Origin: Bacteriovoracaceae bacterium
GTDB taxonomy: Bacteria > Bdellovibrionota > Bacteriovoracia > Bacteriovoracales > Bacteriovoracaceae
Assembly: GCA_025210745.1 (NCBI GenBank)
Contig: JAOARC010000050.1
Span: 62,001-126,000, forward strand
Direction: 5' to 3'
DNA length: 64,000 nt
Below are positions 1-64,000 of the stretch, piece after piece; positions within the stretch are counted from its first letter, which is position 1; every line of letters begins with the position of its first letter. Below the pieces are notes generated by a model. The model saw nothing but the letters and a program-made list of their open reading frames with translations, was not told the DNA's origin and searched no databases. The translations under genes and the position numbers were made by a program.

Positions 1-255
1 TCCCATTATGGGCTTAACAAAGAGCAGGTAAATACTCACCTTCATGCCATAGACGAAGAGGGAAAAGTCTTTAGTAAAATAGATAGCTTTGTCGAAATAT
101 GGAAACGTGTATACAAGAATCAAGTACTTATCAAAGTTATATCTAATAAGTTTATAAGGTTTTTAGCTGATAAGTCCTATATAGTTTTCGCCGAATATAT
201 AAGACCGAAATTGCCAAAAAAGAAAACCTGCTATAACTCCGAATGCTCTTTATAA
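1..255 (+). CDS. DCC-family (DUF393) protein, C-terminal part
   Basis: An open frame runs in from the left edge and stops at TAA 253-255, giving the last 84 residues. The pattern Asp-Glu-Glu-Gly-Lys-Val-Phe, then SFVEIWKRV, then a hydrophobic stretch and the ending IRPKLPKKKTC fits the C-terminal half of the DCC family of predicted thiol-disulfide oxidoreductases, where a redox DxxCxxC motif lies near the N-terminus. That motif is off the window, so the assignment rests on the C-terminal pattern alone. The 150 bases that follow hold no further gene. Confidence 0.6.
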   Translation, partial: SHYGLNKEQVNTHLHAIDEEGKVFSKIDSFVEIWKRVYKNQVLIKVISNKFIRFLADKSYIVFAEYIRPKLPKKKTCYNSECSL

Positions 256-405
256 AGCGGCTGAACTAACATGTAACTTTCTATATCTAAATATTTTACA
301 CACTAATGCGCATCTCATAAAAATCAAAAACAAATCCTATTCACATGACAATACAATTGCTATAAGCTGCTTAATTTCAAATTAATCAACAAGTAGTAGC
401 TAAAT

Positions 406-1656
406 ATGAATAAAACAATTACAAAACTTAAGAATTCTTTTTTTGCATCTTGCCCGGTAGGTTTTGAAAACTGCTTAAATGATGAATTGTCTACGCTAAA
501 TATAACGGATACTTTTATTGCAAGAGGTGGAGTTCATTTTAAATGCTATCCTCAAAATGCCATTAAGTTTTTACTGACGACAAAAATAGCAAGTCGTGTT
601 TACAAAGCATTATTTAAGTTTGATATAAAAAATGAAGAAGATCTTTACAGAAGATGTCTCGAAATCAAATGGAGATCAATCTTTAATCTTGAGCAAACAT
701 TTAAGATTGAAACAATTCAAGGGAAATCACCTAATGGAAAAAAAAGGTCTGCATTTAAAAGCAGTGTTTTTTTATCCCAAAGGGTAAAAGATGGAATTGT
801 TGATACATTTAGAGAAAAGCTTAATAAAAGACCGGATGTTGATACCAAATCTCCTGATGCATCTTTTGTTGTCAGAGTAACTCCTCACGATAATGAGTTT
901 TCCTCTAAAGAGGAAGTCACAATTCTTTTAGATCTTTGTGGAGCCCCTCTAAGCAATAGAGGATATAGAAAAAATAGTTTTGTAGCACCTCTTAGAGAGA
1001 ACTTAGCAGCTGGAATTATTGCTCTTTCAAATTTCAATGAGACAAATATATTCATTGATCTAATGAGTGGATCTGGAACACTGGCCATTGAAGCAGCTTT
1101 ATATAAATCAAAAATGCCTGGAAGTTATCTATTTTTACAGGACTATTTTGAGTTCGGTGACGAGCTAGATTTTAATTTTTTAAACTTAAACTTCTATACA
1201 AAAGATCAATATTTACAAGATGATTTTAAAAAGATTATTAGTGAGCTTAAAGAGCAAATGGCAAAGTCTTATAAGTCACTTGAAAAAATAAGTATAATAG
1301 CAAATGAAATTGATCCTAAAAATATATCGAACCTAAAAGAAAATATAAAGAATGCATGTCTAGATAAATTCATTAATATAAAAAATGAAGATGCTACAAC
1401 ATTTTCTATTGATATTAAAAATGCTACTTTAGTTGCAAATCCACCATATGGTGAAAGAATTGGAAATAAAGATGAACTAGAAAAAACTTATTATGATTTA
1501 GGTGAAAATCTAAAAAATAATTTTAAAGAAAATACAGCTTATATTTTCACTGGTAATATTCCTCTTATAAAGAAAATTTCACTACAAACTTCTAAAAAGA
1601 TTATTTTATTTAATGGAAATATTGAATCTAGACTAGTTGAATATAAACTCTACTAG
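406..1656 (+). CDS. rlmL: THUMP-domain 23S rRNA guanine-N2 methyltransferase (RlmL type)
   Basis: Predicted to use S-adenosylmethionine to methylate the N2 of a guanine in 23S rRNA (m2G2445 in E. coli). The start SCPVGFENCLNDEL is the usual opening of the family. A THUMP RNA-binding region occupies roughly residues 50-170. The SAM-binding loop DLMSGSGTLA lies near residue 218 and the catalytic motif NPPYGERIG near residue 345. At 416 residues it matches the stand-alone form, not the fused RlmKL of E. coli. No strong ribosome-binding site precedes the ATG. Its stop overlaps the stop of the convergent gene through a shared CTAG, so no terminator fits between them. The exact modified base cannot be read from sequence. 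Confidence 0.88.
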   Translation: MNKTITKLKNSFFASCPVGFENCLNDELSTLNITDTFIARGGVHFKCYPQNAIKFLLTTKIASRVYKALFKFDIKNEEDLYRRCLEIKWRSIFNLEQTFKIETIQGKSPNGKKRSAFKSSVFLSQRVKDGIVDTFREKLNKRPDVDTKSPDASFVVRVTPHDNEFSSKEEVTILLDLCGAPLSNRGYRKNSFVAPLRENLAAGIIALSNFNETNIFIDLMSGSGTLAIEAALYKSKMPGSYLFLQDYFEFGDELDFNFLNLNFYTKDQYLQDDFKKIISELKEQMAKSYKSLEKISIIANEIDPKNISNLKENIKNACLDKFINIKNEDATTFSIDIKNATLVANPPYGERIGNKDELEKTYYDLGENLKNNFKENTAYIFTGNIPLIKKISLQTSKKIILFNGNIESRLVEYKLY

Positions 1657-2468
1657 CCTTGTTCATCAATCTTCATTGCTAGGTTTGGCGTAGAAAACTG
1701 CAATAGAGCTTTTTTATTAATGATTTTCTCATAATGCTTAGAAGACTTGCTAAAAAAGTATCCCGAAACATCTCCATCTTTTAAAAAGATTGTGTGACCT
1801 TTTCCTGCAAACTTTCTTAAAACAAAATCAGAATCTAATAGCAAGATATCTCTAATCATAAAGTTCTTAGCTACATACATAATGATTGTTAGATCACTCA
1901 TTTCAACTAGAGACTTCTTTAGCTTGACCCCCTTAGGAGAGGTTATATCATGCCAATGTATTTTTACTTCAACTTTTTTATCATTAGAATAAAAGTCAAA
2001 TCCTCTTTGAGAAGTTGACTTAATCTGTTTTAGCCCAAATATTGACTTCGCATACCACTCACCAAGTTGAATAGGAAGATTCTTTCCATTTACAAGAACT
2101 TTGTAATTTTTCAGTATAGAGTAAACCTGATCAACAATTTCAACTGCTTCAAATATTTTTTTAGTATCTGGATAATGAATAATTCCAATTTGCTTTCTTT
2201 TTTTTGCTTGCAGTTTTTTATTAAACATTTTTTGAAACCAACTATCAAAGCTTGAAATATCCAAATATGTTAATGAACTATAAACAAAACCATTTTCTTG
2301 TAAATCAGCGATATCTTTTATATCTTGCGTTTTTTTTAGTAAGTAAGATAATGGAACGAATTCATCATCTGAAGCACCTTTTACAAATACTTCATCATTG
2401 CAATAATTTGAGTTTCCATGGGAGCTTCCACTAAACTCACTTGCCGTAGTTTTTATAAGTTCTTTCAA
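1653..2468 (-). CDS. Hypothetical protein with a possible PD-(D/E)xK nuclease core
   Basis: A 271-residue protein not assigned to a named family. The start is TTG, supported by AGGA (complement of 2476-2479) seven bases upstream; a TATAAT box lies on the same strand at 2506-2511. In the middle, Glu137 sits in a predicted helix, Asp158 in the segment GFDFYSND, and Glu167-Val-Lys169 follow nine residues later. This E...D...ExK spacing, followed by a hydrophobic strand (LTIIMYVA), is what PD-(D/E)xK restriction-like folds show. No signal peptide or membrane segment is visible. Neighbours are housekeeping genes, so context does not point to a restriction-modification role. The nuclease idea is inference from one motif. 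Confidence 0.55.
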   Translation of the reverse strand: MKELIKTTASEFSGSSHGNSNYCNDEVFVKGASDDEFVPLSYLLKKTQDIKDIADLQENGFVYSSLTYLDISSFDSWFQKMFNKKLQAKKRKQIGIIHYPDTKKIFEAVEIVDQVYSILKNYKVLVNGKNLPIQLGEWYAKSIFGLKQIKSTSQRGFDFYSNDKKVEVKIHWHDITSPKGVKLKKSLVEMSDLTIIMYVAKNFMIRDILLLDSDFVLRKFAGKGHTIFLKDGDVSGYFFSKSSKHYEKIINKKALLQFSTPNLAMKIDEQG

Positions 2469-2563
2469 AACAATGTCCTAACTTTTTTAAATTTAATACA
2501 TAAAAATTATAACATCGTTTTGAAAGTAAATTAAGGTAGAAAAGTCGTTTATCTTCTGAGTAA

Positions 2564-4297
2564 TTATATCTTATATTCTAAAATATCAGCAGTAGAACTT
2601 GTAATCGTTTTTGACCTAGCTATTGCATCAACTAAATAATGAGAACAGTAGATCTTAAAGTCGACTATTTTGCTCTCTAAAAATTCTTTTTCATCATCAC
2701 TGGCTCCAGCTTCAATTTTCTCATTTGCAATCCAAGCCGACTCCATAAGTCTCCAAGCAACAACAATATGTGATGACAATTCTAAAAAGTCAGTACAATT
2801 TTGAAGAACCATATTCATTTTGTTTTCTTTTGCCATTTTACCAATAAATCCCATTGCATCTTGAGCCGCAGCTAAAGACTTGCTAAAGATTCCTCTTTCA
2901 AAAGAAAATTCATCTGATAACTGATTAGAAGTTTTAAAAACATCTTCCGAAATAGCTCTTAAGGCTGCACCTTTATCTTTTAAAATTTTTCTCATGACAA
3001 AATCAATTGCTTGAATACCATTTGTTCCTTCATATAGTGAAGCAATCTTTGTATCTCTAACAAATTGCTCTATTCCATACTCAGTACAATATCCATATCC
3101 ACCATGAACTTGAACAGCATCTACACAAGTATTAAAACCAGCATCAGATCCAAAGGCCTTACAAATAGGCACTAAAAGACCAATATAGCTTTCATATTTT
3201 TTATCTGTCTTTGCTAAGTCAAAAAGGTTAGATGTATAAAGCATTAAAGATCTTAATCCTCTACTCATAGCTCTCATTTTTAATAGAGTTCTTCTTACAT
3301 CAGGAAGATCAATAATACTTGTTCCAAATTGAACACGTTCAGCTGCATATTGTTTTGTTAACTCATAAGCTAAAGATGCTTGAGACTCACCTTGAATACC
3401 AACATCAAGTCTTGCTTCATTCATCATAATAAACATATTTTGCATACCTTCGAATTCATTTCCAATTAGGTATCCCCTACAATCATCATTATCACCAAAG
3501 TTCATCACACAAGTTGCACTTCCATGAATTCCCATTTTATGTTCAACTCCAGAACATCTTACATCATTAGACTCACCGTTCGATCCATCATCATTTAATC
3601 TATATCTTGGAACTAAAAATAATGAAATACCTTTAGGGCCAGGCTTTCCTTGTGGAGTTCTAGCTAAAACAAGATGAATATTATTTTCATAAAGATCGCT
3701 CTCACCTGATGAAATAAAAATTTTAGTTCCTTTAATAGAATACCATCCATTTTCTCCATCAATTGGTTTTGCCGTTGTTTTTAAATTACCGACATCACTA
3801 CCAGCTCCAGCCTCAGTAAGACACATTGTTCCACCAAAACGTCCTGTAATCATAGGCTCTAGATAAGTTGACTTTATATAATCATCACCAACAAGTCTAA
3901 GAACATTAAGCGCTCCTTTGGATAAACCAGGATACATAGACCATGCTGTATTTGCTCCAGCACTTAAAGATAGGCACATTGTACTTAACGCATGAGGAAC
4001 AGGTGATCCACCAATTTCCTCAGGAAGACCGAGTGCAAACCATCCCATTTCATAATAGCTTTTTGTTACGCTTTGGAAGCAAGCTGGGGCAATAACTCCA
4101 TTAGGAGTAAGTTTGACACCTTCTTCATCGGACTTTTGTCTTGTTGGATAGATTTCATTTTCAACAAACTTATCATATTCATTTAAAATCTCTTTTACAG
4201 ATGACTCATCAAATCCATATTCCTCAATATTTTGAACTTTTAATACATCAATTAAATTAAATAAAATATCTGAATGATCTGATTTGTAGACAGCCAT
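2564..4297 (-). CDS. Acyl-CoA dehydrogenase, long C-terminal-domain type
   Basis: FAD enzyme predicted to oxidise acyl-CoA to trans-2-enoyl-CoA and pass electrons to ETF. The family signature CLTEAGAGSD and the C-terminal signature QVHGGYGYCTEYGIEQFVRD are both present, and YEGTNGIQ carries the catalytic glutamate found in the FadE/DmdC-like group. At 577 residues it is about 200 longer than classical dehydrogenases; the extra C-terminal part fits the acyl-CoA_dh_C domain. The start at 4297 is chosen because GGAGG lies nine bases upstream; the open frame runs nine codons further, but that extension covers the ribosome-binding site. It could be a general FadE or a methylmercaptopropionyl-CoA dehydrogenase; sequence alone does not settle the substrate. 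Confidence 0.88.
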   Translation of the reverse strand: MAVYKSDHSDILFNLIDVLKVQNIEEYGFDESSVKEILNEYDKFVENEIYPTRQKSDEEGVKLTPNGVIAPACFQSVTKSYYEMGWFALGLPEEIGGSPVPHALSTMCLSLSAGANTAWSMYPGLSKGALNVLRLVGDDYIKSTYLEPMITGRFGGTMCLTEAGAGSDVGNLKTTAKPIDGENGWYSIKGTKIFISSGESDLYENNIHLVLARTPQGKPGPKGISLFLVPRYRLNDDGSNGESNDVRCSGVEHKMGIHGSATCVMNFGDNDDCRGYLIGNEFEGMQNMFIMMNEARLDVGIQGESQASLAYELTKQYAAERVQFGTSIIDLPDVRRTLLKMRAMSRGLRSLMLYTSNLFDLAKTDKKYESYIGLLVPICKAFGSDAGFNTCVDAVQVHGGYGYCTEYGIEQFVRDTKIASLYEGTNGIQAIDFVMRKILKDKGAALRAISEDVFKTSNQLSDEFSFERGIFSKSLAAAQDAMGFIGKMAKENKMNMVLQNCTDFLELSSHIVVAWRLMESAWIANEKIEAGASDDEKEFLESKIVDFKIYCSHYLVDAIARSKTITSSTADILEYKI

Positions 4298-4356
4298 AGT
4301 TAAGTTCCTCCAATGAACGTACATTAATGACTAATATTCTAACTCAATTTTGTTTT

Positions 4357-4390
4357 TTAAAAAAGAAAAATGGCCACAAATCGTGGCCAT
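4357..4390 (-). terminator. Intrinsic terminator of the lipoprotein gene
   Basis: A perfect 8-bp stem ATGGCCAC / GTGGCCAT (4370-4377 and 4383-4390) with a five-base loop. On the minus strand it is followed by a run rich in T (complement of 4357-4369). It lies 36 bases past the stop of the minus-strand lipoprotein gene and upstream of the acyl-CoA dehydrogenase start. Confidence 0.8.
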
Positions 4391-4426
4391 GTCTAAGATA
4401 TCTTCACAGATTAAATTAATCAAGAA

Positions 4427-5149
4427 TTAGAAGGTAACACTTTGAATTGTTATATTGCCTACTCTTTTCAACTGTCCCGTAATTTGATTCACAAAAAGCC
4501 CGCCTTCTTTTACAAGAATTGGATTTGCTAACACAGGTAAGTTTGTAGATAAAACATAACCTTTTCTTTGACCAGAAAGCAGTCCTGTACTTATATAAAA
4601 CTCAACATATTGGCCTTGAATTGTTTGGCCATTTGAAAGTCTAATTGTAGCAGATCTAAAAGTTGTCTGAGCTCCACTTAAATTATAACCAAGCATCTGT
4701 TGATAAAGAGAATCATTTCTATCAAAGTTTCCATTTGAATAAATATACTGTCCATTATTTACACCGACAGCTTCTTTTATAGAAATAGAGTTTGCATGAT
4801 CTAAGGAAGTAACAACTTTTAGCTCTCCACTTTCAACAATATCCATCATGTTCTGATGAGTACATTGAGATGAACTAAAGCAAAAATTAAAATTAAAATT
4901 TAAAAAGCCACCTTGAGCACCAAAAGCTGAACCAACATGATAAACTTCTGCTTGAAGACCAAGTCCTTCAGTTAAAGATTTCTTTGAAAAAGCTTCTCTT
5001 AAAGACTCTATTGTTCCATAGTTTTGTGGCTGAGAAGTAATTTCAGCTTGTCCTTGTGGTATATAACTTGAACTAGAACTTCCACTTTCATTACTTCCAC
5101 AAGATATTAATCCAAAAGTTACCAGCGATAATAAAATTAATTTTTTCAT
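4427..5149 (-). CDS. Predicted lipoprotein of unknown function
   Basis: The N-terminus MKKLILLSLVTFGLISCGS is a lipoprotein signal peptide with Cys as the first mature residue (lipobox ISC). A serine-rich linker follows the Cys. The rest (about 220 residues) is rich in Asn, Gln, Gly and Ser and resembles no family I can name; a Cys pair occurs near FCFSSSQC. The start at 5149 has GGGAGA six bases upstream; the 14 codons further upstream in the frame would bury the signal peptide and were rejected. It is transcribed alone, divergently from deoC, and ends at a clear terminator. An outer-membrane lipoprotein is the likely location. Confidence 0.75.
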   Translation of the reverse strand: MKKLILLSLVTFGLISCGSNESGSSSSSYIPQGQAEITSQPQNYGTIESLREAFSKKSLTEGLGLQAEVYHVGSAFGAQGGFLNFNFNFCFSSSQCTHQNMMDIVESGELKVVTSLDHANSISIKEAVGVNNGQYIYSNGNFDRNDSLYQQMLGYNLSGAQTTFRSATIRLSNGQTIQGQYVEFYISTGLLSGQRKGYVLSTNLPVLANPILVKEGGLFVNQITGQLKRVGNITIQSVTF

Positions 5150-5270
5150 TTCATTCTCCCATCTCATTTTTATATAATTAACTATATACAATTTTCATGC
5201 CAGAAAATTGGCCATTTTTTGCTTCATAAAGTACATAATATTGTATAAGTTTTAGACACGGGAACTATTT

Positions 5271-5939
5271 ATGAACATTAATACATACATTGATCATACT
5301 CTTTTAAAAGCTAACTCTACTAAAGAAGATATTAAGAAAATTTGCGATGAAGCAAAAGAACATAATTTTAAAGCTGTTTGTATAAACTCATATTATGTTC
5401 CTTATGCAAAAGATATTTTAAAGGATACTAACGTAAGTATTTGTACCGTTGTTGGCTTTCCTCTTGGAGCAAGCCCAACCCAGGTAAAATTATTAGAAAC
5501 TAAATTAGCTATTGAATCAGGAGCTGATGAAATAGATATGGTTATTAATATTGGCATGGCCCTAGATAATGATCTTCAATCAATTGAAGATGAAGTTAGA
5601 AAACTTAGTTCATTATGTAGGTCTCACAATAAAATTTTAAAAGTAATCCTTGAAACTTGTTACTTAAATAAAGAGCTTATCTTTAGTATCAGCCAAAGGT
5701 GTGTAAAAGCAGGTGCCCACTTTGTAAAAACGTCTACTGGTTTTGGAACAGGTGGAGCAACAATTGAAGACGTAAAGACAATGAAATCAGCTGTTGGAGA
5801 TAATTGTGAAATTAAAGCTTCTGGTGGAGTTAGAGATATTAAAGCTGCGAAAGAGTATATCAGTCTTGGAGTAACAAGGCTTGGTACTAGTTCTGGAGTT
5901 AAAATAATAAATGGTGAAGCTAGCGATTCTACTTACTAG
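5271..5939 (+). CDS. deoC: Deoxyribose-phosphate aldolase
   Basis: Cleaves 2-deoxyribose-5-phosphate to glyceraldehyde-3-phosphate and acetaldehyde in deoxynucleoside catabolism. The opening YIDHTLLKANST, the strand VCTVVGFPLGA (here ICTVVGFPLGA) and the Schiff-base lysine in HFVKTSTGFGTGGAT are all present, and KASGGVRD near the C-terminus is typical. The 222-residue length is normal. The ribosome-binding site is weak (CGGGAA). No other deo genes adjoin it; for a predator that digests prey DNA a stand-alone deoC would be reasonable, but that is speculation. The 3' end overlaps the convergent rmuC by 11 bases. Confidence 0.93.
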   Translation: MNINTYIDHTLLKANSTKEDIKKICDEAKEHNFKAVCINSYYVPYAKDILKDTNVSICTVVGFPLGASPTQVKLLETKLAIESGADEIDMVINIGMALDNDLQSIEDEVRKLSSLCRSHNKILKVILETCYLNKELIFSISQRCVKAGAHFVKTSTGFGTGGATIEDVKTMKSAVGDNCEIKASGGVRDIKAAKEYISLGVTRLGTSSGVKIINGEASDSTY

Positions 5940-6879
5940 TTTTTGCACCAAGTTCTTTTAGCTTTGATGCTCTTTGAACAAGATTATCTTTTCCTATACT
6001 CAACTTAGAATTGATTTGTTCAAAGTCAGAAGATAGTTTTTCAATGTTTTTTCCAAGACGATCTATATCATTATTAAAATTAATAAAACGATCATATAAA
6101 AGACCAGCTTGCCTTGCTATTTCATTGGCATTAGAATTTTGGGATGAAATTCGCCAAAGAGAACTAATTGTTCTAAGAATTGGCATAAGAGTTAGTGGAC
6201 TTGCTATTACAATATTCTTTTTGTAGGCATAATCAAAAATATCAGGAAAGTTTTTAAATAATAAACTTATAGTACTTTCTAAAGGCACAAACATAATAAC
6301 AAAGTCAGGTGCATTTAATTTTGTTATTTGTTGATAGTTCTTCTTTGATAAATCATCGATATGATTTTTTACAGATAGCTTTAACGATCTTAAGTCGTCT
6401 TGATACATAGACTTTAAACTTACTTTAGAATCTATAATTACGTTTTTCTCTTCAGGCAAAAGAACAATCACATCTGGCTTTTGTAAAGCTCCATATTCAT
6501 CACGAAGATCCATCCCTTCACCTTGAGTAATATAGTCTTTCCCATTAATAAGACCACAAATTTCCAAAGTATTTTCAAGAACAACTTCTCCCCAATCTCC
6601 GATTTGCTTATTGTCGCCTTTAATAACACCTAAAAGATGTCCCGTATCTTCTTCTACTTTTCTTGTGGATAAAAGCATGGATTGAACATGGGCTTTTAAA
6701 GATTCTTCTTGTTTTAGAAAACGTTCTTTTTGTTCATCTAATAAGTTTTGATAAGAATCTATTTTTTCTTTTAAAGGCATTAAGCTTGAGTCAATATCTT
6801 TAGCCTTCTTACTCTTAAGAAAAAGAATAACTAAAAAAATAATACTTGAGCTAAAAAAGCCTAATAAAAAGTTTTCCAT
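5929..6879 (-). CDS. rmuC: DNA recombination protein RmuC
   Basis: RmuC-family protein, membrane-anchored with a predicted endonuclease-like domain and linked in E. coli to limiting DNA inversions. Residues 3-22 form one transmembrane helix, followed by a coiled-coil stretch rich in Lys and Glu (about 25-70). The core QIGDWGEVVLENTLE, the motif DVIVLLPEEKNVIIDSKVSL and the segment FVIMFVPLESTIS are characteristic. At 316 residues it is a short member of the family. Its ATG follows directly after the tyrS stop codon, so it is the last gene of the trpS-tyrS-rmuC operon. Confidence 0.9.
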   Translation of the reverse strand: MENFLLGFFSSSIIFLVILFLKSKKAKDIDSSLMPLKEKIDSYQNLLDEQKERFLKQEESLKAHVQSMLLSTRKVEEDTGHLLGVIKGDNKQIGDWGEVVLENTLEICGLINGKDYITQGEGMDLRDEYGALQKPDVIVLLPEEKNVIIDSKVSLKSMYQDDLRSLKLSVKNHIDDLSKKNYQQITKLNAPDFVIMFVPLESTISLLFKNFPDIFDYAYKKNIVIASPLTLMPILRTISSLWRISSQNSNANEIARQAGLLYDRFINFNNDIDRLGKNIEKLSSDFEQINSKLSIGKDNLVQRASKLKELGAKTSK

Positions 6880-8088
6880 CTATTTTACAACAATCTTTAA
6901 CATTCTAAGCTTTCCAGCTTTTAATATATACTCTTTTCCACTTTCAGCTTCTAACTTATCACTACTATAAGTTTTAAAGTCGATTTTAATTGCATTTTGC
7001 TTTAGAAGTCTTCTTCCTTCACCATTTGATTTAATGAATTCAACTTCTGTCATAATAGCAAGAAGGTTAAGTTCTCCAGTAGGAACTTCAATTATTTTAA
7101 TATCATCAGGAATCTTGTTTTTAGAAAACCTTTCTTCAAACTTCTTACGCTCATTAAGCCCAGTTCCCTCTGGATGATAAAAATCAACGATCTCACAAGC
7201 TAGATCTTTTTTCGCATTCATAGGATGAACACTACCATCTTTTAATCCACTAACGATTGCTTCTACATCTTTAGCTGATTTTCTTGATAAAAGTTCGTAG
7301 TATCTTTCCATTAATTGATCCGAAATAGACATTAATTTACCAAACATATCTGTAGAAGAGTCATCTAAAGAAATATAATTATCTAAAGACTTTGACATCT
7401 TTTGAACACCATCTGTTCCTTCTAAAATTGGCATTGTTAAAATACACTGAGGCTCTTTTGAATAAGCTTTTTGAAGATGTCTTCCCATTAAAAGATTAAA
7501 TGTTTGATCCGTTCCACCCAGCTCAAGATCAGCATCAATTTCAACTGAATCATATCCTTGCATTAATGGATAAATAAATTCATGCATATAAATTGCTTCT
7601 TGCTTTTTATATCTTTTTGAAAAGTCATCTCTTTCTAATAATGAAGATACTGTTACTTTCGAAACTAAAGAGATCATATCAAATGGAGATAATTTACTTA
7701 ACCACTCATTATTAAATACAACTTTAGTTTTAGACATATCTAAAATTTTAGCCACTTGATCAGTATAAGTTTTAGCGTTTTCCACAACCTCACTATCAGT
7801 TAATATTGGCCTTGTTTTACTTTTACCAGTTGGATCTCCAATACGAGCAGTAAAGTCACCAATTAAAAAATAAATCTCATGTCCAAGATCTTGTAATAAC
7901 CTTAGCTTTTGAAGAACAACAGTATGACCTAGATGAATATCAGGTCTAGATGGATCAGCTCCAAACTTTATTTTAAGAGGCTTATTTTCATTTACGGATT
8001 TTTCTAATTTTTTTAGAAGTTCATTTTCAGGAATAATATCAACTGTTCCTCTTTTTATTTCCTCTAATTGTTCTTTAGCACTTAACAT
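6880..8088 (-). CDS. tyrS: Tyrosyl-tRNA synthetase
   Basis: Charges tRNA-Tyr with tyrosine. The class I signature appears as HLGHT near residue 53 and the second as KMSKS near residue 230; the segment [19 protein letters not shown] identifies the TyrZ-like branch of bacterial enzymes. The last 60 or so residues look like an S4 RNA-binding domain. AAAGGA lies six bases before the ATG. It sits ten bases after trpS, so the two synthetases are probably cotranscribed. Confidence 0.96.
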
Positions 8089-8098
8089 TTTTTATCCT

Positions 8099-9097
8099 TT
8101 AAAAATTTGTAATATTTGATCTTACTCTTTGCATCGTTTTCTGAGCGATTTGTCTTGCTCTATTAGCACCATCTTCTAAAATTTCATCTATAAGATGTTT
8201 GTTCTCCATATAATAGAAGAACTTTTCTCTAGCTTCTTTTAGATGGTCATTAATAACTTCAAACAACTCAGCCTTAGCATGTCCCCAACCAATTCCTTCT
8301 CTATATCTCTTTTCAAGAGCACTTACTTGCTCCTTATTTGCAAATAAACGATATAATGTCATGATTTGACAGTTATTTGGATCTTTTGGGTCTTCAGGAG
8401 CTGAAGAGTCTGTTGTAATTTTATTAATTGTTTTTTTAAGCTTTTTTTCAGTACTAAAAATTAAGATAGTATTGTCATAGCTTTTACTCATTTTTCTTCC
8501 ATCAAGACCTGGAATATAAGAGCTTTCTTTACCAATAACTTCCATTGGTTCAACAAGAGTATCTTTACCGTAATACTCATTACATCTTCCCGCGATGGAT
8601 CTTGCGATTTCTACATGTTGAATCTGATCTTTTCCTACTGGAACGAAATTCGTATCATAAAGTAGAATATCAGCGGCCATTAAAATAGGATATGAGAACA
8701 GTCCTACATTTACACCTTGATCAGGATCTTTACCTGCATCAGTATTTTTAGCAACACAGTCTTTATATGAATGAGCTCTATTCATATCCCCTTTAGGAGT
8801 CATACAACTAAGCATCCAAGAAAGTTCAAAAACTTCTTTTACATCTGATTGTTTAAAAAAGATTGCTCTTTTAGGATCAAGACCTAAAGCTAGCCACGTT
8901 GCTGCTACATTATAAACATCTTCATGAAATTTTTTACTATCTCTAACACTAGTTAAAGCATGATAATCAGCAATAAAGTATAAGGCTCTATCATAATTAT
9001 CATCATTACTCATTTCAATTGCCGGTTTTATAGCACCTAAATAGTTTCCAATATGTGGGATCCCTGTTGGCTTAACACCAGTTAATACCGTCTTCAT
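8099..9097 (-). CDS. trpS: Tryptophanyl-tRNA synthetase
   Basis: Charges tRNA-Trp. The opening VLTGVKPTGIPHIGNYLGA contains the HIGN form of the class I signature (residues 15-18), and GRKMSKSYDN near residue 200 is the KMSKS loop. Residues VPVGKDQIQHVE fit the tRNA/tryptophan pocket of the family. At 332 residues it is a standard bacterial enzyme. The start overlaps the stop of the upstream hypothetical gene by four bases (ATGA), which suggests translational coupling. Confidence 0.96.
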   Translation of the reverse strand: MKTVLTGVKPTGIPHIGNYLGAIKPAIEMSNDDNYDRALYFIADYHALTSVRDSKKFHEDVYNVAATWLALGLDPKRAIFFKQSDVKEVFELSWMLSCMTPKGDMNRAHSYKDCVAKNTDAGKDPDQGVNVGLFSYPILMAADILLYDTNFVPVGKDQIQHVEIARSIAGRCNEYYGKDTLVEPMEVIGKESSYIPGLDGRKMSKSYDNTILIFSTEKKLKKTINKITTDSSAPEDPKDPNNCQIMTLYRLFANKEQVSALEKRYREGIGWGHAKAELFEVINDHLKEAREKFFYYMENKHLIDEILEDGANRARQIAQKTMQRVRSNITNF

Positions 9098-9543
9098 TTT
9101 AACTCCATTAAAATAGGATATAATTTTTTAAGCTTTTTACATTTTGACTTTAAAGGAACAAGATTAGGTTGCATTTTTTTAATAATTACAAATGTATCTT
9201 TTAAAAGAAAGTCATTATTCAGCTTATATTCAAATACTCTATCATTTTTTAGCTTAGCGTACTTCACTTCAAATTCACCAACTCTTGCCTTGGTGAGATT
9301 TGATTCATCAAAAGATCTTTTTTCTAAAACTATATGCCCATAATTATTTTTCAAATAATATTTAAATCCTTGAGATAATTTTTCAACCTTATAATCACTT
9401 GGTATAAGAAAACAGCTGTCAAAATCAGTTATATTTATTAAAGAAAAAGTGCGCTTATTGTCTAGAACTAAGTTCTTCAGTGTTAAGAAGATAAAAAATG
9501 TAACAATAATAGCTAATATAAAAAGTATTTTTTTTGTGCTCAT
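9094..9543 (-). CDS. Hypothetical single-pass membrane protein
   Basis: A 149-residue protein with one N-terminal transmembrane helix (about residues 5-24), then a mostly polar, Lys-rich domain that should face the periplasm. No family recognised. It is the first gene of the trpS-tyrS-rmuC run and shares four bases with the trpS start, but nothing in its sequence hints at a link to translation. Confidence 0.65.
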   Translation of the reverse strand: MSTKKILFILAIIVTFFIFLTLKNLVLDNKRTFSLINITDFDSCFLIPSDYKVEKLSQGFKYYLKNNYGHIVLEKRSFDESNLTKARVGEFEVKYAKLKNDRVFEYKLNNDFLLKDTFVIIKKMQPNLVPLKSKCKKLKKLYPILMELK

Positions 9544-9882
9544 AACACATTGTATAACACTAATTTTACAAAATGTCTTATTTTACAAATAGAGCTAAAA
9601 TACTTAGAAAAAGTACCCACAAAAAACTTAGCACTAGTATTTACTTTTGCTCAACGGCTTTATAATTTATTAAATATTACTCTTAATTTACCAATAAATA
9701 TCTCTATCCCCCAAGGCAAAAATCTTTTAATTCAGAACTTTTGAGCAAATTTATCATATTTGAATTTTAGAAAATATAGTTCAAAAGATGCCTTCCATTA
9801 TGGCCAATTCGGCAAAAAAATATCTTTACGCAAGATCTAAATGACTGAAAATACGTAGAAAGCAAATTCCTTTTAGAATATA
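9544..9882. other. Gene-free stretch upstream of the response regulator
   Basis: About 340 AT-rich bases between divergent genes with no convincing coding region. A 64-codon plus-strand frame exists but has no ribosome-binding site and an unlikely protein composition. A seven-base inverted repeat CTTTTGA / TCAAAAG is present around 9740-9790 but is too short and too widely spaced to call. Promoters for both flanking genes are expected here. Confidence 0.4.
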
Positions 9883-9911
9883 TATACAAATATAGTTACC
9901 AGTATTATAAT
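9883..9911 (+). promoter_or_regulatory. Sigma-70-like promoter of the response regulator
   Basis: TATACA (9883-9888), a 17-base spacer and a perfect TATAAT (9906-9911). The response regulator ATG lies 29 bases downstream with AAGGAG in front of it. Confidence 0.5.
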
Positions 9912-9940
9912 AAGTCCTAATATTTTTAAGGAGAAAATTA

Positions 9941-10600
9941 ATGAAAGCTGTGTGTATAGTTGAAGATGACCCAGAAATTCTATCTCTTTTAAGTTCATTT
10001 TTTAAAGAAAAGGACTTTGAAGTGTACTCGTTTTCAAACTTTTTTTCTTTTAAAGATTATGCTCCAAAAGGTTTTCAAGGTGCTTACCTTATAGATTGGA
10101 ATCTTCCCGACAGACCTGGAACTGATCTTGTTCAAGATATAAGACAAAAAGATAAAGTCTCGCCCATTTTCATTGTATCAGGAAAGCACTTCGACTTTCA
10201 GATTTCAGAAGGACTACAAAGTGGTGCTGATGACTATATAACAAAACCACTTAATTTAGACCATCTGCTAATTAAAGTTAACAATGCAATCAATAAACTT
10301 AATAATATATCTAAAGATGACCAAAAAGGAATCCAACTTATTCCAAGTGCCTATACTTTTATTAAAGACGGAGATCCAGTAAGACTTACTTCTAAAGAGT
10401 ATATTATTTTTGATGCTCTATATTCAAAAAAAGATGAAGAAGCTGTATCAAGAGAAGAACTTTTAAATGTTACTTCTAAAGAAAATATAAACTCTTCTAG
10501 AAATATCGATGTTCATATAGTCTCTTTAAGAAAGAAGCTTGAAAGGGTTAATATCCGTATAAAAACGATATGGAAAAAAGGTTATCGTGTTTTTATTTAG
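9941..10600 (+). CDS. OmpR-family response regulator
   Basis: Two-domain transcription regulator. The receiver has acidic residues Glu8-Asp9-Asp10, phospho-acceptor Asp52 in LIDWNLP, Ser80 as the switch residue and Lys102 in YITKPL, so all active-site positions are intact. The C-terminal third (from about residue 125) is a winged helix of the Trans_reg_C type, with the typical IDVHIVSLRKKLE recognition region and the ending GYRVF. AAGGAG lies seven bases before the ATG. No histidine kinase is adjacent, so it is an orphan regulator in this window. Its targets are unknown. Confidence 0.93.
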   Translation: MKAVCIVEDDPEILSLLSSFFKEKDFEVYSFSNFFSFKDYAPKGFQGAYLIDWNLPDRPGTDLVQDIRQKDKVSPIFIVSGKHFDFQISEGLQSGADDYITKPLNLDHLLIKVNNAINKLNNISKDDQKGIQLIPSAYTFIKDGDPVRLTSKEYIIFDALYSKKDEEAVSREELLNVTSKENINSSRNIDVHIVSLRKKLERVNIRIKTIWKKGYRVFI

Positions 10601-10636
10601 ATCTTAACAAGAAATACTGTATAATCGAAAAAGTTG

Positions 10637-10738
10637 AAATAAAAGGCACTCTCTGGCTAGTTGTTGATATATTTCTGGTCGGCGTACCTTATAGAAGTTA
10701 ACTACAATTTAAATTTAAAATGGTGTGACCTTTTATTT
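10637..10738 (+). ncRNA. Candidate structured RNA between convergent genes
   Basis: Closed by a perfect 10-bp inverted repeat AAATAAAAGG (10637-10646) / CCTTTTATTT (10729-10738), extended inward by CAC/GTG after a three-base bulge. Inside, TAGTT pairs with AACTA, ATTTCT with AGAAGT, and GGT with ACC, giving nested helices. A TATAAT box at 10620-10625 lies just upstream on the plus strand, with no clear -35. The 3' arm overlaps the last six bases of the minus-strand gene. It resembles no RNA family I recognise; a bidirectional 3'-end element for the two converging genes is the main alternative. Strand is uncertain. Confidence 0.35.
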
Positions 10739-11236
10739 AAAATTTGATCTTTTAATTTTATTATCTTTACTCACACTAATCCAAGTAACTTCATTATAAC
10801 GATTTACATCGATCCTTTTATTTGGGCCACACAGATAATAAGTATCCTGATAAACAGTATGACCTTTCGTATACATTTTAGATTTCATTTTTTTACAGCT
10901 TGATCCCTTCCAACGTTTTAGTATCTTATCCAATGTAAACTCTGTATTTAAAAAACCAGTTGGTCCAAATGTAACCTTAATTACCTTTTTACTCTTAATA
11001 TCAAATCCAATTACCCACTCCTGAAGTCTTGTTTGATCAGAATAATAAACCCAAGAATCTTCATTTTTACCACTTTTTTGGCTAGGTTCTCCTAATAAGC
11101 TTAACACTTTAGACTTATTCCAATTACTTACAATACTCTGTTCTAGAACAGACCACTTACTTTCAGCTGCTTCCTTAATAGATAATTGATTTGAACTACA
11201 ACTAACAATAGTAATTAACAATAAAATCCATTTCAT
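10733..11236 (-). CDS. SmpA/OmlA (BamE)-like lipoprotein
   Basis: The N-terminus MKWILLLITIVSCSS is a lipoprotein signal with lipobox VSC. The mature part carries WNKSKVLSLLGEPSQ followed by WVYYSD, which is the KxxVxxLLGxP...WxY pattern of the SmpA/OmlA fold used by BamE and related outer-membrane lipoproteins. Two Cys residues in the C-terminal half may form a disulfide. The start overlaps the stop of the HExxH gene by four bases (ATGA), so the two are probably coexpressed. It is longer than BamE and is unlikely to be the Bam subunit itself. Confidence 0.65.
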   Translation of the reverse strand: MKWILLLITIVSCSSNQLSIKEAAESKWSVLEQSIVSNWNKSKVLSLLGEPSQKSGKNEDSWVYYSDQTRLQEWVIGFDIKSKKVIKVTFGPTGFLNTEFTLDKILKRWKGSSCKKMKSKMYTKGHTVYQDTYYLCGPNKRIDVNRYNEVTWISVSKDNKIKRSNFK

Positions 11237-11946
11237 TTTTTATCTCTCCAAAAAGCTTCCAACCAATTAAATATCTTTGGATAGTCTTTTTTAAAACTTT
11301 CTTTTTCAAACAGATAGTGTTCAACATTATTTGAAAAATCTTCATCAGGATCACTTTTCCCATCATACTCAGAAAACTTTTTTCTTTTTGTTTTAAACTC
11401 TCCATTTATAGTTTTTATCCATCGACTTACTTTATGCAATGATTTCTTCTCTTCATCTGATAATCTATCGTAAAGAATATGTGCTAATTCATGAGCAAGA
11501 TACCTACTCAGATCCTCACTAAAAGCCAAATCATATAATACAACTATTTTTACAGAAGGAGCTGTAGAAGCTGGATTACCTGAAAATATAGACCTATTTG
11601 CACAGTGAATCTTTAACTTACCGATATTAGTTAAAATCTTAGGTAGAGCTGATAAAGCCTTATCAATCTTTCTTTGCTTAATTTGCGAGCACTTTTTAAA
11701 CTTTTCTTTTTTCTGAGGCCAGCCTCTTGGCATATTTGACTTAAATATAGACTTTAACGGGCCATCACTTCTATAATGCTTACAGTAAGCAGATATATTT
11801 GACCCTTTAACAAACTTTCCATTTCTATAATGAGCCTGTCTATAATGTTCTTGAACTTTATACATTCCCTTAGGACAAGTTGCCCCATATACTTTCCAAC
11901 TAGAAAGACACAATGTAAGTAATATCAACTTTATAAACCAACTCAT
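11233..11946 (-). CDS. Secreted protein with an HExxH zinc-protease motif
   Basis: A 237-residue protein with an N-terminal signal peptide (cleavage probably after VYG). Around residue 145 the sequence YLAHELAHILYD contains HELAH, the zinc-binding and catalytic helix of gluzincin-type metallopeptidases; a third ligand is not obvious, with acidic residues downstream (SDPDEDFSNNVEHY) as candidates. The N-terminal half has several Cys residues. No known peptidase family is recognised. TTGAG lies six bases before the ATG. It is translationally coupled to the BamE-like lipoprotein that follows, which suggests both act at the envelope. Confidence 0.7.
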   Translation of the reverse strand: MSWFIKLILLTLCLSSWKVYGATCPKGMYKVQEHYRQAHYRNGKFVKGSNISAYCKHYRSDGPLKSIFKSNMPRGWPQKKEKFKKCSQIKQRKIDKALSALPKILTNIGKLKIHCANRSIFSGNPASTAPSVKIVVLYDLAFSEDLSRYLAHELAHILYDRLSDEEKKSLHKVSRWIKTINGEFKTKRKKFSEYDGKSDPDEDFSNNVEHYLFEKESFKKDYPKIFNWLEAFWRDKK

Positions 11947-11971
11947 TAAAATCTCAACGTTTGCCCATTAT

Positions 11972-12334
11972 TTAGCTTTGAATGATTTTTATAATTATCT
12001 CAAATATACGTTCAACTCTTTTTAGAGCTATATCTTTATCGTCATAGCCTAAGAATCCTATCATAGCTTCTTCAATCTCAGCTCTTCGCTTTATAAATAT
12101 AGCTAGTTTATTCTTTATTTCAGTAATAACTTCTGAATTCGCCTTTTTTAAACGCTCTTCAATACCTATCACACCATCTAATAACTCTGTAATATCCTCA
12201 AGGTCTTGACTGAATCTAATATCATCACATAAACCTCTATCAAAAAATGCTTGTAGCTTTGTCGCTAAAAAGAATTCGATTTTTAAAATTCTAATTTCAA
12301 CCTCATCGATCTCTACTTTGATAGCACTACACTA
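11972..12334 (-). pseudogene. C-terminal part of a frameshifted AbiEii-like nucleotidyltransferase
   Basis: This frame has no upstream ATG; the only start-like codon is an internal GTG at 12172. Read from about 12318 it encodes a segment with FFLATKLQAF, DRG, and SQDLEDITELLDG, which is the conserved C-terminal pattern of AbiEii-type nucleotidyltransferases (LAtKLeAf..RG..D....sDleDi..LldG). It continues the protein begun in the other frame at 12687 and ends at 11972. The two frames overlap, and joining them by a -1 shift on A-AAG just before the first stop gives a continuous family-like protein of about 237 residues. Confidence 0.7.
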
Positions 12335-12687
12335 TTAAGACCTTCTTTAAACCATGGATTACTATACCCTAGGACACTTTCCTCTACTGGAATAAAATCA
12401 ATTTTCATACCCAAAATATACTTTCTACAAGTTGGCGGATTAGTATCCTCTCCAGATATATCGTAGTCTTGAAATCCCTTTGCTCTTAACTTTTCTTCAA
12501 ACTGCGTCCATTCTTTATATGTTAAAATCTCAACAACGCAATCAACATCTTCTGATGGCTGTGGAGTAGGAGCTGCCTTATCATCTATGTAAAGCTCTAC
12601 AGTTGCACCACCAACAAAAACTACATCATTAGAAATATCTCCAAGTACTTGTGCTATTGATTTTATCGAGTTTAAATTTTTATTCAT
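12313..12687 (-). CDS. AbiEii-like nucleotidyltransferase, N-terminal part ended by a frameshift
   Basis: A 124-residue reading frame with the nucleotidyltransferase core: VVFVGGATVELY, then SEDVDCVVEI giving the metal-binding Asp-x-Asp, then a third acidic strand at KIDFIP. The family's C-terminal half is missing here and is found in the -1 frame immediately downstream. The last codons before the TAG at 12313-12315 read TCA AAG TAG, so a one-base slip back on AAG continues into GTA GAG ATC. Either a single-base deletion or sequencing error broke the gene, or the slip is used. AAAGG precedes the ATG, which overlaps the upstream regulator gene by eight bases. Confidence 0.75.
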   Translation of the reverse strand: MNKNLNSIKSIAQVLGDISNDVVFVGGATVELYIDDKAAPTPQPSEDVDCVVEILTYKEWTQFEEKLRAKGFQDYDISGEDTNPPTCRKYILGMKIDFIPVEESVLGYSNPWFKEGLNSVVLSK

Positions 12688-13198
12688 TTAATAGCCTTTC
12701 TAGCGACTTATTAGCTTCTTTAATATGCCTAACACCACCAAGGCCTCTATAAATATCTACAATGCTTAAAAAAAGATATAACTTTTCATTATTAATAACT
12801 GATTCAGGAATTTTAGCGAGAACAGGTTTAACAACAACTCCCTTTGAATCTCCATTTTCATGTGGCCATATATAATAATCATCACTATGCACTTTTTGAC
12901 CAAACTCAAGGGCACTTGGCCCAGCAAAGTACCCTCTACCTATTCCATATTTTTCTAGCGGTACAAAATACTTAATAGCGCATGTAAGAAACTCTTTAAT
13001 TGCAATTTTGTGAAGCTTTTTGGAGTTAACGCTTATTAATCCAACAGACTCAAGCGCCTTAAAGCCCAGTGAAACTTCTGACTGACTAATTTCAAGCTCA
13101 ATACTCACCTCTTTTTGTGATGGCCAATTTTCATCTGTAATTAGTTTACCTAGAATTGCTATATCTTGAGGTTTTATTCCCCTGCTTTTTCTACTCAT
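12680..13198 (-). CDS. Winged-helix transcriptional regulator paired with the nucleotidyltransferase
   Basis: A 172-residue protein. Residues 1-65 form a winged helix (WPSQKEVSIELEISQSEVS, then GLISV), of the kind seen in antitoxin-like and MarR-like regulators; the rest has no family I can name. The start is ATG 13198, not the in-frame TTG at 13246, because a near-perfect 22-bp palindrome and a promoter fill 13207-13242. There is no Shine-Dalgarno sequence before the ATG, and the predicted transcription start is nearly at the ATG, so the mRNA may be leaderless. The stop overlaps the nucleotidyltransferase start. The layout (small regulator, then AbiEii-like enzyme, shared operator) resembles AbiE-type toxin-antitoxin modules. 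Confidence 0.7.
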   Translation of the reverse strand: MSRKSRGIKPQDIAILGKLITDENWPSQKEVSIELEISQSEVSLGFKALESVGLISVNSKKLHKIAIKEFLTCAIKYFVPLEKYGIGRGYFAGPSALEFGQKVHSDDYYIWPHENGDSKGVVVKPVLAKIPESVINNEKLYLFLSIVDIYRGLGGVRHIKEANKSLERLLNE

Positions 13199-13206
13199 AA
13201 TTATAT

Positions 13207-13242
13207 ATAATATCACAGATATCGAATATTGCAATATGCGAT
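13207..13242 (-). promoter_or_regulatory. Operator palindrome and promoter of the regulator gene
   Basis: ATCGAATATTG / CAATATGCGAT at 13221-13242 is a 22-bp palindrome with one mismatched pair. On the minus strand its centre TTGCAA (13229-13234) can act as a -35, followed after 16 bases by TATTAT (13207-13212) as -10. A repressor bound here would block the promoter, which fits autoregulation by the winged-helix protein. Confidence 0.6.
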
Positions 13243-13246
13243 ACAA

Positions 13247-13552
13247 AATATAGGGTAAGAGGTAATAGTTAGGTTGAAAATAGTGAGTTTTTTTCCACTA
13301 TTCTAGGTTTGCAAATATTAGAATTTTCCCCATAGAAATATTAAGCATCATCCTCTAATTTATTCTTAAGCTTCTCTAGCTTTTTAAATCCCTTAATCCC
13401 CTTAAGGCCATTAGGAAATAAAAGCCGTTATATCGGTTGATTTCGGTTAGTTTATTTTTGGCGTGCCCCAATAGGTGACCCATGAAAATAAAATACAATA
13501 AATTTTGATGTTTTTTTAGTCTGGTAAGTGTCTGAAATTTAAGGAAAAGTTT
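13247..13552. other. Gap between the regulator gene and tRNA-fMet, with a possible integrase remnant
   Basis: About 300 bases without an intact gene. On the minus strand a 35-codon frame at 13376-13483 reads MGHLLGHAKNKLTEINRY near its start, which resembles the LLGHA...T..RY box of tyrosine recombinases, and it lies just downstream of the 3' end of the tRNA gene, where integrases often sit. The fragment is too short for a firm call. No direct repeat of the tRNA 3' end was found by eye. Confidence 0.25.
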
Positions 13553-13629
<77 letters not shown>

Positions 13630-13643
13630 TTAAGTATTTATAA

Positions 13644-13672
13644 TTTATAGAATAGATATCCATCTTTGTCTA
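13644..13672 (-). promoter_or_regulatory. Promoter of tRNA-fMet
   Basis: On the minus strand: TAGACA (complement of 13667-13672), a 17-base spacer and TATAAA (complement of 13644-13649). The mature tRNA begins 14 bases downstream of the -10 box. Confidence 0.6.
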
Positions 13673-13771
13673 GTATTTTATAAAAAAAGTAAATTGCTCT
13701 AGTGAAAAAAGCTAAATATTAATTATATAGCATCGATAAGTACTAAGAGTAACAAATAATGGAGATTAATA

Positions 13772-14089
13772 ATGTCATTACCTAGCTTTAAAACTGATTC
13801 TTTAAAAATTGAAGTAGATACAACTGAACTAGATGCTAAGCAAAAAAGACTAATTAAGAAAATTAATACTCTATTAACTCATGTTATGACGACTGATGAA
13901 GAAAGTGATTATTTTGTTTCAAGTGGAACACTTATGAAGTTAGTAGCCACAGCAATTAAAGATGCTAACTTTTCTAAATATTGGAATGAAAATGCAAATA
14001 TTGCTTACTCGGAACAAGCTATTGAATACAGTATCGACTCACTAACTGAAGATTTAGGAGCCGATACCTTTGTACCTTTAGATAACTAG
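13772..14089 (+). CDS. Hypothetical protein, 105 residues
   Basis: A small acidic cytoplasmic protein with no recognised family, no signal peptide and no membrane segment. GGAG lies eight bases before the ATG. Composition and codon use look like those of neighbouring genes, so it is probably real. It stands alone, facing away from the tRNA and converging on rluB with only two bases between the stop codons. Confidence 0.65.
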   Translation: MSLPSFKTDSLKIEVDTTELDAKQKRLIKKINTLLTHVMTTDEESDYFVSSGTLMKLVATAIKDANFSKYWNENANIAYSEQAIEYSIDSLTEDLGADTFVPLDN

Positions 14090-14091
14090 TC

Positions 14092-15102
14092 TTATTTAAA
14101 AACTCTAGATTTTTTACCTTTTTCAAAAGATGCTTTAATAGGAATATTCTTTGCTTCTTGAGCTTTCTTTTCTTTCATCTTTTCTCTAATTTCTTTTTGT
14201 AACTTTATCGTTGCTTGATAAGTTTCTTTTCTATATTTAGTGAATTCTTTATCATCAGCAAGCTTTGCTTCTTTTTGTTTTTTAGAAACTTTTCTTACGT
14301 TGATAGATTTTTTATTGGAAACATACTCTCCAGCATTTTTAACCTTAGATCCATCTTTAGTTATACCTAGAAGCTTTAGAAGTTCTGCTTTAGTAATATA
14401 AGACCAAGTTCCAGGAGCGATTCCATCAATAGCTAAAGCACCTATTGCAACTCTTCTTAGCTTATCAATAGTAAGACCACAAGCTTCACAAATCCTTCTG
14501 ATCTCTCTGTTCTTTCCTTCATTTAATCTAAACTCAATCCAAGTTTTATTTGGAAGTTGCTCAACAACTCTTACAGAAAGTGGTTTTAAAGTTTCACCTT
14601 TATCTGTAATTCCCGACCTTAACTTTTTTAGAATATCAGCATTAATTTTTCCAAATACTTTTACTTCATAAGTTTTAACAACTTCATACTTTGGATGCAT
14701 AACCATATTTGCAAGATCACCATCATTTGTTAGCATTAATAAACCTTCAGATTGATAATCTAATCTTCCAACAGGAAATACCCTTGCTTTAACACCACCA
14801 ACATAATCCATAACAGTCTTTCTTCCCTCAGGATCAGAGACAGTAGTTACACATCCTCTTGGCTTATTTAAAACAAGATACATATGATCAACAGATAGAA
14901 CATCAATAATCTGTCCTTTGACCATAACTGAATCTTCTTCTGGATTAACTTTCGTTCCTAATTCTGTAATTTTCTTTTGATTTACTTTTACGTGACCGTT
15001 TTCAATTAGCTCTTCAGCTTTTCTTCTTGAAGTAACTCCGCAATCTGCGATGTACTTTTGTAGACGAACTAACTTAACTTCTTTTGAGTGATTTTTACTC
15101 AT
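14092..15102 (-). CDS. rluB: RluB/RsuA-family pseudouridine synthase
   Basis: Converts uridine to pseudouridine in rRNA. The N-terminus RLQKYIADCGVTSRRKAEELI is an S4 RNA-binding domain, and the catalytic region contains VGRLDYQSEGLLMLTNDGDLA with the catalytic Asp of the family. KNREIRRICE is the conserved C-terminal motif. After about residue 250 comes a Lys/Glu-rich basic tail of some 85 residues, as often seen in RluB. AGGAG lies seven bases before the ATG. RsuA, RluE and RluF are the alternatives; the long basic tail favours RluB. Confidence 0.88.
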   Translation of the reverse strand: MSKNHSKEVKLVRLQKYIADCGVTSRRKAEELIENGHVKVNQKKITELGTKVNPEEDSVMVKGQIIDVLSVDHMYLVLNKPRGCVTTVSDPEGRKTVMDYVGGVKARVFPVGRLDYQSEGLLMLTNDGDLANMVMHPKYEVVKTYEVKVFGKINADILKKLRSGITDKGETLKPLSVRVVEQLPNKTWIEFRLNEGKNREIRRICEACGLTIDKLRRVAIGALAIDGIAPGTWSYITKAELLKLLGITKDGSKVKNAGEYVSNKKSINVRKVSKKQKEAKLADDKEFTKYRKETYQATIKLQKEIREKMKEKKAQEAKNIPIKASFEKGKKSRVFK

Positions 15103-15222
15103 GACTTTCTCCTACCTATCTCTACGACAGTTAATATATAGATTTTGAGGATTTATAGACCACAGCCTGGCTTTTGGCAAGCAACTGAGTAATATATATA
15201 AATTCGGCTACTTAAGAGAGAT

Positions 15223-16539
15223 CTATTCCCAAAAAGACAGATCAATATCTAACTTTTTAGCCTCTTCTAGCATCTTTCCTTGAGTTTCATCCATAGATTC
15301 CATTGTCTCATCCATAGACTCTGAAACTTTTTCTTCAGTAATTTCATCAGTATCATCCCCAATTAAATTATCAAAAGCTGCATCAAGAGCATCTGCTAAA
15401 AGTTCTTTTTCATCTTCAATAGAATCAACACTTGGTAGAAGCTCCTGTTCATTAGATTCATGAGCTTCATCTAAAAGCATCTCGCTTTTTTCTAATACTT
15501 CATCAATTGAATCTTCAAGCTCTACTTCTATATCAAGCTCATCTTCTTCAATTTGTGGAGCATTTAACATCATATCGCTTAATAAAGAAGCCGCTACAGA
15601 CTTAGGCTCCATAAAAGACATAACAGTTTCTGATTCTGAAGCACTCTTATTTTGAGCTTCTACAGATGAAGCATCAACAAAGTCTTCTAAAATATCAAAA
15701 GCACTTCTTTTTTCACCATCATCAGTTTTTCTTTTCTTTTCTGTTAACTTTAATGATGTCGTAAAATTTGTATCTGGCATAATATCTTTGATCTGTTCAG
15801 TAAGCTCTTCTAGCTCATTAAACTCATCAAATACAAATGCTTTTTTATCTCCTGTATTAACAATATTTTTAATATCGCTAATCGCTCCTAGATCAGTAGC
15901 TGTTGCCATCTCATCTAGCTCACTTTCACTTGGAAGCTGACTAATATCAGATAAGTTAAATACTTCTAAAAACTCAGCCGTAGTTCCAAATAATGATGGA
16001 CGGCCAACCTCTTCACTTCTTCCTGTAATTCTAACTAATCTTTTATCCATTAGCTGTCTTACAATATGTGAAGAATCTACTCCTCTAATTGATTCAACAG
16101 AATTTTTAGAAATTGGTTGTTTATATGCAATAATGGCAAGTACTTCTAATGCTGTTGGACTTAACTGCATTGAAGAGACTTTAAACATATTAGAAATAAT
16201 TTTTGAATACGTTGCTTTAGTTCTAAATTGGTACCCATTAGCAACTTCCATTAATCTAATACCATGATGTTTAGATTCGTATTCTTCTTGAAGTCTAGAG
16301 ATTGACTCATGAACAACTCTTAAAGGAAGGTCGTTATCAATCATAGATTTGATTTTCATAAGGTTAATTGGCCTATCACTCATAAAGATAATTGTTTCAA
16401 TAGCACCACAAAGAGTATCAATATTTAACCCTGTTCTTGCTTGCCACAATTTATCTTCTTGTTCTTTTTCATTGAAGAAATCTAAATCTAGTGAGAACTC
16501 TTCTTTTGCAAAATCCCATGAATAATCAATTAAACTCAT
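15223..16539 (-). CDS. scpB: Segregation and condensation protein B, with a long acidic tail
   Basis: ScpB forms the kleisin-associated dimer of the SMC-ScpAB condensin. Two winged-helix regions lie at about residues 40-200: LCGAIETIIFMSDRP, LSPTALEVLAIIAYKQPIS with VESIRGVDS, and the ending GRPSLFGTT are diagnostic. Typical ScpB ends near residue 190-200, but this one continues for over 200 more residues, strongly acidic (many Glu and Asp) and low in complexity, with an MDETMESMDET repeat near the end. AGAGGGA precedes the ATG. It follows scpA by nine bases. Confidence 0.92.
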   Translation of the reverse strand: MSLIDYSWDFAKEEFSLDLDFFNEKEQEDKLWQARTGLNIDTLCGAIETIIFMSDRPINLMKIKSMIDNDLPLRVVHESISRLQEEYESKHHGIRLMEVANGYQFRTKATYSKIISNMFKVSSMQLSPTALEVLAIIAYKQPISKNSVESIRGVDSSHIVRQLMDKRLVRITGRSEEVGRPSLFGTTAEFLEVFNLSDISQLPSESELDEMATATDLGAISDIKNIVNTGDKKAFVFDEFNELEELTEQIKDIMPDTNFTTSLKLTEKKRKTDDGEKRSAFDILEDFVDASSVEAQNKSASESETVMSFMEPKSVAASLLSDMMLNAPQIEEDELDIEVELEDSIDEVLEKSEMLLDEAHESNEQELLPSVDSIEDEKELLADALDAAFDNLIGDDTDEITEEKVSESMDETMESMDETQGKMLEEAKKLDIDLSFWE

Positions 16540-16548
16540 ATGTCCCTC

Positions 16549-17382
16549 TTATATACTTGCGCTATTTTCTACTGGCGCAAGATCTTCTGTATTAATTTTT
16601 GCTGGAGCATCTTCTGGCTCAAACCCATCAGCTGTTTCAACATCAAAACTCTCTAAGCTATCCACAACATCAACGTAAACCTCTCCCATAACTTCATTTT
16701 GGAAGATATTTAGTTTCTTTAATCTAGCAAGCTCTAGCAACGAAATAAATGTTATTACAGTTTCTTCAATTGAAGACTTATCATTAATTAAAGTATTAAG
16801 TGTTGTATTAGATCCAACCTGAAGGTTTGTTTTAAGTTCTCTAAGTTTTTCTTTAATAGAAAGTCTATCTCTTTTAACAACAGTATACTTTCTCTTTTCT
16901 CTTCTCATCAGATCAATCATTGAGTCTGTTAAAGTCTCAAGACTCATAGGAGTTAAGATACTATTTTGAATTGCTTTTCTATCAACCTTTGGCTTAACGA
17001 AAATATCTTCATTTCTTTTTGGAAGAGAAAATAATCTTTCACCCAGCATTTGAAATTTCTGAAGCTCTTCAAGCTTTTCAATAAGCTGCGTTTTAGTCGT
17101 TACAATTAAATTTTCTTTGTTTAGATCGAGGGTTGCTTTTTCTTCATCTTCAGCAATACTTTTTGATTTTATAAAAAGTAGTGTCGCTGCCATATAAAGA
17201 TATTCACCAGCAATATCAAAATTGATATTTTGCATCTTTTGAAGATAAAGCAGATATTCATCAGTAATTTGATTGATATCCAGCTCGCGTATACTCATTT
17301 GCTCACGCTGGATTAAATGTAGAAGTAAAGCAAGTGGTCCATCAAACCTATCAAGCTTAACTTGAATGTTGTTTTCAATCAT
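16549..17382 (-). CDS. scpA: Segregation and condensation protein A
   Basis: The kleisin subunit that bridges the SMC heads. The opening VKLDRFDGPLALLLHLIQ, the segment IREL.INQITDEYLLYL and the helix AGEYLYMAATLLFIKSK are family signatures. The C-terminal winged-helix region ends in an acidic, proline-containing tail. At 277 residues it is of normal length. It lies upstream of scpB in the same operon and 44 bases downstream of the M50 protease gene, an association common in bacteria. Confidence 0.94.
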   Translation of the reverse strand: MIENNIQVKLDRFDGPLALLLHLIQREQMSIRELDINQITDEYLLYLQKMQNINFDIAGEYLYMAATLLFIKSKSIAEDEEKATLDLNKENLIVTTKTQLIEKLEELQKFQMLGERLFSLPKRNEDIFVKPKVDRKAIQNSILTPMSLETLTDSMIDLMRREKRKYTVVKRDRLSIKEKLRELKTNLQVGSNTTLNTLINDKSSIEETVITFISLLELARLKKLNIFQNEVMGEVYVDVVDSLESFDVETADGFEPEDAPAKINTEDLAPVENSASI

Positions 17383-17426
17383 TGTGTGTTTCTCTCAATT
17401 TTCTCTTTATGTGTCTCTACTATATT

Positions 17427-18101
17427 TCACCCTAATAAATACAAAAAGTATACTGTTAATCGTTGTCCTAGCATCTGTGCAGGAGCTAGAATATGCCCTA
17501 GTGTAGACACCCCCATAAGACTCAATGCAAAAAGTAATAGAAATACCATATTTGCATATCTAGAAAGAGCTTCATATTGCATTAAGGCCTTTCCTTTTAA
17601 AAAACTTGCTACCATTTTTGAACCATCAAGAGGTGGAAATGGTATTAAGTTAAAAACTGCTAATAAAAAGTTAATAAAAACGCTGTAACCAAGCATCTGA
17701 AGAATAATAGCGTAATAAGCAAAACTTTGATCTACCTGAGTTGCTACAACGGCATAAATAAAACAACTAAGAATTCCTAAAACAAGATTACTAAGTGGCC
17801 CTGCAAAACTAATCCAAAACATACCTTTTCTAATATTTTTTAAATTTCTGAGGTTTACCGGAACAGGCTTAGCATAACCAAAGACGGCTCCACCAAGAGC
17901 TAAGCATATTAAAGGCAACACAATTGTTCCAAACATATCAATATGGGCAGCAGGATTAAGCGTTAACCTTCCTTGCTCCTTAGCTGTATTATCACCAAAA
18001 GACTTTGCCATATATCCGTGGGCCCACTCGTGGACAGTTATGGCCAATAAAAAACCTGGTAGGGATTGGGCCATAGTAAATATTAATTTTTGCATTTCCA
18101 T
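17427..18101 (-). CDS. Site-2 protease family (M50) membrane metalloprotease
   Basis: Polytopic membrane protein with about six hydrophobic segments. VHEWAHGYMA holds the HExxH zinc motif, and NLIPFPPLDGSKM supplies the third ligand, Asp, in the usual (N/D)xxPxxxLDG context. GRLTLNPAAHID is the conserved loop of the short M50 group often found beside scpA. It lacks a PDZ domain, so it is not RseP. A GTAGGG sequence precedes the ATG. Its substrate is unknown. Confidence 0.9.
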   Translation of the reverse strand: MEMQKLIFTMAQSLPGFLLAITVHEWAHGYMAKSFGDNTAKEQGRLTLNPAAHIDMFGTIVLPLICLALGGAVFGYAKPVPVNLRNLKNIRKGMFWISFAGPLSNLVLGILSCFIYAVVATQVDQSFAYYAIILQMLGYSVFINFLLAVFNLIPFPPLDGSKMVASFLKGKALMQYEALSRYANMVFLLLFALSLMGVSTLGHILAPAQMLGQRLTVYFLYLLG

Positions 18102-18187
18102 AAGTCACTACCCTACCAAAATGCTCAGATACTATCAAACACCTTTTATACTTTTCGATAGCTTACAGATCGTTCATACTGATATTA

Positions 18188-18604
18188 GTGAAAAAAAGAA
18201 AGGCACAAGTAAGTACATTTTATTGTGACGCAAATAGTAAAAAACATATTTTATTGCTTCAGATGAATGAAACAAGAGGAAGCTTCTGGCAAAACATCAC
18301 TGGTGGTGTAGAAGATGGAGAAAGTTTTCTAGACGGAGCAAAAAGAGAGTTTTTTGAAGAGACACAAATTAGCTTAGATAAAGTAATTAATATTACAAAG
18401 ACTGAGCTTACTTTTGAATTTCAGGATACTTGGAATAATGATTGTATTGAAGAATGTTATTTGTTCGAATTAAAAGATCACGAAATGGTCAAAATAGATC
18501 CTAATGAACATCAAAACTATAAATGGGTTTGTGAAGACAATATAAACTCTTCTTGTGTAAAGTATCCTTCTAACTACGATCTTATAATGGAGGCTTTGAA
18601 ATGA
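18188..18604 (+). CDS. Nudix hydrolase
   Basis: Hydrolyses a nucleoside diphosphate linked to another group. The Nudix box is readable from GGVEDGE to REFFEETQI, with the usual Gly near the end replaced by Gln. The overall pattern, with FWQNITGG ahead of the box, resembles dihydroneopterin triphosphate pyrophosphatase (NudB), but no folate genes are near. The start is GTG 18188 without a clear ribosome-binding site; the next ATG would remove the first strand of the fold. It overlaps the following gene by four bases (ATGA). Confidence 0.85.
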   Translation: MKKRKAQVSTFYCDANSKKHILLLQMNETRGSFWQNITGGVEDGESFLDGAKREFFEETQISLDKVINITKTELTFEFQDTWNNDCIEECYLFELKDHEMVKIDPNEHQNYKWVCEDNINSSCVKYPSNYDLIMEALK

Positions 18605-19578
18605 AACTTTTTCTAATTCTCATCTCCATAAATCTTTTCGCTCAAGATAAAAACTTTTTAGAAAAGCTTAAAATTGATCAAGAAAAAAGATCAATAGAGC
18701 TCATTCCAAACTATATAAATAATAGAAAGTTAAACTACGCTCTTAAAAAAAACTTGGGTATTACAACTAGTGATATAAAAAATAGTGGAAAAATAAAAGT
18801 TGTTATAAAAAAAGGCTCTTATCTAGAGGATCTTGAAACAAAAAAAATCTATCGAATTGAAAAAGAGCTCTTATCTAAAAGCTTTAAGTTAGAAGACTTT
18901 GAGGGATATAAGTATATTCCTTCCAATGATGGAAAGAAACTATTTCGGGTAAATTCTCATAGTTTATCGAATATTAATGAAATTCTAAAAATGCATGAAC
19001 CGCCAAGAAAGTTTAATCGTGTCGTAAAAAAAATAAACCCAGCTCCTAATGATAAAGATATCCATGGCGAACTTAAATTTGCAACAGGTGTAAGTTATAT
19101 TAATTCTAATTTCTACAGTGACTTAAGTGAAGATAATAACAATGTAAACTTAATTGGTTTTAATCTTACCAGCGCATATTATATGAAAAATAACTATCAT
19201 TTGTATCCTGGATTGCTTTTTAGTTACGATAGTTTTTCACAAAAAAACTTCTCACTTATAAGCTTGCATTTTGGACCAACCTTTAACTACAAAATAAATG
19301 AAAAAGTAAAACTTATATCATCAATTCTTCTTTCAGTAGACTCTGAAGTTAATTTTAAAACAGCAGGAACAAATTATAAATACAATCAGTCCCAAACAAC
19401 ATTTGAATTTGGTGCAGAAAAACTTATTGGTAAATTTTATGGTGATCTAAGTTTTGGTGTAAGCTTTAGAAGACAATGGAATAAGGTAAAAGCGACTAGT
19501 AATTTCTATAGTCTTCAAAATGATAACTCTAAAAATGATGCCTTATTATTTTATCTTGGACACTGGACTAATCTGTGA
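18601..19578 (+). CDS. Predicted outer-membrane or periplasmic protein
   Basis: A short signal peptide (MKLFLILISINLFA, cleavage before QDK) is followed by a Lys-rich N-terminal domain of about 130 residues. The C-terminal half has alternating polar and hydrophobic residues with many aromatic ends (LIGFNLTSAYYM, LYPGLLFSYDS), which is what transmembrane beta-strands of a small barrel look like. No family recognised. It is coupled by a four-base overlap to the Nudix gene before it and to a similar envelope protein after it, so the three genes form one unit. Confidence 0.65.
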   Translation: MKLFLILISINLFAQDKNFLEKLKIDQEKRSIELIPNYINNRKLNYALKKNLGITTSDIKNSGKIKVVIKKGSYLEDLETKKIYRIEKELLSKSFKLEDFEGYKYIPSNDGKKLFRVNSHSLSNINEILKMHEPPRKFNRVVKKINPAPNDKDIHGELKFATGVSYINSNFYSDLSEDNNNVNLIGFNLTSAYYMKNNYHLYPGLLFSYDSFSQKNFSLISLHFGPTFNYKINEKVKLISSILLSVDSEVNFKTAGTNYKYNQSQTTFEFGAEKLIGKFYGDLSFGVSFRRQWNKVKATSNFYSLQNDNSKNDALLFYLGHWTNL

Positions 19579-20522
19579 AGTTTTTTCTACTTATCTTAAT
19601 CCTTACAACTAATATATTTGCAAATAAAGCCGTTATTGCTGTTCTTGAAGCTCCTCTTTTTAAACAGATGAATGATAAAGCTAATGTCATTCAATACCTA
19701 AGAAAAGGAAAAGAAATTTATCTTCATAACCTTGATGGTATTCAAAAATTCTACCAAACAATGACGACAACTGGAGATAAAGCTTACATACTCAAAGAAC
19801 ACGTTCTAGTTCTCTATAATGATGAAAGAGAGCTTTATCAAAAAAATATTCAACATGATAATACTGACTATAGAATTCCTGAGCCTTTAGATAGAAGTTA
19901 TCCTTTTAAAAGACAAACTGGCTACAGAGGTATGTTTGCCTATGGACTTGGAAACCCAACAAATGAAAATAATTATTCCTATAGTGAAAATATAAAAGAC
20001 AATGGATCTTCTTTTTCAAATCACCTTCATGCTCTTTGGTCTAAAAATGCAAAATTTGATGAAACAAAAAGGTTTTTCTTTGGTGCAATGGCTTCAGTAA
20101 GATGGGCAAGATTAAATTACTCATTAACAACATCTGATGCTAAAGAAAACGATTTTCGTATAAGCATTGGTCCTCTACTTAGCTATGATGTCTATAGAAC
20201 ACAGAAACTTATATTGAATTTATATTCAGCATTAGCAATTAATATTTATGATAGAAAAGAAGTTAATATCACAGACTCACTAGGTAATAATTCAAATGCA
20301 ATATATAAAACATTAAATTTAAGTCTAAAGCCTGGAACAAATATTATACTTAGAGGAGCACTTGAGTCTTTAGATCTTGTACTTGGAGTTCACCTTGATA
20401 TGAATATCCAAAAGTCTTATAAAAATACGCAAAAGAGCGGTTCCTATTTATTTGAAAGTTCAATAAAATCAGGCTTTTATATTGAACCTAGCTACCTTTT
20501 AGGTATCCAATCAAATTACTAA
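19575..20522 (+). CDS. Predicted envelope protein with an SH3-like N-terminus
   Basis: Starts with GTG inside the end of the preceding gene (GTGA overlap). A signal peptide ends at NIFA. Residues 20-85 (VIAVLEAPLFKQMNDK, then GDKAYILKEHVLVL) have the strand pattern of bacterial SH3 domains, which bind cell-wall peptides or glycans. The remaining 200 residues look like amphipathic beta-strands of an outer-membrane barrel. No named family. Together with the preceding protein it may form a two-part surface structure; this is inferred only from overlap and similar layout. Confidence 0.6.
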   Translation: MKFFLLILILTTNIFANKAVIAVLEAPLFKQMNDKANVIQYLRKGKEIYLHNLDGIQKFYQTMTTTGDKAYILKEHVLVLYNDERELYQKNIQHDNTDYRIPEPLDRSYPFKRQTGYRGMFAYGLGNPTNENNYSYSENIKDNGSSFSNHLHALWSKNAKFDETKRFFFGAMASVRWARLNYSLTTSDAKENDFRISIGPLLSYDVYRTQKLILNLYSALAINIYDRKEVNITDSLGNNSNAIYKTLNLSLKPGTNIILRGALESLDLVLGVHLDMNIQKSYKNTQKSGSYLFESSIKSGFYIEPSYLLGIQSNY

Positions 20523-20564
20523 GTTAAGTGATTAGTTTTTTTTCATTTTTTTTCAAAAAAAGTC

Positions 20565-20592
20565 TAAAGTTTTAACATTTTATTTTCGATAA
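20565..20592 (+). promoter_or_regulatory. Sigma-28-like (flagellar) promoter
   Basis: TAAAGTTT at 20565-20572 matches the E. coli sigma-28 -35 element, and TTCGATAA at 20585-20592 matches six of eight bases of the -10 GCCGATAA. The spacer is 12 bases, one longer than the usual 11. It lies 56 bases upstream of the 69-residue gene that precedes the flagellin. Confidence 0.5.
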
Positions 20593-20648
20593 GAATTATG
20601 AGAGCAGGAAGCTTTCTATTTTTAAGTCATAAACCACGGAGGGACAAG

Positions 20649-20858
20649 ATGACAGCACAAGAAATTTCAAATGAAGTACTTTTTCAAAAACTAGGACCAA
20701 CTTGGTATATCTTCACAGAGATTAATGATGAAGTTGTATACAGCGCAATGCCAGATGGTATGGACCCAAGAACAACTAAGCTTGAGCTTTTTGAAGTTAT
20801 TGAAGAGCATATGAAAAAAGTTGCTACTCACCCAAGATATACTTCTAAAGCAGCATAA
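20649..20858 (+). CDS. Small hypothetical protein upstream of flagellin
   Basis: A 69-residue acidic soluble protein with no recognised family. The start at 20649 is fixed by a strong GGAGGG seven bases upstream; 17 extra in-frame codons upstream would cross that site. It contains WYIFTEINDEVVYS and a helix ELFEVIEEHMKKV. A sigma-28-like promoter in front and the flagellin gene behind suggest a motility-related or motility-timed role, but that is inference from position. Confidence 0.7.
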   Translation: MTAQEISNEVLFQKLGPTWYIFTEINDEVVYSAMPDGMDPRTTKLELFEVIEEHMKKVATHPRYTSKAA

Positions 20859-20866
20859 AAAAATTT

Positions 20867-21025
20867 ATGGCAGCCAAAGACTATACAAAACTCTATAAAC
20901 AAAGAGACAAAGAAAAAGCGATAGAAGTAAAAAATAAAATATTAGAACTTCTACAAACTCAAAAGAGTCAAAAAAAAGCTGCTCTTTTAATTGAAAAGTT
21001 ACTCAAAAATAACAAAATCAAATAA
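20867..21025 (+). CDS. Small hypothetical protein, 52 residues
   Basis: ATG 20867 to TAA 21025, eight bases after the previous stop. The product is short, very Lys-rich and predicted mostly helical (KKAALLIEKLLKNNK near the end). There is no ribosome-binding site of note, so translation may depend on the gene before it. A hairpin directly after the stop marks the end of the transcript and supports its being a real gene. No family recognised. Confidence 0.5.
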   Translation: MAAKDYTKLYKQRDKEKAIEVKNKILELLQTQKSQKKAALLIEKLLKNNKIK

Positions 21026-21026
21026 A

Positions 21027-21053
21027 CTTAGCCGACAATAACAGTCGGCTAAG
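21027..21053 (+). terminator. Hairpin at the end of the small-gene operon
   Basis: A perfect 10-bp stem CTTAGCCGAC / GTCGGCTAAG with a seven-base loop, starting one base after the stop codon of the 52-residue gene. There is no T-run after it, so it is a weak intrinsic terminator or an RNA 3'-end stabiliser. Confidence 0.6.
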
Positions 21054-21214
21054 TACCTTAAATTGTTAAAATTATTCTAATAAGAAAAATTTTCCTCTTT
21101 TTTTAAAAAAACAACTCAGAATGTCAGATTTACAACCGAAATGTTTATTAAGAACTTCAAGTGGATTAGGAGTTCAAAATAAATTTGAATATTAATTTTA
21201 GAGCATGGTCGCTC

Positions 21215-21237
21215 CTTTTATCTGTGGGGGATAAAAG
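21215..21237 (+). other. Hairpin in the flagellin 5' leader
   Basis: An 8-bp perfect stem CTTTTATC / GATAAAAG enclosing a G-rich loop TGTGGGG, 39 bases upstream of the flagellin start. It has no T-run and sits ahead of two ribosome-binding sites, so a role in mRNA stability or leader folding is more likely than termination. No convincing flagellin promoter was found nearby. Confidence 0.45.
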
Positions 21238-21257
21238 ATTTAAACGGAGGTATTTTT

Positions 21258-21275
21258 ATGACTATAGGAGTATAG
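21258..21275 (+). CDS. Five-codon leader reading frame before flagellin
   Basis: ATG at 21258 with GGAGG seven bases upstream encodes Met-Thr-Ile-Gly-Val and stops at TAG 21273-21275, one base before the flagellin ATG. The flagellin's own AGGAG lies inside this mini-frame, so ribosomes reading it would cover that site. It could be a translation-coupling device or a relic of an earlier start. Confidence 0.4.
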   Translation: MTIGV

Positions 21276-21276
21276 A

Positions 21277-22110
21277 ATGGGATTTAGAATTGCAACAAAC
21301 GTTTCTTCAATTAGAGCACAAAAAGCATTAAATAAAGCAAGTCATGCTGAGAGTGAAATTTCTCAACAATTAGCATCAGGTTCAAGAATTAATAAATCTG
21401 GTGATGATGCTGCAGGACTAGCAATAAGTGAAAGATTAAAGGGAAATATTAAATCACTTCAACAAGCAAATAGAAATGCTAATGATGGGATCTCTTTAAT
21501 TCAAGTAGCAGAAGGTGGTATGGAGGAAACTTCAAACATCTTAGTTAGAATGAGAGAACTTGCAATCCAATCTTCTTCAGATACTGTTGGTGATACTGAA
21601 AGAGGTTTTACAAACAAAGAGTATCAACAGCTTAAAAGTGAATTACAAAGGATTTCGGAAACAACGACATTCAATGGAAATTCACTATTAGATGGAAGTG
21701 GTGAAAAAATGGAGTTTCAAATTGGTCTTCATGCAGATGAATTCCAAAATAGAATCTCATGGGATGCAAGCGAAATGCAAACAGGTTTAGATGCATTAGG
21801 AATTGAAGGTGAAGCTGTAGATTCAAAAGAATCAGCACAAGAGTCTCTAGCAAAGGTTGATAATGCTTTAACTAGTATTGCTAATCAAAGAGCTACTATT
21901 GGTGCACTACAGAACAGGTTACAAACAACGTCTAGAAATCTAGAAACGAGTATTGAAACTTCTTCTGCTGCAAATAGTCGTATTAGAGACGTTGATTACG
22001 CCGCAGCAACAGCAAAAAATGCTGCGAATCAAGTAATTAAAAATGCGGGAACAGCAGTATTAGGTCAAGCTAATGCTCACCCTCAATCAGCTTTAAGGCT
22101 AATTGGTTAA
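21277..22110 (+). CDS. fliC: Flagellin
   Basis: Main filament subunit exported by the flagellar type III apparatus. Both conserved ends are present: RIATNVSSIRAQKALNKAS and the LASGSRINKSGDDAAGLAIS box at the N-terminus, and RIRDVDYAAATAKNA with QVIKNAGTAVLGQAN at the C-terminus. At 277 residues the variable D2/D3 domain is almost absent, as in the short flagellins of Bdellovibrio relatives. AGGAG lies six bases before the ATG. It ends at a strong terminator, so it is monocistronic. Several flagellin paralogues are usual in this group; which one this is cannot be told. Confidence 0.96.
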   Translation: MGFRIATNVSSIRAQKALNKASHAESEISQQLASGSRINKSGDDAAGLAISERLKGNIKSLQQANRNANDGISLIQVAEGGMEETSNILVRMRELAIQSSSDTVGDTERGFTNKEYQQLKSELQRISETTTFNGNSLLDGSGEKMEFQIGLHADEFQNRISWDASEMQTGLDALGIEGEAVDSKESAQESLAKVDNALTSIANQRATIGALQNRLQTTSRNLETSIETSSAANSRIRDVDYAAATAKNAANQVIKNAGTAVLGQANAHPQSALRLIG

Positions 22111-22133
22111 GAAATAAGCAAACAAAAAATCAC

Positions 22134-22168
22134 AAGGGCTTATCGCAAGATAAGCCCTTTTTATTTTT
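22134..22168 (+). terminator. Intrinsic terminator of flagellin
   Basis: An 11-bp stem AAGGGCTTATC / GATAAGCCCTT closed by a GCAA tetraloop and followed by TTTATTTTT. The 24 bases before it separate it from the flagellin stop. Confidence 0.92.
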
Positions 22169-22200
22169 ACGAATAGTGTAATTTTAGCTATAAGAGCCCA

Positions 22201-22920
22201 ATGACAGATCAAATAAAAAAGAAATCAAATACAAATGATTATGTATTCAAAGATGGTTTTAAATATCAACACGATAATCCCTACCATGACAGATTAAAAG
22301 CATTTGATGGTTTTGTCTTAAGAGATAATGAAGGGGAAGAAAATTGTGGTAATTGGGCCAAAAAAGAATTTAAAAATGATAATCCGATTGAAGTTGAAAT
22401 AGGTTCTGGTTATGGCCATTTTATGCTTGAGTACACTCAAAATAATCACTCTATTAACTTTGTAGGTCTTGATCATAGATTTAAAAGAAGTTTTCAGCTA
22501 GCTAAGAAGCTAGATAAAATGGAAGTTAAGAACTTTAGATATCTTAGGGCCAGAGGTGAAAGACTTGCTCACTTATTTGGTGAGTCAGAGGTAAGTAAAA
22601 TCTTTTACTTTTTTCCAGACCCATGGCCTAAGACAAGACATCATAAAAAAAGATTATTTCAAAAAACATTCTTAGATCAAGCTTATAAAGTTTTAAGAAA
22701 TGATGGAATCTTTTTAATAAAAACAGATCATGATGAATATTTTGACTGGATGGTGGATGTTGCGCAAAAAGATGAACGCTTTGAAGTACAAATGCAAAGC
22801 TATGATTTACGGAGTGAATTTCCAGATCACTTTTTAGCTAGCTTTAAAACAAAATTTGAGAAGATTTTCCTTGAAAAAGGTATTAAAATAAAGGCAATGG
22901 TTCTTAAGATAAATAAATAA
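22201..22920 (+). CDS. trmB: tRNA (guanine-46-N7)-methyltransferase
   Basis: Methylates N7 of guanine 46 in the variable loop of tRNA. EVEIGSGYGHFMLEY is the SAM-binding loop, GLDHRFKRS follows it, and FFPDPWPKTRHHKKRL is the family's catalytic and tRNA-binding segment. About 45 N-terminal residues precede the core. The TAA stop overlaps the dnaG start in TAATG, so the two are cotranscribed and probably coupled. Confidence 0.95.
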   Translation: MTDQIKKKSNTNDYVFKDGFKYQHDNPYHDRLKAFDGFVLRDNEGEENCGNWAKKEFKNDNPIEVEIGSGYGHFMLEYTQNNHSINFVGLDHRFKRSFQLAKKLDKMEVKNFRYLRARGERLAHLFGESEVSKIFYFFPDPWPKTRHHKKRLFQKTFLDQAYKVLRNDGIFLIKTDHDEYFDWMVDVAQKDERFEVQMQSYDLRSEFPDHFLASFKTKFEKIFLEKGIKIKAMVLKINK

Positions 22921-24782
22921 TGGCAAGTATTGAAGAGGCAAAAGAGATAGTTAAAAGCACTCCCATTTCTGGGATAATTAACTTCTATCACCCTATTACT
23001 AAAAGGGGTGCTAACTTTGAAGGGGTTTGCCCTTTTCACTCAGATACAAAACCTTCTTTAAAGATTAACGATCAAAAAGGAATCTATAAGTGCTTTGCTT
23101 GTGGAGCGGCAGGAGATTCAATAAAATTCGTTCAAGATCTTAGAAATATCACATTTGTTGAAGCTATCAAGGATATTGCTGAAAAAATTGGTGTAGCCGT
23201 TGAAGAAGATCAAAAAAAGCAAAAAAACCCCAAAATAGAAATGGGACTTCGAGTTTTAAGTAGCGCTTATAAACTTTATAAGAAATATGCAAAAGATGTA
23301 AAACCTGAGAACTATACCAACTTTCTAAAAAATAGAAATTTAAATGAAGAATCAGTAAATAACTTTGGAATTGGATATGCTCCAAAAGGTAATGAATTTT
23401 TATCATTTTTAAATAATATTCAAGATGAAAAACAAAGATCATATGCCATAAAAACTGCTAAAGAAATTGGTATAGTTAGAGATGGAAACCAGGGTCGAAG
23501 TGACTACGACTTTTTTAGAGATAGAGTTGTATTCCCTATCTGGGACCACTTTGACAACGTTAAAGGATTTTCTAGTCGAGCAGTTTTAAAAAATCAACAG
23601 CCCAAGTATTTGAATTCTGGTGAGTCATTTATATTTGATAAAGGAAATATACTTTATGGATTCAATCTTGCAAAAAGTCACATAAGGGCCAATGATTGTG
23701 CTCTTATCGTAGAGGGTAACATGGACGTAATAGTTCTTCATCAGTTTGGATTTAACTATAGTATTGGAACTATGGGTGTTGCTTTCAGTGAAAATAGCTG
23801 CCGTATACTATCTAATATGACCAAAAATATTATCCTTGGTATGGATAGTGATGATGCTGGAATGATGGGAATGAAAAAGGCTAATGAGCTTTTTATGAAA
23901 AAAGGGATTCTTCCTAAATATGTAGATTACTCCCCTTCAAAAGACCCTGATGAGTTTTTAAATGAATTTGGAAGACTTGAATTAGTTGATAGAATTGATA
24001 ATGCGAGAACCTTTGTTGATTTTCTTATTGAACAAAAAGTTCTAGAAGCTAAAGAGTTACCTACTGACGCAAGGCTAAATACATTAGAAGAAATATTTTT
24101 AATTCTTAGTCCTCTTGGAGATGGACTTGTTGCAAAAGAAAAATCTATTGATGCAGCAGCAAAGTTAGAATTAAGATCAAGTTCAGATGATATTTCAAAA
24201 GCTTATAGTGACTTTCTAATTAATCTAGATAAAAAAAGCTTTAAGCCTCAAAAAGTATTTAAACAGCCGGTAACTAATCCAATTGTTATAGAATCTAGCC
24301 AATTTGAAGGAAATAACACAACGCCTTCAGAACCGATAAAAATTAGCAAAGTTGATAAGCAAATATTAAGCCAAATTATTTTACACCCAGAATGTTTAGA
24401 TAACCCTCAGATTACGGAAATACTTGATTTTATAGGTGATAATGAGGTAAAAAGGTTAATTAGCTGGTTACAAAAAATTTATTTAGAAATTGATGACTCT
24501 GATTATGTAGATATTCTAAAATCAAAAATTTCAAATGAATCAAATGAACAGTTAAAAAATATTATTGGGCAATCTCTTTTTGACTATAGTGGCTTAAAGT
24601 TAAATAACAAAGTTATCGATAAAATGTTATCGGATTTTAAAACAAAACTAACTAAAGAAGCTTATAAATCAAAAAGAAGTGAACTCATTAATAAGCAACT
24701 TAATGCTAAAGATAAAAATGAAAGTAATGAAATACTTACTCTCATAAAAAAGCTTGATGAAGATTTTATCAAGCAAAAATAA
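22920..24782 (+). CDS. dnaG: DNA primase
   Basis: Makes RNA primers at the replication fork. A CHC2 zinc finger uses Cys37, His40, Cys58 and Cys61 (CPFH...CFAC). The Toprim domain starts near residue 260 with ALIVEGNMDVI and continues to the acidic DSDDAG near residue 308. The C-terminal 160 residues are divergent, as expected of the DnaB-interacting domain. The dnaG-rpoD order is the conserved macromolecular-synthesis operon without rpsU; here trmB takes the leading place. Confidence 0.95.
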   Translation: MASIEEAKEIVKSTPISGIINFYHPITKRGANFEGVCPFHSDTKPSLKINDQKGIYKCFACGAAGDSIKFVQDLRNITFVEAIKDIAEKIGVAVEEDQKKQKNPKIEMGLRVLSSAYKLYKKYAKDVKPENYTNFLKNRNLNEESVNNFGIGYAPKGNEFLSFLNNIQDEKQRSYAIKTAKEIGIVRDGNQGRSDYDFFRDRVVFPIWDHFDNVKGFSSRAVLKNQQPKYLNSGESFIFDKGNILYGFNLAKSHIRANDCALIVEGNMDVIVLHQFGFNYSIGTMGVAFSENSCRILSNMTKNIILGMDSDDAGMMGMKKANELFMKKGILPKYVDYSPSKDPDEFLNEFGRLELVDRIDNARTFVDFLIEQKVLEAKELPTDARLNTLEEIFLILSPLGDGLVAKEKSIDAAAKLELRSSSDDISKAYSDFLINLDKKSFKPQKVFKQPVTNPIVIESSQFEGNNTTPSEPIKISKVDKQILSQIILHPECLDNPQITEILDFIGDNEVKRLISWLQKIYLEIDDSDYVDILKSKISNESNEQLKNIIGQSLFDYSGLKLNNKVIDKMLSDFKTKLTKEAYKSKRSELINKQLNAKDKNESNEILTLIKKLDEDFIKQK

Positions 24783-24802
24783 AACTTACTGGAGAAAAAT
24801 AA

Positions 24803-26542
24803 ATGTCTATTGTATCAGCATTTTTAAACTCAAAAGACTTTTCAAAACTACTACTTAAAGGAAAAGAACAAGGCTTTCTAACACCAGAAGAAATTAATGA
24901 TGCTCTACCAACAAGTGTAGTCGATGCAGCGGAAATAGACTTTCTTCTTGAGAAATTAGATGGAATGAACATCCCACTTAATAATGTAGATCACGAAGAA
25001 AATGAAAGTGAATCTACAGAGTTAGAATTAATCGATGAAGCTCTATCTTCAATGGAGAAAAAAGAACTTAAGTCTTCTTCTTCTGATCCAGTAAAACTTT
25101 ATTTAAAAAGAATGGGATCTGTAGCTCTTTTAACAAGAGAAGGTGAAGTAACAATTGCAAAAGAAATTGAAGAAGGTGAAAAAGAAATCGTTCTTTCATG
25201 TTTAAATTCCAAACATGCCCTTGAAGAAATTGCAAAACTTAAAGATAAAGTTAATGCAGCTGAAAATCAAAATGAGTATATAAAAGATTTAGTTAGAGGG
25301 CTTGATGATGAGTCGTCTGAAAAAGATATACAAAAGGTTAAAAAACAACTTTTTGATGTATGTGAACACGTTATCACACTTATTGATGAAATTGTTAACG
25401 AAGATGGTACCCTAAGAAAGCTTACAAAAACTGAAAGTAAGGTCATGGGAACTATTGAAGAAGAACTTGTTGATCTAACTTTTAATAGAAAAGTTATTAA
25501 TGGATTTACAGACCCAGTTAAGGGTTACTTTTTACAATTCAAAGATCTATATGAACAGCAAGCAAGAATTTATAAATTCTTAGAAGTTAACAACGATACT
25601 GAATATAAAGATCTTTTTGAAAAAGTTTTAGAGGATGATGCTTATAAAAGAAAACTAGCAAGACACTTATATACAAGTGATGCAAAAATTGAGCAGATGA
25701 TTAGAAACCAAGAAGATATCTTTAGAAAGCTAAGAAGACTTTCTCTTGATGCTGGTATGGCCTATGAGGATCTTGAAAAGGTTTATAACATTATCGTTAA
25801 AGGTGAAGAAAAAGCCGATAGAGCAAAAAGTCAGTTAGTTGAAGCTAACCTTAGACTTGTTGTTTCTATTTCAAAAAAATATACAAACAGAGGTCTTCAG
25901 TTCTTAGATTTAATCCAAGAAGGAAATATTGGTTTAATGAAAGCTGTTGATAAGTTTGAATACCGTAGAGGTTATAAGTTCTCAACTTATGCAACTTGGT
26001 GGATTAGACAAGCTATTACAAGAGCAATTGCTGATCAGGGTAGAACAATCAGAATTCCTGTTCATATGATTGAAACTATCAATAAACTTGCTAGAACTTC
26101 TAGACAATTAATTCAAGAGCTAGGACGTGAGCCAACTCCAGAAGAAATTGCAGAGAAGATGGAAATGAGTGTTGATAAGGTTAAGAAGGTATTTAAAATC
26201 TCAAAAGAGCCAATCTCTCTTGAAACTCCAATTGGAGAGGAAGAGGATAGCTCCCTAGGTGATTTTATCGAAGATAAGAAAATTATCTCTCCTCAAGATG
26301 CCGTTATGAGTATTACATTATCTGAGCAAACAAGATCAGTACTTAGTACTCTAACTCCAAGAGAAGAAAAAGTTCTTAGAATGAGGTTTGGTATTGGTGA
26401 AAAGTCAGACCATACTCTTGAAGAAGTTGGACAAGATTTCTTTGTAACCAGAGAGCGTATTAGACAAATTGAAGCTAAAGCTCTTAGAAAGCTTAGACAT
26501 CCAAGTAGATCTAAACTTTTAAAGTCATATGTAGACAATTAA
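24803..26542 (+). CDS. rpoD: RNA polymerase primary sigma factor (sigma-70)
   Basis: The housekeeping sigma factor. Region 1.2 begins at [11 protein letters not shown], a non-conserved insert spans about residues 130-320, region 2 contains [17 protein letters not shown] and [17 protein letters not shown], region 3 begins at [13 protein letters not shown], and region 4 holds the helix-turn-helix [24 protein letters not shown] lies eight bases before the ATG. At 579 residues it is of normal length. It is the last gene of the trmB-dnaG-rpoD unit and ends at a strong terminator. Confidence 0.97.
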
Positions 26543-26565
26543 AAAACAGTTTTAAATACTCAAGT

Positions 26566-26594
26566 AAAAAGGGCCAAATACTGGCCCTTTTTTT
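26566..26594 (+). terminator. Intrinsic terminator of rpoD
   Basis: AAAAAGGGCCA pairs with TGGCCCTTTTT across an AATAC loop (stem 26566-26576 with 26582-26592), followed by further T residues. It lies 24 bases after the rpoD stop. Confidence 0.92.
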
Positions 26595-26661
26595 ATGTCT
26601 TTTAATTGAATAAGGCGGTATAATTTATTGTTTTAAAATTAATTAATTTTTTAGGCTTTAA

Positions 26662-29600
26662 ATGAACTTACTTAACTTTTTAAATGAAAAAGACATTGAA
26701 TTTGTTGACTCATTTTTTCCCAAAATGACATCTATAAAAGCAAAGAAGCTTTTTGAAAATGCTAATACAAATATTTCATTTCAAAAAGGAAGTACGCAGC
26801 GATATTTCATCATTAGTGGTATTGTTAATGATGGAAATACAGCAGAAGCAAGAGTGAGTTTTAAAAGAAGTGATGAATACCCAGATGGTAAAATCACATC
26901 GAGTTGTACTTGTACAAGTTGGAATGATGAAACACACTGTGAGCACATAGCTACTTTAATGCTTAAATTTGTACAAACAGATAAAGCTAAAAAACAGTTT
27001 GATGGATCAAGTGATTCCTTTTTAAAAGCAAGTGTTGCTATAACAGGTTCTGGGGTTCATACAGAAGAGTATGGAACAGTACTCACAAATGCCAATAAAC
27101 TTATTGGAGCAAGACCAAATAGTACCTACTCTTCAATTCAATATATACTAACAAATAAGAAAGTTATTAACTTTCCAATTGCAAAGAAATTTGAAGATAA
27201 AATTATTATAAACTTTGTTTCAGCATCGAGCATTGATAAGTTTAAAGACCTTCCTCATGCAAAAGATAATTATTTTCCCATTTTCAGTATTTCAAAAGAC
27301 GGTAAAGAATCAAAAAAAATTTCAGTATTTGAAAGTTTATATTTATTTAACTGGGAAACAGGAGAGACTTTTAGTCAACCAAGTGAATTTTCTCAGATCA
27401 CAAAACTATTTTTAATTGATGGTTTTCTAAATAAAATAAATGATTTTTATAAAATGATATCTAGTTATATTGATAACGAAAATATTATCTTTCAACTAGA
27501 TGGAAAAGAGTTTTCACAAATTGAATATGATAGGCTTGATTACCGTCTTTCAATATCTTCATCAGATAGAAAAAGTTTTTTAAATCTTGATCTAGAAATT
27601 TTTGACTCAAAACAAAGAGTAATAAAAATTCCAGACTTCTTTGATATTATGATTTGTGACGGAGGTTTGTTAGATTCATTTAGAACAAAAAGTGCTTCTT
27701 TTGAATTTATCAAACACTTTTGTGAATCTTTAGAATATAATACGACTGAATACAAAAAATTTATTTATTCTAGTAATAAAAGAAAACAGATTTTAACTCT
27801 AATTGATTATATTTTAGATAATGAGTCTTTAATAAATATTTCCCCTACTAATGAATGTATGTACTTTACTGAGAACAAAAGATTTTTAAGTATTTACAGT
27901 GCCATCTATAAATGTTTTGGAGAAAATAGTTCTCGATATTCATTTAAGGTTGAAAATTCTAATAAGTTAAGATTTCAAATACCAAAAAACCAGTTATTAA
28001 ATGGTATCTCTGCTTTTTACAAACTATTAAGTGCTCAAGATATCAGCATTTTTTATAACCAAACAGAAATTAAAACCTGGAACTCAAATATAAAATTTGA
28101 AAGGGAAAAAAGTAATCTCAACTGGTTTGACTTAAGTCTTGTTGTGACAGAAAATGATTTTGAAATTATAAAAAATGCGAAAGTAACAGAAAACTTTATT
28201 TTAACTAATACTGGCCTTGTTATTCTAGATAGCAAAGAAAAAGAACTTCTTAAGTTCATGAAAAAGTATACTATTCATGAAAAAAAGGATCAGGAAGTTT
28301 CTGGCGATAATCTAAGAAAATTTTCTTTAAATTTTAAAAGAGCGAGAATCTTTGAACTTTTTGAGCTTAAAAAACATGGTATTAATGGAGCTCTTACACC
28401 AGAAGAAGAAATTCTTTGTGAAAATCTTGTTAGTTTAAAAGAAATGCCAAACTTTGATATACCAACGCGATATCATGATATATCTAGAAGTTATCAAAAT
28501 GATGGATATAACTGGCTAAGATTTCTTTATGAAAACAGATTTGGTGCATGTCTTGCCGATGATATGGGTTTAGGTAAAACTCTTCAAACAATCATGTTTT
28601 TAGAAAGTATAATAGATAAAATAGAAAGAGTTTTAATTGTATGTCCAGTTTCTATTTTATTTAACTGGCAAAATGAAATTAACAAGTTTTCTGATATTGA
28701 CGTTCAAGTTTATTATGGAAATGATAGAGCAAAAGAACTTAATAAGAAAGTAATTTTAACAAGTTATGGAATTATGAAAAAAGAGTCTTATACAACCTTT
28801 AATGATATCAACTTTGATATTATTATAATGGATGAGGTTCAAAATCTTAAAAATATTAGATCTCAAGGAGCAATTGCCGCCAGAAACCTAAAAGGTGATT
28901 TTAGAATTTGTATTACAGGTACTCCGGTTGAAAATGATCTTTCCGAATTCTACAATATTATGGATTTAAGTATTCCTGGTATATGGGGTGAAGCTAATTT
29001 CTTAAAAACTACATCTACAAAGAAAAGTCGCCTTCTTGCAAGAAAAACAGTGAGACCATTTATTTTAAGAAGAACAAAAGATCAAGTTTTAACAGAACTA
29101 CCTGAAAAAGTAGAAAACCATATTTATCTTGATTTTGAAGAAAGTGAAAGACAACACTATGTTGCAACACTTGCAACTATCAAAAAAAATATGGAGAATG
29201 TTCAAAAGGGAAGAAAATATACAGAGATTTTAAAAAGCTTACTTCAACTAAGACAGTTATGCTTATGGCAAAATGATAAAAGCGTAGTAAGTACAAAAAT
29301 AAACTTTCTAATGGAAAGTTTAGAACAAATTATAGATGAGGGGCACAAAGTTCTCGTCTTCTCTCAGTTTACAACCTACTTAGATATAATTCAAAATAAA
29401 GTAAGAGAAAGAAGTTGGAAATTTGCTAGAATAGATGGATCACAGACACTCAAAACAAGATCTAATGAAGTATCAAAATTTCAAGAAGGTGATGCGAGTA
29501 TTTTTCTTATCAGCTTAAAAGCCGGAGGAGTCGGTCTAAATTTAACAGCTGCTAGCTATATTTTTCTAATGGACCCTTGGTGGAACCCAGCTGTTGAAAA

Positions 29601-29805
29601 TCAAGCCATTGATAGGGCTTATCGAATAGGACAAAAAAATAAACTTACTGTCTACAGACCTATTATTAAGAATTCCGTTGAAGAAAAAGTACTAGTACTT
29701 CAAAATACAAAAAAAGAGCTTTTTAAAGATCTAATGGCCGAAGATGATGATAAATTCTTTAATGGAAAGTTGAATATGCAAGACTTTCAAGAGATATTAG
29801 GATAA
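26662..29805 (+). CDS. SWIM zinc-finger, SNF2-family helicase
   Basis: A 1047-residue ATP-driven DNA or protein-DNA remodelling enzyme. A SWIM finger lies at Cys82-x-Cys84-x8-Cys93-x-His95. A long middle region of about 500 residues has no clear family. The SNF2 motor starts with ADDMGLGKTLQT (Walker A, near residue 636), MDEVQNLKN (Walker B, near residue 726), and TGTPVEND. The second RecA lobe has VFSQFTTYL, LKAGGVGLNLTAA and QAIDRAYRIGQ with the arginine finger. A TATAAT box lies at 26619-26624. The family is common but its role in bacteria is poorly known. Confidence 0.92.
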   Translation: MNLLNFLNEKDIEFVDSFFPKMTSIKAKKLFENANTNISFQKGSTQRYFIISGIVNDGNTAEARVSFKRSDEYPDGKITSSCTCTSWNDETHCEHIATLMLKFVQTDKAKKQFDGSSDSFLKASVAITGSGVHTEEYGTVLTNANKLIGARPNSTYSSIQYILTNKKVINFPIAKKFEDKIIINFVSASSIDKFKDLPHAKDNYFPIFSISKDGKESKKISVFESLYLFNWETGETFSQPSEFSQITKLFLIDGFLNKINDFYKMISSYIDNENIIFQLDGKEFSQIEYDRLDYRLSISSSDRKSFLNLDLEIFDSKQRVIKIPDFFDIMICDGGLLDSFRTKSASFEFIKHFCESLEYNTTEYKKFIYSSNKRKQILTLIDYILDNESLINISPTNECMYFTENKRFLSIYSAIYKCFGENSSRYSFKVENSNKLRFQIPKNQLLNGISAFYKLLSAQDISIFYNQTEIKTWNSNIKFEREKSNLNWFDLSLVVTENDFEIIKNAKVTENFILTNTGLVILDSKEKELLKFMKKYTIHEKKDQEVSGDNLRKFSLNFKRARIFELFELKKHGINGALTPEEEILCENLVSLKEMPNFDIPTRYHDISRSYQNDGYNWLRFLYENRFGACLADDMGLGKTLQTIMFLESIIDKIERVLIVCPVSILFNWQNEINKFSDIDVQVYYGNDRAKELNKKVILTSYGIMKKESYTTFNDINFDIIIMDEVQNLKNIRSQGAIAARNLKGDFRICITGTPVENDLSEFYNIMDLSIPGIWGEANFLKTTSTKKSRLLARKTVRPFILRRTKDQVLTELPEKVENHIYLDFEESERQHYVATLATIKKNMENVQKGRKYTEILKSLLQLRQLCLWQNDKSVVSTKINFLMESLEQIIDEGHKVLVFSQFTTYLDIIQNKVRERSWKFARIDGSQTLKTRSNEVSKFQEGDASIFLISLKAGGVGLNLTAASYIFLMDPWWNPAVENQAIDRAYRIGQKNKLTVYRPIIKNSVEEKVLVLQNTKKELFKDLMAEDDDKFFNGKLNMQDFQEILG

Positions 29806-29988
29806 AAAACCTTGTAGCAAATAGTACAAAATACCAAATTTAGTCACCCAATAACTAAACATAAATGTCGAACTAATAATTCTAATCATAGATATAACTC
29901 CATGAATATTCTATCAAGTAAACAGTCTTGAAAGGAAAAATAGTCCTCTATTTGTAAATTTTATAAAGTTTAACCTAATTATAGATAC

Positions 29989-30678
29989 TTAGAATCTATG
30001 AATATAATTTAAACCAAATGAAGTTGAAGTTGCATCGTCTGAATCAAGATCTAATGCTGCTCTATAAAGATAAGCACTCAGAGCCTTATCTTCATCTTCC
30101 GTTAAATCATATTTCATTGATAGATTTATATCGAATCCAAATACTTGCTCAAAAACGGGAACAAACATTCCTACTTTTACCGAAGGCGTAAATCTATCAT
30201 AAAAATTTAAATAGTCTGCCTGAATTGAAGCTCTATCTATTCTAGTTGATTTAATAACTGTTGATTTTGAAGGTACAAAATAATTTAAATTATCATATCC
30301 AACCGTAAATTTAAAATCATCAACATTTTTTGATATACCAAAGTAAAGATCATTGTAAATAGAACTTACTGACTTTGAACCAGATAAACCATCTTGCTCA
30401 AAGTCTAATGTTGTAAATTTTTTCAGATTAAGTATGGCAAAAATAGTATAAGTTTGAGTTATATCAAAACTCGCTCCACCGGACACACTAAAATAATTAA
30501 AGACATAATTTGAATTAAATTTATTATCAATATCTATTTCGACTTGACCAAATCCAGCAGAACCAAAATAGTTTAAATCTTCTTTTACCAATTTTTTCCA
30601 AGACTCCCATTTTTTCCAATCAAAGTCATAAGAAAAAGCTGATGTACACAATAACATAATAATTAATAATTTCTTCAT
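29989..30678 (-). CDS. Predicted outer-membrane beta-barrel protein
   Basis: A signal peptide (MKKLLIIMLLCTSAFS) is followed by 210 residues with regular alternation of hydrophobic and polar positions, and the chain ends in NYIHRF with a terminal Phe, the signal recognised by the Bam machinery. The strand pattern suggests a small barrel of eight to ten strands. No family recognised. It lies 31 bases after the large exported protein at 30710 on the same strand, so the two are probably coexpressed. Confidence 0.7.
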   Translation of the reverse strand: MKKLLIIMLLCTSAFSYDFDWKKWESWKKLVKEDLNYFGSAGFGQVEIDIDNKFNSNYVFNYFSVSGGASFDITQTYTIFAILNLKKFTTLDFEQDGLSGSKSVSSIYNDLYFGISKNVDDFKFTVGYDNLNYFVPSKSTVIKSTRIDRASIQADYLNFYDRFTPSVKVGMFVPVFEQVFGFDINLSMKYDLTEDEDKALSAYLYRAALDLDSDDATSTSFGLNYIHRF

Positions 30679-30709
30679 AGATTAATTATACATACATATA
30701 TAAAAAAGA

Positions 30710-32533
30710 CTACTGATTTATTGCTTCTCTTCTATATTTATAAGTAAAGTCACCAGATAACATTTCATTGGCCACAACCATCGATAGGATAAGCCCCCAA
30801 GAACCTACTTTTCCTAATGGCTCTTTACACATTATTTGAAAAATAGCTAAATTCATAAGAAGCCCCTTCATATCCCATGCAATATTTCGAACTCTATAAA
30901 AAAGCCATCTATCCATCCCCGTATTACCCGACTGAAATGCTTCCCAATTTCCCATATTTTCTGCATACATTTTTTCAGCTAGCAATTCCATCATCATCTC
31001 TTTGCCTTCTTCGGTCTCGAGATCTTCTTGAGTTATTTTATTAGGATCCATACCACTTTTATATGTATTCAAATTTAAATACTTATTTAAAAAGTTTTTT
31101 AAGTTTTTATCCTCGCTTCTTTTTTCTAAAAAAGCGTACATGGCTTTGATATCATCATTAAAAGTTGGACTACTCTTTATTTTTTCAAACTCTTTTTCAA
31201 GAGGAGTCTGCCCAATATCATCTCTATAGATTTTTTGTAAATATGAAGCATAACCAGTCTTACCAAACATTAAATCATATCCATATGCATTAACCGCATC
31301 AAGAGACGAAAATTGAGCATATCCAACAAGGTACTTACTCCAAAATGAAGAACTAGTATTTGTTACAATCTTATTGGCCACAGCGGTAAAAAGTAATGAA
31401 ATTCCCATTTCATAACCTAGTCTTTCAAACCAATAAGGGTCATAATTCTCACTATTTTTATCTAGCTTATCTTTATTTTTTAAATAGTAAAATGTCGGTG
31501 TTCCAACAAGAGATAATCCTATTTTAAATCTTTTAAACTTCTTTTTAGCTGAAGCCAAAGACTTTCCACCTTTTCCATTACAGCCATTAAGTAATCTGCT
31601 AAATATCTTCTTTTCTCCAGCCGCCTTTTGTCGAGCCCTTTTTTTTGCATGACTAGTTAGCTTTCCATTATCCATTTCTTTAAGTGTTTTTTCCCATTTA
31701 ACAACCCTCTTTTGTTCATAACGCCTAAGTTTGCTTTGTTGAAGTAAAAATTTTTCACTGTAGCTTTTTTTAGGCTTTAGCTTTAGCTTTGCTCCAGCTT
31801 TAGAAGAGTCATAAATATCATCAATTGCATTTAAAGCTTTTTTGGCTTTAGAAGAAGTCAAAGGATCAATAAAATACATATACTCTCTAAATTGATTTAG
31901 AGAAGCTTTATCTGCTCTTAATTTTAGTCCAGAACTTATCGCATCCTGAATTTCATCAGCACTTCTATTTGAGAACATCAAAATATCAATATATTCTTTT
32001 TTTAAAGAATTAGACATTTCATGAGCAAAAACAAATTGCTCAACCAGAGCACTTTTATTTGGATCAACATTTATCTTTCCAAATACCTTTTTTGTTGTTT
32101 TAGAGAAATAAAAGTTTGCCATAGATAAATCAGAATTATTAAGAAGAACGGACTCTATATCTTTTTGGGAAATTAATTTTTTCTTTAACATTAAATTAGA
32201 TATATCAGATAAACTATTAACAAAGTCTTGATCCTTATGAACCAAGCTTTTTAAATCCGATAAAACTTTTAATTTTTCATTTTTCGTTTTTAAGTTTGAT
32301 ATTTCTTCAACAAAGCTTTGAGCTTTAAACCTAGGGTCCCACATATTAATTGTAGGATCTCCCACATATTGAGCCGGCAATGACCCATTTAGTAAATTAG
32401 CAAAAGCTGCTTCACAAGGATTTTTACTTCTTGGTTTTAAAATTTTTGATGTCCATCCCGCACCAGCAAATGCATTTTGCAATAAAATATTTAACATTAA
32501 AAAAATGGACACACTTCTACTTAGTAACTTCAT
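30710..32533 (-). CDS. Large exported protein of unknown function
   Basis: A 607-residue protein beginning with a signal peptide (MKLLSRSVSIFLMLNILLQNAF, cleavage near AFAG). The start is taken at ATG 32533; a GTG six codons upstream is also possible and neither has a ribosome-binding site. Residues 50-250 look helical, a strongly basic stretch lies around 255-345 (KKRARQKAAGEKK), then come hydrophobic segments (GISLLFTAVANKI near residue 385, and WGLILSMVVANEML near the end). No family, catalytic motif or repeat was recognised. Its partner is probably the barrel protein that follows it. Confidence 0.6.
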   Translation of the reverse strand: MKLLSRSVSIFLMLNILLQNAFAGAGWTSKILKPRSKNPCEAAFANLLNGSLPAQYVGDPTINMWDPRFKAQSFVEEISNLKTKNEKLKVLSDLKSLVHKDQDFVNSLSDISNLMLKKKLISQKDIESVLLNNSDLSMANFYFSKTTKKVFGKINVDPNKSALVEQFVFAHEMSNSLKKEYIDILMFSNRSADEIQDAISSGLKLRADKASLNQFREYMYFIDPLTSSKAKKALNAIDDIYDSSKAGAKLKLKPKKSYSEKFLLQQSKLRRYEQKRVVKWEKTLKEMDNGKLTSHAKKRARQKAAGEKKIFSRLLNGCNGKGGKSLASAKKKFKRFKIGLSLVGTPTFYYLKNKDKLDKNSENYDPYWFERLGYEMGISLLFTAVANKIVTNTSSSFWSKYLVGYAQFSSLDAVNAYGYDLMFGKTGYASYLQKIYRDDIGQTPLEKEFEKIKSSPTFNDDIKAMYAFLEKRSEDKNLKNFLNKYLNLNTYKSGMDPNKITQEDLETEEGKEMMMELLAEKMYAENMGNWEAFQSGNTGMDRWLFYRVRNIAWDMKGLLMNLAIFQIMCKEPLGKVGSWGLILSMVVANEMLSGDFTYKYRREAINQ

Positions 32534-32733
32534 CACAAGACTTATCGGCACAAAAAAATAAATTATTACAAATAGTTATCATATGCAAAAATTACATCTA
32601 AATACTATTTATCAGACTCCTCTAGTAATTTTATTAACAATAAGCTCTTTAGTACACTTTCCAGACAAAAAGACTCAGATAACATATCTCTACTCATTTG
32701 ATATATATTTTGAATTAATGTATTTTAATCCCA

Positions 32734-33717
32734 ATGAAAACAATTGTATTATGTGGTGGTTCGGGAAAAAGATTATGGCCATTAAGTCACAAAAGAAAGC
32801 CGAAACAATTTCTAAGTTTATTCAATAATAAGTCACTTTTTGAAATGACTATAAATAGAAACTCCTCTATTAGTGAAGAGTTTATTATTGTAACTAATAA
32901 ATCTCAATATAATCTTTGTAAAGAACAACTTAAATTTGAAAAAGTACGTTTTATTTTAGAAGATATTGGAAGAAATACTGCATCTGCCATTACTTTAGCT
33001 TGCTTAGCCATAGAAGATAAAAGTCAAATCGTCCTTGTAACTCCCAGCGACCATATCATAAAAGATCAAAAAGCATATATTGATGCTGTCAAATTAGCAA
33101 AAAAATTTGCTTTGGATGGATATCTTGCCACTTTTGGTATTTGTCCTACTTATCCAGAAACTGGTTATGGCTATATTGAAAGAAACAATTCTCACGTTAA
33201 ATCTTTTAAGGAAAAACCAAGTATTGAAGAAGCTAAAACCTATTTTAAAGACAGCTCTTACCTTTGGAATAGTGGTATATTCTGCTTTAAAATCGATACT
33301 TTTTTAAATGAACTCAAAAAATACTCTCCAAAAATTTATGATAATTGTCTTAAAGTATTTAATAAGAACAATTCAGAAAATAATAACTATCGTTTCTCAA
33401 AACAAGATCTTATCGATATTGAAGCTACTAGTATTGATTATGCTGTAATGGAAAAAAGTAAGAAAATTAAAGTTATCGATTGTAAATTTGAGTGGAATGA
33501 CCTTGGTTCATTTGATTCTTTATCAAATATATTAAACTCAAGTGATGAAGATAATATTATAAATATTGAATCAAAAAATAATTTTATTATTAATGATAAA
33601 AAACCGGTTGCCCTTATTGGTGTTGAGGATCTTATTGTTATTGACACCGAAGAAGGTATACTGATTTGTAAAAAAGGATATTCTCAAAAAATAAAGGAAG
33701 TAACTAAGAGACTGTAA
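32734..33717 (+). CDS. manC: Mannose-1-phosphate guanylyltransferase
   Basis: Makes GDP-mannose from mannose-1-phosphate and GTP. The nucleotidyltransferase signature GGSGKRLWPLSHKRKPKQF lies at residues 8-26; VTPSDHII holds the metal-binding Asp, and FKEKPSIEEA and NSGIFCF are family motifs. At 327 residues it has only the transferase domain and a short C-terminus, without the isomerase half of bifunctional ManC/AlgA. It begins the polysaccharide region but stands apart. No phosphomannomutase is seen in the window. Its 3' end overlaps convergent queC by 14 bases. Confidence 0.9.
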   Translation: MKTIVLCGGSGKRLWPLSHKRKPKQFLSLFNNKSLFEMTINRNSSISEEFIIVTNKSQYNLCKEQLKFEKVRFILEDIGRNTASAITLACLAIEDKSQIVLVTPSDHIIKDQKAYIDAVKLAKKFALDGYLATFGICPTYPETGYGYIERNNSHVKSFKEKPSIEEAKTYFKDSSYLWNSGIFCFKIDTFLNELKKYSPKIYDNCLKVFNKNNSENNNYRFSKQDLIDIEATSIDYAVMEKSKKIKVIDCKFEWNDLGSFDSLSNILNSSDEDNIINIESKNNFIINDKKPVALIGVEDLIVIDTEEGILICKKGYSQKIKEVTKRL

Positions 33718-34399
33718 AAGATAGATTCAATCGATGAGGATATTTATCTAAATAATCAGTTATTCCTTTATTACGAAGTTTACAAGCAGGACACCTTCCA
33801 CAGCCTTCTTTTGAAATACCTTCATAACAAGTAATTGTATTTTCTAATAAAAATTCTAAGTCTTTATACTCTTCTATAACTTCCATTGTTTCCAACTTTG
33901 TCATTTTTACCAAAGGAGTTTCAATCCTAAAATTATCACAAGCAAAATCCAAACGAAGAGCTTTTTCTATAATATCCATATACTGTCTTGAGCAATCACG
34001 ATAACCACTATTTGCTTGTTCAATCTCTATAACACCCATTGAGATGGATTTAGCTCCTTTATCAAAAGCATGAATAGCTGCGACTCTTGCCATTAGCCCA
34101 TTTCGTCCAATAACTAATGTATTAGGAGCCTCATCTCTTTTATGCTCTATTTTAATATTTTTATCCATAAGTGCATTCGTTGTAATTTGATTTAAACAAG
34201 ATAAATCAATAACAACTCGTTTAACTTTGAAATGGTCTGCAATCTTCTTTGCAACATCAAGCTCATTGTCATGTCTTTGCCCATAAGAAAAACCTAAAGA
34301 TAAAACACTGTCCGCTCCATACTTTTTAATAGCTAAATATAGACAGATAGATGAATCCATCCCACCAGAATGTACGACTACGGTTTTTAAATCAGTCAT
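33704..34399 (-). CDS. queC: 7-cyano-7-deazaguanine synthase
   Basis: Converts carboxydeazaguanine to preQ0 in queuosine biosynthesis. VVHSGGMDSSICLYL is the PP-loop for ATP at residues 8-22, and a C-terminal zinc site is formed by Cys in CYEG and GCGRCPAC. The ATG follows directly on the SulP stop codon. No other que genes are near, and no preQ1 riboswitch is visible. At 231 residues it is of normal length. Confidence 0.95.
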   Translation of the reverse strand: MTDLKTVVVHSGGMDSSICLYLAIKKYGADSVLSLGFSYGQRHDNELDVAKKIADHFKVKRVVIDLSCLNQITTNALMDKNIKIEHKRDEAPNTLVIGRNGLMARVAAIHAFDKGAKSISMGVIEIEQANSGYRDCSRQYMDIIEKALRLDFACDNFRIETPLVKMTKLETMEVIEEYKDLEFLLENTITCYEGISKEGCGRCPACKLRNKGITDYLDKYPHRLNLSFTVS

Positions 34400-35896
34400 T
34401 TAACTCTTATTAATTACACTTGCTTCAAATAAATTCCCTGCTTTTGAAATAACACTTTCACAGTCTGGACTTAAATTTTTCACAAATACTTTTTTATTTC
34501 TTTTCTCATACTTATTCACAATTGAATTAATAACTTCAATACTTGAATAATCGCATACCTTAGAGTTTTTGAAATCAACAACGATTTCACTAGGATCATC
34601 AGAAGGGTTAAAAAGCTCGATGAAACTTTGAACCGATCCAAAGAATAAAGGCCCATTAATTTCGTAATGCTTAATACCATTTTCTTCATATTCATTTGCA
34701 TTAATATGCTCAGATTTAAGCCAAGCAAATCTTAAAGCAGCAAAAATAATTCCAACAAATACAGCAATAGCTAAATCAAAAATAACAGTCAAAGAAGTTA
34801 CAAGAATAATATTGATCATATCCGACTTAGGAATTTTTTTAAATAGTTTTAAAGAAGCCCATTCAAAAGTTCCAATTACAACCATAAACATAACACCAAC
34901 TAAAGCAGCTATTGGAATCATCTCTATATATTTAGATGCTACAACAATAAAGAATAATAATGCCATTGCAGCTGTTATCCCAGAAGCTCTTCCACGTCCA
35001 CCAGAATTGACATTAATCATTGACTGACCAATCATCGCACATCCACCCATAGCTCCAAAAAAGCCACAAACAACGTTTGAAAGTCCTTGTCCCATACATT
35101 CTTTATTTGCTCTTCCTCTTGTTTCAGTAATGTCATCTACAAGTTGTAGAGTCATTAAAGATTCAATTAAACCAATAGATGCCAAAATAAGAGCATACGG
35201 AAAAATAATTTTTAAAGTTTCAAAATTAAAAGCTACATCTGGTATATGAAATGAAGGCAGGGATCCACTAATACTTGCCATATCAGCAACTGTTCTTGTT
35301 TCAATCCCACCAAAAATAACTAATAAAGTTACAATAACAATCGCTGCTAATGTTGAAGGAACTGCTTTTGTTAATTTAGGTAAAAAATAAATAATGGCCA
35401 TAGTTAAAGCCACAAGGCCAAACATTACAGTTAACTGCCCACTTGGTAACCATACAGAATTTCCAGTAGCATCTTTCATTTTAAATTGAGTAAACTGAGC
35501 AAGACCAATGACAATTGCAAGACCATTTACAAATCCAATCATAACTGGGGCTGGAATTAGTCTTACAAATTTTCCTAGTTTAAATACACCGGCTAATATT
35601 TGTATTATTCCCATAAGTAAAACTGTTGCAAATAGATACTCTACTCCGTGATCAGCAACTAAAGTTACCATAACAACGGCTAATGCTCCAGTTGCTCCAG
35701 ATATCATTCCAGGACGTCCACCAAAAATAGCAGTTATTAACCCTACAATAAAAGCTGCATATAAACCAACTAAAGGCTCTACTCCAGCAACAAAAGAAAA
35801 AGCAACAGCTTCTGGAACTAAAGCAAGTGCAACCGTTAAACCACTTAAAAAGTCCGCCTTAAGAGAACCAGTGCCTCCCGTTTTTAATAAACTCAT
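34400..35896 (-). CDS. SulP-family inorganic anion transporter
   Basis: Inner-membrane transporter of the SLC26/SulP family, moving sulfate, bicarbonate or a related anion. It has 10-14 hydrophobic segments, the opening LSGLTVALALVPEAVAFS, the segment IFGGRPGMISGATGALA, and GQGLSNVVCGFFGAMGGCAMIGQ. The last 100 residues are a STAS domain (VVDFKNSKVCDYSSI). GAGGA lies nine bases before the ATG. It is upstream of queC with no gap. Sulfate supply for the sulfotransferase in the nearby glycan cluster is possible but unproved. Confidence 0.9.
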   Translation of the reverse strand: MSLLKTGGTGSLKADFLSGLTVALALVPEAVAFSFVAGVEPLVGLYAAFIVGLITAIFGGRPGMISGATGALAVVMVTLVADHGVEYLFATVLLMGIIQILAGVFKLGKFVRLIPAPVMIGFVNGLAIVIGLAQFTQFKMKDATGNSVWLPSGQLTVMFGLVALTMAIIYFLPKLTKAVPSTLAAIVIVTLLVIFGGIETRTVADMASISGSLPSFHIPDVAFNFETLKIIFPYALILASIGLIESLMTLQLVDDITETRGRANKECMGQGLSNVVCGFFGAMGGCAMIGQSMINVNSGGRGRASGITAAMALLFFIVVASKYIEMIPIAALVGVMFMVVIGTFEWASLKLFKKIPKSDMINIILVTSLTVIFDLAIAVFVGIIFAALRFAWLKSEHINANEYEENGIKHYEINGPLFFGSVQSFIELFNPSDDPSEIVVDFKNSKVCDYSSIEVINSIVNKYEKRNKKVFVKNLSPDCESVISKAGNLFEASVINKS

Positions 35897-35934
35897 TTAA
35901 TATATCCTCATTCTAATTTCAAACTTTATTGTGT

Positions 35935-37245
35935 TTAGCTTATTCTTTTACCAACAGCGTAGTATTTAAAACCTTCATTTTTTACATTCTCAGTATCATA
36001 AAGGTTTCTTCCATCGAAAATTAAAGCATTATTTAATCTTGATTTTATCTCACTAAAATCTGGAGCTCTAAATTGTTTCCACTCAGTTAAGATCATAAGT
36101 GCATCTGATTTATTTAAAGCATCATATTTATTTTCTACCTTAGTTGCACTCATGCCTTCATCGCTACAAAATGCTTCAAAGTTATTAGCCGCAATTGGAT
36201 CATAAAATTTTACGTTTGCGCCAGCTTCATTAAGAGCTTTTGTAATATAGATTGCGGGAGTCTCTCTAATATCATCAGTATTAGCTTTAAAAGCAACTCC
36301 CCATAATGTAATTGTTTTTCCTTTTAAATCACCAAAGTGTGTCTTTGCCTTTTCAAACATATAAAGCTTTTGCTGGGCATTTACATCTTCAGTTGCTTGT
36401 ACAATCTGAAGGTTCATATCATTTTGTTTTGCTGTATATACAAGAGCCTTTACATCTTTTGGAAAACAAGATCCTCCATACCCTGGGCCCGGATATAAAA
36501 ATTGAGCTCCAATTCTTGAGTCTGTTGAAATACCAGCTCTAACTTCTGTTACATCTGCTCCAGTCCTATCACATAGCTTAGCAATCTCATTCATAAATGA
36601 AATTTTAGTAGCTAGAAAACAGTTTGCTGCATACTTAGTCATCTCAGCTGAAAGGTTACTCATTTGAATAATTCTACTTTGCTGTCTCATAAATGGCTTA
36701 TAAAGTTTTTCCATAACCTTAAAAGACTCATCACAATCTGTTCCAATAATAACCCTTTCTGGTTTCATAAAATCAGCAACTGCACTTCCTTCTTTTAAAA
36801 ACTCAGGATTATTAACAATAATAAACCTCTTATCTGTTTTATTTTTTAAGTAAGCTTTTACAGCTTCACCAGTTCCTACAGGAACCGTAGATTTGAGAAC
36901 AACAATTAACCCATCGCTAATAAATGGAACGAGATCATCTAAGGCTTTATATAAATATTTAAGATCAGCTGATCCATCATCTCTTGAAGGTGTCCCAACA
37001 GCCATAAATACAGCTGTTGCCTCTTTAATAGAATCATAACTTGTATCAAAGAAAACTCTTTTATCTTCAATTGAATTTTTCATCAAAGCTTCAAGACCTG
37101 GTTCATATATAGGACAAATCCCATCTTTCATTTTTTGAACTTTATTTTCATCGATATCAATACATGTCACCTTGTTTCCCATTTCTGCAAAACAAACACC
37201 TGTAACTAAACCAACATAACCTGTTCCAATAACTGAAATTTTCAT
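35935..37245 (-). CDS. ugd: UDP-glucose 6-dehydrogenase
   Basis: Oxidises UDP-glucose to UDP-glucuronate with NAD. The Rossmann loop GTGYVGLVTG is at the N-terminus, VGTPSRDDGSAD and LKSTVPVGT are conserved, and GYGGSCFPKD near residue 255 carries the catalytic Cys. GVAFKANTDDIRETP lies in the C-terminal domain. At 436 residues it is standard. GAGG lies seven bases before the ATG, inside the end of the upstream O-antigen ligase-like gene. It supplies an acidic sugar for the polysaccharide. Confidence 0.96.
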   Translation of the reverse strand: MKISVIGTGYVGLVTGVCFAEMGNKVTCIDIDENKVQKMKDGICPIYEPGLEALMKNSIEDKRVFFDTSYDSIKEATAVFMAVGTPSRDDGSADLKYLYKALDDLVPFISDGLIVVLKSTVPVGTGEAVKAYLKNKTDKRFIIVNNPEFLKEGSAVADFMKPERVIIGTDCDESFKVMEKLYKPFMRQQSRIIQMSNLSAEMTKYAANCFLATKISFMNEIAKLCDRTGADVTEVRAGISTDSRIGAQFLYPGPGYGGSCFPKDVKALVYTAKQNDMNLQIVQATEDVNAQQKLYMFEKAKTHFGDLKGKTITLWGVAFKANTDDIRETPAIYITKALNEAGANVKFYDPIAANNFEAFCSDEGMSATKVENKYDALNKSDALMILTEWKQFRAPDFSEIKSRLNNALIFDGRNLYDTENVKNEGFKYYAVGKRIS

Positions 37246-38529
37246 CTACGACCTCAAAAAGCTTAAGTGTTCTTTCTTAAGAAAACTAAGCGGATATATT
37301 AAAAATATTAAAAATGAGTTATTTGCATCTAATGCATACTCAAATTGTCCAGCGACAACAAAATTTATAATAAAAGGAATAATTAAATATCCCCACGTAT
37401 CACCACGTTTATACATTTCAAAAAGCCAAAATAATAGCCATAAAGTAAAAAGAATTAAACCAATAAATCCACGATTTGCAGATGTTTCTAGAAAAATATT
37501 ATGAGCATGAGAACAATAAGGGCCTATTTTATGATAATACTCAAGATCACAACTCAGATCAAACTCCTTACAGTAATCCACCCAATATAAACCATTTTTC
37601 TCCTTAACTCTTTTGCACTGAGTAGAAAACTGATTGATTCCATGACCAAAAAGAGGCTTTTCTTTAACAGCATAAACCGCAGCTTCATACTGACTTAATC
37701 TAATCAAATTAGAAGCTGCCGATATTTTTTGAAAAAATCGAATATTTGTAACAGAACCAAATAAGACTAAATATAAAGTTCCTAATAAAGTAGCCAACCC
37801 CAAAGTAAATATTCCTAAACCAAGTTTCTTATTCTTAAAGTAAACCAAAAATGGAATAGAACAAAAAGTTCCCAATATCGCCCCTCTACAACCAGAAGCA
37901 AAAAGACCCAAAATAGCAAACACCAATGTAAGATAGAGCCACTTAGAACTAATAAAGCTTGAAAACTTATTTTTATAAAGAACGAGACCCAAAAGAACTG
38001 ATACAATAAAGCCTGTTCCATAGCCATATCTCATAATTTTTGTTAATCCTTCGCTTCTATTCCCACTATATCCGCTTTGCCACTTAATAGGATCAAACTT
38101 AAAACCTATTTTTATAAAACCTACAATAGATGCTAATATAATAGTAAAAAAGAATGTTTTAATTAAAAATGAAGTCCTTTTTTGAGTCATATAACTCTTA
38201 AAAAAAGCGGGGAAAGCCCCGATCCCTAAGATGGCAAATATCAAATATTTTTGCTTTCCATACGCTCTCATAGAATGAGATAGAGTGTCCTCATTTAATA
38301 AATTCGATAAATAACCAAGCACAATATAAATTATTAAAATAATACTGCTTACAGGTAAAGAAAGTGTTTTATCTTTAAAGGACCTCCAAAAATACAAACT
38401 TAAAGGAATAGCTCCTAGAATATGAAATAAGCTTGGAATAGTGACAGATACAAATATTCCAAGAACTAAGAAAAACAAGCCCACATAAAGAAATACATCT
38501 TTTTTATGCATCATGATAAACCTTTTCAT
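37246..38529 (-). CDS. O-antigen ligase/polymerase-family membrane protein
   Basis: A protein of about 420 residues with 10-12 transmembrane helices. The large loop contains GHGINQFSTQC and then YCSHAHNIFLETSANRGFIGLI, the conserved Wzy_C pattern (HxHNxFLe...G) of WaaL-type ligases and some Wzy polymerases. The start could be the first ATG or the paired ATG codons five to six residues later. Whether it ligates glycan to lipid A or polymerises repeats cannot be told; the EpsG-like protein at 50754 is the other polymerase candidate. It overlaps nothing and leads directly into ugd. Confidence 0.82.
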   Translation of the reverse strand: MKRFIMMHKKDVFLYVGLFFLVLGIFVSVTIPSLFHILGAIPLSLYFWRSFKDKTLSLPVSSIILIIYIVLGYLSNLLNEDTLSHSMRAYGKQKYLIFAILGIGAFPAFFKSYMTQKRTSFLIKTFFFTIILASIVGFIKIGFKFDPIKWQSGYSGNRSEGLTKIMRYGYGTGFIVSVLLGLVLYKNKFSSFISSKWLYLTLVFAILGLFASGCRGAILGTFCSIPFLVYFKNKKLGLGIFTLGLATLLGTLYLVLFGSVTNIRFFQKISAASNLIRLSQYEAAVYAVKEKPLFGHGINQFSTQCKRVKEKNGLYWVDYCKEFDLSCDLEYYHKIGPYCSHAHNIFLETSANRGFIGLILFTLWLLFWLFEMYKRGDTWGYLIIPFIINFVVAGQFEYALDANNSFLIFLIYPLSFLKKEHLSFLRS

Positions 38530-38563
38530 TTATAGATATTTAGATTACTATTCCTAGTCTATT

Positions 38564-39598
38564 ATGACTACACAAATTATACTTCCGATATTGACAAGTA
38601 TGGCCCTATGCTTCTTTGCTATTCCTAGAATTATTAATGTATGTGTAAAAAAAGATTTATTTGATAAACCAAATAAAAGAAAGTCTCATAATGGAAATAT
38701 TCCTTCGTTAGGGGGTGTCGCTATATTTATTGGTTTTATCTTCACAATATGTTTCTGGGCAACACAAAAAGACATTGTCGAACTTCAATATATAATTAGC
38801 TCCCTTCTATTACTTTTTTTTACAGGAATTAGAGATGATATTATTCCTCTCAAAGCTTTTCAAAAGTTAATCATTCAAATTATATGCTCCGGAATTATCA
38901 TATGGTTTACAGATATTCATCTTACAAGTTTTTATGGTCTATTTGGTATATACCATATACCTAAAGAGGTTGGTTATCCATTCACACTAATTACAATTAT
39001 AGCTATAACGAACGCATTCAATTTGATAGATGGTATAAATACCCATGCTGCGACTCAAGGTATTTTTGCTCTTACTTGCTACGGAGTATGGTTTTACCTA
39101 ACCGGGCACTCACAATACTCAATTTTAAGTTTTTCTATGATTGGTGCATTATTAGGTTTTTTGTATTTCAATAAGACACCCGCTAAAATATTTATGGGAG
39201 ATACCGGATCTTTAGTTTTAGGCTTTACAATTGCAATATTGACAATAAAGTTTATTGAATTCAATCGATCATATTATGGAGATTCTTCTTTTAGAATCTC
39301 CTCAGTTCCAGCAATAGCAATTTCAATATTAATAATTCCTATCTTTGATACACTAAGAGTTTTTACAATAAGAACTCTTACTGGGAAGTCACCTTTTAAT
39401 CCAGATAGAAATCACTTACACCATATTTTAGTTGATAAAAAATTAAGTCATGAAAAATCAAGTGCAATTCTTTTGTTGATCACTTTTTTAATAACTCTAA
39501 GCTCTATGATACTTAAAGACTACATATCAGGAGAATCTATTCTCTGCTTATCATTAATCAGTATAATGACTTTGACATTTTTCTTAAAAAAGATCTAA
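38564..39598 (+). CDS. WecA/MraY-family undecaprenyl-phosphate sugar-1-phosphate transferase
   Basis: Starts glycan synthesis by moving a sugar phosphate, probably HexNAc-1-P, from its UDP donor to undecaprenyl phosphate. About ten membrane helices are present. TGIRDDIIPLKAFQK holds the conserved DD, NAFNLIDGIN the next catalytic Asp, FMGDTGSLVLG the third, and NHLHHIL is the HxHH carbohydrate loop typical of WecA/WbpL rather than MraY. It is divergent from the O-antigen ligase-like gene with only 34 bases between starts. Its 3' end overlaps the convergent glycosyltransferase by 41 bases. Confidence 0.9.
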   Translation: MTTQIILPILTSMALCFFAIPRIINVCVKKDLFDKPNKRKSHNGNIPSLGGVAIFIGFIFTICFWATQKDIVELQYIISSLLLLFFTGIRDDIIPLKAFQKLIIQIICSGIIIWFTDIHLTSFYGLFGIYHIPKEVGYPFTLITIIAITNAFNLIDGINTHAATQGIFALTCYGVWFYLTGHSQYSILSFSMIGALLGFLYFNKTPAKIFMGDTGSLVLGFTIAILTIKFIEFNRSYYGDSSFRISSVPAIAISILIIPIFDTLRVFTIRTLTGKSPFNPDRNHLHHILVDKKLSHEKSSAILLLITFLITLSSMILKDYISGESILCLSLISIMTLTFFLKKI

Positions 39599-40343
39599 AT
39601 TTATTAAAAAAATATTTCAATAGGAAAACTGTCATATAATAAGCAGATAAAGCAACATTAAGCCCTGCCACATTTCTATATATGGCCCAATTATACTTCA
39701 ATAAACTTAATTTATTAGATGATACTGATTTTTTTTGCACTCTATATTTTGCTAATATTGTTGGATAACAATAGGCATAATCGACTTGTCTCAATATTTT
39801 AAGCCAAAGTCCAAAGTCTTGCCTCTTATTCATAATTGGCATATAAACTTTACCTATTTTCTTAGTATCATAAATTGCAGTTAAACATCCAATCACATTA
39901 CTATAAAGCAACTGCGAATATGAAACCTTTAGTTTTCTCGCTTTTACATCTCCAATATAATTACCATTCATATTGATTTTTTCATAATAAGAATATGTAA
40001 AAGAGAGATCTTCTTGCTCTATATGAGAAATTCTTAACTCAAGATAATTTGGGTACCAAAGATCATCACTGTCTAAAAAAGCAATATATCTTCCTTTTGC
40101 TTTTTCAATAGATAAATTCCGAGTATGTGCAGCTCCTCGCCCTCCAGTATTGCGAAAAAGCTTTATTCTTTTATCTCTTTTTGAATACTCCTCGACAATA
40201 TTATATGTTGAATCACTAGAGTGATCATCACTAATTACAAGTTCCCAGTTTTGATATGTTTGACTTATAACGCTATCAATACTCTGACATATATATTTTT
40301 CAGAATTACAACTAGGCATTATAATAGAAACTAAATTTTTCAA
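39558..40343 (-). CDS. Glycosyltransferase family 2
   Basis: GT-A fold inverting glycosyltransferase. The opening VSIIMPSCNSEKYICQSIDSV, then SDDHSSDST and FLDSDDLWYPN with the DxD metal motif, are standard. At 261 residues there is no membrane anchor except hydrophobic residues near the C-terminus. It begins with TTG, supported by AAGGA five bases upstream. The donor and acceptor sugars are unknown. It is the last gene of the minus-strand glycan run, 102 bases beyond its upstream neighbour. Confidence 0.88.
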   Translation of the reverse strand: MKNLVSIIMPSCNSEKYICQSIDSVISQTYQNWELVISDDHSSDSTYNIVEEYSKRDKRIKLFRNTGGRGAAHTRNLSIEKAKGRYIAFLDSDDLWYPNYLELRISHIEQEDLSFTYSYYEKINMNGNYIGDVKARKLKVSYSQLLYSNVIGCLTAIYDTKKIGKVYMPIMNKRQDFGLWLKILRQVDYAYCYPTILAKYRVQKKSVSSNKLSLLKYNWAIYRNVAGLNVALSAYYMTVFLLKYFFNKFRSFLRKMSKSLY

Positions 40344-40445
40344 AACCTTCCTTTATATTTATACTTACATATGTACCACTAAACGAACAGAATTGTAATC
40401 TGTTTAACTCAAGATTCAGAGTTTACTAACCCCTTATAAACAGAC

Positions 40446-41621
40446 TTACTTAAACCATATATTGCTATACTTCTGCATACTTTTCATCACGTCAAACTCA
40501 GACTCAACTTTATGCTTGGCCTTTATTCTTATATCTTCTAAATTTTTCTCAAAAAGCTCTAATATTAAAGAAGCAATAGCACTACGACTTTGATTTTCAA
40601 CAATAAAACCTGTTTCTCCATTTGTAATTAACTCATCAATGCCCGGCGTTTTGCTAACAAGAGGTATACAGCCTAAAAGCATTGCTTCTTTAACAGAATT
40701 AGGTAAACACTCTCCTTTTTTATAACTCAACAAAATAAAAAGGTTACTTCTAGATAAAAAATCAAAGATAAACTTCTGCGTTTTATATCCTAAAAATAAA
40801 ACACTTTTATTTAAACTATATCTTTTAACTAATAACTCTAGTTCATCTCTATAATCTCCCTCTCCTATAATAAATAACTTTGCCTCTTCTTGTTCTTTTT
40901 TTACAAGTTTAAAAGCTTCAATTACACTTTGAATATTCTTTTCCTTGATCAACCTGGAAACGATAGTTATTTGATAACGATTCTTATTTATCTTTTCTAA
41001 TTTTAAAGCATCTAAGTCTAGTCCTCGATATACAACATTAAATCGACTAGTGCGAAAATCTCTTTTTTTGAGTTCTTTTAAGTTCTCTTTAGCATGAGTA
41101 AAAAGATAATCGGCTTCTTTAGAAACCTCTGAAGAAAGAGCATATTGAGTTGCTAAATCATAAGCTCCTAAAAACATACTTAATTTAGTATTTATTCTTT
41201 TTCTCCTTAAACAATACCCTAACATAGAAGGATAGTGCCCCCAAAATAAATGCACAACCTCAGGTTTTTCTTTCTCTATTTCACTCAAACACCAAAATGT
41301 ACTTGGTATTAATAAAACAGATTTTAATAAATGCATCACTTTTTTTTCATTTCTAAAAAGATAATAAAACAAAGAAAGAAAAATTTTTATATTCAATAAA
41401 CTGTATACTAAACCTAAAACCAAACGATATAGTGTTAATGATTTAGAAGGTATAGATGATCCTCCCATATTTTTTTTTATACTTGAGCTATCTTTGTCTT
41501 CAGTCAAAAGAGATAATACTGTTACTGTATGGCCAATTTTTTTCAAAGCTAAAATATCTCTTACACAGAAAGTTTCTGACTTCACTGGCCACTTCATTGT
41601 TATATAGAAAATATTTTTCAA
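40446..41621 (-). CDS. Glycosyltransferase family 4
   Basis: GT-B fold retaining glycosyltransferase. The N-terminal domain opens with FYITMKWPVKSETFCVRDI, similar to WcaL/AmsK-like colanic and amylovoran enzymes. The C-terminal domain begins near residue 210 (YQITIVSRLIKEKNI) and holds GECLPNSVKEAMLLGCIPLVS with the two Glu of the EX7E motif, ending in NGETGFIV. The start is TTG with GAGG six bases upstream, nine bases from the previous gene. Sugar specificity is not known. Confidence 0.88.
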   Translation of the reverse strand: MKNIFYITMKWPVKSETFCVRDILALKKIGHTVTVLSLLTEDKDSSSIKKNMGGSSIPSKSLTLYRLVLGLVYSLLNIKIFLSLFYYLFRNEKKVMHLLKSVLLIPSTFWCLSEIEKEKPEVVHLFWGHYPSMLGYCLRRKRINTKLSMFLGAYDLATQYALSSEVSKEADYLFTHAKENLKELKKRDFRTSRFNVVYRGLDLDALKLEKINKNRYQITIVSRLIKEKNIQSVIEAFKLVKKEQEEAKLFIIGEGDYRDELELLVKRYSLNKSVLFLGYKTQKFIFDFLSRSNLFILLSYKKGECLPNSVKEAMLLGCIPLVSKTPGIDELITNGETGFIVENQSRSAIASLILELFEKNLEDIRIKAKHKVESEFDVMKSMQKYSNIWFK

Positions 41622-41629
41622 CTAAAACC

Positions 41630-42742
41630 TCATCGACTTAATATTTCTTTTTTTAATTTCAAAGTTGATGCTTCTAATAAAAACTCTTTCGGCACCTTCG
41701 ATATTAAAGACTCTGAAACTGTTTTGTATCTACCATTCAATAAAATATCTAACACTTCTTCATTATCATTCACTAGAAAACCAGTCTCATTATTTAAAAT
41801 AGCTTCTTTTACACCAGCTTTATTTCGTCCAATAACCGGAGTTCCACATAATTGAGATTCAACATAACACAAACCAAAAGCTTCATTATAATCAGATAAT
41901 AACCAAAAAAGATCCGCCATACTATAATATTTTCTTAAATCCTCTCTATTAATATAATCTAAAAAAGTAATATATTTTGATAGTTTTAAAGAATCAGCTT
42001 TTTCCTTTAACTCACTTAAAAAGTCACCATTTCCAACTATAATCCATTGAAATTTTTCTTCACTTTGAGTTATTAATTTTTCAAAAATATTTAGCTTATC
42101 AAGATAACCTTTTTTACGATCGATTCGACTCACTGATAATAATACGATATCATCTTTCATTATTTTATTTTGTTTTCTAAGTAAATTATTATCTTTAGAA
42201 TCATTATAAAATAAATGAGCATTAACGCCGTAATAATTAACTATCATTTTATCTCGAAAAAGATCTCCTTCAAGATGTATAAATAATTCTTTTTTCATAT
42301 AATTGCTAGGCAATACAACTTGCTTACTATTTTTTAAAGCTCTATTAAAGAAAAATTTAAAAAAGATAATCCTTCTAAAAACATTCGTTTTTTCATATAT
42401 TCTGCTAATTTCTGATCCATGAAAAAAAACAATACTTTTCGCTAAAGTAGATTTATTAAAAGTCAATCCAGCAATAAAGACAGCCGAAGCATCATTTAAA
42501 AAGATATAATCATATTTTGTAAAATCGACTTTAAATAGATAACCTATAGGCCATAGTTTTCCCCGCCAAGAATTACGATATATTTGAAAGTCTTCGTTCT
42601 TTTTTTTAAATGGCACAGATGTTAAAACATCTACAGAATACCCCAATTGCGAAAAATTAAGCGCATACTGATATCCAACGATCCCAGCTCCTCCTCCAAT
42701 AGGAGGAAACTCATGAGAAAATATTAAAATACGCTTACTCAC
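41630..42742 (-). CDS. Glycosyltransferase family 4
   Basis: A 370-residue GT-B enzyme. The opening ILIFSHEFPPIGGGAGIVGYQ is the glycine-rich acceptor loop, LLSVSRIDRKKGYLDKL begins the donor domain, and EAFGLCYVESQLCGTPVIG is the EX7E motif. GTG is the start codon, eight bases inside the end of the pyruvyl transferase gene, whose final codons carry GGAG as its ribosome-binding site. The specific sugar is unknown. Confidence 0.88.
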   Translation of the reverse strand: MSKRILIFSHEFPPIGGGAGIVGYQYALNFSQLGYSVDVLTSVPFKKKNEDFQIYRNSWRGKLWPIGYLFKVDFTKYDYIFLNDASAVFIAGLTFNKSTLAKSIVFFHGSEISRIYEKTNVFRRIIFFKFFFNRALKNSKQVVLPSNYMKKELFIHLEGDLFRDKMIVNYYGVNAHLFYNDSKDNNLLRKQNKIMKDDIVLLSVSRIDRKKGYLDKLNIFEKLITQSEEKFQWIIVGNGDFLSELKEKADSLKLSKYITFLDYINREDLRKYYSMADLFWLLSDYNEAFGLCYVESQLCGTPVIGRNKAGVKEAILNNETGFLVNDNEEVLDILLNGRYKTVSESLISKVPKEFLLEASTLKLKKEILSR

Positions 42743-43778
42743 CTAATACAATCTCCTTTAATGTATTTCTTGTTTCATCAACAGGAGGGATCATACCTAG
42801 GTGCTCTTGTTTTTTCCTTTCAAACTCACGCAGTTTTGAAGAAATTGGATAAGTTACTACTTTACAATTTGATATAACCCCAGCAATAAGACCATGCATT
42901 CTTCCAGAAAAAACAACTTTTGTTTGACCTATAAACTCTAAAAGCTTATCTAATGTACAAGTTTCCACTATTTTTAAGCTTAAAGAATAGTTCTCACTTA
43001 CATAACGACTAAAACTTATTGTCTCTTCTCTATCTCTACTTGTTGTATAAAAAAGTCTCACATCATTAATTGATACTCCAGAACTATGAACTAAATCCAA
43101 CCAACTCTCATAATATTCTTCTTTCGTTAATTCAATAGAATTATATCTTTTATAAACTTCAAAGTCTGTTATCCCTAACGCAATACAATCGTTGTCATCG
43201 AGGTTTTTTTTCTCAACTTCATATAAATAAGCCATATCTACAACCAATTTAGAATCTTGATTAAAAAACTTTTTTAACTGCCTTTGAGACATTTCATCTC
43301 TAACATAAATAAAGTCTACTCGACTTAAGGCTTTTTGAAATAATACTTTATCTAAAGTTGAAAACCTATCACCACAACCGACCGATAATAAAACAATTTT
43401 TTTATTCCCAAAAAGTTTTAAAATAAAGGTCCAAAAATACATTGAAATAGCAAAACTAGAATTTGACAAAATTAACTGTCCCCCACCAATGAGGACTAAA
43501 TCATATTTTTGTTTTCCCTTTTTAAGAACTCTAAAAAAATTTTTCAAAACCCACTTTATTTTACTTGGAACAATTTTTTTCAATAAAGAAGGTATCTTTT
43601 GTTTTTTCTTAGATGGAAAAACATTAATTTCGGGATATGTTCTCCCTCCTTTGCTATAGCCACAAGTTGAAATTTGAATAATATTTGAAATTCTCTCAAG
43701 CTCTCTCATAATAGAAGAATGTATTAATTGATCACCAAGGTTATCTGAAATTGATTCATTCACAACTAATACATTCAT
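42735..43778 (-). CDS. Polysaccharide pyruvyl transferase family protein
   Basis: Predicted to add a pyruvate ketal to a sugar in the glycan, or to be a related WcaK/CsaB-type enzyme. ESISDNLGDQLIHSSI opens the fold, LVLIGGGQLILSN is the glycine-rich loop, and VFSGRMHGLIAGVIS is the HGxxxG signature of the family. The start is ATG 43778; the frame also runs from TTG 43793, but that would overlap the previous gene. Pyruvate groups would make the polymer acidic. Confidence 0.85.
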   Translation of the reverse strand: MNVLVVNESISDNLGDQLIHSSIMRELERISNIIQISTCGYSKGGRTYPEINVFPSKKKQKIPSLLKKIVPSKIKWVLKNFFRVLKKGKQKYDLVLIGGGQLILSNSSFAISMYFWTFILKLFGNKKIVLLSVGCGDRFSTLDKVLFQKALSRVDFIYVRDEMSQRQLKKFFNQDSKLVVDMAYLYEVEKKNLDDNDCIALGITDFEVYKRYNSIELTKEEYYESWLDLVHSSGVSINDVRLFYTTSRDREETISFSRYVSENYSLSLKIVETCTLDKLLEFIGQTKVVFSGRMHGLIAGVISNCKVVTYPISSKLREFERKKQEHLGMIPPVDETRNTLKEIVLGE

Positions 43779-43782
43779 AATA

Positions 43783-44598
43783 TTACAGTCCAAAGAACTT
43801 CTTCAAGAAACGAGCATAAGACAATATATAATAATATAAAAAATTAATCACATCATAAATACTTTTATCTGATGTGCGAGAAAATGCTTCAAGCCGACAT
43901 CTTTTTGTATATGCATAGAAGGTTTTTAACCTCTCTTTTTTATAAAGAGTTTTAGAAATATTCGTTTCATGTTTTCGATAATAAGCATAAGTATCTTTAG
44001 AATACACAATATCACCAGCTCCTGCTAATTTAATATAATATAACCATTCTCCATATAAATCATAACTTTCATCCCATCCACCAACTGTCTTAAAAGCTCT
44101 CGTTCTATGCATCATTCCAATAATACTAATATAATTATAAAGAGAAAGATTATAAACAGTTCGTGAGCTTTTTATAATCTGAGTATCATCATCTCTAGTA
44201 AAACCCAGCTCTTCACCAGCGGTATTAATCGCCATACTATTGCAATGAACAGCAACAACTTTCTCATCATTAAATTTTGTCAACATTAAATGGACATGAT
44301 CTTTAGGTAAAATATCATCATGACCAAGATAAATAAAAAAGTCACTATCATCTAAAAGCATATTATCATTTATATTTTTAGGGAGGCCCTTATTCATGCT
44401 ATTTTTAATAACTTTTACTTTCTCGTTATTTTTAAAACGATCAAGAACAGATAAAGTATTATCAGTTGAACAGTCATCAACAACAAGAATTTTTAAATTT
44501 TTATAAGTTTGATTTAAACAAGAAGATATTGTCTCTTCAATAAAGTCTTCACAATTGAATGTTGGAATTATAATCGTCACATTTTTTGTTTTATTCAT
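43783..44598 (-). CDS. Glycosyltransferase family 2
   Basis: GT-A enzyme of about 271 residues. VTIIIPTFNCEDFIEETISSC, VDDCSTDNTL and FFIYLGHDDILPKDH contain the nucleotide-binding Asp and a DD at the DxD position. The start at 44598 (ATG) gives an eight-base overlap with the ABC transporter gene; an in-frame GTG 12 bases upstream is less likely. A hydrophobic segment near the C-terminus (VINFLYYYILSYARFL) may touch the membrane. Substrate unknown. Confidence 0.87.
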   Translation of the reverse strand: MNKTKNVTIIIPTFNCEDFIEETISSCLNQTYKNLKILVVDDCSTDNTLSVLDRFKNNEKVKVIKNSMNKGLPKNINDNMLLDDSDFFIYLGHDDILPKDHVHLMLTKFNDEKVVAVHCNSMAINTAGEELGFTRDDDTQIIKSSRTVYNLSLYNYISIIGMMHRTRAFKTVGGWDESYDLYGEWLYYIKLAGAGDIVYSKDTYAYYRKHETNISKTLYKKERLKTFYAYTKRCRLEAFSRTSDKSIYDVINFLYYYILSYARFLKKFFGL

Positions 44599-46369
44599 CT
44601 TTTTCACCACGAGACTCTATGCTTATCAAGCGAGAAAACTCGGAGTTTTTAGCACAAAGAAAATTATAGTCACCTTGCCCAACAAGATTTCCTTTTTCTA
44701 GAACAAAAATATTGTCGCACTTTTTTGTCGTTTCAATTTTATGAGTAACCATAATAATTGTTTTTCCAAGTTTAGTTATATTCTCAATAATTAATGCTTC
44801 CGTTTGTTGATCTAAAGAACTTGTTGCTTCATCTAAAACCAAGATTTCCTTATCTCTGTACAAAGCCCTAGCAATTCCTATTCTTTGTCTTTGTCCCCCA
44901 CTTAACTGAGCTCCATTTTCCCCAATAATAGAATCAAGCCCCAAGTCAAGTTCTTTAAGAAACTCATCAAGATGCGCTATTTCGCATACTTTTTTTAACT
45001 TTATATTATCGATATTTTTAGCTCCTAAGCAAATATTATTCAAGATTGTATCATCGACTAAATGTACATACTGCGGAACATAAGAAAATAACTTAAAAGA
45101 GCTATTGCTATTTCCCATAGCTTTAGAGTTGAATACAATATCCCCTTCTTCAGGCTTTAATAATCCAAGTAATATGTCTAGTAATGTACTTTTACCTGAG
45201 CCTGACCTTCCTACAAGCCCAACAAACTGTCCTTTTAATATTTTAATACTTATATCTTTTAAAACTAGATCTGCTTCTGGCTCATAAGCATAAGATAGCC
45301 CCTTAATACTTATACCTAAAAAATCATCAGCCTTTAGTTGCTCTTCTTTTTTATGACTTACTTGTTGATCAAACTCTATATTAATACAATCGATTGAGTT
45401 TTTATTTGACCTAATTAAAGCAAGGCTAGAATAAATTTGTTGCATACTAGGAAGAGCTCTGTAACCAACAAACAAAAACATTGTTAGTAAAGGCAAATAC
45501 TCGATGATACTACCTCTATAATACAAAATAAGGACTGTCGTAACAACGCCTCCAAATGTAATAAACTCGATAATACTTCGTGGTAATAATCCAAAAATTT
45601 GACTTGACGAAGTTGCCCTTGCAATTTTATCCATATGATAACTAAAATCTCTATAAAAAAATTTTTCAAGACTTAATAACTTAGTCTCTCTAATACCAAT
45701 GAAAGCTTCGCTAATTAATTTATATCTAACTTTATTAGATGAAGAGATTGACTTCCCATTTAACAATAACTTTTCTTTCACAAGATAAAAAATAAAAAGA
45801 TAAGATAAACTTATAATGCAAAAAACACTCAGTGTTATCTTCCAACTTAAAAATAAAAGTACTATGAATACTAAAAATAAAAAGATTGTTTTAGAAATTA
45901 ATCTAAGCATTGGTATAAGAACATTTTGCGTATATCTAGAGACTTCCTGAGTAATATTTTTTGATAAGATAGAACTACTATTATTTAAGTGAAATTTATA
46001 AGGAGAATATAAGTAACTCTTAAATAAATCTTGGCACATATCTCTACCAACAAAATTTCCAAACTCTAAGAGCATTTTATTAGAGATAATAGCAACGACA
46101 CTTGATAAAAAGATCAAGCTAAGACTCAGTGCTCCCAAGAAACCAGGGTAACTATCTCTATCCTCAACTATTGATAGCAGCTTTATAAAAAAAGGTTTCT
46201 CTAAAAGTTGATCTAAATCTGTAATTGACTGCATAAATGGCATAATAGAAGAGATACTGACAATCTCCAAAATAGAATTAAATAACAATAATATAACTAA
46301 AATGATAAATGAGCTTTTATTCTTCCTATTTACACCATAAAGAATTTTTTTTATTTCATTCAAAATCAT
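44591..46369 (-). CDS. ABC flippase for lipid-linked glycans (PglK/MsbA-like)
   Basis: A fused permease-ATPase half-transporter of 592 residues. Six membrane helices occupy about residues 15-320. The ATPase has Walker A GRSGSGKST, a Q-loop in YVPQYVHL, the signature QLSGGQRQRIGIARALY, Walker B ILVLDEATSSLD, and a switch His in MVTHKIE. Its place among glycosyltransferases suggests flipping of undecaprenyl-linked oligosaccharide, as PglK does. A Wzx flippase is also encoded in the locus, so two export routes may coexist. The 5' neighbour overlaps it by 14 bases. Confidence 0.9.
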   Translation of the reverse strand: MILNEIKKILYGVNRKNKSSFIILVILLLFNSILEIVSISSIMPFMQSITDLDQLLEKPFFIKLLSIVEDRDSYPGFLGALSLSLIFLSSVVAIISNKMLLEFGNFVGRDMCQDLFKSYLYSPYKFHLNNSSSILSKNITQEVSRYTQNVLIPMLRLISKTIFLFLVFIVLLFLSWKITLSVFCIISLSYLFIFYLVKEKLLLNGKSISSSNKVRYKLISEAFIGIRETKLLSLEKFFYRDFSYHMDKIARATSSSQIFGLLPRSIIEFITFGGVVTTVLILYYRGSIIEYLPLLTMFLFVGYRALPSMQQIYSSLALIRSNKNSIDCINIEFDQQVSHKKEEQLKADDFLGISIKGLSYAYEPEADLVLKDISIKILKGQFVGLVGRSGSGKSTLLDILLGLLKPEEGDIVFNSKAMGNSNSSFKLFSYVPQYVHLVDDTILNNICLGAKNIDNIKLKKVCEIAHLDEFLKELDLGLDSIIGENGAQLSGGQRQRIGIARALYRDKEILVLDEATSSLDQQTEALIIENITKLGKTIIMVTHKIETTKKCDNIFVLEKGNLVGQGDYNFLCAKNSEFSRLISIESRGEKDE

Positions 46370-47378
46370 AACACCATTTTTTTAATTTTTTTTCTATTTT
46401 TTTAATATCCGACATGTACTTAATATTCTCAGTTCTTTTCCATGTCTGAGTATTTTTTGCTGATTTTTCAACAACTAATCTCGTATTTTTTCTTACATGT
46501 TCAGAAGGCTCAATTTCTAAAAAATGAAAAATCTTCTCAATCGTTTTTTCATACTTATATATCAGATCTTCAAACTTCACATAAAGAGATTCTCCAGAAT
46601 TCTGAACCTGCTCTTTAGAATGAACAGACTCGTAAAAAGATATAAATGTATTAATATCAGATGTTATAGGATAAGCATTATATGTCTTAGCATCTAAAAA
46701 AACATCTCTAGGATCCCTGTCTACAACAATTGATTTTAAGTTTTTTATAATTCTTCTAAAACGAGAATTATTATATGGTAAAATAAGCTGATCTAACACA
46801 ATCTTTGTTTCATCGGTATGGAGGACCTCATCGAATAATTTTTCTAAAAATTGTCCTGCATAGGTATAGATGTCTGTATCATGTCGTACAAAATACATAT
46901 CTGACTTTTTCGTCATCTTTCGAATTGTCCTCTTTGACACACCAACTTTTCTCAGCTGCCTTTTTATATGTTCAATAAAAACTTCGACTTTGTTTCTTTC
47001 ATGATAGTCATGATAAAACCAATAACCATTCCACTTAGTATCAATAATTTCATTTAAAAATTCATTTCTGTATTTAAAAAACTTACCATTAAACCTACGA
47101 TCCAGTCCTTCACCGAAACTAAACAAAGTAGGATAGCGCCCCATAACATCAGTATACTTTAAAAACCTTCTTACAAATGCATCACTACGAACCCATCCCC
47201 AGGAATTTTCTAAGTTATTACACAAATCTTCAAGTCCATCAGGGTCTTGAATAAAACGAAACTCACCTTTTGCAACATGGCACCCTGAAACCTCTTCCAG
47301 CAAATTTACAACAGCACTTGAGCCCGTTGAGCCATAACCACAAACAGATATATACTGCCTTTTTGGATTTCTATTCAT
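46356..47378 (-). CDS. Sulfotransferase-family protein
   Basis: Predicted to move sulfate from PAPS to a sugar hydroxyl. CGYGSTGSSAVVNLLEE near residue 13 fits the 5'-phosphosulfate-binding loop, VVDRDPRDVFLDAK near residue 220 the 3'-phosphate site (R.PrD...S-type), and VKFEDLIYKYEKTIEKIF follows as in P-loop sulfotransferases. The usual catalytic base is not obvious. No PAPS synthesis genes are in the window. It overlaps TagD upstream by eight bases and the ABC gene downstream by 14. It implies a sulfated glycan. Confidence 0.78.
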   Translation of the reverse strand: MNRNPKRQYISVCGYGSTGSSAVVNLLEEVSGCHVAKGEFRFIQDPDGLEDLCNNLENSWGWVRSDAFVRRFLKYTDVMGRYPTLFSFGEGLDRRFNGKFFKYRNEFLNEIIDTKWNGYWFYHDYHERNKVEVFIEHIKRQLRKVGVSKRTIRKMTKKSDMYFVRHDTDIYTYAGQFLEKLFDEVLHTDETKIVLDQLILPYNNSRFRRIIKNLKSIVVDRDPRDVFLDAKTYNAYPITSDINTFISFYESVHSKEQVQNSGESLYVKFEDLIYKYEKTIEKIFHFLEIEPSEHVRKNTRLVVEKSAKNTQTWKRTENIKYMSDIKKIEKKLKKWCYDFE

Positions 47379-47787
47379 TTCTTAATTTCTTTAAAGTATT
47401 ATTTATTAAAGTTGACGATGTTCCCTTTGTATAAGGAAAATAAACAATACGAACACCAACTTTTTTTAGTTTATCCTCTATAGCTTCCCACTTTGATGTC
47501 TGATACCAATCATCTCCAACAAACATGATATTAAATTTAAGTTTTTTCCACATTTCGAATTTATCCATATTTTCTTGAGGGATAACAGAGTCTACATACT
47601 TAATAGATCTTACGATCTCCATTCTCTCTGAATGCGGGATAACGGAAACTTTATTCTTATACTGAACAAGCTCATCTGTCGTAACTCCAACAACAAGTTT
47701 ATCACACATGCCTTTTGCATTTCTTAACAAATTCAAATGACCAACATGAAATAAATCATAAACGCCTGATGTGTAACCAATAACCAT
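47371..47787 (-). CDS. Glycerol-3-phosphate cytidylyltransferase-like protein (TagD type)
   Basis: A 138-residue cytidylyltransferase. GVYDLFHVGHLNLLRNAK holds the HxGH nucleotide-binding motif, and ERMEIVRSIKYVD the Arg-containing second motif; FVGDDWYQTSKW is conserved. In Gram-positives TagD makes CDP-glycerol for teichoic acid. Here it may activate glycerol phosphate or another polyol phosphate for decoration of the glycan. GAGAGG precedes the ATG. It lies two bases after asnB. Confidence 0.85.
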   Translation of the reverse strand: MVIGYTSGVYDLFHVGHLNLLRNAKGMCDKLVVGVTTDELVQYKNKVSVIPHSERMEIVRSIKYVDSVIPQENMDKFEMWKKLKFNIMFVGDDWYQTSKWEAIEDKLKKVGVRIVYFPYTKGTSSTLINNTLKKLRNE

Positions 47788-47789
47788 TT

Positions 47790-49736
47790 TTACAACCTCT
47801 CCTCTATATAATCTTTAAACTCTACAAGAAATAACTCTAAATTAATCATCATCCATAACTGCATTGCTTGCTTCTGATCAATATTATTCTTTGTTTCTAA
47901 TAGTTTTTCTATAGAATTTATATTAAAGACCCCTCTTTTAACAGCTTCGCCCTCTACCAAAGTTTCTTTTGCATACTTTAAGAAGTCTCCCTTAAACCAC
48001 TCATTAAGTGGCACAGGAAAACCTACTTTTTTACGATATAAAACTTCTTTAGGTAATTTATCTTCAAATGCTTTTTTCAAAATATATTTGGGAGTATCAT
48101 ATTTTTCTGAAATCTCATCACTTAAAATAAAGCGCGCTTTTTGCATTTGTAAATCACCTGCCCACTTTAATTTATATTTTACAGGTATTGTAAAAGAAAA
48201 TTCGACAAGTCGATGATCAACGAATGGCACTCTCGCCTCGACAGAAGTTGCCATTGTCGAACTATCGACTCTTCCCAGCAATCCTAACAAGTGAACTTTC
48301 TCAAATACATACATTATTTTATTATAAAATGTATCACCCTCAAGATTTTTAAAATGGGCCTTAAAAAAATCTTCGAACTCTAAGTCAATATCGTCGACAT
48401 TAAACTCATCTCCAAGAAAACTTGCTTTTGAACGATTTGATATATAACGATAAATCGACAAAAAGAAATCGACTTCGTTATCAAATGAACTATCACCATA
48501 TCTTTTTTTAAATGATTCTAAAAATAAATGTGCCTGTTCTTTTGAAAAACCATAAGAAGTTAGATCTTGATGCCTTTCATAATCATATGGAGAACGAAAT
48601 ATTCTTCCATAACCACCAAAAATTTCATCAGCTCCTTCTCCTGATAAAACAACTGTAATTTCTTTTTTTAACTCTTTAGACATTAAATAAAGCGGGACTT
48701 CATTAGGAACACTTAAAGGTGCAGCTTTTAGTTTTATTAAATCAAGCATCGTATCAATATAATGCCGAGGATCTATTTCAATATTTTGATGATCTGTGTT
48801 GTATTTTTCAGCAACTAAATCAGCATAGTCAAATTCATTTTCTTCATAGGACTTGTATCCCACAGAGAATGTCTTAATTTTTCTAGAAGAATTCATAGCC
48901 ATCAAAGAAACTACAGCACTACTATCAACACCTCCAGATAAAAATGCTCCTACCGGTACGTCAGATATCATCCTATAGTTTACAGATGACTTTAATAAAC
49001 GATTAATTTCATCTATGTAATACTGTTCCCCTAAATCTTTGCTTTGCTCTTTAAAGAAGCTTTCAAAGCCCCAATATCTCTTTTTCTTAGCAACTCCCGC
49101 ACTAGAAATATACATATAATTTCCAGCTTCCAAAGATTGAATCCCCTCAAAAAAAGAATCATTTAATATTGGATAACGAAAAGAAAAATATGATGATACA
49201 GCTTTTTTATTTAGCTTTCTTTTTCTTCCTTCTAACACAAGAATTGCTTTTACTTCTGAGCTAAAAATAACTTTATCATTATCTAATGAATAATATAAAG
49301 GCTTAATTCCCAAGCGGTCTCGACAAAGAAATAACTCTCCCGTCTCTATATTATAAATAGAAAAAGCAAACATACCAATTAACTTATCTAGACACTTTTC
49401 TTTATAATAAATAAATGCCTGTAGTAAAACTTCAGTATCACTACATGTTTTAAACTTGCATCCCAGACAGATCAATTCTTCTCTAATTTCTTTATAATTA
49501 TAAATTTCACCATTAAAAATAATTACATATTTACCACAATCAGAAAGCATGGGTTGTTTTGCGACACTTCTTAAGTCAATAATGCTTAAACGTTTATGAC
49601 CAAAAGCTATATTTTTCCTAAAAAAAATATCATCTCCATCAGGACCACGATGACTCATACTATCGAGAGATTTTTTAAAAAAATTAGAATCAACTATCTC
49701 ACCAGTAAAATTTATCTGGCCCAATATACCACACAT
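47790..49736 (-). CDS. asnB: Glutamine-hydrolysing asparagine synthase family protein
   Basis: A 648-residue enzyme with an N-terminal class II glutaminase (Cys2 as nucleophile in MCGILGQIN; HRGPDG and FNGEIYN follow) and a C-terminal synthetase with the PP-loop FLSGGVDSSAVV near residue 262 and a conserved SGEGADEIFGGY. In glycan loci such enzymes often amidate sugar acids, as WbpS does, so an amidotransferase role on a uronic acid is as likely as asparagine synthesis. Confidence 0.92.
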   Translation of the reverse strand: MCGILGQINFTGEIVDSNFFKKSLDSMSHRGPDGDDIFFRKNIAFGHKRLSIIDLRSVAKQPMLSDCGKYVIIFNGEIYNYKEIREELICLGCKFKTCSDTEVLLQAFIYYKEKCLDKLIGMFAFSIYNIETGELFLCRDRLGIKPLYYSLDNDKVIFSSEVKAILVLEGRKRKLNKKAVSSYFSFRYPILNDSFFEGIQSLEAGNYMYISSAGVAKKKRYWGFESFFKEQSKDLGEQYYIDEINRLLKSSVNYRMISDVPVGAFLSGGVDSSAVVSLMAMNSSRKIKTFSVGYKSYEENEFDYADLVAEKYNTDHQNIEIDPRHYIDTMLDLIKLKAAPLSVPNEVPLYLMSKELKKEITVVLSGEGADEIFGGYGRIFRSPYDYERHQDLTSYGFSKEQAHLFLESFKKRYGDSSFDNEVDFFLSIYRYISNRSKASFLGDEFNVDDIDLEFEDFFKAHFKNLEGDTFYNKIMYVFEKVHLLGLLGRVDSSTMATSVEARVPFVDHRLVEFSFTIPVKYKLKWAGDLQMQKARFILSDEISEKYDTPKYILKKAFEDKLPKEVLYRKKVGFPVPLNEWFKGDFLKYAKETLVEGEAVKRGVFNINSIEKLLETKNNIDQKQAMQLWMMINLELFLVEFKDYIEERL

Positions 49737-49739
49737 TCT

Positions 49740-50630
49740 TTATGTCTCCATATCTTTGATAATCTCAGTAATAAACTGTTTTACAGGAGTCATTTTGTAA
49801 GACAAAAGCTTTTTAAGCTTATTACAATTTAAACTTATATTTATAGGCCTCTTAGCAAGATTATTAAAATCTTGATGCGAACATGGCTCAATAAAGTTCT
49901 CTTTTAAATCTCTATGCATAGCTTCTAGTATAATTTTTCCCAGTTCATACCTTGAAAGAATATCATCTCCCGCAATATTGAACTCACCTGTATAGTTTCC
50001 TAAAATAAGTTTATCTATAATTTGACAAAGATCTTTTACATACAAATAGTTTGTCGTTGAATCCGAAACTAATTTTAAGTTATTTTTTCTTTTTATATTC
50101 TCAACGATGTGAGATACAGCATTATGTCTTTGAAATGATTTTACTTTGCCAACAACAGTACTTAGTCTAAGCAATAAATAATTACTGGAATTCTCTCTTA
50201 TATATTGATCCAAATTTGTCTTTAGTTCTCCATAATAATTTAGTGCCAATGGCGTAGACTCTTCATTAAACAAAAGTTTATTACCGCTAAATACAAGGCT
50301 TGAAGAGAAATTTATCAGCTTAATATTCGTCTCATTACAAGCATCAACGAGAGACGCCGCAAAGCGGTAATTAAGCTCGTAAGAAAGCTCTTTTTTTTTC
50401 TCACATTCATCAGGGTTATTAATACCAAGACAGTTAATAATAACACTAGGCTTACATTTATCTATTAATATCTTAATTTTATTAATACTATAATTTTCTT
50501 CTTCAAAAATATTATTATTAAGTGCAAATGGTGATTTTCGACAAACACCATAAATGAACTCACTATTCCAATATTTAAATAAGTTGTAACCAATATTACT
50601 GGTTACCCCAAGAATTAATATTTTTTCCAT
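49740..50630 (-). CDS. RmlD-like NAD(P)-dependent sugar reductase
   Basis: An extended-SDR protein of 296 residues. The N-terminus ILILGVTSNIGYNLFKYW is the nucleotide-binding loop (GxxxxxG), and NYYGELKTNLDQY has the catalytic Tyr-x3-Lys, with INFSSSLVFSG supplying the Ser. Overall layout (NCLGINNPDECE, then RLSTVVG) resembles dTDP-4-dehydrorhamnose reductase, which would complete rmlA/B/C found 6.5-9 kb away. Resemblance is moderate, so another nucleotide-sugar reductase is possible. It begins the minus-strand run that ends with asnB and beyond. Confidence 0.8.
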   Translation of the reverse strand: MEKILILGVTSNIGYNLFKYWNSEFIYGVCRKSPFALNNNIFEEENYSINKIKILIDKCKPSVIINCLGINNPDECEKKKELSYELNYRFAASLVDACNETNIKLINFSSSLVFSGNKLLFNEESTPLALNYYGELKTNLDQYIRENSSNYLLLRLSTVVGKVKSFQRHNAVSHIVENIKRKNNLKLVSDSTTNYLYVKDLCQIIDKLILGNYTGEFNIAGDDILSRYELGKIILEAMHRDLKENFIEPCSHQDFNNLAKRPINISLNCNKLKKLLSYKMTPVKQFITEIIKDMET

Positions 50631-50753
50631 ACAATCTCTTACCTTAGATAGCTTATTTTCACCAGTTAATTGTTTTTAAATCAAATAGTGAAAACGAGTT
50701 TTTTAAAAGAATTTAAATAGACTTTTAAAGCCCAAGGCAATAATATTTCTAAC

Positions 50754-51893
50754 ATGAAAAAATTATCTATAGACAAGATAGGCTCATATATTAACGAGTT
50801 AAAAAGTTTCTCTTTATTCTTAGCTATATTCTTTTTTATATATATCGGATTGCGTCATAAAACTGGCCCAGATTTTTTTATATACCTTGATAGATTCACA
50901 AAGATAGATGACAAAGGGTATGACTATATTTTATTTAACTATATAAGCAAAACCTTAATAGACTTCAACCTAAATCAACAACTTCTATTTGTTCTCTACG
51001 CTTTTTTTACTATATTCCCTTTAATTTTATTCTCTAGAGAGGTGTTCAAGAGTAGAGAAAATAGAGGCGGCTTGCTTATCTTAAGTCTTTCCATAATGCT
51101 CCTGCCAGGGATGAATATCATGAGACAGGCTGCAGCAATATCTCTGTGTTTATATGCACTAAGTCTTTTTCTAAATAAAAAATACTTACTTTTTATAATT
51201 GTCTTAATAGCTGCAACATTATTTCACAAAACGGCTTTTATTTTTTTTGCAGTGTGCCCTCTTTGTCTTATTAAAATTTCATATAATAAAGCTATTAAAC
51301 ACTTTATTTTTCTATCATTAATAGCTTGTACCTTTCTAAATACTTACCCCATAATAGAAAAAATTCTTGTAGAATCAAATTTCTTTAGTACTTACCTTTC
51401 GAGAAGTCATTATACTAATGCTGCTCCTATGATGACAAAAGTTATTATTGCAACCAAAATAATTCTTTTATACTTACTTAGTTATCTTATTGATAAAAAG
51501 AAGCTGATTTTCTTTGAGTCTAAATACAACAAAAATTTATTTCAGTTAATTTCAAACTCATTAATTATAATTGCATTTTTTCTTGCCCTATCATCTAGCA
51601 TGATGAACTTGGGACGAATGTATCTTTACTTGAAACCATTAATAGCACTTGCATTAATTATAGTAATCCGTTTTTATATTAAAAATACAAAATATTTTAA
51701 ATTTACAATATATGGTTTATCGCTCATGTTTATTGCATTTAGCTATATAGGAGCAGCAAAAAAAGAAAGTGCTTTTAGACATTATACAATTAATACTTGT
51801 CTAAGTGGTGAAGCTTGTCCACAAACTTTATGGGGAGATCTTAGTAAAGCAAAGAAATGGCAGAAAAAACCTCGTATAAGTAATAATTGGTAA
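50754..51893 (+). CDS. EpsG-family polysaccharide polymerase
   Basis: A 379-residue membrane protein with about ten helices. The early segment GLRHKTGPDFFIYLDRF and the later NIMRQAAAISLCLYAL with TLFHKTAFIFF match the EpsG family, a group of Wzy-type polymerases for repeating-unit exopolysaccharides. Its last 50 residues carry a Cys pair (NTCLSGEACPQTLWG) that may form a loop in the periplasm. It heads a plus-strand trio with an epimerase and the Wzx flippase, which supports a Wzx/Wzy pathway. Confidence 0.84.
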   Translation: MKKLSIDKIGSYINELKSFSLFLAIFFFIYIGLRHKTGPDFFIYLDRFTKIDDKGYDYILFNYISKTLIDFNLNQQLLFVLYAFFTIFPLILFSREVFKSRENRGGLLILSLSIMLLPGMNIMRQAAAISLCLYALSLFLNKKYLLFIIVLIAATLFHKTAFIFFAVCPLCLIKISYNKAIKHFIFLSLIACTFLNTYPIIEKILVESNFFSTYLSRSHYTNAAPMMTKVIIATKIILLYLLSYLIDKKKLIFFESKYNKNLFQLISNSLIIIAFFLALSSSMMNLGRMYLYLKPLIALALIIVIRFYIKNTKYFKFTIYGLSLMFIAFSYIGAAKKESAFRHYTINTCLSGEACPQTLWGDLSKAKKWQKKPRISNNW

Positions 51894-51902
51894 TCTAGAT
51901 TA

Positions 51903-52736
51903 ATGAAAGAGAAAAAGAAAATTCTATTAATAGGGTCAAATGGGCTAGTAGGCAAAGCGCTACAAAAAGAGCTAAATAAATATCCAGAATTTGAAATCAC
52001 TCTATATCAAAAATCAAATCTTAAACAAGAGCTTAAAAAATATTATGATAATATTATATATTGTGCAGGAGATAACAGGTCTAATCTTGAAAGTGTACTA
52101 AACTCAATAGAAGCTCATAATACAATCTTATCAAAATTTCTTATATCTAATAATTTTTCACATCTCACATACTTTTCATCAACAAGAATATACGGAGAAA
52201 AGTGCACATCGATAAAAAATTCAATTAATATAAACTTCCAAGATCCTAGAATTTTCTTTAATCTTACAAAGCTGCTAGGAGAATCTATTACTCAGTTTTC
52301 AAAAAAACCAATATGTATTATTAGACCTTCAAACATTTACGGACTAACAACGACAAGTCCTTTATTCTTACCTACAATAACAAGGCATGCCATTGAAAAA
52401 AAACTTGTTAACATGTTCGTTTCTCCTTCATACAGCAAGGACTATATAAATGTTAAAGATGTCGCCAAGCATACTATTACACTAATGGCATCCAATAAAA
52501 CTGGTACCTATAATTTAGCATCTGGTAAGAATGTTACAGCCAAAGATATAAGTGAGGTCCTAGTAAAATATACAGATACTGAAATTATTTGGCATAAACC
52601 AATAACTCAAGAACAATTTACACCGATTGATATTTCTAAAACTCAAAAAATAATAAAAAACTACGAAACATCATCAGTTTTAGAAGACCTAAAAGATCTC
52701 ATAGATAGCTTCAAGGAGTTACAAAATAACAAGTAA
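51903..52736 (+). CDS. NAD-dependent epimerase/reductase (extended SDR)
   Basis: A 277-residue protein. ILLIGSNGLVGKALQKEL is the Rossmann loop (GxxGxxG-like), LTYFSSTRIYGE supplies the Ser, and FFNLTKLLGE takes the place of the Tyr-x3-Lys; the Tyr itself is replaced by Asn or displaced, which is unusual. IRPSNIYG and YNLASGKNVTAKDI are typical of the C-terminal domain of nucleotide-sugar enzymes. The reaction is unknown; dTDP-rhamnose or another deoxysugar step is possible. It overlaps the likely start of wzx. Confidence 0.78.
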   Translation: MKEKKKILLIGSNGLVGKALQKELNKYPEFEITLYQKSNLKQELKKYYDNIIYCAGDNRSNLESVLNSIEAHNTILSKFLISNNFSHLTYFSSTRIYGEKCTSIKNSININFQDPRIFFNLTKLLGESITQFSKKPICIIRPSNIYGLTTTSPLFLPTITRHAIEKKLVNMFVSPSYSKDYINVKDVAKHTITLMASNKTGTYNLASGKNVTAKDISEVLVKYTDTEIIWHKPITQEQFTPIDISKTQKIIKNYETSSVLEDLKDLIDSFKELQNNK

Positions 52737-54015
52737 TTTTCTGCAAATAATCATCGTCATTACATTCAGATCTTTAGGAGCAATAAGCTTACTACTGCTA
52801 AATTATTTAATATCTAATAAATTGTCACTTAGCGATGCAGGTGTATTTTTTTGGTTATTATCTTTTACGACAGTTCTCTTACAATTTGGTACTCAAGGTT
52901 ATCATGACGTTATTTTAAAAGACGCATCCCAAAAGAAAAATAACCCCCAACAACTTTTAACAAATTCAAAGTTTATTTTTCATCAAGTATTAAAGGGATC
53001 CTTTATCGTAACAGTCATTGGTTTACTATCATATAGTTTGCTTCAAAAAAGTATACCAAAACTCGAATCATTAAACTTTGTATCCTATACAGCAATGACT
53101 TTTACAGCATTTCTGTGGTGCTTTACAAACTTAACAGGACATCTTTTACAAGGTCTAAATAAGAAAATCTTATCAATATACACAATATCAATAGCAACTC
53201 CCATAATATTTTGTTTCTTTTATTTATTTCTATTAAAAGTAGAATTAACTCTTACGCATACATGTGTACTATTTTTAGTAGCTCAATTGATAAATACAAT
53301 AACATCCTATTTTTTTATAAAAAAATTTTTACATAAAACGGATCTTTCTCCAGAAGCAGAACATTTAAATAAAATGTCCAAAGAAATCTGGGCAATATCA
53401 ATAATGAGTGTTGCTTTAAATTGGGGAGCACAATTAATTAGTGGTATCTGGATTTCTCCAGAAAAAATAGCAGGTTTATCCGTTTGCATAAGAATATCCT
53501 TAGCTCTTAACTTTATCTTAATAGCAATAAATTTCATACTAGCACCCAAAATAGCAAACCTAAGTCGAGAAAATAAAAATAAAGAATTACAGATAACAAT
53601 AAGCTCTTTTATGAACTATACTTATTTTATGCTTATTCCACTAATATTCTTTTTAGCTTTCTTCAAAAAAAATATTTTAAATTTATTTGGAAATGACTAT
53701 ATTAATTTTGACACTGTTCTAATTATTTTGATTTTTGGACAAGTGATAAATGTACTGACAGGGCCAGCGGGCTACCTTTTAACCATGTCAGGTAATGAAA
53801 AAAGTATGAAGCATATCTATATTATATCAACCCTTACAACACTTATTGGTATTTTTATTATGACACCTATTTATGGAGTATTAGGAGCTGCAATTTCAAC
53901 AACTTTAGGAATATGCACACAAAATCTAGGTGCCACATATTTAGTAAAGAAGAAAGTGGGAATATCTATTATTCCAAGCTTTAGGCCCTATTTAAAAGCC
54001 TTAACTAATAAGTAG
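52726..54015 (+). CDS. Wzx-type oligosaccharide flippase with a probable ATA start
   Basis: Polytopic protein (about 12 helices, 430 residues) of the MATE/MviN-related flippase group, moving lipid-linked repeat units across the inner membrane. The first helix (TSNFLQIIIVITFRSLGA) lies upstream of the first conventional start codon (TTG 52822), so translation must begin earlier. The frame opens only at 52705 and has no ATG, GTG or TTG in between. AAGGAG at 52713-52718 lies seven bases before ATA 52726, which is where an ATG would be expected. Either ATA is used or the ATG was mutated or misread. The gene overlaps the preceding gene by 11 bases. Confidence 0.75.
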   Translation: MTSNFLQIIIVITFRSLGAISLLLLNYLISNKLSLSDAGVFFWLLSFTTVLLQFGTQGYHDVILKDASQKKNNPQQLLTNSKFIFHQVLKGSFIVTVIGLLSYSLLQKSIPKLESLNFVSYTAMTFTAFLWCFTNLTGHLLQGLNKKILSIYTISIATPIIFCFFYLFLLKVELTLTHTCVLFLVAQLINTITSYFFIKKFLHKTDLSPEAEHLNKMSKEIWAISIMSVALNWGAQLISGIWISPEKIAGLSVCIRISLALNFILIAINFILAPKIANLSRENKNKELQITISSFMNYTYFMLIPLIFFLAFFKKNILNLFGNDYINFDTVLIILIFGQVINVLTGPAGYLLTMSGNEKSMKHIYIISTLTTLIGIFIMTPIYGVLGAAISTTLGICTQNLGATYLVKKKVGISIIPSFRPYLKALTNK

Positions 54016-54981
54016 CTCAACCCATTTTTTAATACTAAAACAATCTATTTTTTCTCTGAATTCATTATACTCACTTTGTGTGATTTTATTATTAATAAAT
54101 ACAGATAAGTCCTCTGTTGAATCTCGATTAATTACTTTAATAAATTTATCATCATAAAAACTAGCATTACGAATATACTTATTAGTTGTAATTAGTTTAC
54201 AACCACATGCTAACGCTTCAAAAGTTCGACATGTAAAACCACTTTGATTGGGATGCTGATAATCAATAACAGCTTTTGACCTTTGGAACACACTAGAAAC
54301 TTGCTTCTTACTCAAGGCTTTTGTTTTCCCTAGTTTAAATAACATTATCATGTTTTTAAAAGAGGGAAAAAGACTTAAAACTCTAAAAATTTTAACTTTT
54401 CTTCCCTGTATATATATATGATTAAAAACTCTTCCCTTAAAATTATTTAATAAATAAAAAATTGATATTCTATCTGAATGAAAAGTTCCAATAAAAGATA
54501 AGTCATATTCTTTTTGTTGCTTACTTGGCTTAAACTCTGTTTCATAAAACAAAGTTTTATAATTAAGCTCTTTGTTCATTTGAGAATCTTGATAATCGAA
54601 AGAATACGCCTTATCAACAAGAGAAATCAAATTTAATGAGTTTGGCTTATTTTTTACAGAGTCCCACAAATACAATCTCGTACTAAGTTTTTTTTCTTTT
54701 TGCTTAATATCTTTTAACATCTGAGCCGTAAAAACCTCAGGTGTTATAATAAGAAGCATTTGTGTATTATAATTAAGTATTTTTTGTATTATTTCTTTTT
54801 TATATTTTTGTATTTTTTTTTGTAGTAAAAAATTCAATCTAAGTCGTATTACAATTTTCATTGCAATCGTATTTTCTGGACGATCATCAATATATTGAAC
54901 CTCATGACCAAGATTAGCAATTTCTTGAGTAATAGAATTTTCATAACCAAAAAAACGAGGGCATACTACTGTTATTCTCAT
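54001..54981 (-). CDS. CgeB-like glycosyltransferase
   Basis: A 326-residue GT-B-like protein. The C-terminal segment SKAVIDYQHPNQSGFTCRTFEALACGCKLI matches the donor-site motif of CgeB-like enzymes in polysaccharide loci (in parts: FEALACG then LITTNKY). The N-terminal half is Lys-rich. ATG 54981 overlaps the stop of the acetyltransferase gene (ATGA), which fixes the start; the frame also extends five codons upstream. Its 3' end overlaps the convergent wzx gene by 15 bases. Donor sugar unknown. Confidence 0.75.
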   Translation of the reverse strand: MRITVVCPRFFGYENSITQEIANLGHEVQYIDDRPENTIAMKIVIRLRLNFLLQKKIQKYKKEIIQKILNYNTQMLLIITPEVFTAQMLKDIKQKEKKLSTRLYLWDSVKNKPNSLNLISLVDKAYSFDYQDSQMNKELNYKTLFYETEFKPSKQQKEYDLSFIGTFHSDRISIFYLLNNFKGRVFNHIYIQGRKVKIFRVLSLFPSFKNMIMLFKLGKTKALSKKQVSSVFQRSKAVIDYQHPNQSGFTCRTFEALACGCKLITTNKYIRNASFYDDKFIKVINRDSTEDLSVFINNKITQSEYNEFREKIDCFSIKKWVELLIS

Positions 54982-55532
54982 ACTACTCTTTCCCACTTTT
55001 TAGTTATCTTATTATATTTTTTAATTACTTTTGCTGGGTTTCCAACAATAACACAATGATCTCCAAACTTTCCCTTAACAACTGAATTAGCTCCAACAAT
55101 ACAATGATTTCCTAATTGACTTCCCGGCATTATAATTGAGCCAAAACCAATAAAGCAATTCTCACCAATACAAACATCCTTAACCTCTAAACTTTGATCT
55201 GTTACACTCTTACTTATATCTTCAAATTTATGGTTAACATTTGTAATCATTATATTACTACTTAATAGTGTTCCTCTTCCTATTTTTAACATACCAGCAG
55301 AAATTAAATGTAAGTTTTGTCCAGCACTTACCTCATCTTCAATTAATATTTGTGCTTTTTTATAATGAGTGATGACCTCCATTCTAAGATGAGGGTAGAT
55401 CCTCACTCTCGCTCCAAATGAAACTCGACTTAACCCCTTTAAAAATAGTGGTTTTCCTAAATAACAAAGCTTACCCATTTTTTTAAAAAATAAAGAATAA
55501 CATATTGCCCTCATCACCCAAAATATTTTCAA
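54978..55532 (-). CDS. Hexapeptide-repeat O-acetyltransferase
   Basis: A 184-residue left-handed beta-helix acyltransferase. Imperfect hexapeptide repeats run from about residue 40 to 170 (VCIGENCFIGFGSIIMPGS, then GANSVVKG), and VGNPAKVIKKY is the typical C-terminal loop. It probably uses acetyl-CoA to acetylate a sugar of the glycan. TTG is the start codon inside the end of the previous gene (TTGA overlap), with AAGGA eight bases upstream. Confidence 0.88.
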   Translation of the reverse strand: MKIFWVMRAICYSLFFKKMGKLCYLGKPLFLKGLSRVSFGARVRIYPHLRMEVITHYKKAQILIEDEVSAGQNLHLISAGMLKIGRGTLLSSNIMITNVNHKFEDISKSVTDQSLEVKDVCIGENCFIGFGSIIMPGSQLGNHCIVGANSVVKGKFGDHCVIVGNPAKVIKKYNKITKKWERVV

Positions 55533-56773
55533 TCTTCACATCCTTTTAAATAATCTAAAATAGCAAGAGGTAATTCTGCAGAAATATCTCTAAAGTGACC
55601 ATCAAATAAATAATTATAGCAAAAATTATACATAAATGTTAAACGCTTCAAAATCAAAATATTATTCTCTTCTAAAGCTAATCTTATTTCATCAGCATCT
55701 TTAACCTTAGTTACAACATCCATATAATAAGAATTTCCCAAAGCGAGAATAAGCTTATTCGATAATAATGACTCAACTCCCAACATAGAGTTATTAACAA
55801 TAATAGCATCAACCCTATCAATTGAATCTATTGCTGCAAGATTTTGATCAAGAACGACATCTTTATTTTGATTAATAATATTATATAATTCAGATTCATA
55901 ACCATTTTTATATAGAGGATGTTCACGTACAAGAACTTTCCATCCCAAAGGAAGGCCTCTAATAGTTTCTTCTAATATTTGCGCATGATTTTTATAGTTA
56001 GGACTATGAATAATCAGATTAGCATCATGAGGAACTTGTAAAGCCAATAAGACCTCTTTGCTAACTTTTGCTGGGTTTTCCTTATTTGTTTTCTTTTGTA
56101 TACTAAGCTTTAAACGATCTAAGATAACATCTATAATATTTTGCTCTCTAAGATCTAATGGTATTAATAAGTTCAACAAAGGTAAATTCAAACAAAAATC
56201 TAAGCCTCTTAGCCAAAACTTTCTTTTTTTTCGTTGATTTTTTTTTCTCTTTATAAAGCTTTGTATCTTTTCAACTAATTCTTTTTCACTATTTCCAGTG
56301 TCTATATCCCAATTTTTAGCAATTGAAGAAAATGCATTTACACCAACAGGGTCAATCATCGTTGTTCTAAATGGTCCTTGCTCAAAATAAAAACATTTAA
56401 TGGCGTTTTCTTTACATATTAAGCTCAAAACTTTCGATGGAATTTTACTATCTCCACTTATTAAAACAACATCTGGTTCAATTTCTTTAATTTTTTCTTT
56501 AAAGTGATCATAATATCGACTTGCCGATTTTAAATACTTACTTCTATTTTTAGAAAAATATTTTTCATCACGGTGAAATACCAAACAAGAATCTAAGTGA
56601 TCATATACATTTTTATTTCTAGAAAATAAAAGGCATGACTTTTTCTTACCTTTATAACCTAGAAAACCACTTAGATGACTAGAAATATGATGATAGTCTC
56701 CCTTATTGGCTTTTTCGATATCATAAAAAAATGATGAAAAATCGTCATAAAAACCAAAAGATAAAATTTTCAT
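55529..56773 (-). CDS. Capsule polysaccharide biosynthesis (KpsS/KpsC-like) protein
   Basis: A 414-residue protein. The C-terminal half holds WKVLVREHPLYKNGYESE and then VNNSMLGVESLLSNKLILALG, the R(x)HP...NSxxGxEsLxxxKxVxxLG pattern of the capsule_synth family (PF05159), which includes Kdo transferases KpsC and KpsS. The N-terminal half has no clear match. kdsD in the same locus would provide Kdo precursor, which fits. It overlaps rmlC by four bases (ATGA). Confidence 0.7.
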   Translation of the reverse strand: MKILSFGFYDDFSSFFYDIEKANKGDYHHISSHLSGFLGYKGKKKSCLLFSRNKNVYDHLDSCLVFHRDEKYFSKNRSKYLKSASRYYDHFKEKIKEIEPDVVLISGDSKIPSKVLSLICKENAIKCFYFEQGPFRTTMIDPVGVNAFSSIAKNWDIDTGNSEKELVEKIQSFIKRKKNQRKKRKFWLRGLDFCLNLPLLNLLIPLDLREQNIIDVILDRLKLSIQKKTNKENPAKVSKEVLLALQVPHDANLIIHSPNYKNHAQILEETIRGLPLGWKVLVREHPLYKNGYESELYNIINQNKDVVLDQNLAAIDSIDRVDAIIVNNSMLGVESLLSNKLILALGNSYYMDVVTKVKDADEIRLALEENNILILKRLTFMYNFCYNYLFDGHFRDISAELPLAILDYLKGCED

Positions 56774-57309
56774 AAACTACTTTTAAAAAAACTAAAATCT
56801 TTATATATTTTATCCTTATCAGATAAAAGGGGTTCTTTAACTGGCCAATCTATAGCAAGCTCTTTGCAACTCCAAAGAATCCCTCCTTCATCAGCAGGAT
56901 CATAAAAATCAGTACACTTATAATGAAAATCAACCGTCTCAGATAAAACACAAAAACCATGTGCAAATCCAGGAGGTATGTACATTTGTAAATTATTCTC
57001 AGAAGATAAGATTTGACTATGGTATTGTCCAAACGTTTGAGAATTAGGCCTTAAGTCAACAGCAACATCAAAAACCTCGCCATCTAAAACAGATACTAAT
57101 TTACCTTGTGGCTTTGTCTTCTGAAAATGCAATCCTCTTAAAACACCTTGAGAAGAACGAGAAAAATTATCTTGAACAAATATTTCCTTGATGCCTATTT
57201 GTTCATACGAATTTGAACGATATAACTCTTGAAACAAGCCTCTGTGATCCTTAAAGACCTTTGGCTTAATTATAAGTACACCATCTAAATACTTTTCTAT
57301 CAACTCCAT
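56770..57309 (-). CDS. rmlC: dTDP-4-dehydrorhamnose 3,5-epimerase
   Basis: A 179-residue cupin enzyme of dTDP-L-rhamnose synthesis. GVLRGLHFQKTKPQGKLVSV carries the catalytic His and VSVLDGEVFDVAVDLR the conserved Asp, and MYIPPGFAHGFCVLSE with YKCTDFYDP holds the active-site Tyr. It begins two bases after rmlA ends. Confidence 0.95.
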   Translation of the reverse strand: MELIEKYLDGVLIIKPKVFKDHRGLFQELYRSNSYEQIGIKEIFVQDNFSRSSQGVLRGLHFQKTKPQGKLVSVLDGEVFDVAVDLRPNSQTFGQYHSQILSSENNLQMYIPPGFAHGFCVLSETVDFHYKCTDFYDPADEGGILWSCKELAIDWPVKEPLLSDKDKIYKDFSFFKSSL

Positions 57310-57311
57310 AA

Positions 57312-58175
57312 TTATTTAACCAGATTTTCTAGATACTCTGCGTATCCAGTACCTTTCATGCTTTTAGCCGTTTTAAGCAAGCTTTCTTTAGATAGCCAAC
57401 CATTTGTATAACCAATCTCTTCCAGACAAGCAATTTTATACCCATGTCTCTTTTCTAAAGCTTGAATTAAAGTACCAGACTCTAAAAGAGAGTCGTGAGT
57501 GCCAGAATCAAGCCAAGTAAAACCTCTGCCTAAAAACTCTAACTTTAACTTCTTTTTTTCCATATATGCTCTATTAACACAAGATATCTCTAATTCTCCT
57601 CTAGCTGAGGGCTTTACATCTTTTGCAATTTGAACGACATCATTATCATAAAAATATAAACCTGTTATAGCATAATTAGACTTCGGTTTTTCAGGTTTTT
57701 CTTCTATAGAAATAACATCTCCATTATCATCTATTTGAGCGATTCCAAATTGAGTAGGATTATTTACCGCCGTACAGAAAATAGTCGCACCAGATTCTCT
57801 TTGCGATGCATTTAATAATGTCTGACTAAACCCTGGCGCATAAAAAATATTATCCCCTAAAACAAGAGCTACATTATCGCTACCAATAAAGTCTTCACCT
57901 AATAAAAATGCTTGAGCAAGTCCAGCCGGTTTTTCCTGAATTTTATACTGAATCTTAATACCAAACTGAGATCCATCACCAAGAAGTCGCTGATATTGAG
58001 GCATATCTGTAGGTGTTGTAATTAATAACACGTCCTTAATCTGAGCCAACATTAAAACTGATAATGGGTAATAAACCATTGGTTTATCATACACAGGCAA
58101 TAACTGCTTAGAAGTTCCTCTTGTAATTGGAAATAGTCTTGAGCCCGTTCCGCCTGCTAATATTATACCTTTCAT
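57312..58175 (-). CDS. rmlA: Glucose-1-phosphate thymidylyltransferase
   Basis: Makes dTDP-glucose, the first step toward dTDP-rhamnose. [25 protein letters not shown] is the signature loop (in parts: AGGTGSRL, then [12 protein letters not shown]), LVLGDNIFY holds the metal-binding Asp and [22 protein letters not shown] follows. ATG 58175 overlaps the rmlB stop (ATGA), which fixes the start; eight more in-frame codons upstream lie inside rmlB. At 287 residues it is standard. Confidence 0.95.
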
Positions 58176-59188
58176 TTTGATACCTTTTGCTTCCACCATG
58201 CTTGATTTTCAAGATACCATAACACAGTTTTTCTCATACCTGTTTTGAATGTTTCTTCTGGTTTCCAACCTAGTTCTTTATTAATTTTAGAAAAATCGAT
58301 GGCATACCTTACATCATGCCCAGGTCTATCTTTTACAAAAGTAATCAAGTCACTATACTTGCTTTCATTTTGTCTTGGGCTTACTTCATCCAAGATAGAA
58401 CAGATTTCTCCAACAACATCAATATTCTTAACTTCATTATCACCACCTATATTATAGGTGTTTCCTACTTGTCCTTCTTCTAAAACTTTTAGTAATCCCT
58501 TTACATGATCATCAACAAATAACCAGTCTCTAATTTGCTTACCATCTCCATAAACTGGAATTGGTTTATTATTAATACAGTTTAATATTGTAACAGGAAT
58601 TAATTTTTCAGGGTTCTGATAAGGACCATAATTATTTGAACAATTTGTAATTAGTATAGGTAAGTTAAATGTCCTTCCCCAAGCTCTTACTAGGTGATCA
58701 GAACTTGCTTTACTGGCAGAATAAGGTGAGCTTGGCGCATAAGGAGTATCTTCTCTAAAATAATCATCTGTTCCTTCAAGATCACCATAAACTTCATCTG
58801 TTGAAATATGCAAAAATTTAAAATTATCCTTATTTGACTTATTCAGATATTCTCTAGATGCTTGAAGCATATTATAAGTACCAATAATATTGGTTTCTAA
58901 AAATACTAATGGCCCATCAATAGATCTATCAACGTGAGATTCAGCTGCTAAATGCATAACATAATCAGGTTCATGTTTTTCAAAAACAGATCTTAGTTTA
59001 TCAAAATCACAAATATCTACTTTTTCAAATGCATATCTTGATTCACTTTCATATGGTATAGACGATAAGTCTCCAGCATAAGTAAGTTTATCTACGTTTA
59101 CAACCTCTACTTCAGGTCTATTATTCATTATATATCTAATTAAAGCTGAACCAATAAAGCCAGCTCCTCCAGTAATCATAATTTTCAT
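58172..59188 (-). CDS. rmlB: dTDP-glucose 4,6-dehydratase
   Basis: Second enzyme of dTDP-rhamnose synthesis. [16 protein letters not shown] is the NAD loop, [25 protein letters not shown] with catalytic Asp-Glu, and [16 protein letters not shown] with Tyr-x3-Lys are diagnostic. The start at 59188 is supported by TTGGAG eight bases upstream; a TTG 15 bases further up falls in that site. It leads the rmlB-rmlA-rmlC run, whose promoter region holds a large palindrome. Confidence 0.95.
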
Positions 59189-59204
59189 TTTTAAATGCTC
59201 CAAA

Positions 59205-59237
59205 TTTACATAATAAATAGATACTATTTTATGTAAA
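59205..59237 (-). promoter_or_regulatory. Palindrome upstream of rmlB
   Basis: TTTACATA (59205-59212) pairs with TATGTAAA (59230-59237), and inside it AAATAG (59215-59220) with CTATTT (59224-59229), so 14 bp of stem with a two-base bulge. On the minus strand TTTACA and TATTAT are spaced by 16 bases as possible -35 and -10 boxes within it, just upstream of the rmlB ribosome-binding site. It may be an operator, a leader hairpin, or both. Confidence 0.45.
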
Positions 59238-59318
59238 ATCAGTAAAATAAATTTGCTATAAAATAAAACGATAAATTATTTTGACCTGTATAATTAGCAG
59301 TACTAGTATATATAAAAT

Positions 59319-60374
59319 ATGAAAGTCCTACATCTAAATTCAGAAAAATCATGGCGTGGCGGAGAGCAGCAAATGGCTAATCTTTGCTTAGAGCTAAGAA
59401 AAAAAAATGTTGAATCTATTATTGCAGCAAGAAGACACTCTGAGTCAATAATGTTTGCAAAAAAAAATGGTTTTGAATATTTAGAACTTGATATCGGTGC
59501 AATGAAAATTAAAGCTGCCCATCAAGTAAAATCATATATTTCAAAAAATAATATTAAACTTATACATACTCATACAGCAAATGCTCACACAATAGCTGTT
59601 TTAGCTGGTTATCTTGGATCTAAAGCAAATATTGTCGTAAGTAAAAGAACTGATTTTCCAGTAAAATCTCTTTATAAATTTAATTATCCAAAGGTAAAGA
59701 AAATCCTTTGTGTCTCAAATAAAATTAAAGAAATTGTTGAAAAAGACTTTAAAAAGAATATCGTTCATACTGTTTATTCCGGAATCGATACTAAAAGATT
59801 TGACACAATTCAAACAGATTTAAAAGATCTTTACGATATTCCTAAAGATAAAATTCTTATAGGTAATTGTAGCGCTATAGCACCCCATAAAGATTATTAT
59901 ACCTTTGTTGATACAGCTAAAATATTAAATAAAAAATCTGCGCAAAAATATCATTTTATTATTATGGGAGATGGACCATTAGAGGCAGAGATTAAAAATT
60001 ATGCTAAAGAGCTGCCAAATATTACTTTTACTGGCTTTATGAGTAATATCCATGAGCTTTTAAAAAGCTTTGATCTATTTTTAATGACATCGCAAGAAGA
60101 AGGACTAGGAACATCTTTACTCGATTCAATGATTTGCAAGGTGCCTATTGTAGCAACAAGAGCTGGAGGGATTCCAGAAATAGTAATACATGAAAAAACA
60201 GGTCTTACTACAGATGTTGGGAATTCAGATGAACTAGCAAAGCTGGTTGAAGAAAGAATTTCAAGATTAGATCTTACACAAAATGCTTATCAAATGGTTA
60301 TAGATAACTTTAGTCGTGAAGTCACTGCAGCTAAAACACTAAAACATTATAACGATGTCTTATCTTCGCATTAA
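59319..60374 (+). CDS. Glycosyltransferase family 4
   Basis: A 351-residue GT-B enzyme. VLHLNSEKSWRGGEQQMANLC is the acceptor-side glycine loop, IKLIHTHTANAHTIAVLAG follows, and EEGLGTSLLDSMICKVPIVATRAGGIPE is the EX7E donor motif with the common P-G-G tail (in parts). The N-terminus resembles heptosyl- or LPS-core type transferases, but the acceptor is unknown. It is alone on the plus strand between rmlB and the UDPGP gene, overlapping the latter's 3' end by 15 bases. Confidence 0.87.
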   Translation: MKVLHLNSEKSWRGGEQQMANLCLELRKKNVESIIAARRHSESIMFAKKNGFEYLELDIGAMKIKAAHQVKSYISKNNIKLIHTHTANAHTIAVLAGYLGSKANIVVSKRTDFPVKSLYKFNYPKVKKILCVSNKIKEIVEKDFKKNIVHTVYSGIDTKRFDTIQTDLKDLYDIPKDKILIGNCSAIAPHKDYYTFVDTAKILNKKSAQKYHFIIMGDGPLEAEIKNYAKELPNITFTGFMSNIHELLKSFDLFLMTSQEEGLGTSLLDSMICKVPIVATRAGGIPEIVIHEKTGLTTDVGNSDELAKLVEERISRLDLTQNAYQMVIDNFSREVTAAKTLKHYNDVLSSH

Positions 60375-61583
60375 TTTTTGACGTTTTTCACAAAAATAGA
60401 AATTCTTTCTAATTTCATCATAATCTTCACGCTTTTTTATGGGTAAAAAGAAAAGAGCTCTATCTTTTTCATTTAAGTTTAAAATACTTATTAATTTTTC
60501 ATTATACTTTTTAATAAAATAAGTATTTGCATTTAAAATAACGCTACCTAATGCGCTTTCTAATTGAATATATTTTTTACCTTCTTGCTCTTTTATATTC
60601 TTTATTAAGTCAGGCGCTATATTTTTAAAAAATTCTTCAATATTAATATCTGGAATATGTTTTAAAATCACATCACGAAGAGCCTTTTTATTAATAACCA
60701 CAATATTCGTATTAAAAAGACTTTTTTTATCTCCTGGTCTTAATCCAAGATTTTCAAAATATTCAAGTTGCCCACTTCCCTGTGCTTGTGCTTTTTCACA
60801 AATAGTTAATGTTTTAAACTCATCATCCACAAGAGCAAGCATTCCACCTTTTTTATCAGCTACAGTTTTATTTGTCGTTATCATAAGAATAGGAATATTT
60901 TGTTTTATAACTAGAGAACTGATCTTTGTATCGATAGTTGAATTCAGATCTTCTCCATTACCAATGCACGATATCTCATTTTTATCGGAATAAAGAGCAT
61001 CATAAATTTGAGCAAATCCAATAAAACCATGCCCACAAGGAGCAACTCTTTTGGTCGTAAGTTCTCCATCCTCACCAATAGTAGGCATTTTTCTTTGCTC
61101 AATTTGATCGTAACAATTATAATCTTGTTCTATCTTTAAAACCTCCATCTTTGTTTCATCATTAACAAGATTCTGTATTTTTGCGCTTTTATATATTTTC
61201 CTATTAGAAAGATTCACGACTATCTCATGCTGAATCTTTGCAATAGGTTCCATCTTATTATTATACTCAATAAACAAATCAACACCTTTAGCGCTTAGGG
61301 TATCTGAGCTTCTAAACTCTTTGATAAGATCAAACCTTTTAACACTGGATCCAAGACCTGCATGCATTTTTATGACCTTAAAGTCGATATTTTTTAAAAT
61401 AGATTCATCACTTACTAAGTCCTCATAAGAATAAAGATCGAAGTACTTTTCTTGTTCATCATTGGTTATTGAAAAAGGAATAATATGAGATGAATTAGAA
61501 TCATCTTTTAAAAGAATATCCTCACTAAAGCGATCCTTTAGCCCATATAAGATATTAAAATATAACTCATTAATATCAATCAT
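60360..61583 (-). CDS. UDPGP-family uridylyltransferase
   Basis: A 407-residue nucleotidyltransferase of the eukaryote-like UDPGP family (UGP1/UAP1). KMHAGLGSSV is the glycine-rich signature, CGHGFIGFAQIYDAL corresponds to the PPGHG uridine-binding segment, IGNGEDLNST to the NxDNL site, and LFNTNIVVINKKAL to the FNTN motif. It most likely makes UDP-glucose or UDP-GlcNAc from the sugar-1-phosphate and UTP, feeding ugd. This type is rarer in bacteria than GalU. The ATG overlaps the kdsD stop (ATGA). Confidence 0.8.
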   Translation of the reverse strand: MIDINELYFNILYGLKDRFSEDILLKDDSNSSHIIPFSITNDEQEKYFDLYSYEDLVSDESILKNIDFKVIKMHAGLGSSVKRFDLIKEFRSSDTLSAKGVDLFIEYNNKMEPIAKIQHEIVVNLSNRKIYKSAKIQNLVNDETKMEVLKIEQDYNCYDQIEQRKMPTIGEDGELTTKRVAPCGHGFIGFAQIYDALYSDKNEISCIGNGEDLNSTIDTKISSLVIKQNIPILMITTNKTVADKKGGMLALVDDEFKTLTICEKAQAQGSGQLEYFENLGLRPGDKKSLFNTNIVVINKKALRDVILKHIPDINIEEFFKNIAPDLIKNIKEQEGKKYIQLESALGSVILNANTYFIKKYNEKLISILNLNEKDRALFFLPIKKREDYDEIRKNFYFCEKRQKLMRR

Positions 61584-62527
61584 ATACTATATCGACTAAT
61601 TAAACCAACACACTTGTTATTATCAATCACTAGCAAAGTTGCAATCTTATGCTCTTGCATCATTTGCTCTGCATCTATCAACTTAGTCAAGCTTGTAACC
61701 GACTTTGGATCCTTATTCATCATATCAGAAGCCTTTAAAGTAAGAACCTTTTCTTTATATTCAAAAATATTTCTTCTTACATCACCATCTGTTACAACTG
61801 CATATTGCCCATTGAATTCAACAACACATAATCCACTTCGCCCACTAGATATAGCACTTATCACCTGTTCAAAAGTTGCCTCTTTAGAAACAATTGGTAA
61901 GTTTTCTGTTTGCATAAAATCACAGACCTTACTTAATAGCTTTCTGCCAAGACTACCACCAGGATGAAATCTTGCAAAGTTTTCCGCTTTAAACTCTCTT
62001 GCTTCCATCAATGCAACACTCAGAGCATCTCCTAATGCTAGAGTTACCGTCGTCGAGCTCGTAGGAGCTAACTCTAAAGGACAAGCTTCTTTTTCGACAT
62101 AAGTATTAATTAAAAAATCACTAAACTTAACAAGTGTTGATTTTTCGTTTCCAGTCATTGCAATAACGATATTACCATTGTCTTTAAAAAAACTTAAAAG
62201 CTTGAGAATCTCAGACGTTTCGCCTGAGTTAGAAATTGCAATAATAATATCGTACTCAGAAATCATTCCAAGGTCACCATGATAAGCTTCCGCTGGATGT
62301 AAAAAGAAAGACTTTGTTCCAGTACTTGCCAAAGTTGCCGATATTTTTTTACCAACAAGCCCAGACTTTCCCATTCCTGTAACAACAAGTCTTCCCTTCA
62401 TATTTAAAATTTTTTGAATAACGCTTTCAAAAGAGTCATTCAAGTTCTTTTTGGCCAATTCCAATGAAGATGCCTCAAGCTCTAAAACACTTCTTGCAAT
62501 GTCTAAATATTTTCTACTCACTTCCAA
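61580..62527 (-). CDS. kdsD: Arabinose-5-phosphate isomerase (KpsF/GutQ type)
   Basis: Interconverts ribulose-5-phosphate and arabinose-5-phosphate, the precursor of Kdo. An SIS domain (GRLVVTGMGKSGLVGKKISATLAST, given in parts as VTGMGKSGLVG and SNSGETSEILK) spans about residues 35-190, followed by two CBS domains (LPIVSKEATFEQVISAI and DAEQMMQEHKIATLLVID). TTG 62527 is the first start, with AAAGGA upstream; GTG 62521 is an alternative. No kdsA or kdsB is in the window. Confidence 0.92.
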   Translation of the reverse strand: MEVSRKYLDIARSVLELEASSLELAKKNLNDSFESVIQKILNMKGRLVVTGMGKSGLVGKKISATLASTGTKSFFLHPAEAYHGDLGMISEYDIIIAISNSGETSEILKLLSFFKDNGNIVIAMTGNEKSTLVKFSDFLINTYVEKEACPLELAPTSSTTVTLALGDALSVALMEAREFKAENFARFHPGGSLGRKLLSKVCDFMQTENLPIVSKEATFEQVISAISSGRSGLCVVEFNGQYAVVTDGDVRRNIFEYKEKVLTLKASDMMNKDPKSVTSLTKLIDAEQMMQEHKIATLLVIDNNKCVGLISRYSI

Positions 62528-62603
62528 GCTTCCTTTACATTTATTTTTAACTTTAAATAATATATCTTTTAATCTAAACTTTTAAAAGCAATGAGGATGT
62601 CTT

Positions 62604-63311
62604 TTGACAAATAATCAAATACTTATATTAATCCCAATATATTATGAAAAAGAGAATCTTCCTGCGATGCTCAATGCATTATCCAATTTAAATATTCAGC
62701 TCGATATTCTCATAATTGATGATACTCCCGACAAAACAAGTACTCTTAACTGTTTAGACTTACTTAAAAAAGATAATATTTATTACATACATAGAAAAAA
62801 CAAAGATAAAGGTCTTGGCCTTAGCTATATTGATGCTTATCAATGGGCCCAACAAAAAAAATATAAAAAACTGATTCAAATGGATTGTGATTTTTCACAT
62901 GATCCTAAAGAATTAAATAAAATAATTAATAAACTAGATCAATATGACTGTGTCATAGGGTCTAGATTCGCTAGTAAAAGCTCAACTGCTAATTGGCCAA
63001 AATATAGACTTTTAATTTCCAAAATTGCATATATATATATAAAAGTACTCCTAGGTTTAAAGATTAAAGATCCAACTGGTGGATTTATTGGGAGTACAAA
63101 TGAGGTTATTCAAAATATTGATTTTTATAAGTTTATATCCAAAGGATACTCTTTTCAAATAGAAATGAAATATCATATTATCAAACAAGGTTTTAAGGTT
63201 AAAGAAATTCCAATTACATTTCATCAAAGAACTGAGGGTTACTCAAAATTTAATATTTCAATTATATTAGAAGCATTCATTAATGTTTTAAAAATAAAAA
63301 GGAATACATGA
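62604..63311 (+). CDS. Polyprenol-phosphate mannosyltransferase-like protein (DPM1 type)
   Basis: A family 2 glycosyltransferase of the dolichol-phosphate mannose synthase group, 235 residues. ILIPIYYEKENLPAML, IIDDTPDKT, QMDCDFSHDPKELN (DxD), IGSRFASKS and DPTGGFIGS are in the order expected. It lacks the C-terminal membrane helices of larger members. It would move mannose or a similar sugar from a nucleotide donor to undecaprenyl phosphate, consistent with manC. The start is TTG 62604, supported by GAGG seven bases upstream. Confidence 0.88.
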   Translation: MTNNQILILIPIYYEKENLPAMLNALSNLNIQLDILIIDDTPDKTSTLNCLDLLKKDNIYYIHRKNKDKGLGLSYIDAYQWAQQKKYKKLIQMDCDFSHDPKELNKIINKLDQYDCVIGSRFASKSSTANWPKYRLLISKIAYIYIKVLLGLKIKDPTGGFIGSTNEVIQNIDFYKFISKGYSFQIEMKYHIIKQGFKVKEIPITFHQRTEGYSKFNISIILEAFINVLKIKRNT

Positions 63312-63883
63312 ACTATTTACTTCAAAAACTTTTAGAACACGATATAACAATTACGCTATTTCTAAACTCGCTTCATAATAAATATATTGATCCAATTATG
63401 TTATTTGTTTCAAATAGCCATATTCCTCTCTATTTTTTCTTATGTTTATTTTTTTTCAAAGGACTCAAATATTATTCAAAAAAAATTTATGTCGCATTCT
63501 TATTCATGATACTTGCTTTTGCAGCTTCTGACCTTATATCAACAAAAGGTCTTAAGAATAATACCAAAAGACTAAGACCATGCCATAATACTCACATTAA
63601 TAAGCAATTACATACAGCAGGGAATAAATGTGGAGGTAAATACAGCTTTGTCTCATCCCATGCAGCAAACTCATTCACCTTAGTGACTTTTATTTGGCTA
63701 TTATTTAAAAGCTTTAGCGGAAACTATAAATACTTTTTTATTTATAGTACTCTTGTTTCATATTCAAGAATCTATCTTGGTAGACACTTTCTTCTGGATA
63801 TTATTTGTGGTTCCGTACTAGGAATTCTTATTGCATACTTTATAAATTATCTTTATAGAAAACTTATGACAAAATTATCGTAA
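63308..63883 (+). CDS. PAP2-family lipid phosphatase
   Basis: A 191-residue membrane phosphatase with about five helices. The three motifs are KNNTKRLRP (KxxxxxxRP), SSHAAN (PSGH variant with Ser in place of Pro and Ala for Gly) and SRIYLGRHFLLD (SRxxxxxHxxxD), so the catalytic His residues are kept. It probably dephosphorylates an isoprenyl diphosphate or lipid head group, for example recycling undecaprenyl diphosphate. Its ATG overlaps the stop of the mannosyltransferase gene by four bases, which links it to lipid-carrier glycosylation. Confidence 0.88.
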   Translation: MNYLLQKLLEHDITITLFLNSLHNKYIDPIMLFVSNSHIPLYFFLCLFFFKGLKYYSKKIYVAFLFMILAFAASDLISTKGLKNNTKRLRPCHNTHINKQLHTAGNKCGGKYSFVSSHAANSFTLVTFIWLLFKSFSGNYKYFFIYSTLVSYSRIYLGRHFLLDIICGSVLGILIAYFINYLYRKLMTKLS

Positions 63884-64000
63884 TAATATTTCCTTTTACT
63901 TTTATCTTATCAGATTCAAGCTTTCGAAGAGCTCTTAGTACAAACTTTTTAACCTTAAAAATACCTAGCTTTGCATAGTTAAGTTCTATTTCAACAGATT
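63864..64000 (-). CDS. C-terminal part of an unidentified protein
   Basis: A minus-strand frame enters from the right edge and stops with TAA (complement of 63864-63866), giving 44 visible residues. It is Lys-rich with alternating hydrophobic positions (GNIITIILS at the end). Too little is visible to name a family. The stop overlaps the end of the PAP2 gene by 20 bases. Confidence 0.45.
   Translation of the reverse strand, partial: SVEIELNYAKLGIFKVKKFVLRALRKLESDKIKVKGNIITIILS

Follow-up and report, generated by a model that had tools for sequence, protein, structure and literature searches.

A probable decayed member of PDC-M21, a widespread toxin-antitoxin-like gene pair, in a Bacteriovoracaceae genome

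Two described systems come closest to the locus analyzed here. In AbiE, a winged-helix gene is followed by a gene for a nucleotidyltransferase of the AbiEii family. The first protein, AbiEi, autoregulates (PMC7319586). In the MenAT systems of Mycobacterium tuberculosis, the toxin MenT1 is a tRNA nucleotidyltransferase (PMC10435456), and it was reported that MenT1 and MenT3 lose their activity when a Thr or Ser in the active site is phosphorylated (PMC11375011). Most toxin-antitoxin pairs of M. tuberculosis with a primary start (32 out of 37) are leaderless (PMC3898074). A third entry, PDC-M21, is listed among the PADLOC candidates as a pair of profiles without a description, and a literature search found no paper naming it.

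The window is a stretch of 64,000 nucleotides from a Bacteriovoracaceae bacterium (contig JAOARC010000050.1). It contains a gene for a winged-helix protein (A) and the remains of a nucleotidyltransferase gene (B), together with the following features:

12680-13198, minus strand: gene A, winged-helix regulator and presumed antitoxin, intact, 172 aa (PDC-M21A 1e-21; AF2 model, pLDDT 94.2)
12313-12687, minus strand: N-terminal half of gene B with the GG and DxD motifs, 124 aa, ending early (PDC-M21B 1.5e-26)
11972-12331, minus strand: C-terminal half of gene B in another frame, with the motifs ATK.EAF..RG and S.DLEDI (profile 122-231)
12325-12334, minus strand: exact 5-bp tandem repeat where the two B frames meet (read directly)
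13220-13243, no strand: predicted palindromic operator, 24 bp with one mismatch, 11 of 12 pairs (family-wide motif)
13207-13234, minus strand: predicted promoter, -35 TTGCAA (13234-13229) within the operator and -10 TATTAT (13212-13207) (sequence match)

The initial annotation had not tied this pair to a known entry, yet both genes already have one, as they match the candidate PDC-M21. The same holds for all aligned relatives, with the genes in the same order as in the window. Gene A is conserved in every one of the 55 relatives aligned, and A and B are adjacent at all 13 places found among 97 related genomes. The locus is likely a decayed member of this widespread two-gene module, which would be autoregulated and toxin-antitoxin-like, with a toxin of the MenT/AbiEii type and an antitoxin unrelated to AbiEi.

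The two genes overlap by 8 nt (12680-12687), the ATG of B lying at 12687 on the minus strand; this overlap had been described before and can be read directly. For A, a TTG start called by the program (13246) would place the operator within the gene. In the family alignment, the start lies shortly 5' of the KPQD motif, which supports ATG 13198 as the true start. Searches of the window proteins against Pfam, NCBIfam and PDB sequences gave nothing or weak winged-helix matches only. The fold matches of the AF2 model of A are winged-helix proteins, none of them with an E-value below 0.05; as far as the fold search reaches, the C-terminal domain of A thus seems to have no counterpart in the PDB. No known antitoxin was matched by this domain in either the sequence or the fold searches, in agreement with the earlier remark that the C-terminal part resembles no antitoxin. 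In three further loci (L176 2244-3398, L177 2496-3599 and L178 1053-2207), an A-like domain is followed in the same protein by a long C-terminal part, by eye similar to TetR, and B is not nearby.

The likeness to AbiE-type modules that had been suggested proved to be one-sided. On the toxin side it stands: PF08843 (AbiEii) matches 10 of the 14 rows of the B alignment, even though the N-terminal half from the window alone has no Pfam match. The A protein, however, is no AbiEi by profile or by its best fold matches. No AbiEi model occurs among the matches of the 55 A relatives, and the AbiEi structure 6y8q is absent among the 50 best fold matches of A. Membership in AbiE proper was rejected on these grounds. 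The A protein also differs from the COG5340 antitoxins MenA3 and MenA4, nor was any kinship with the 68-aa MenA1 apparent. The B protein, in contrast, is close to the MenT toxins. The AF2 model of B from an intact relative (pLDDT 93.8) has MenT1 as its best fold match (E 2.3e-6; 8an5/8an4). The Thr/Ser-x-Asp-x-Asp motif, which holds the MenT phosphoacceptor, is retained in B: this residue is a Thr in 48 of 49 rows and a Ser in the window. The same fold search also returns the ANT(2'') drug nucleotidyltransferases, which would fit an ordinary regulator paired with a metabolic or drug-modifying nucleotidyltransferase, outside any toxin-antitoxin module. These matches are weaker (E about 1e-3) and far behind that of MenT1, and the Pfam match of the B relatives is AbiEii. 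As the strict pairing, the autoregulatory operator and the spread on plasmids also fit a toxin-antitoxin module better, the metabolic or drug-modifying role is considered improbable.

The predicted operator has the arms TATCGAATATTG/CAATATGCGATA and spans the -35 of the promoter. The palindrome over the -35 with one mismatch is therefore present as initially annotated, but it is 24 bp long instead of 22 bp. By itself it is no rarer than chance (one in 64 kb, against 0-2 in shuffles), and its weight, like that of the promoter, derives from conservation in relatives and not from the window alone. Among 92 distinct regions upstream of A, 49% have a palindrome score of at least 10 (0.5% in shuffles). 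Two WYGCRW units with a 7-bp spacing are found in 72% of these regions and three in 47%, compared to 0.9% and about 0% (0.0%) in shuffles. That the operator is conserved throughout the family, in relatives from several phyla, is well supported by these comparisons, and with it the proposal that the module has an operator of its own. Both PDC-M21 and AbiE have an inverted-repeat operator over the promoter, but PDC-M21 has one 24-bp palindrome of 7-bp-spaced units whereas AbiE has two 23-bp repeats. The copies on proteobacterial plasmids show, by eye, a comparable nested arrangement built from a different sequence (GTCC...GGAC). A regulon under the control of A was also considered and rejected, as the operator pattern has a single site in the whole genome.

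The -10 hexamer of the window carries an extended TG. Transcription is predicted to start at about 13199-13201, which is 1-3 nt from ATG 13198, and this codon has no visible Shine-Dalgarno sequence in front of it; both points agree with the initial annotation. In the window alone, the promoter match is not above chance (11 found, 16 expected). Again, the relatives are more informative. With a cut-off of at least 6 of 7, 11 of 29 loci from outside the Bacteroidota have a -10-like hexamer at a distance of exactly 6 nt upstream of the ATG of A, compared to a mean of 0.20 and a maximum of 2 in 100 shuffles. When 47 loci are taken, 11 have it at 6 nt and at most 2 at any other distance; with a looser cut-off these numbers become 20 and at most 7. 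The Bacteroidota loci have no -10 peak at 6 nt. Given the usual promoter spacing, a -10 at 6 nt would place the start of transcription in these relatives on the A of the ATG. In the window, the -10 ends 8 nt 5' of the ATG instead of 6 nt, which counts against this explanation. The leaderless mRNA of A, first raised as a possibility, is nonetheless probable, since the 6-nt position is far above chance in the relatives outside the Bacteroidota. Such a layout would not be new in kind, as most toxin-antitoxin pairs of M. tuberculosis are leaderless (PMC3898074), and it would add a further likeness to MenAT.

A module of regulator and nucleotidyltransferase had been proposed for this locus. It is indeed found across the family, but the copy in the window is frame-broken, which had been missed. 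The relatives of B are about 230-240 aa long. Here the match of the N-terminal half to PDC-M21B covers only positions 7-120 of 234; in a profile alignment of both halves, it spans 7-123, and the C-terminal half follows in another frame. The 5-bp repeat at the junction resembles what replication slippage would leave. From the sequence, the toxin gene appears dead in this genome; with B broken at the repeat, the copy would not be a working module, and only A and its operator would still be usable.

The module would be functional here if programmed frameshifting yielded a single B product across the break, or if B worked as two polypeptides. The conserved motifs are retained in both halves, and in several broken relatives the lesion lies in the same stretch between the lobes (about profile 106-133). 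Yet no XXXYYYZ slippery heptamer was seen in the 19-nt window permitting a shift, and no start codon precedes the conserved motif of the C-terminal half. The lesions of the relatives are moreover of mixed kinds (stops, shifts and deletions) at different sites, and most relatives have a single open B frame. A functional B by either route is thus highly improbable. A somewhat less remote alternative is that the organism has an intact B and that the break is an error of assembly or sequencing, the genome being a draft (50 contigs, 88% complete). A 5-bp tandem duplication would be unusual as a base-calling error, however, and B of the nearest relative is damaged as well, through different lesions. 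An artifact is accordingly considered unlikely.

In this nearest relative (L002, A 54% identical), B has lost the GG motif and the C-terminus, and the operator and the plain ATG of A are lost too. A survey of the phylum (369 genomes, counted by hand) found 27 intact A/B pairs, seven loci where B is broken but A open (G000, G024:C58, G115, G340, G224, G199, G319) and two without B (G272, G301). No locus among the 369 genomes has B intact and A broken; G156 is cut by a contig end. The lesion in G224 is the mildest, only the C-terminus of B being missing, and in G024:C58 A has no plain start codon. Once gene length is taken into account, the probability that all seven lesions fall in B by chance is about 0.02, a small bias counted in one phylum and with 80 genome-contig loci left out as they had been found through A. 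This bias mildly favours the view that B is the costly gene. The lesions of broken B genes (12325-12334 in the window; L036, L057, L070, L075, L172, L174 and L175) cluster at about profile 106-133, between the lobes, an interval picked after the fact.

The family was found in 122 plasmid records, where its neighbours include a relaxase (L107) and repC (L108), and was unmatched in phage records. In viral contigs, A of the window has no match and the family has five loci. Genome contigs were scanned with a six-row subset of the A alignment, the full alignment being too diverse.

The base gene order at the locus is scpB-rluB-orf105-tRNA-Met-trpS. In two relatives trpS adjoins tRNA-Met; in the window they are about 4.4 kb apart, the module being the part closest to the tRNA, and a genome of the same genus has 9.9 kb of other content there. 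In G016, an integrase-like gene (L198 11253-12419) adjoins the same tRNA-Met, by eye, which suggests an integration hotspot. No second copy of the tRNA-Met end, as for an att site, occurs in the window.

Some copies are accompanied by a third gene. In the window, a gene for an exported HExxH metallopeptidase-like protein, then one for a BamE-like lipoprotein, starts 25 bp after the C-terminal half of B (10733-11946, minus strand). In three other genomes (L134, L006, L122), a relative of the metallopeptidase comes immediately after a PDC-M21 pair; others follow MazEF (L230) or a BrnT-like toxin accompanied by an RHH gene (L247). As a fixed part of the module this gene was rejected, most copies of its family being elsewhere. 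On proteobacterial plasmids (rhizobia, pseudomonads and Acinetobacter), a gene for a PP2C-type phosphatase is found 3' of B, as in these loci:

L211, 3699-4373: PP2C-type phosphatase directly after B
L215, 3186-3938: PP2C-type phosphatase directly after B
L217, 3208-3891: PP2C-type phosphatase directly after B
L248, 2463-3134: PP2C-type phosphatase directly after B

Its Pfam PP2C matches are at or just under the cut-off, and the NCBIfam Stp1 matches (6.8e-10 and 2.9e-8) are both below that of Stp1. B is listed in 48 of the 58 plasmid records with the phosphatase, which lies on the same strand, 3-334 bp downstream, in all 48. The position of a PP2C after B, together with the Thr/Ser at which phosphorylation silences MenT toxins, suggests a reversible phospho-switch as a testable idea. 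Tentatively, PDC-M21 might be a phospho-switched family: a novel type of antitoxin would favour phosphorylation of the conserved active-site Thr/Ser of the toxin, and the plasmid PP2C would take the phosphate off and make the toxin active again. When the literature was searched for a phosphatase of this sort, the only paper returned was that on MenT3 phosphorylation.

The pairing, the operator, the position of the -10, the broken frame and the fold class of B can be read from sequences and models, and from these we infer how intact members would work. The A protein would bind the palindrome laid over the promoter and repress its own operon, the mRNA of which would begin at or beside the start codon of A. 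B would be translated by coupling through the A/B overlap. As a nucleotidyltransferase of the MenT/AbiEii type, it would most likely add nucleotides to the ends of tRNA and stop growth, and A would neutralise it, probably via its C-terminal domain. In the window genome, A and the operator alone could still work.

The copy in the window is mainly of value as an example of decay. For the family, an untested defence candidate conserved across phyla gains a testable mechanism, with an operator, a probable start, a class for its toxin and an antitoxin of a new type. With a phosphatase beside a MenT-like toxin, the model of MenT phosphorylation may become testable as a reversible switch.
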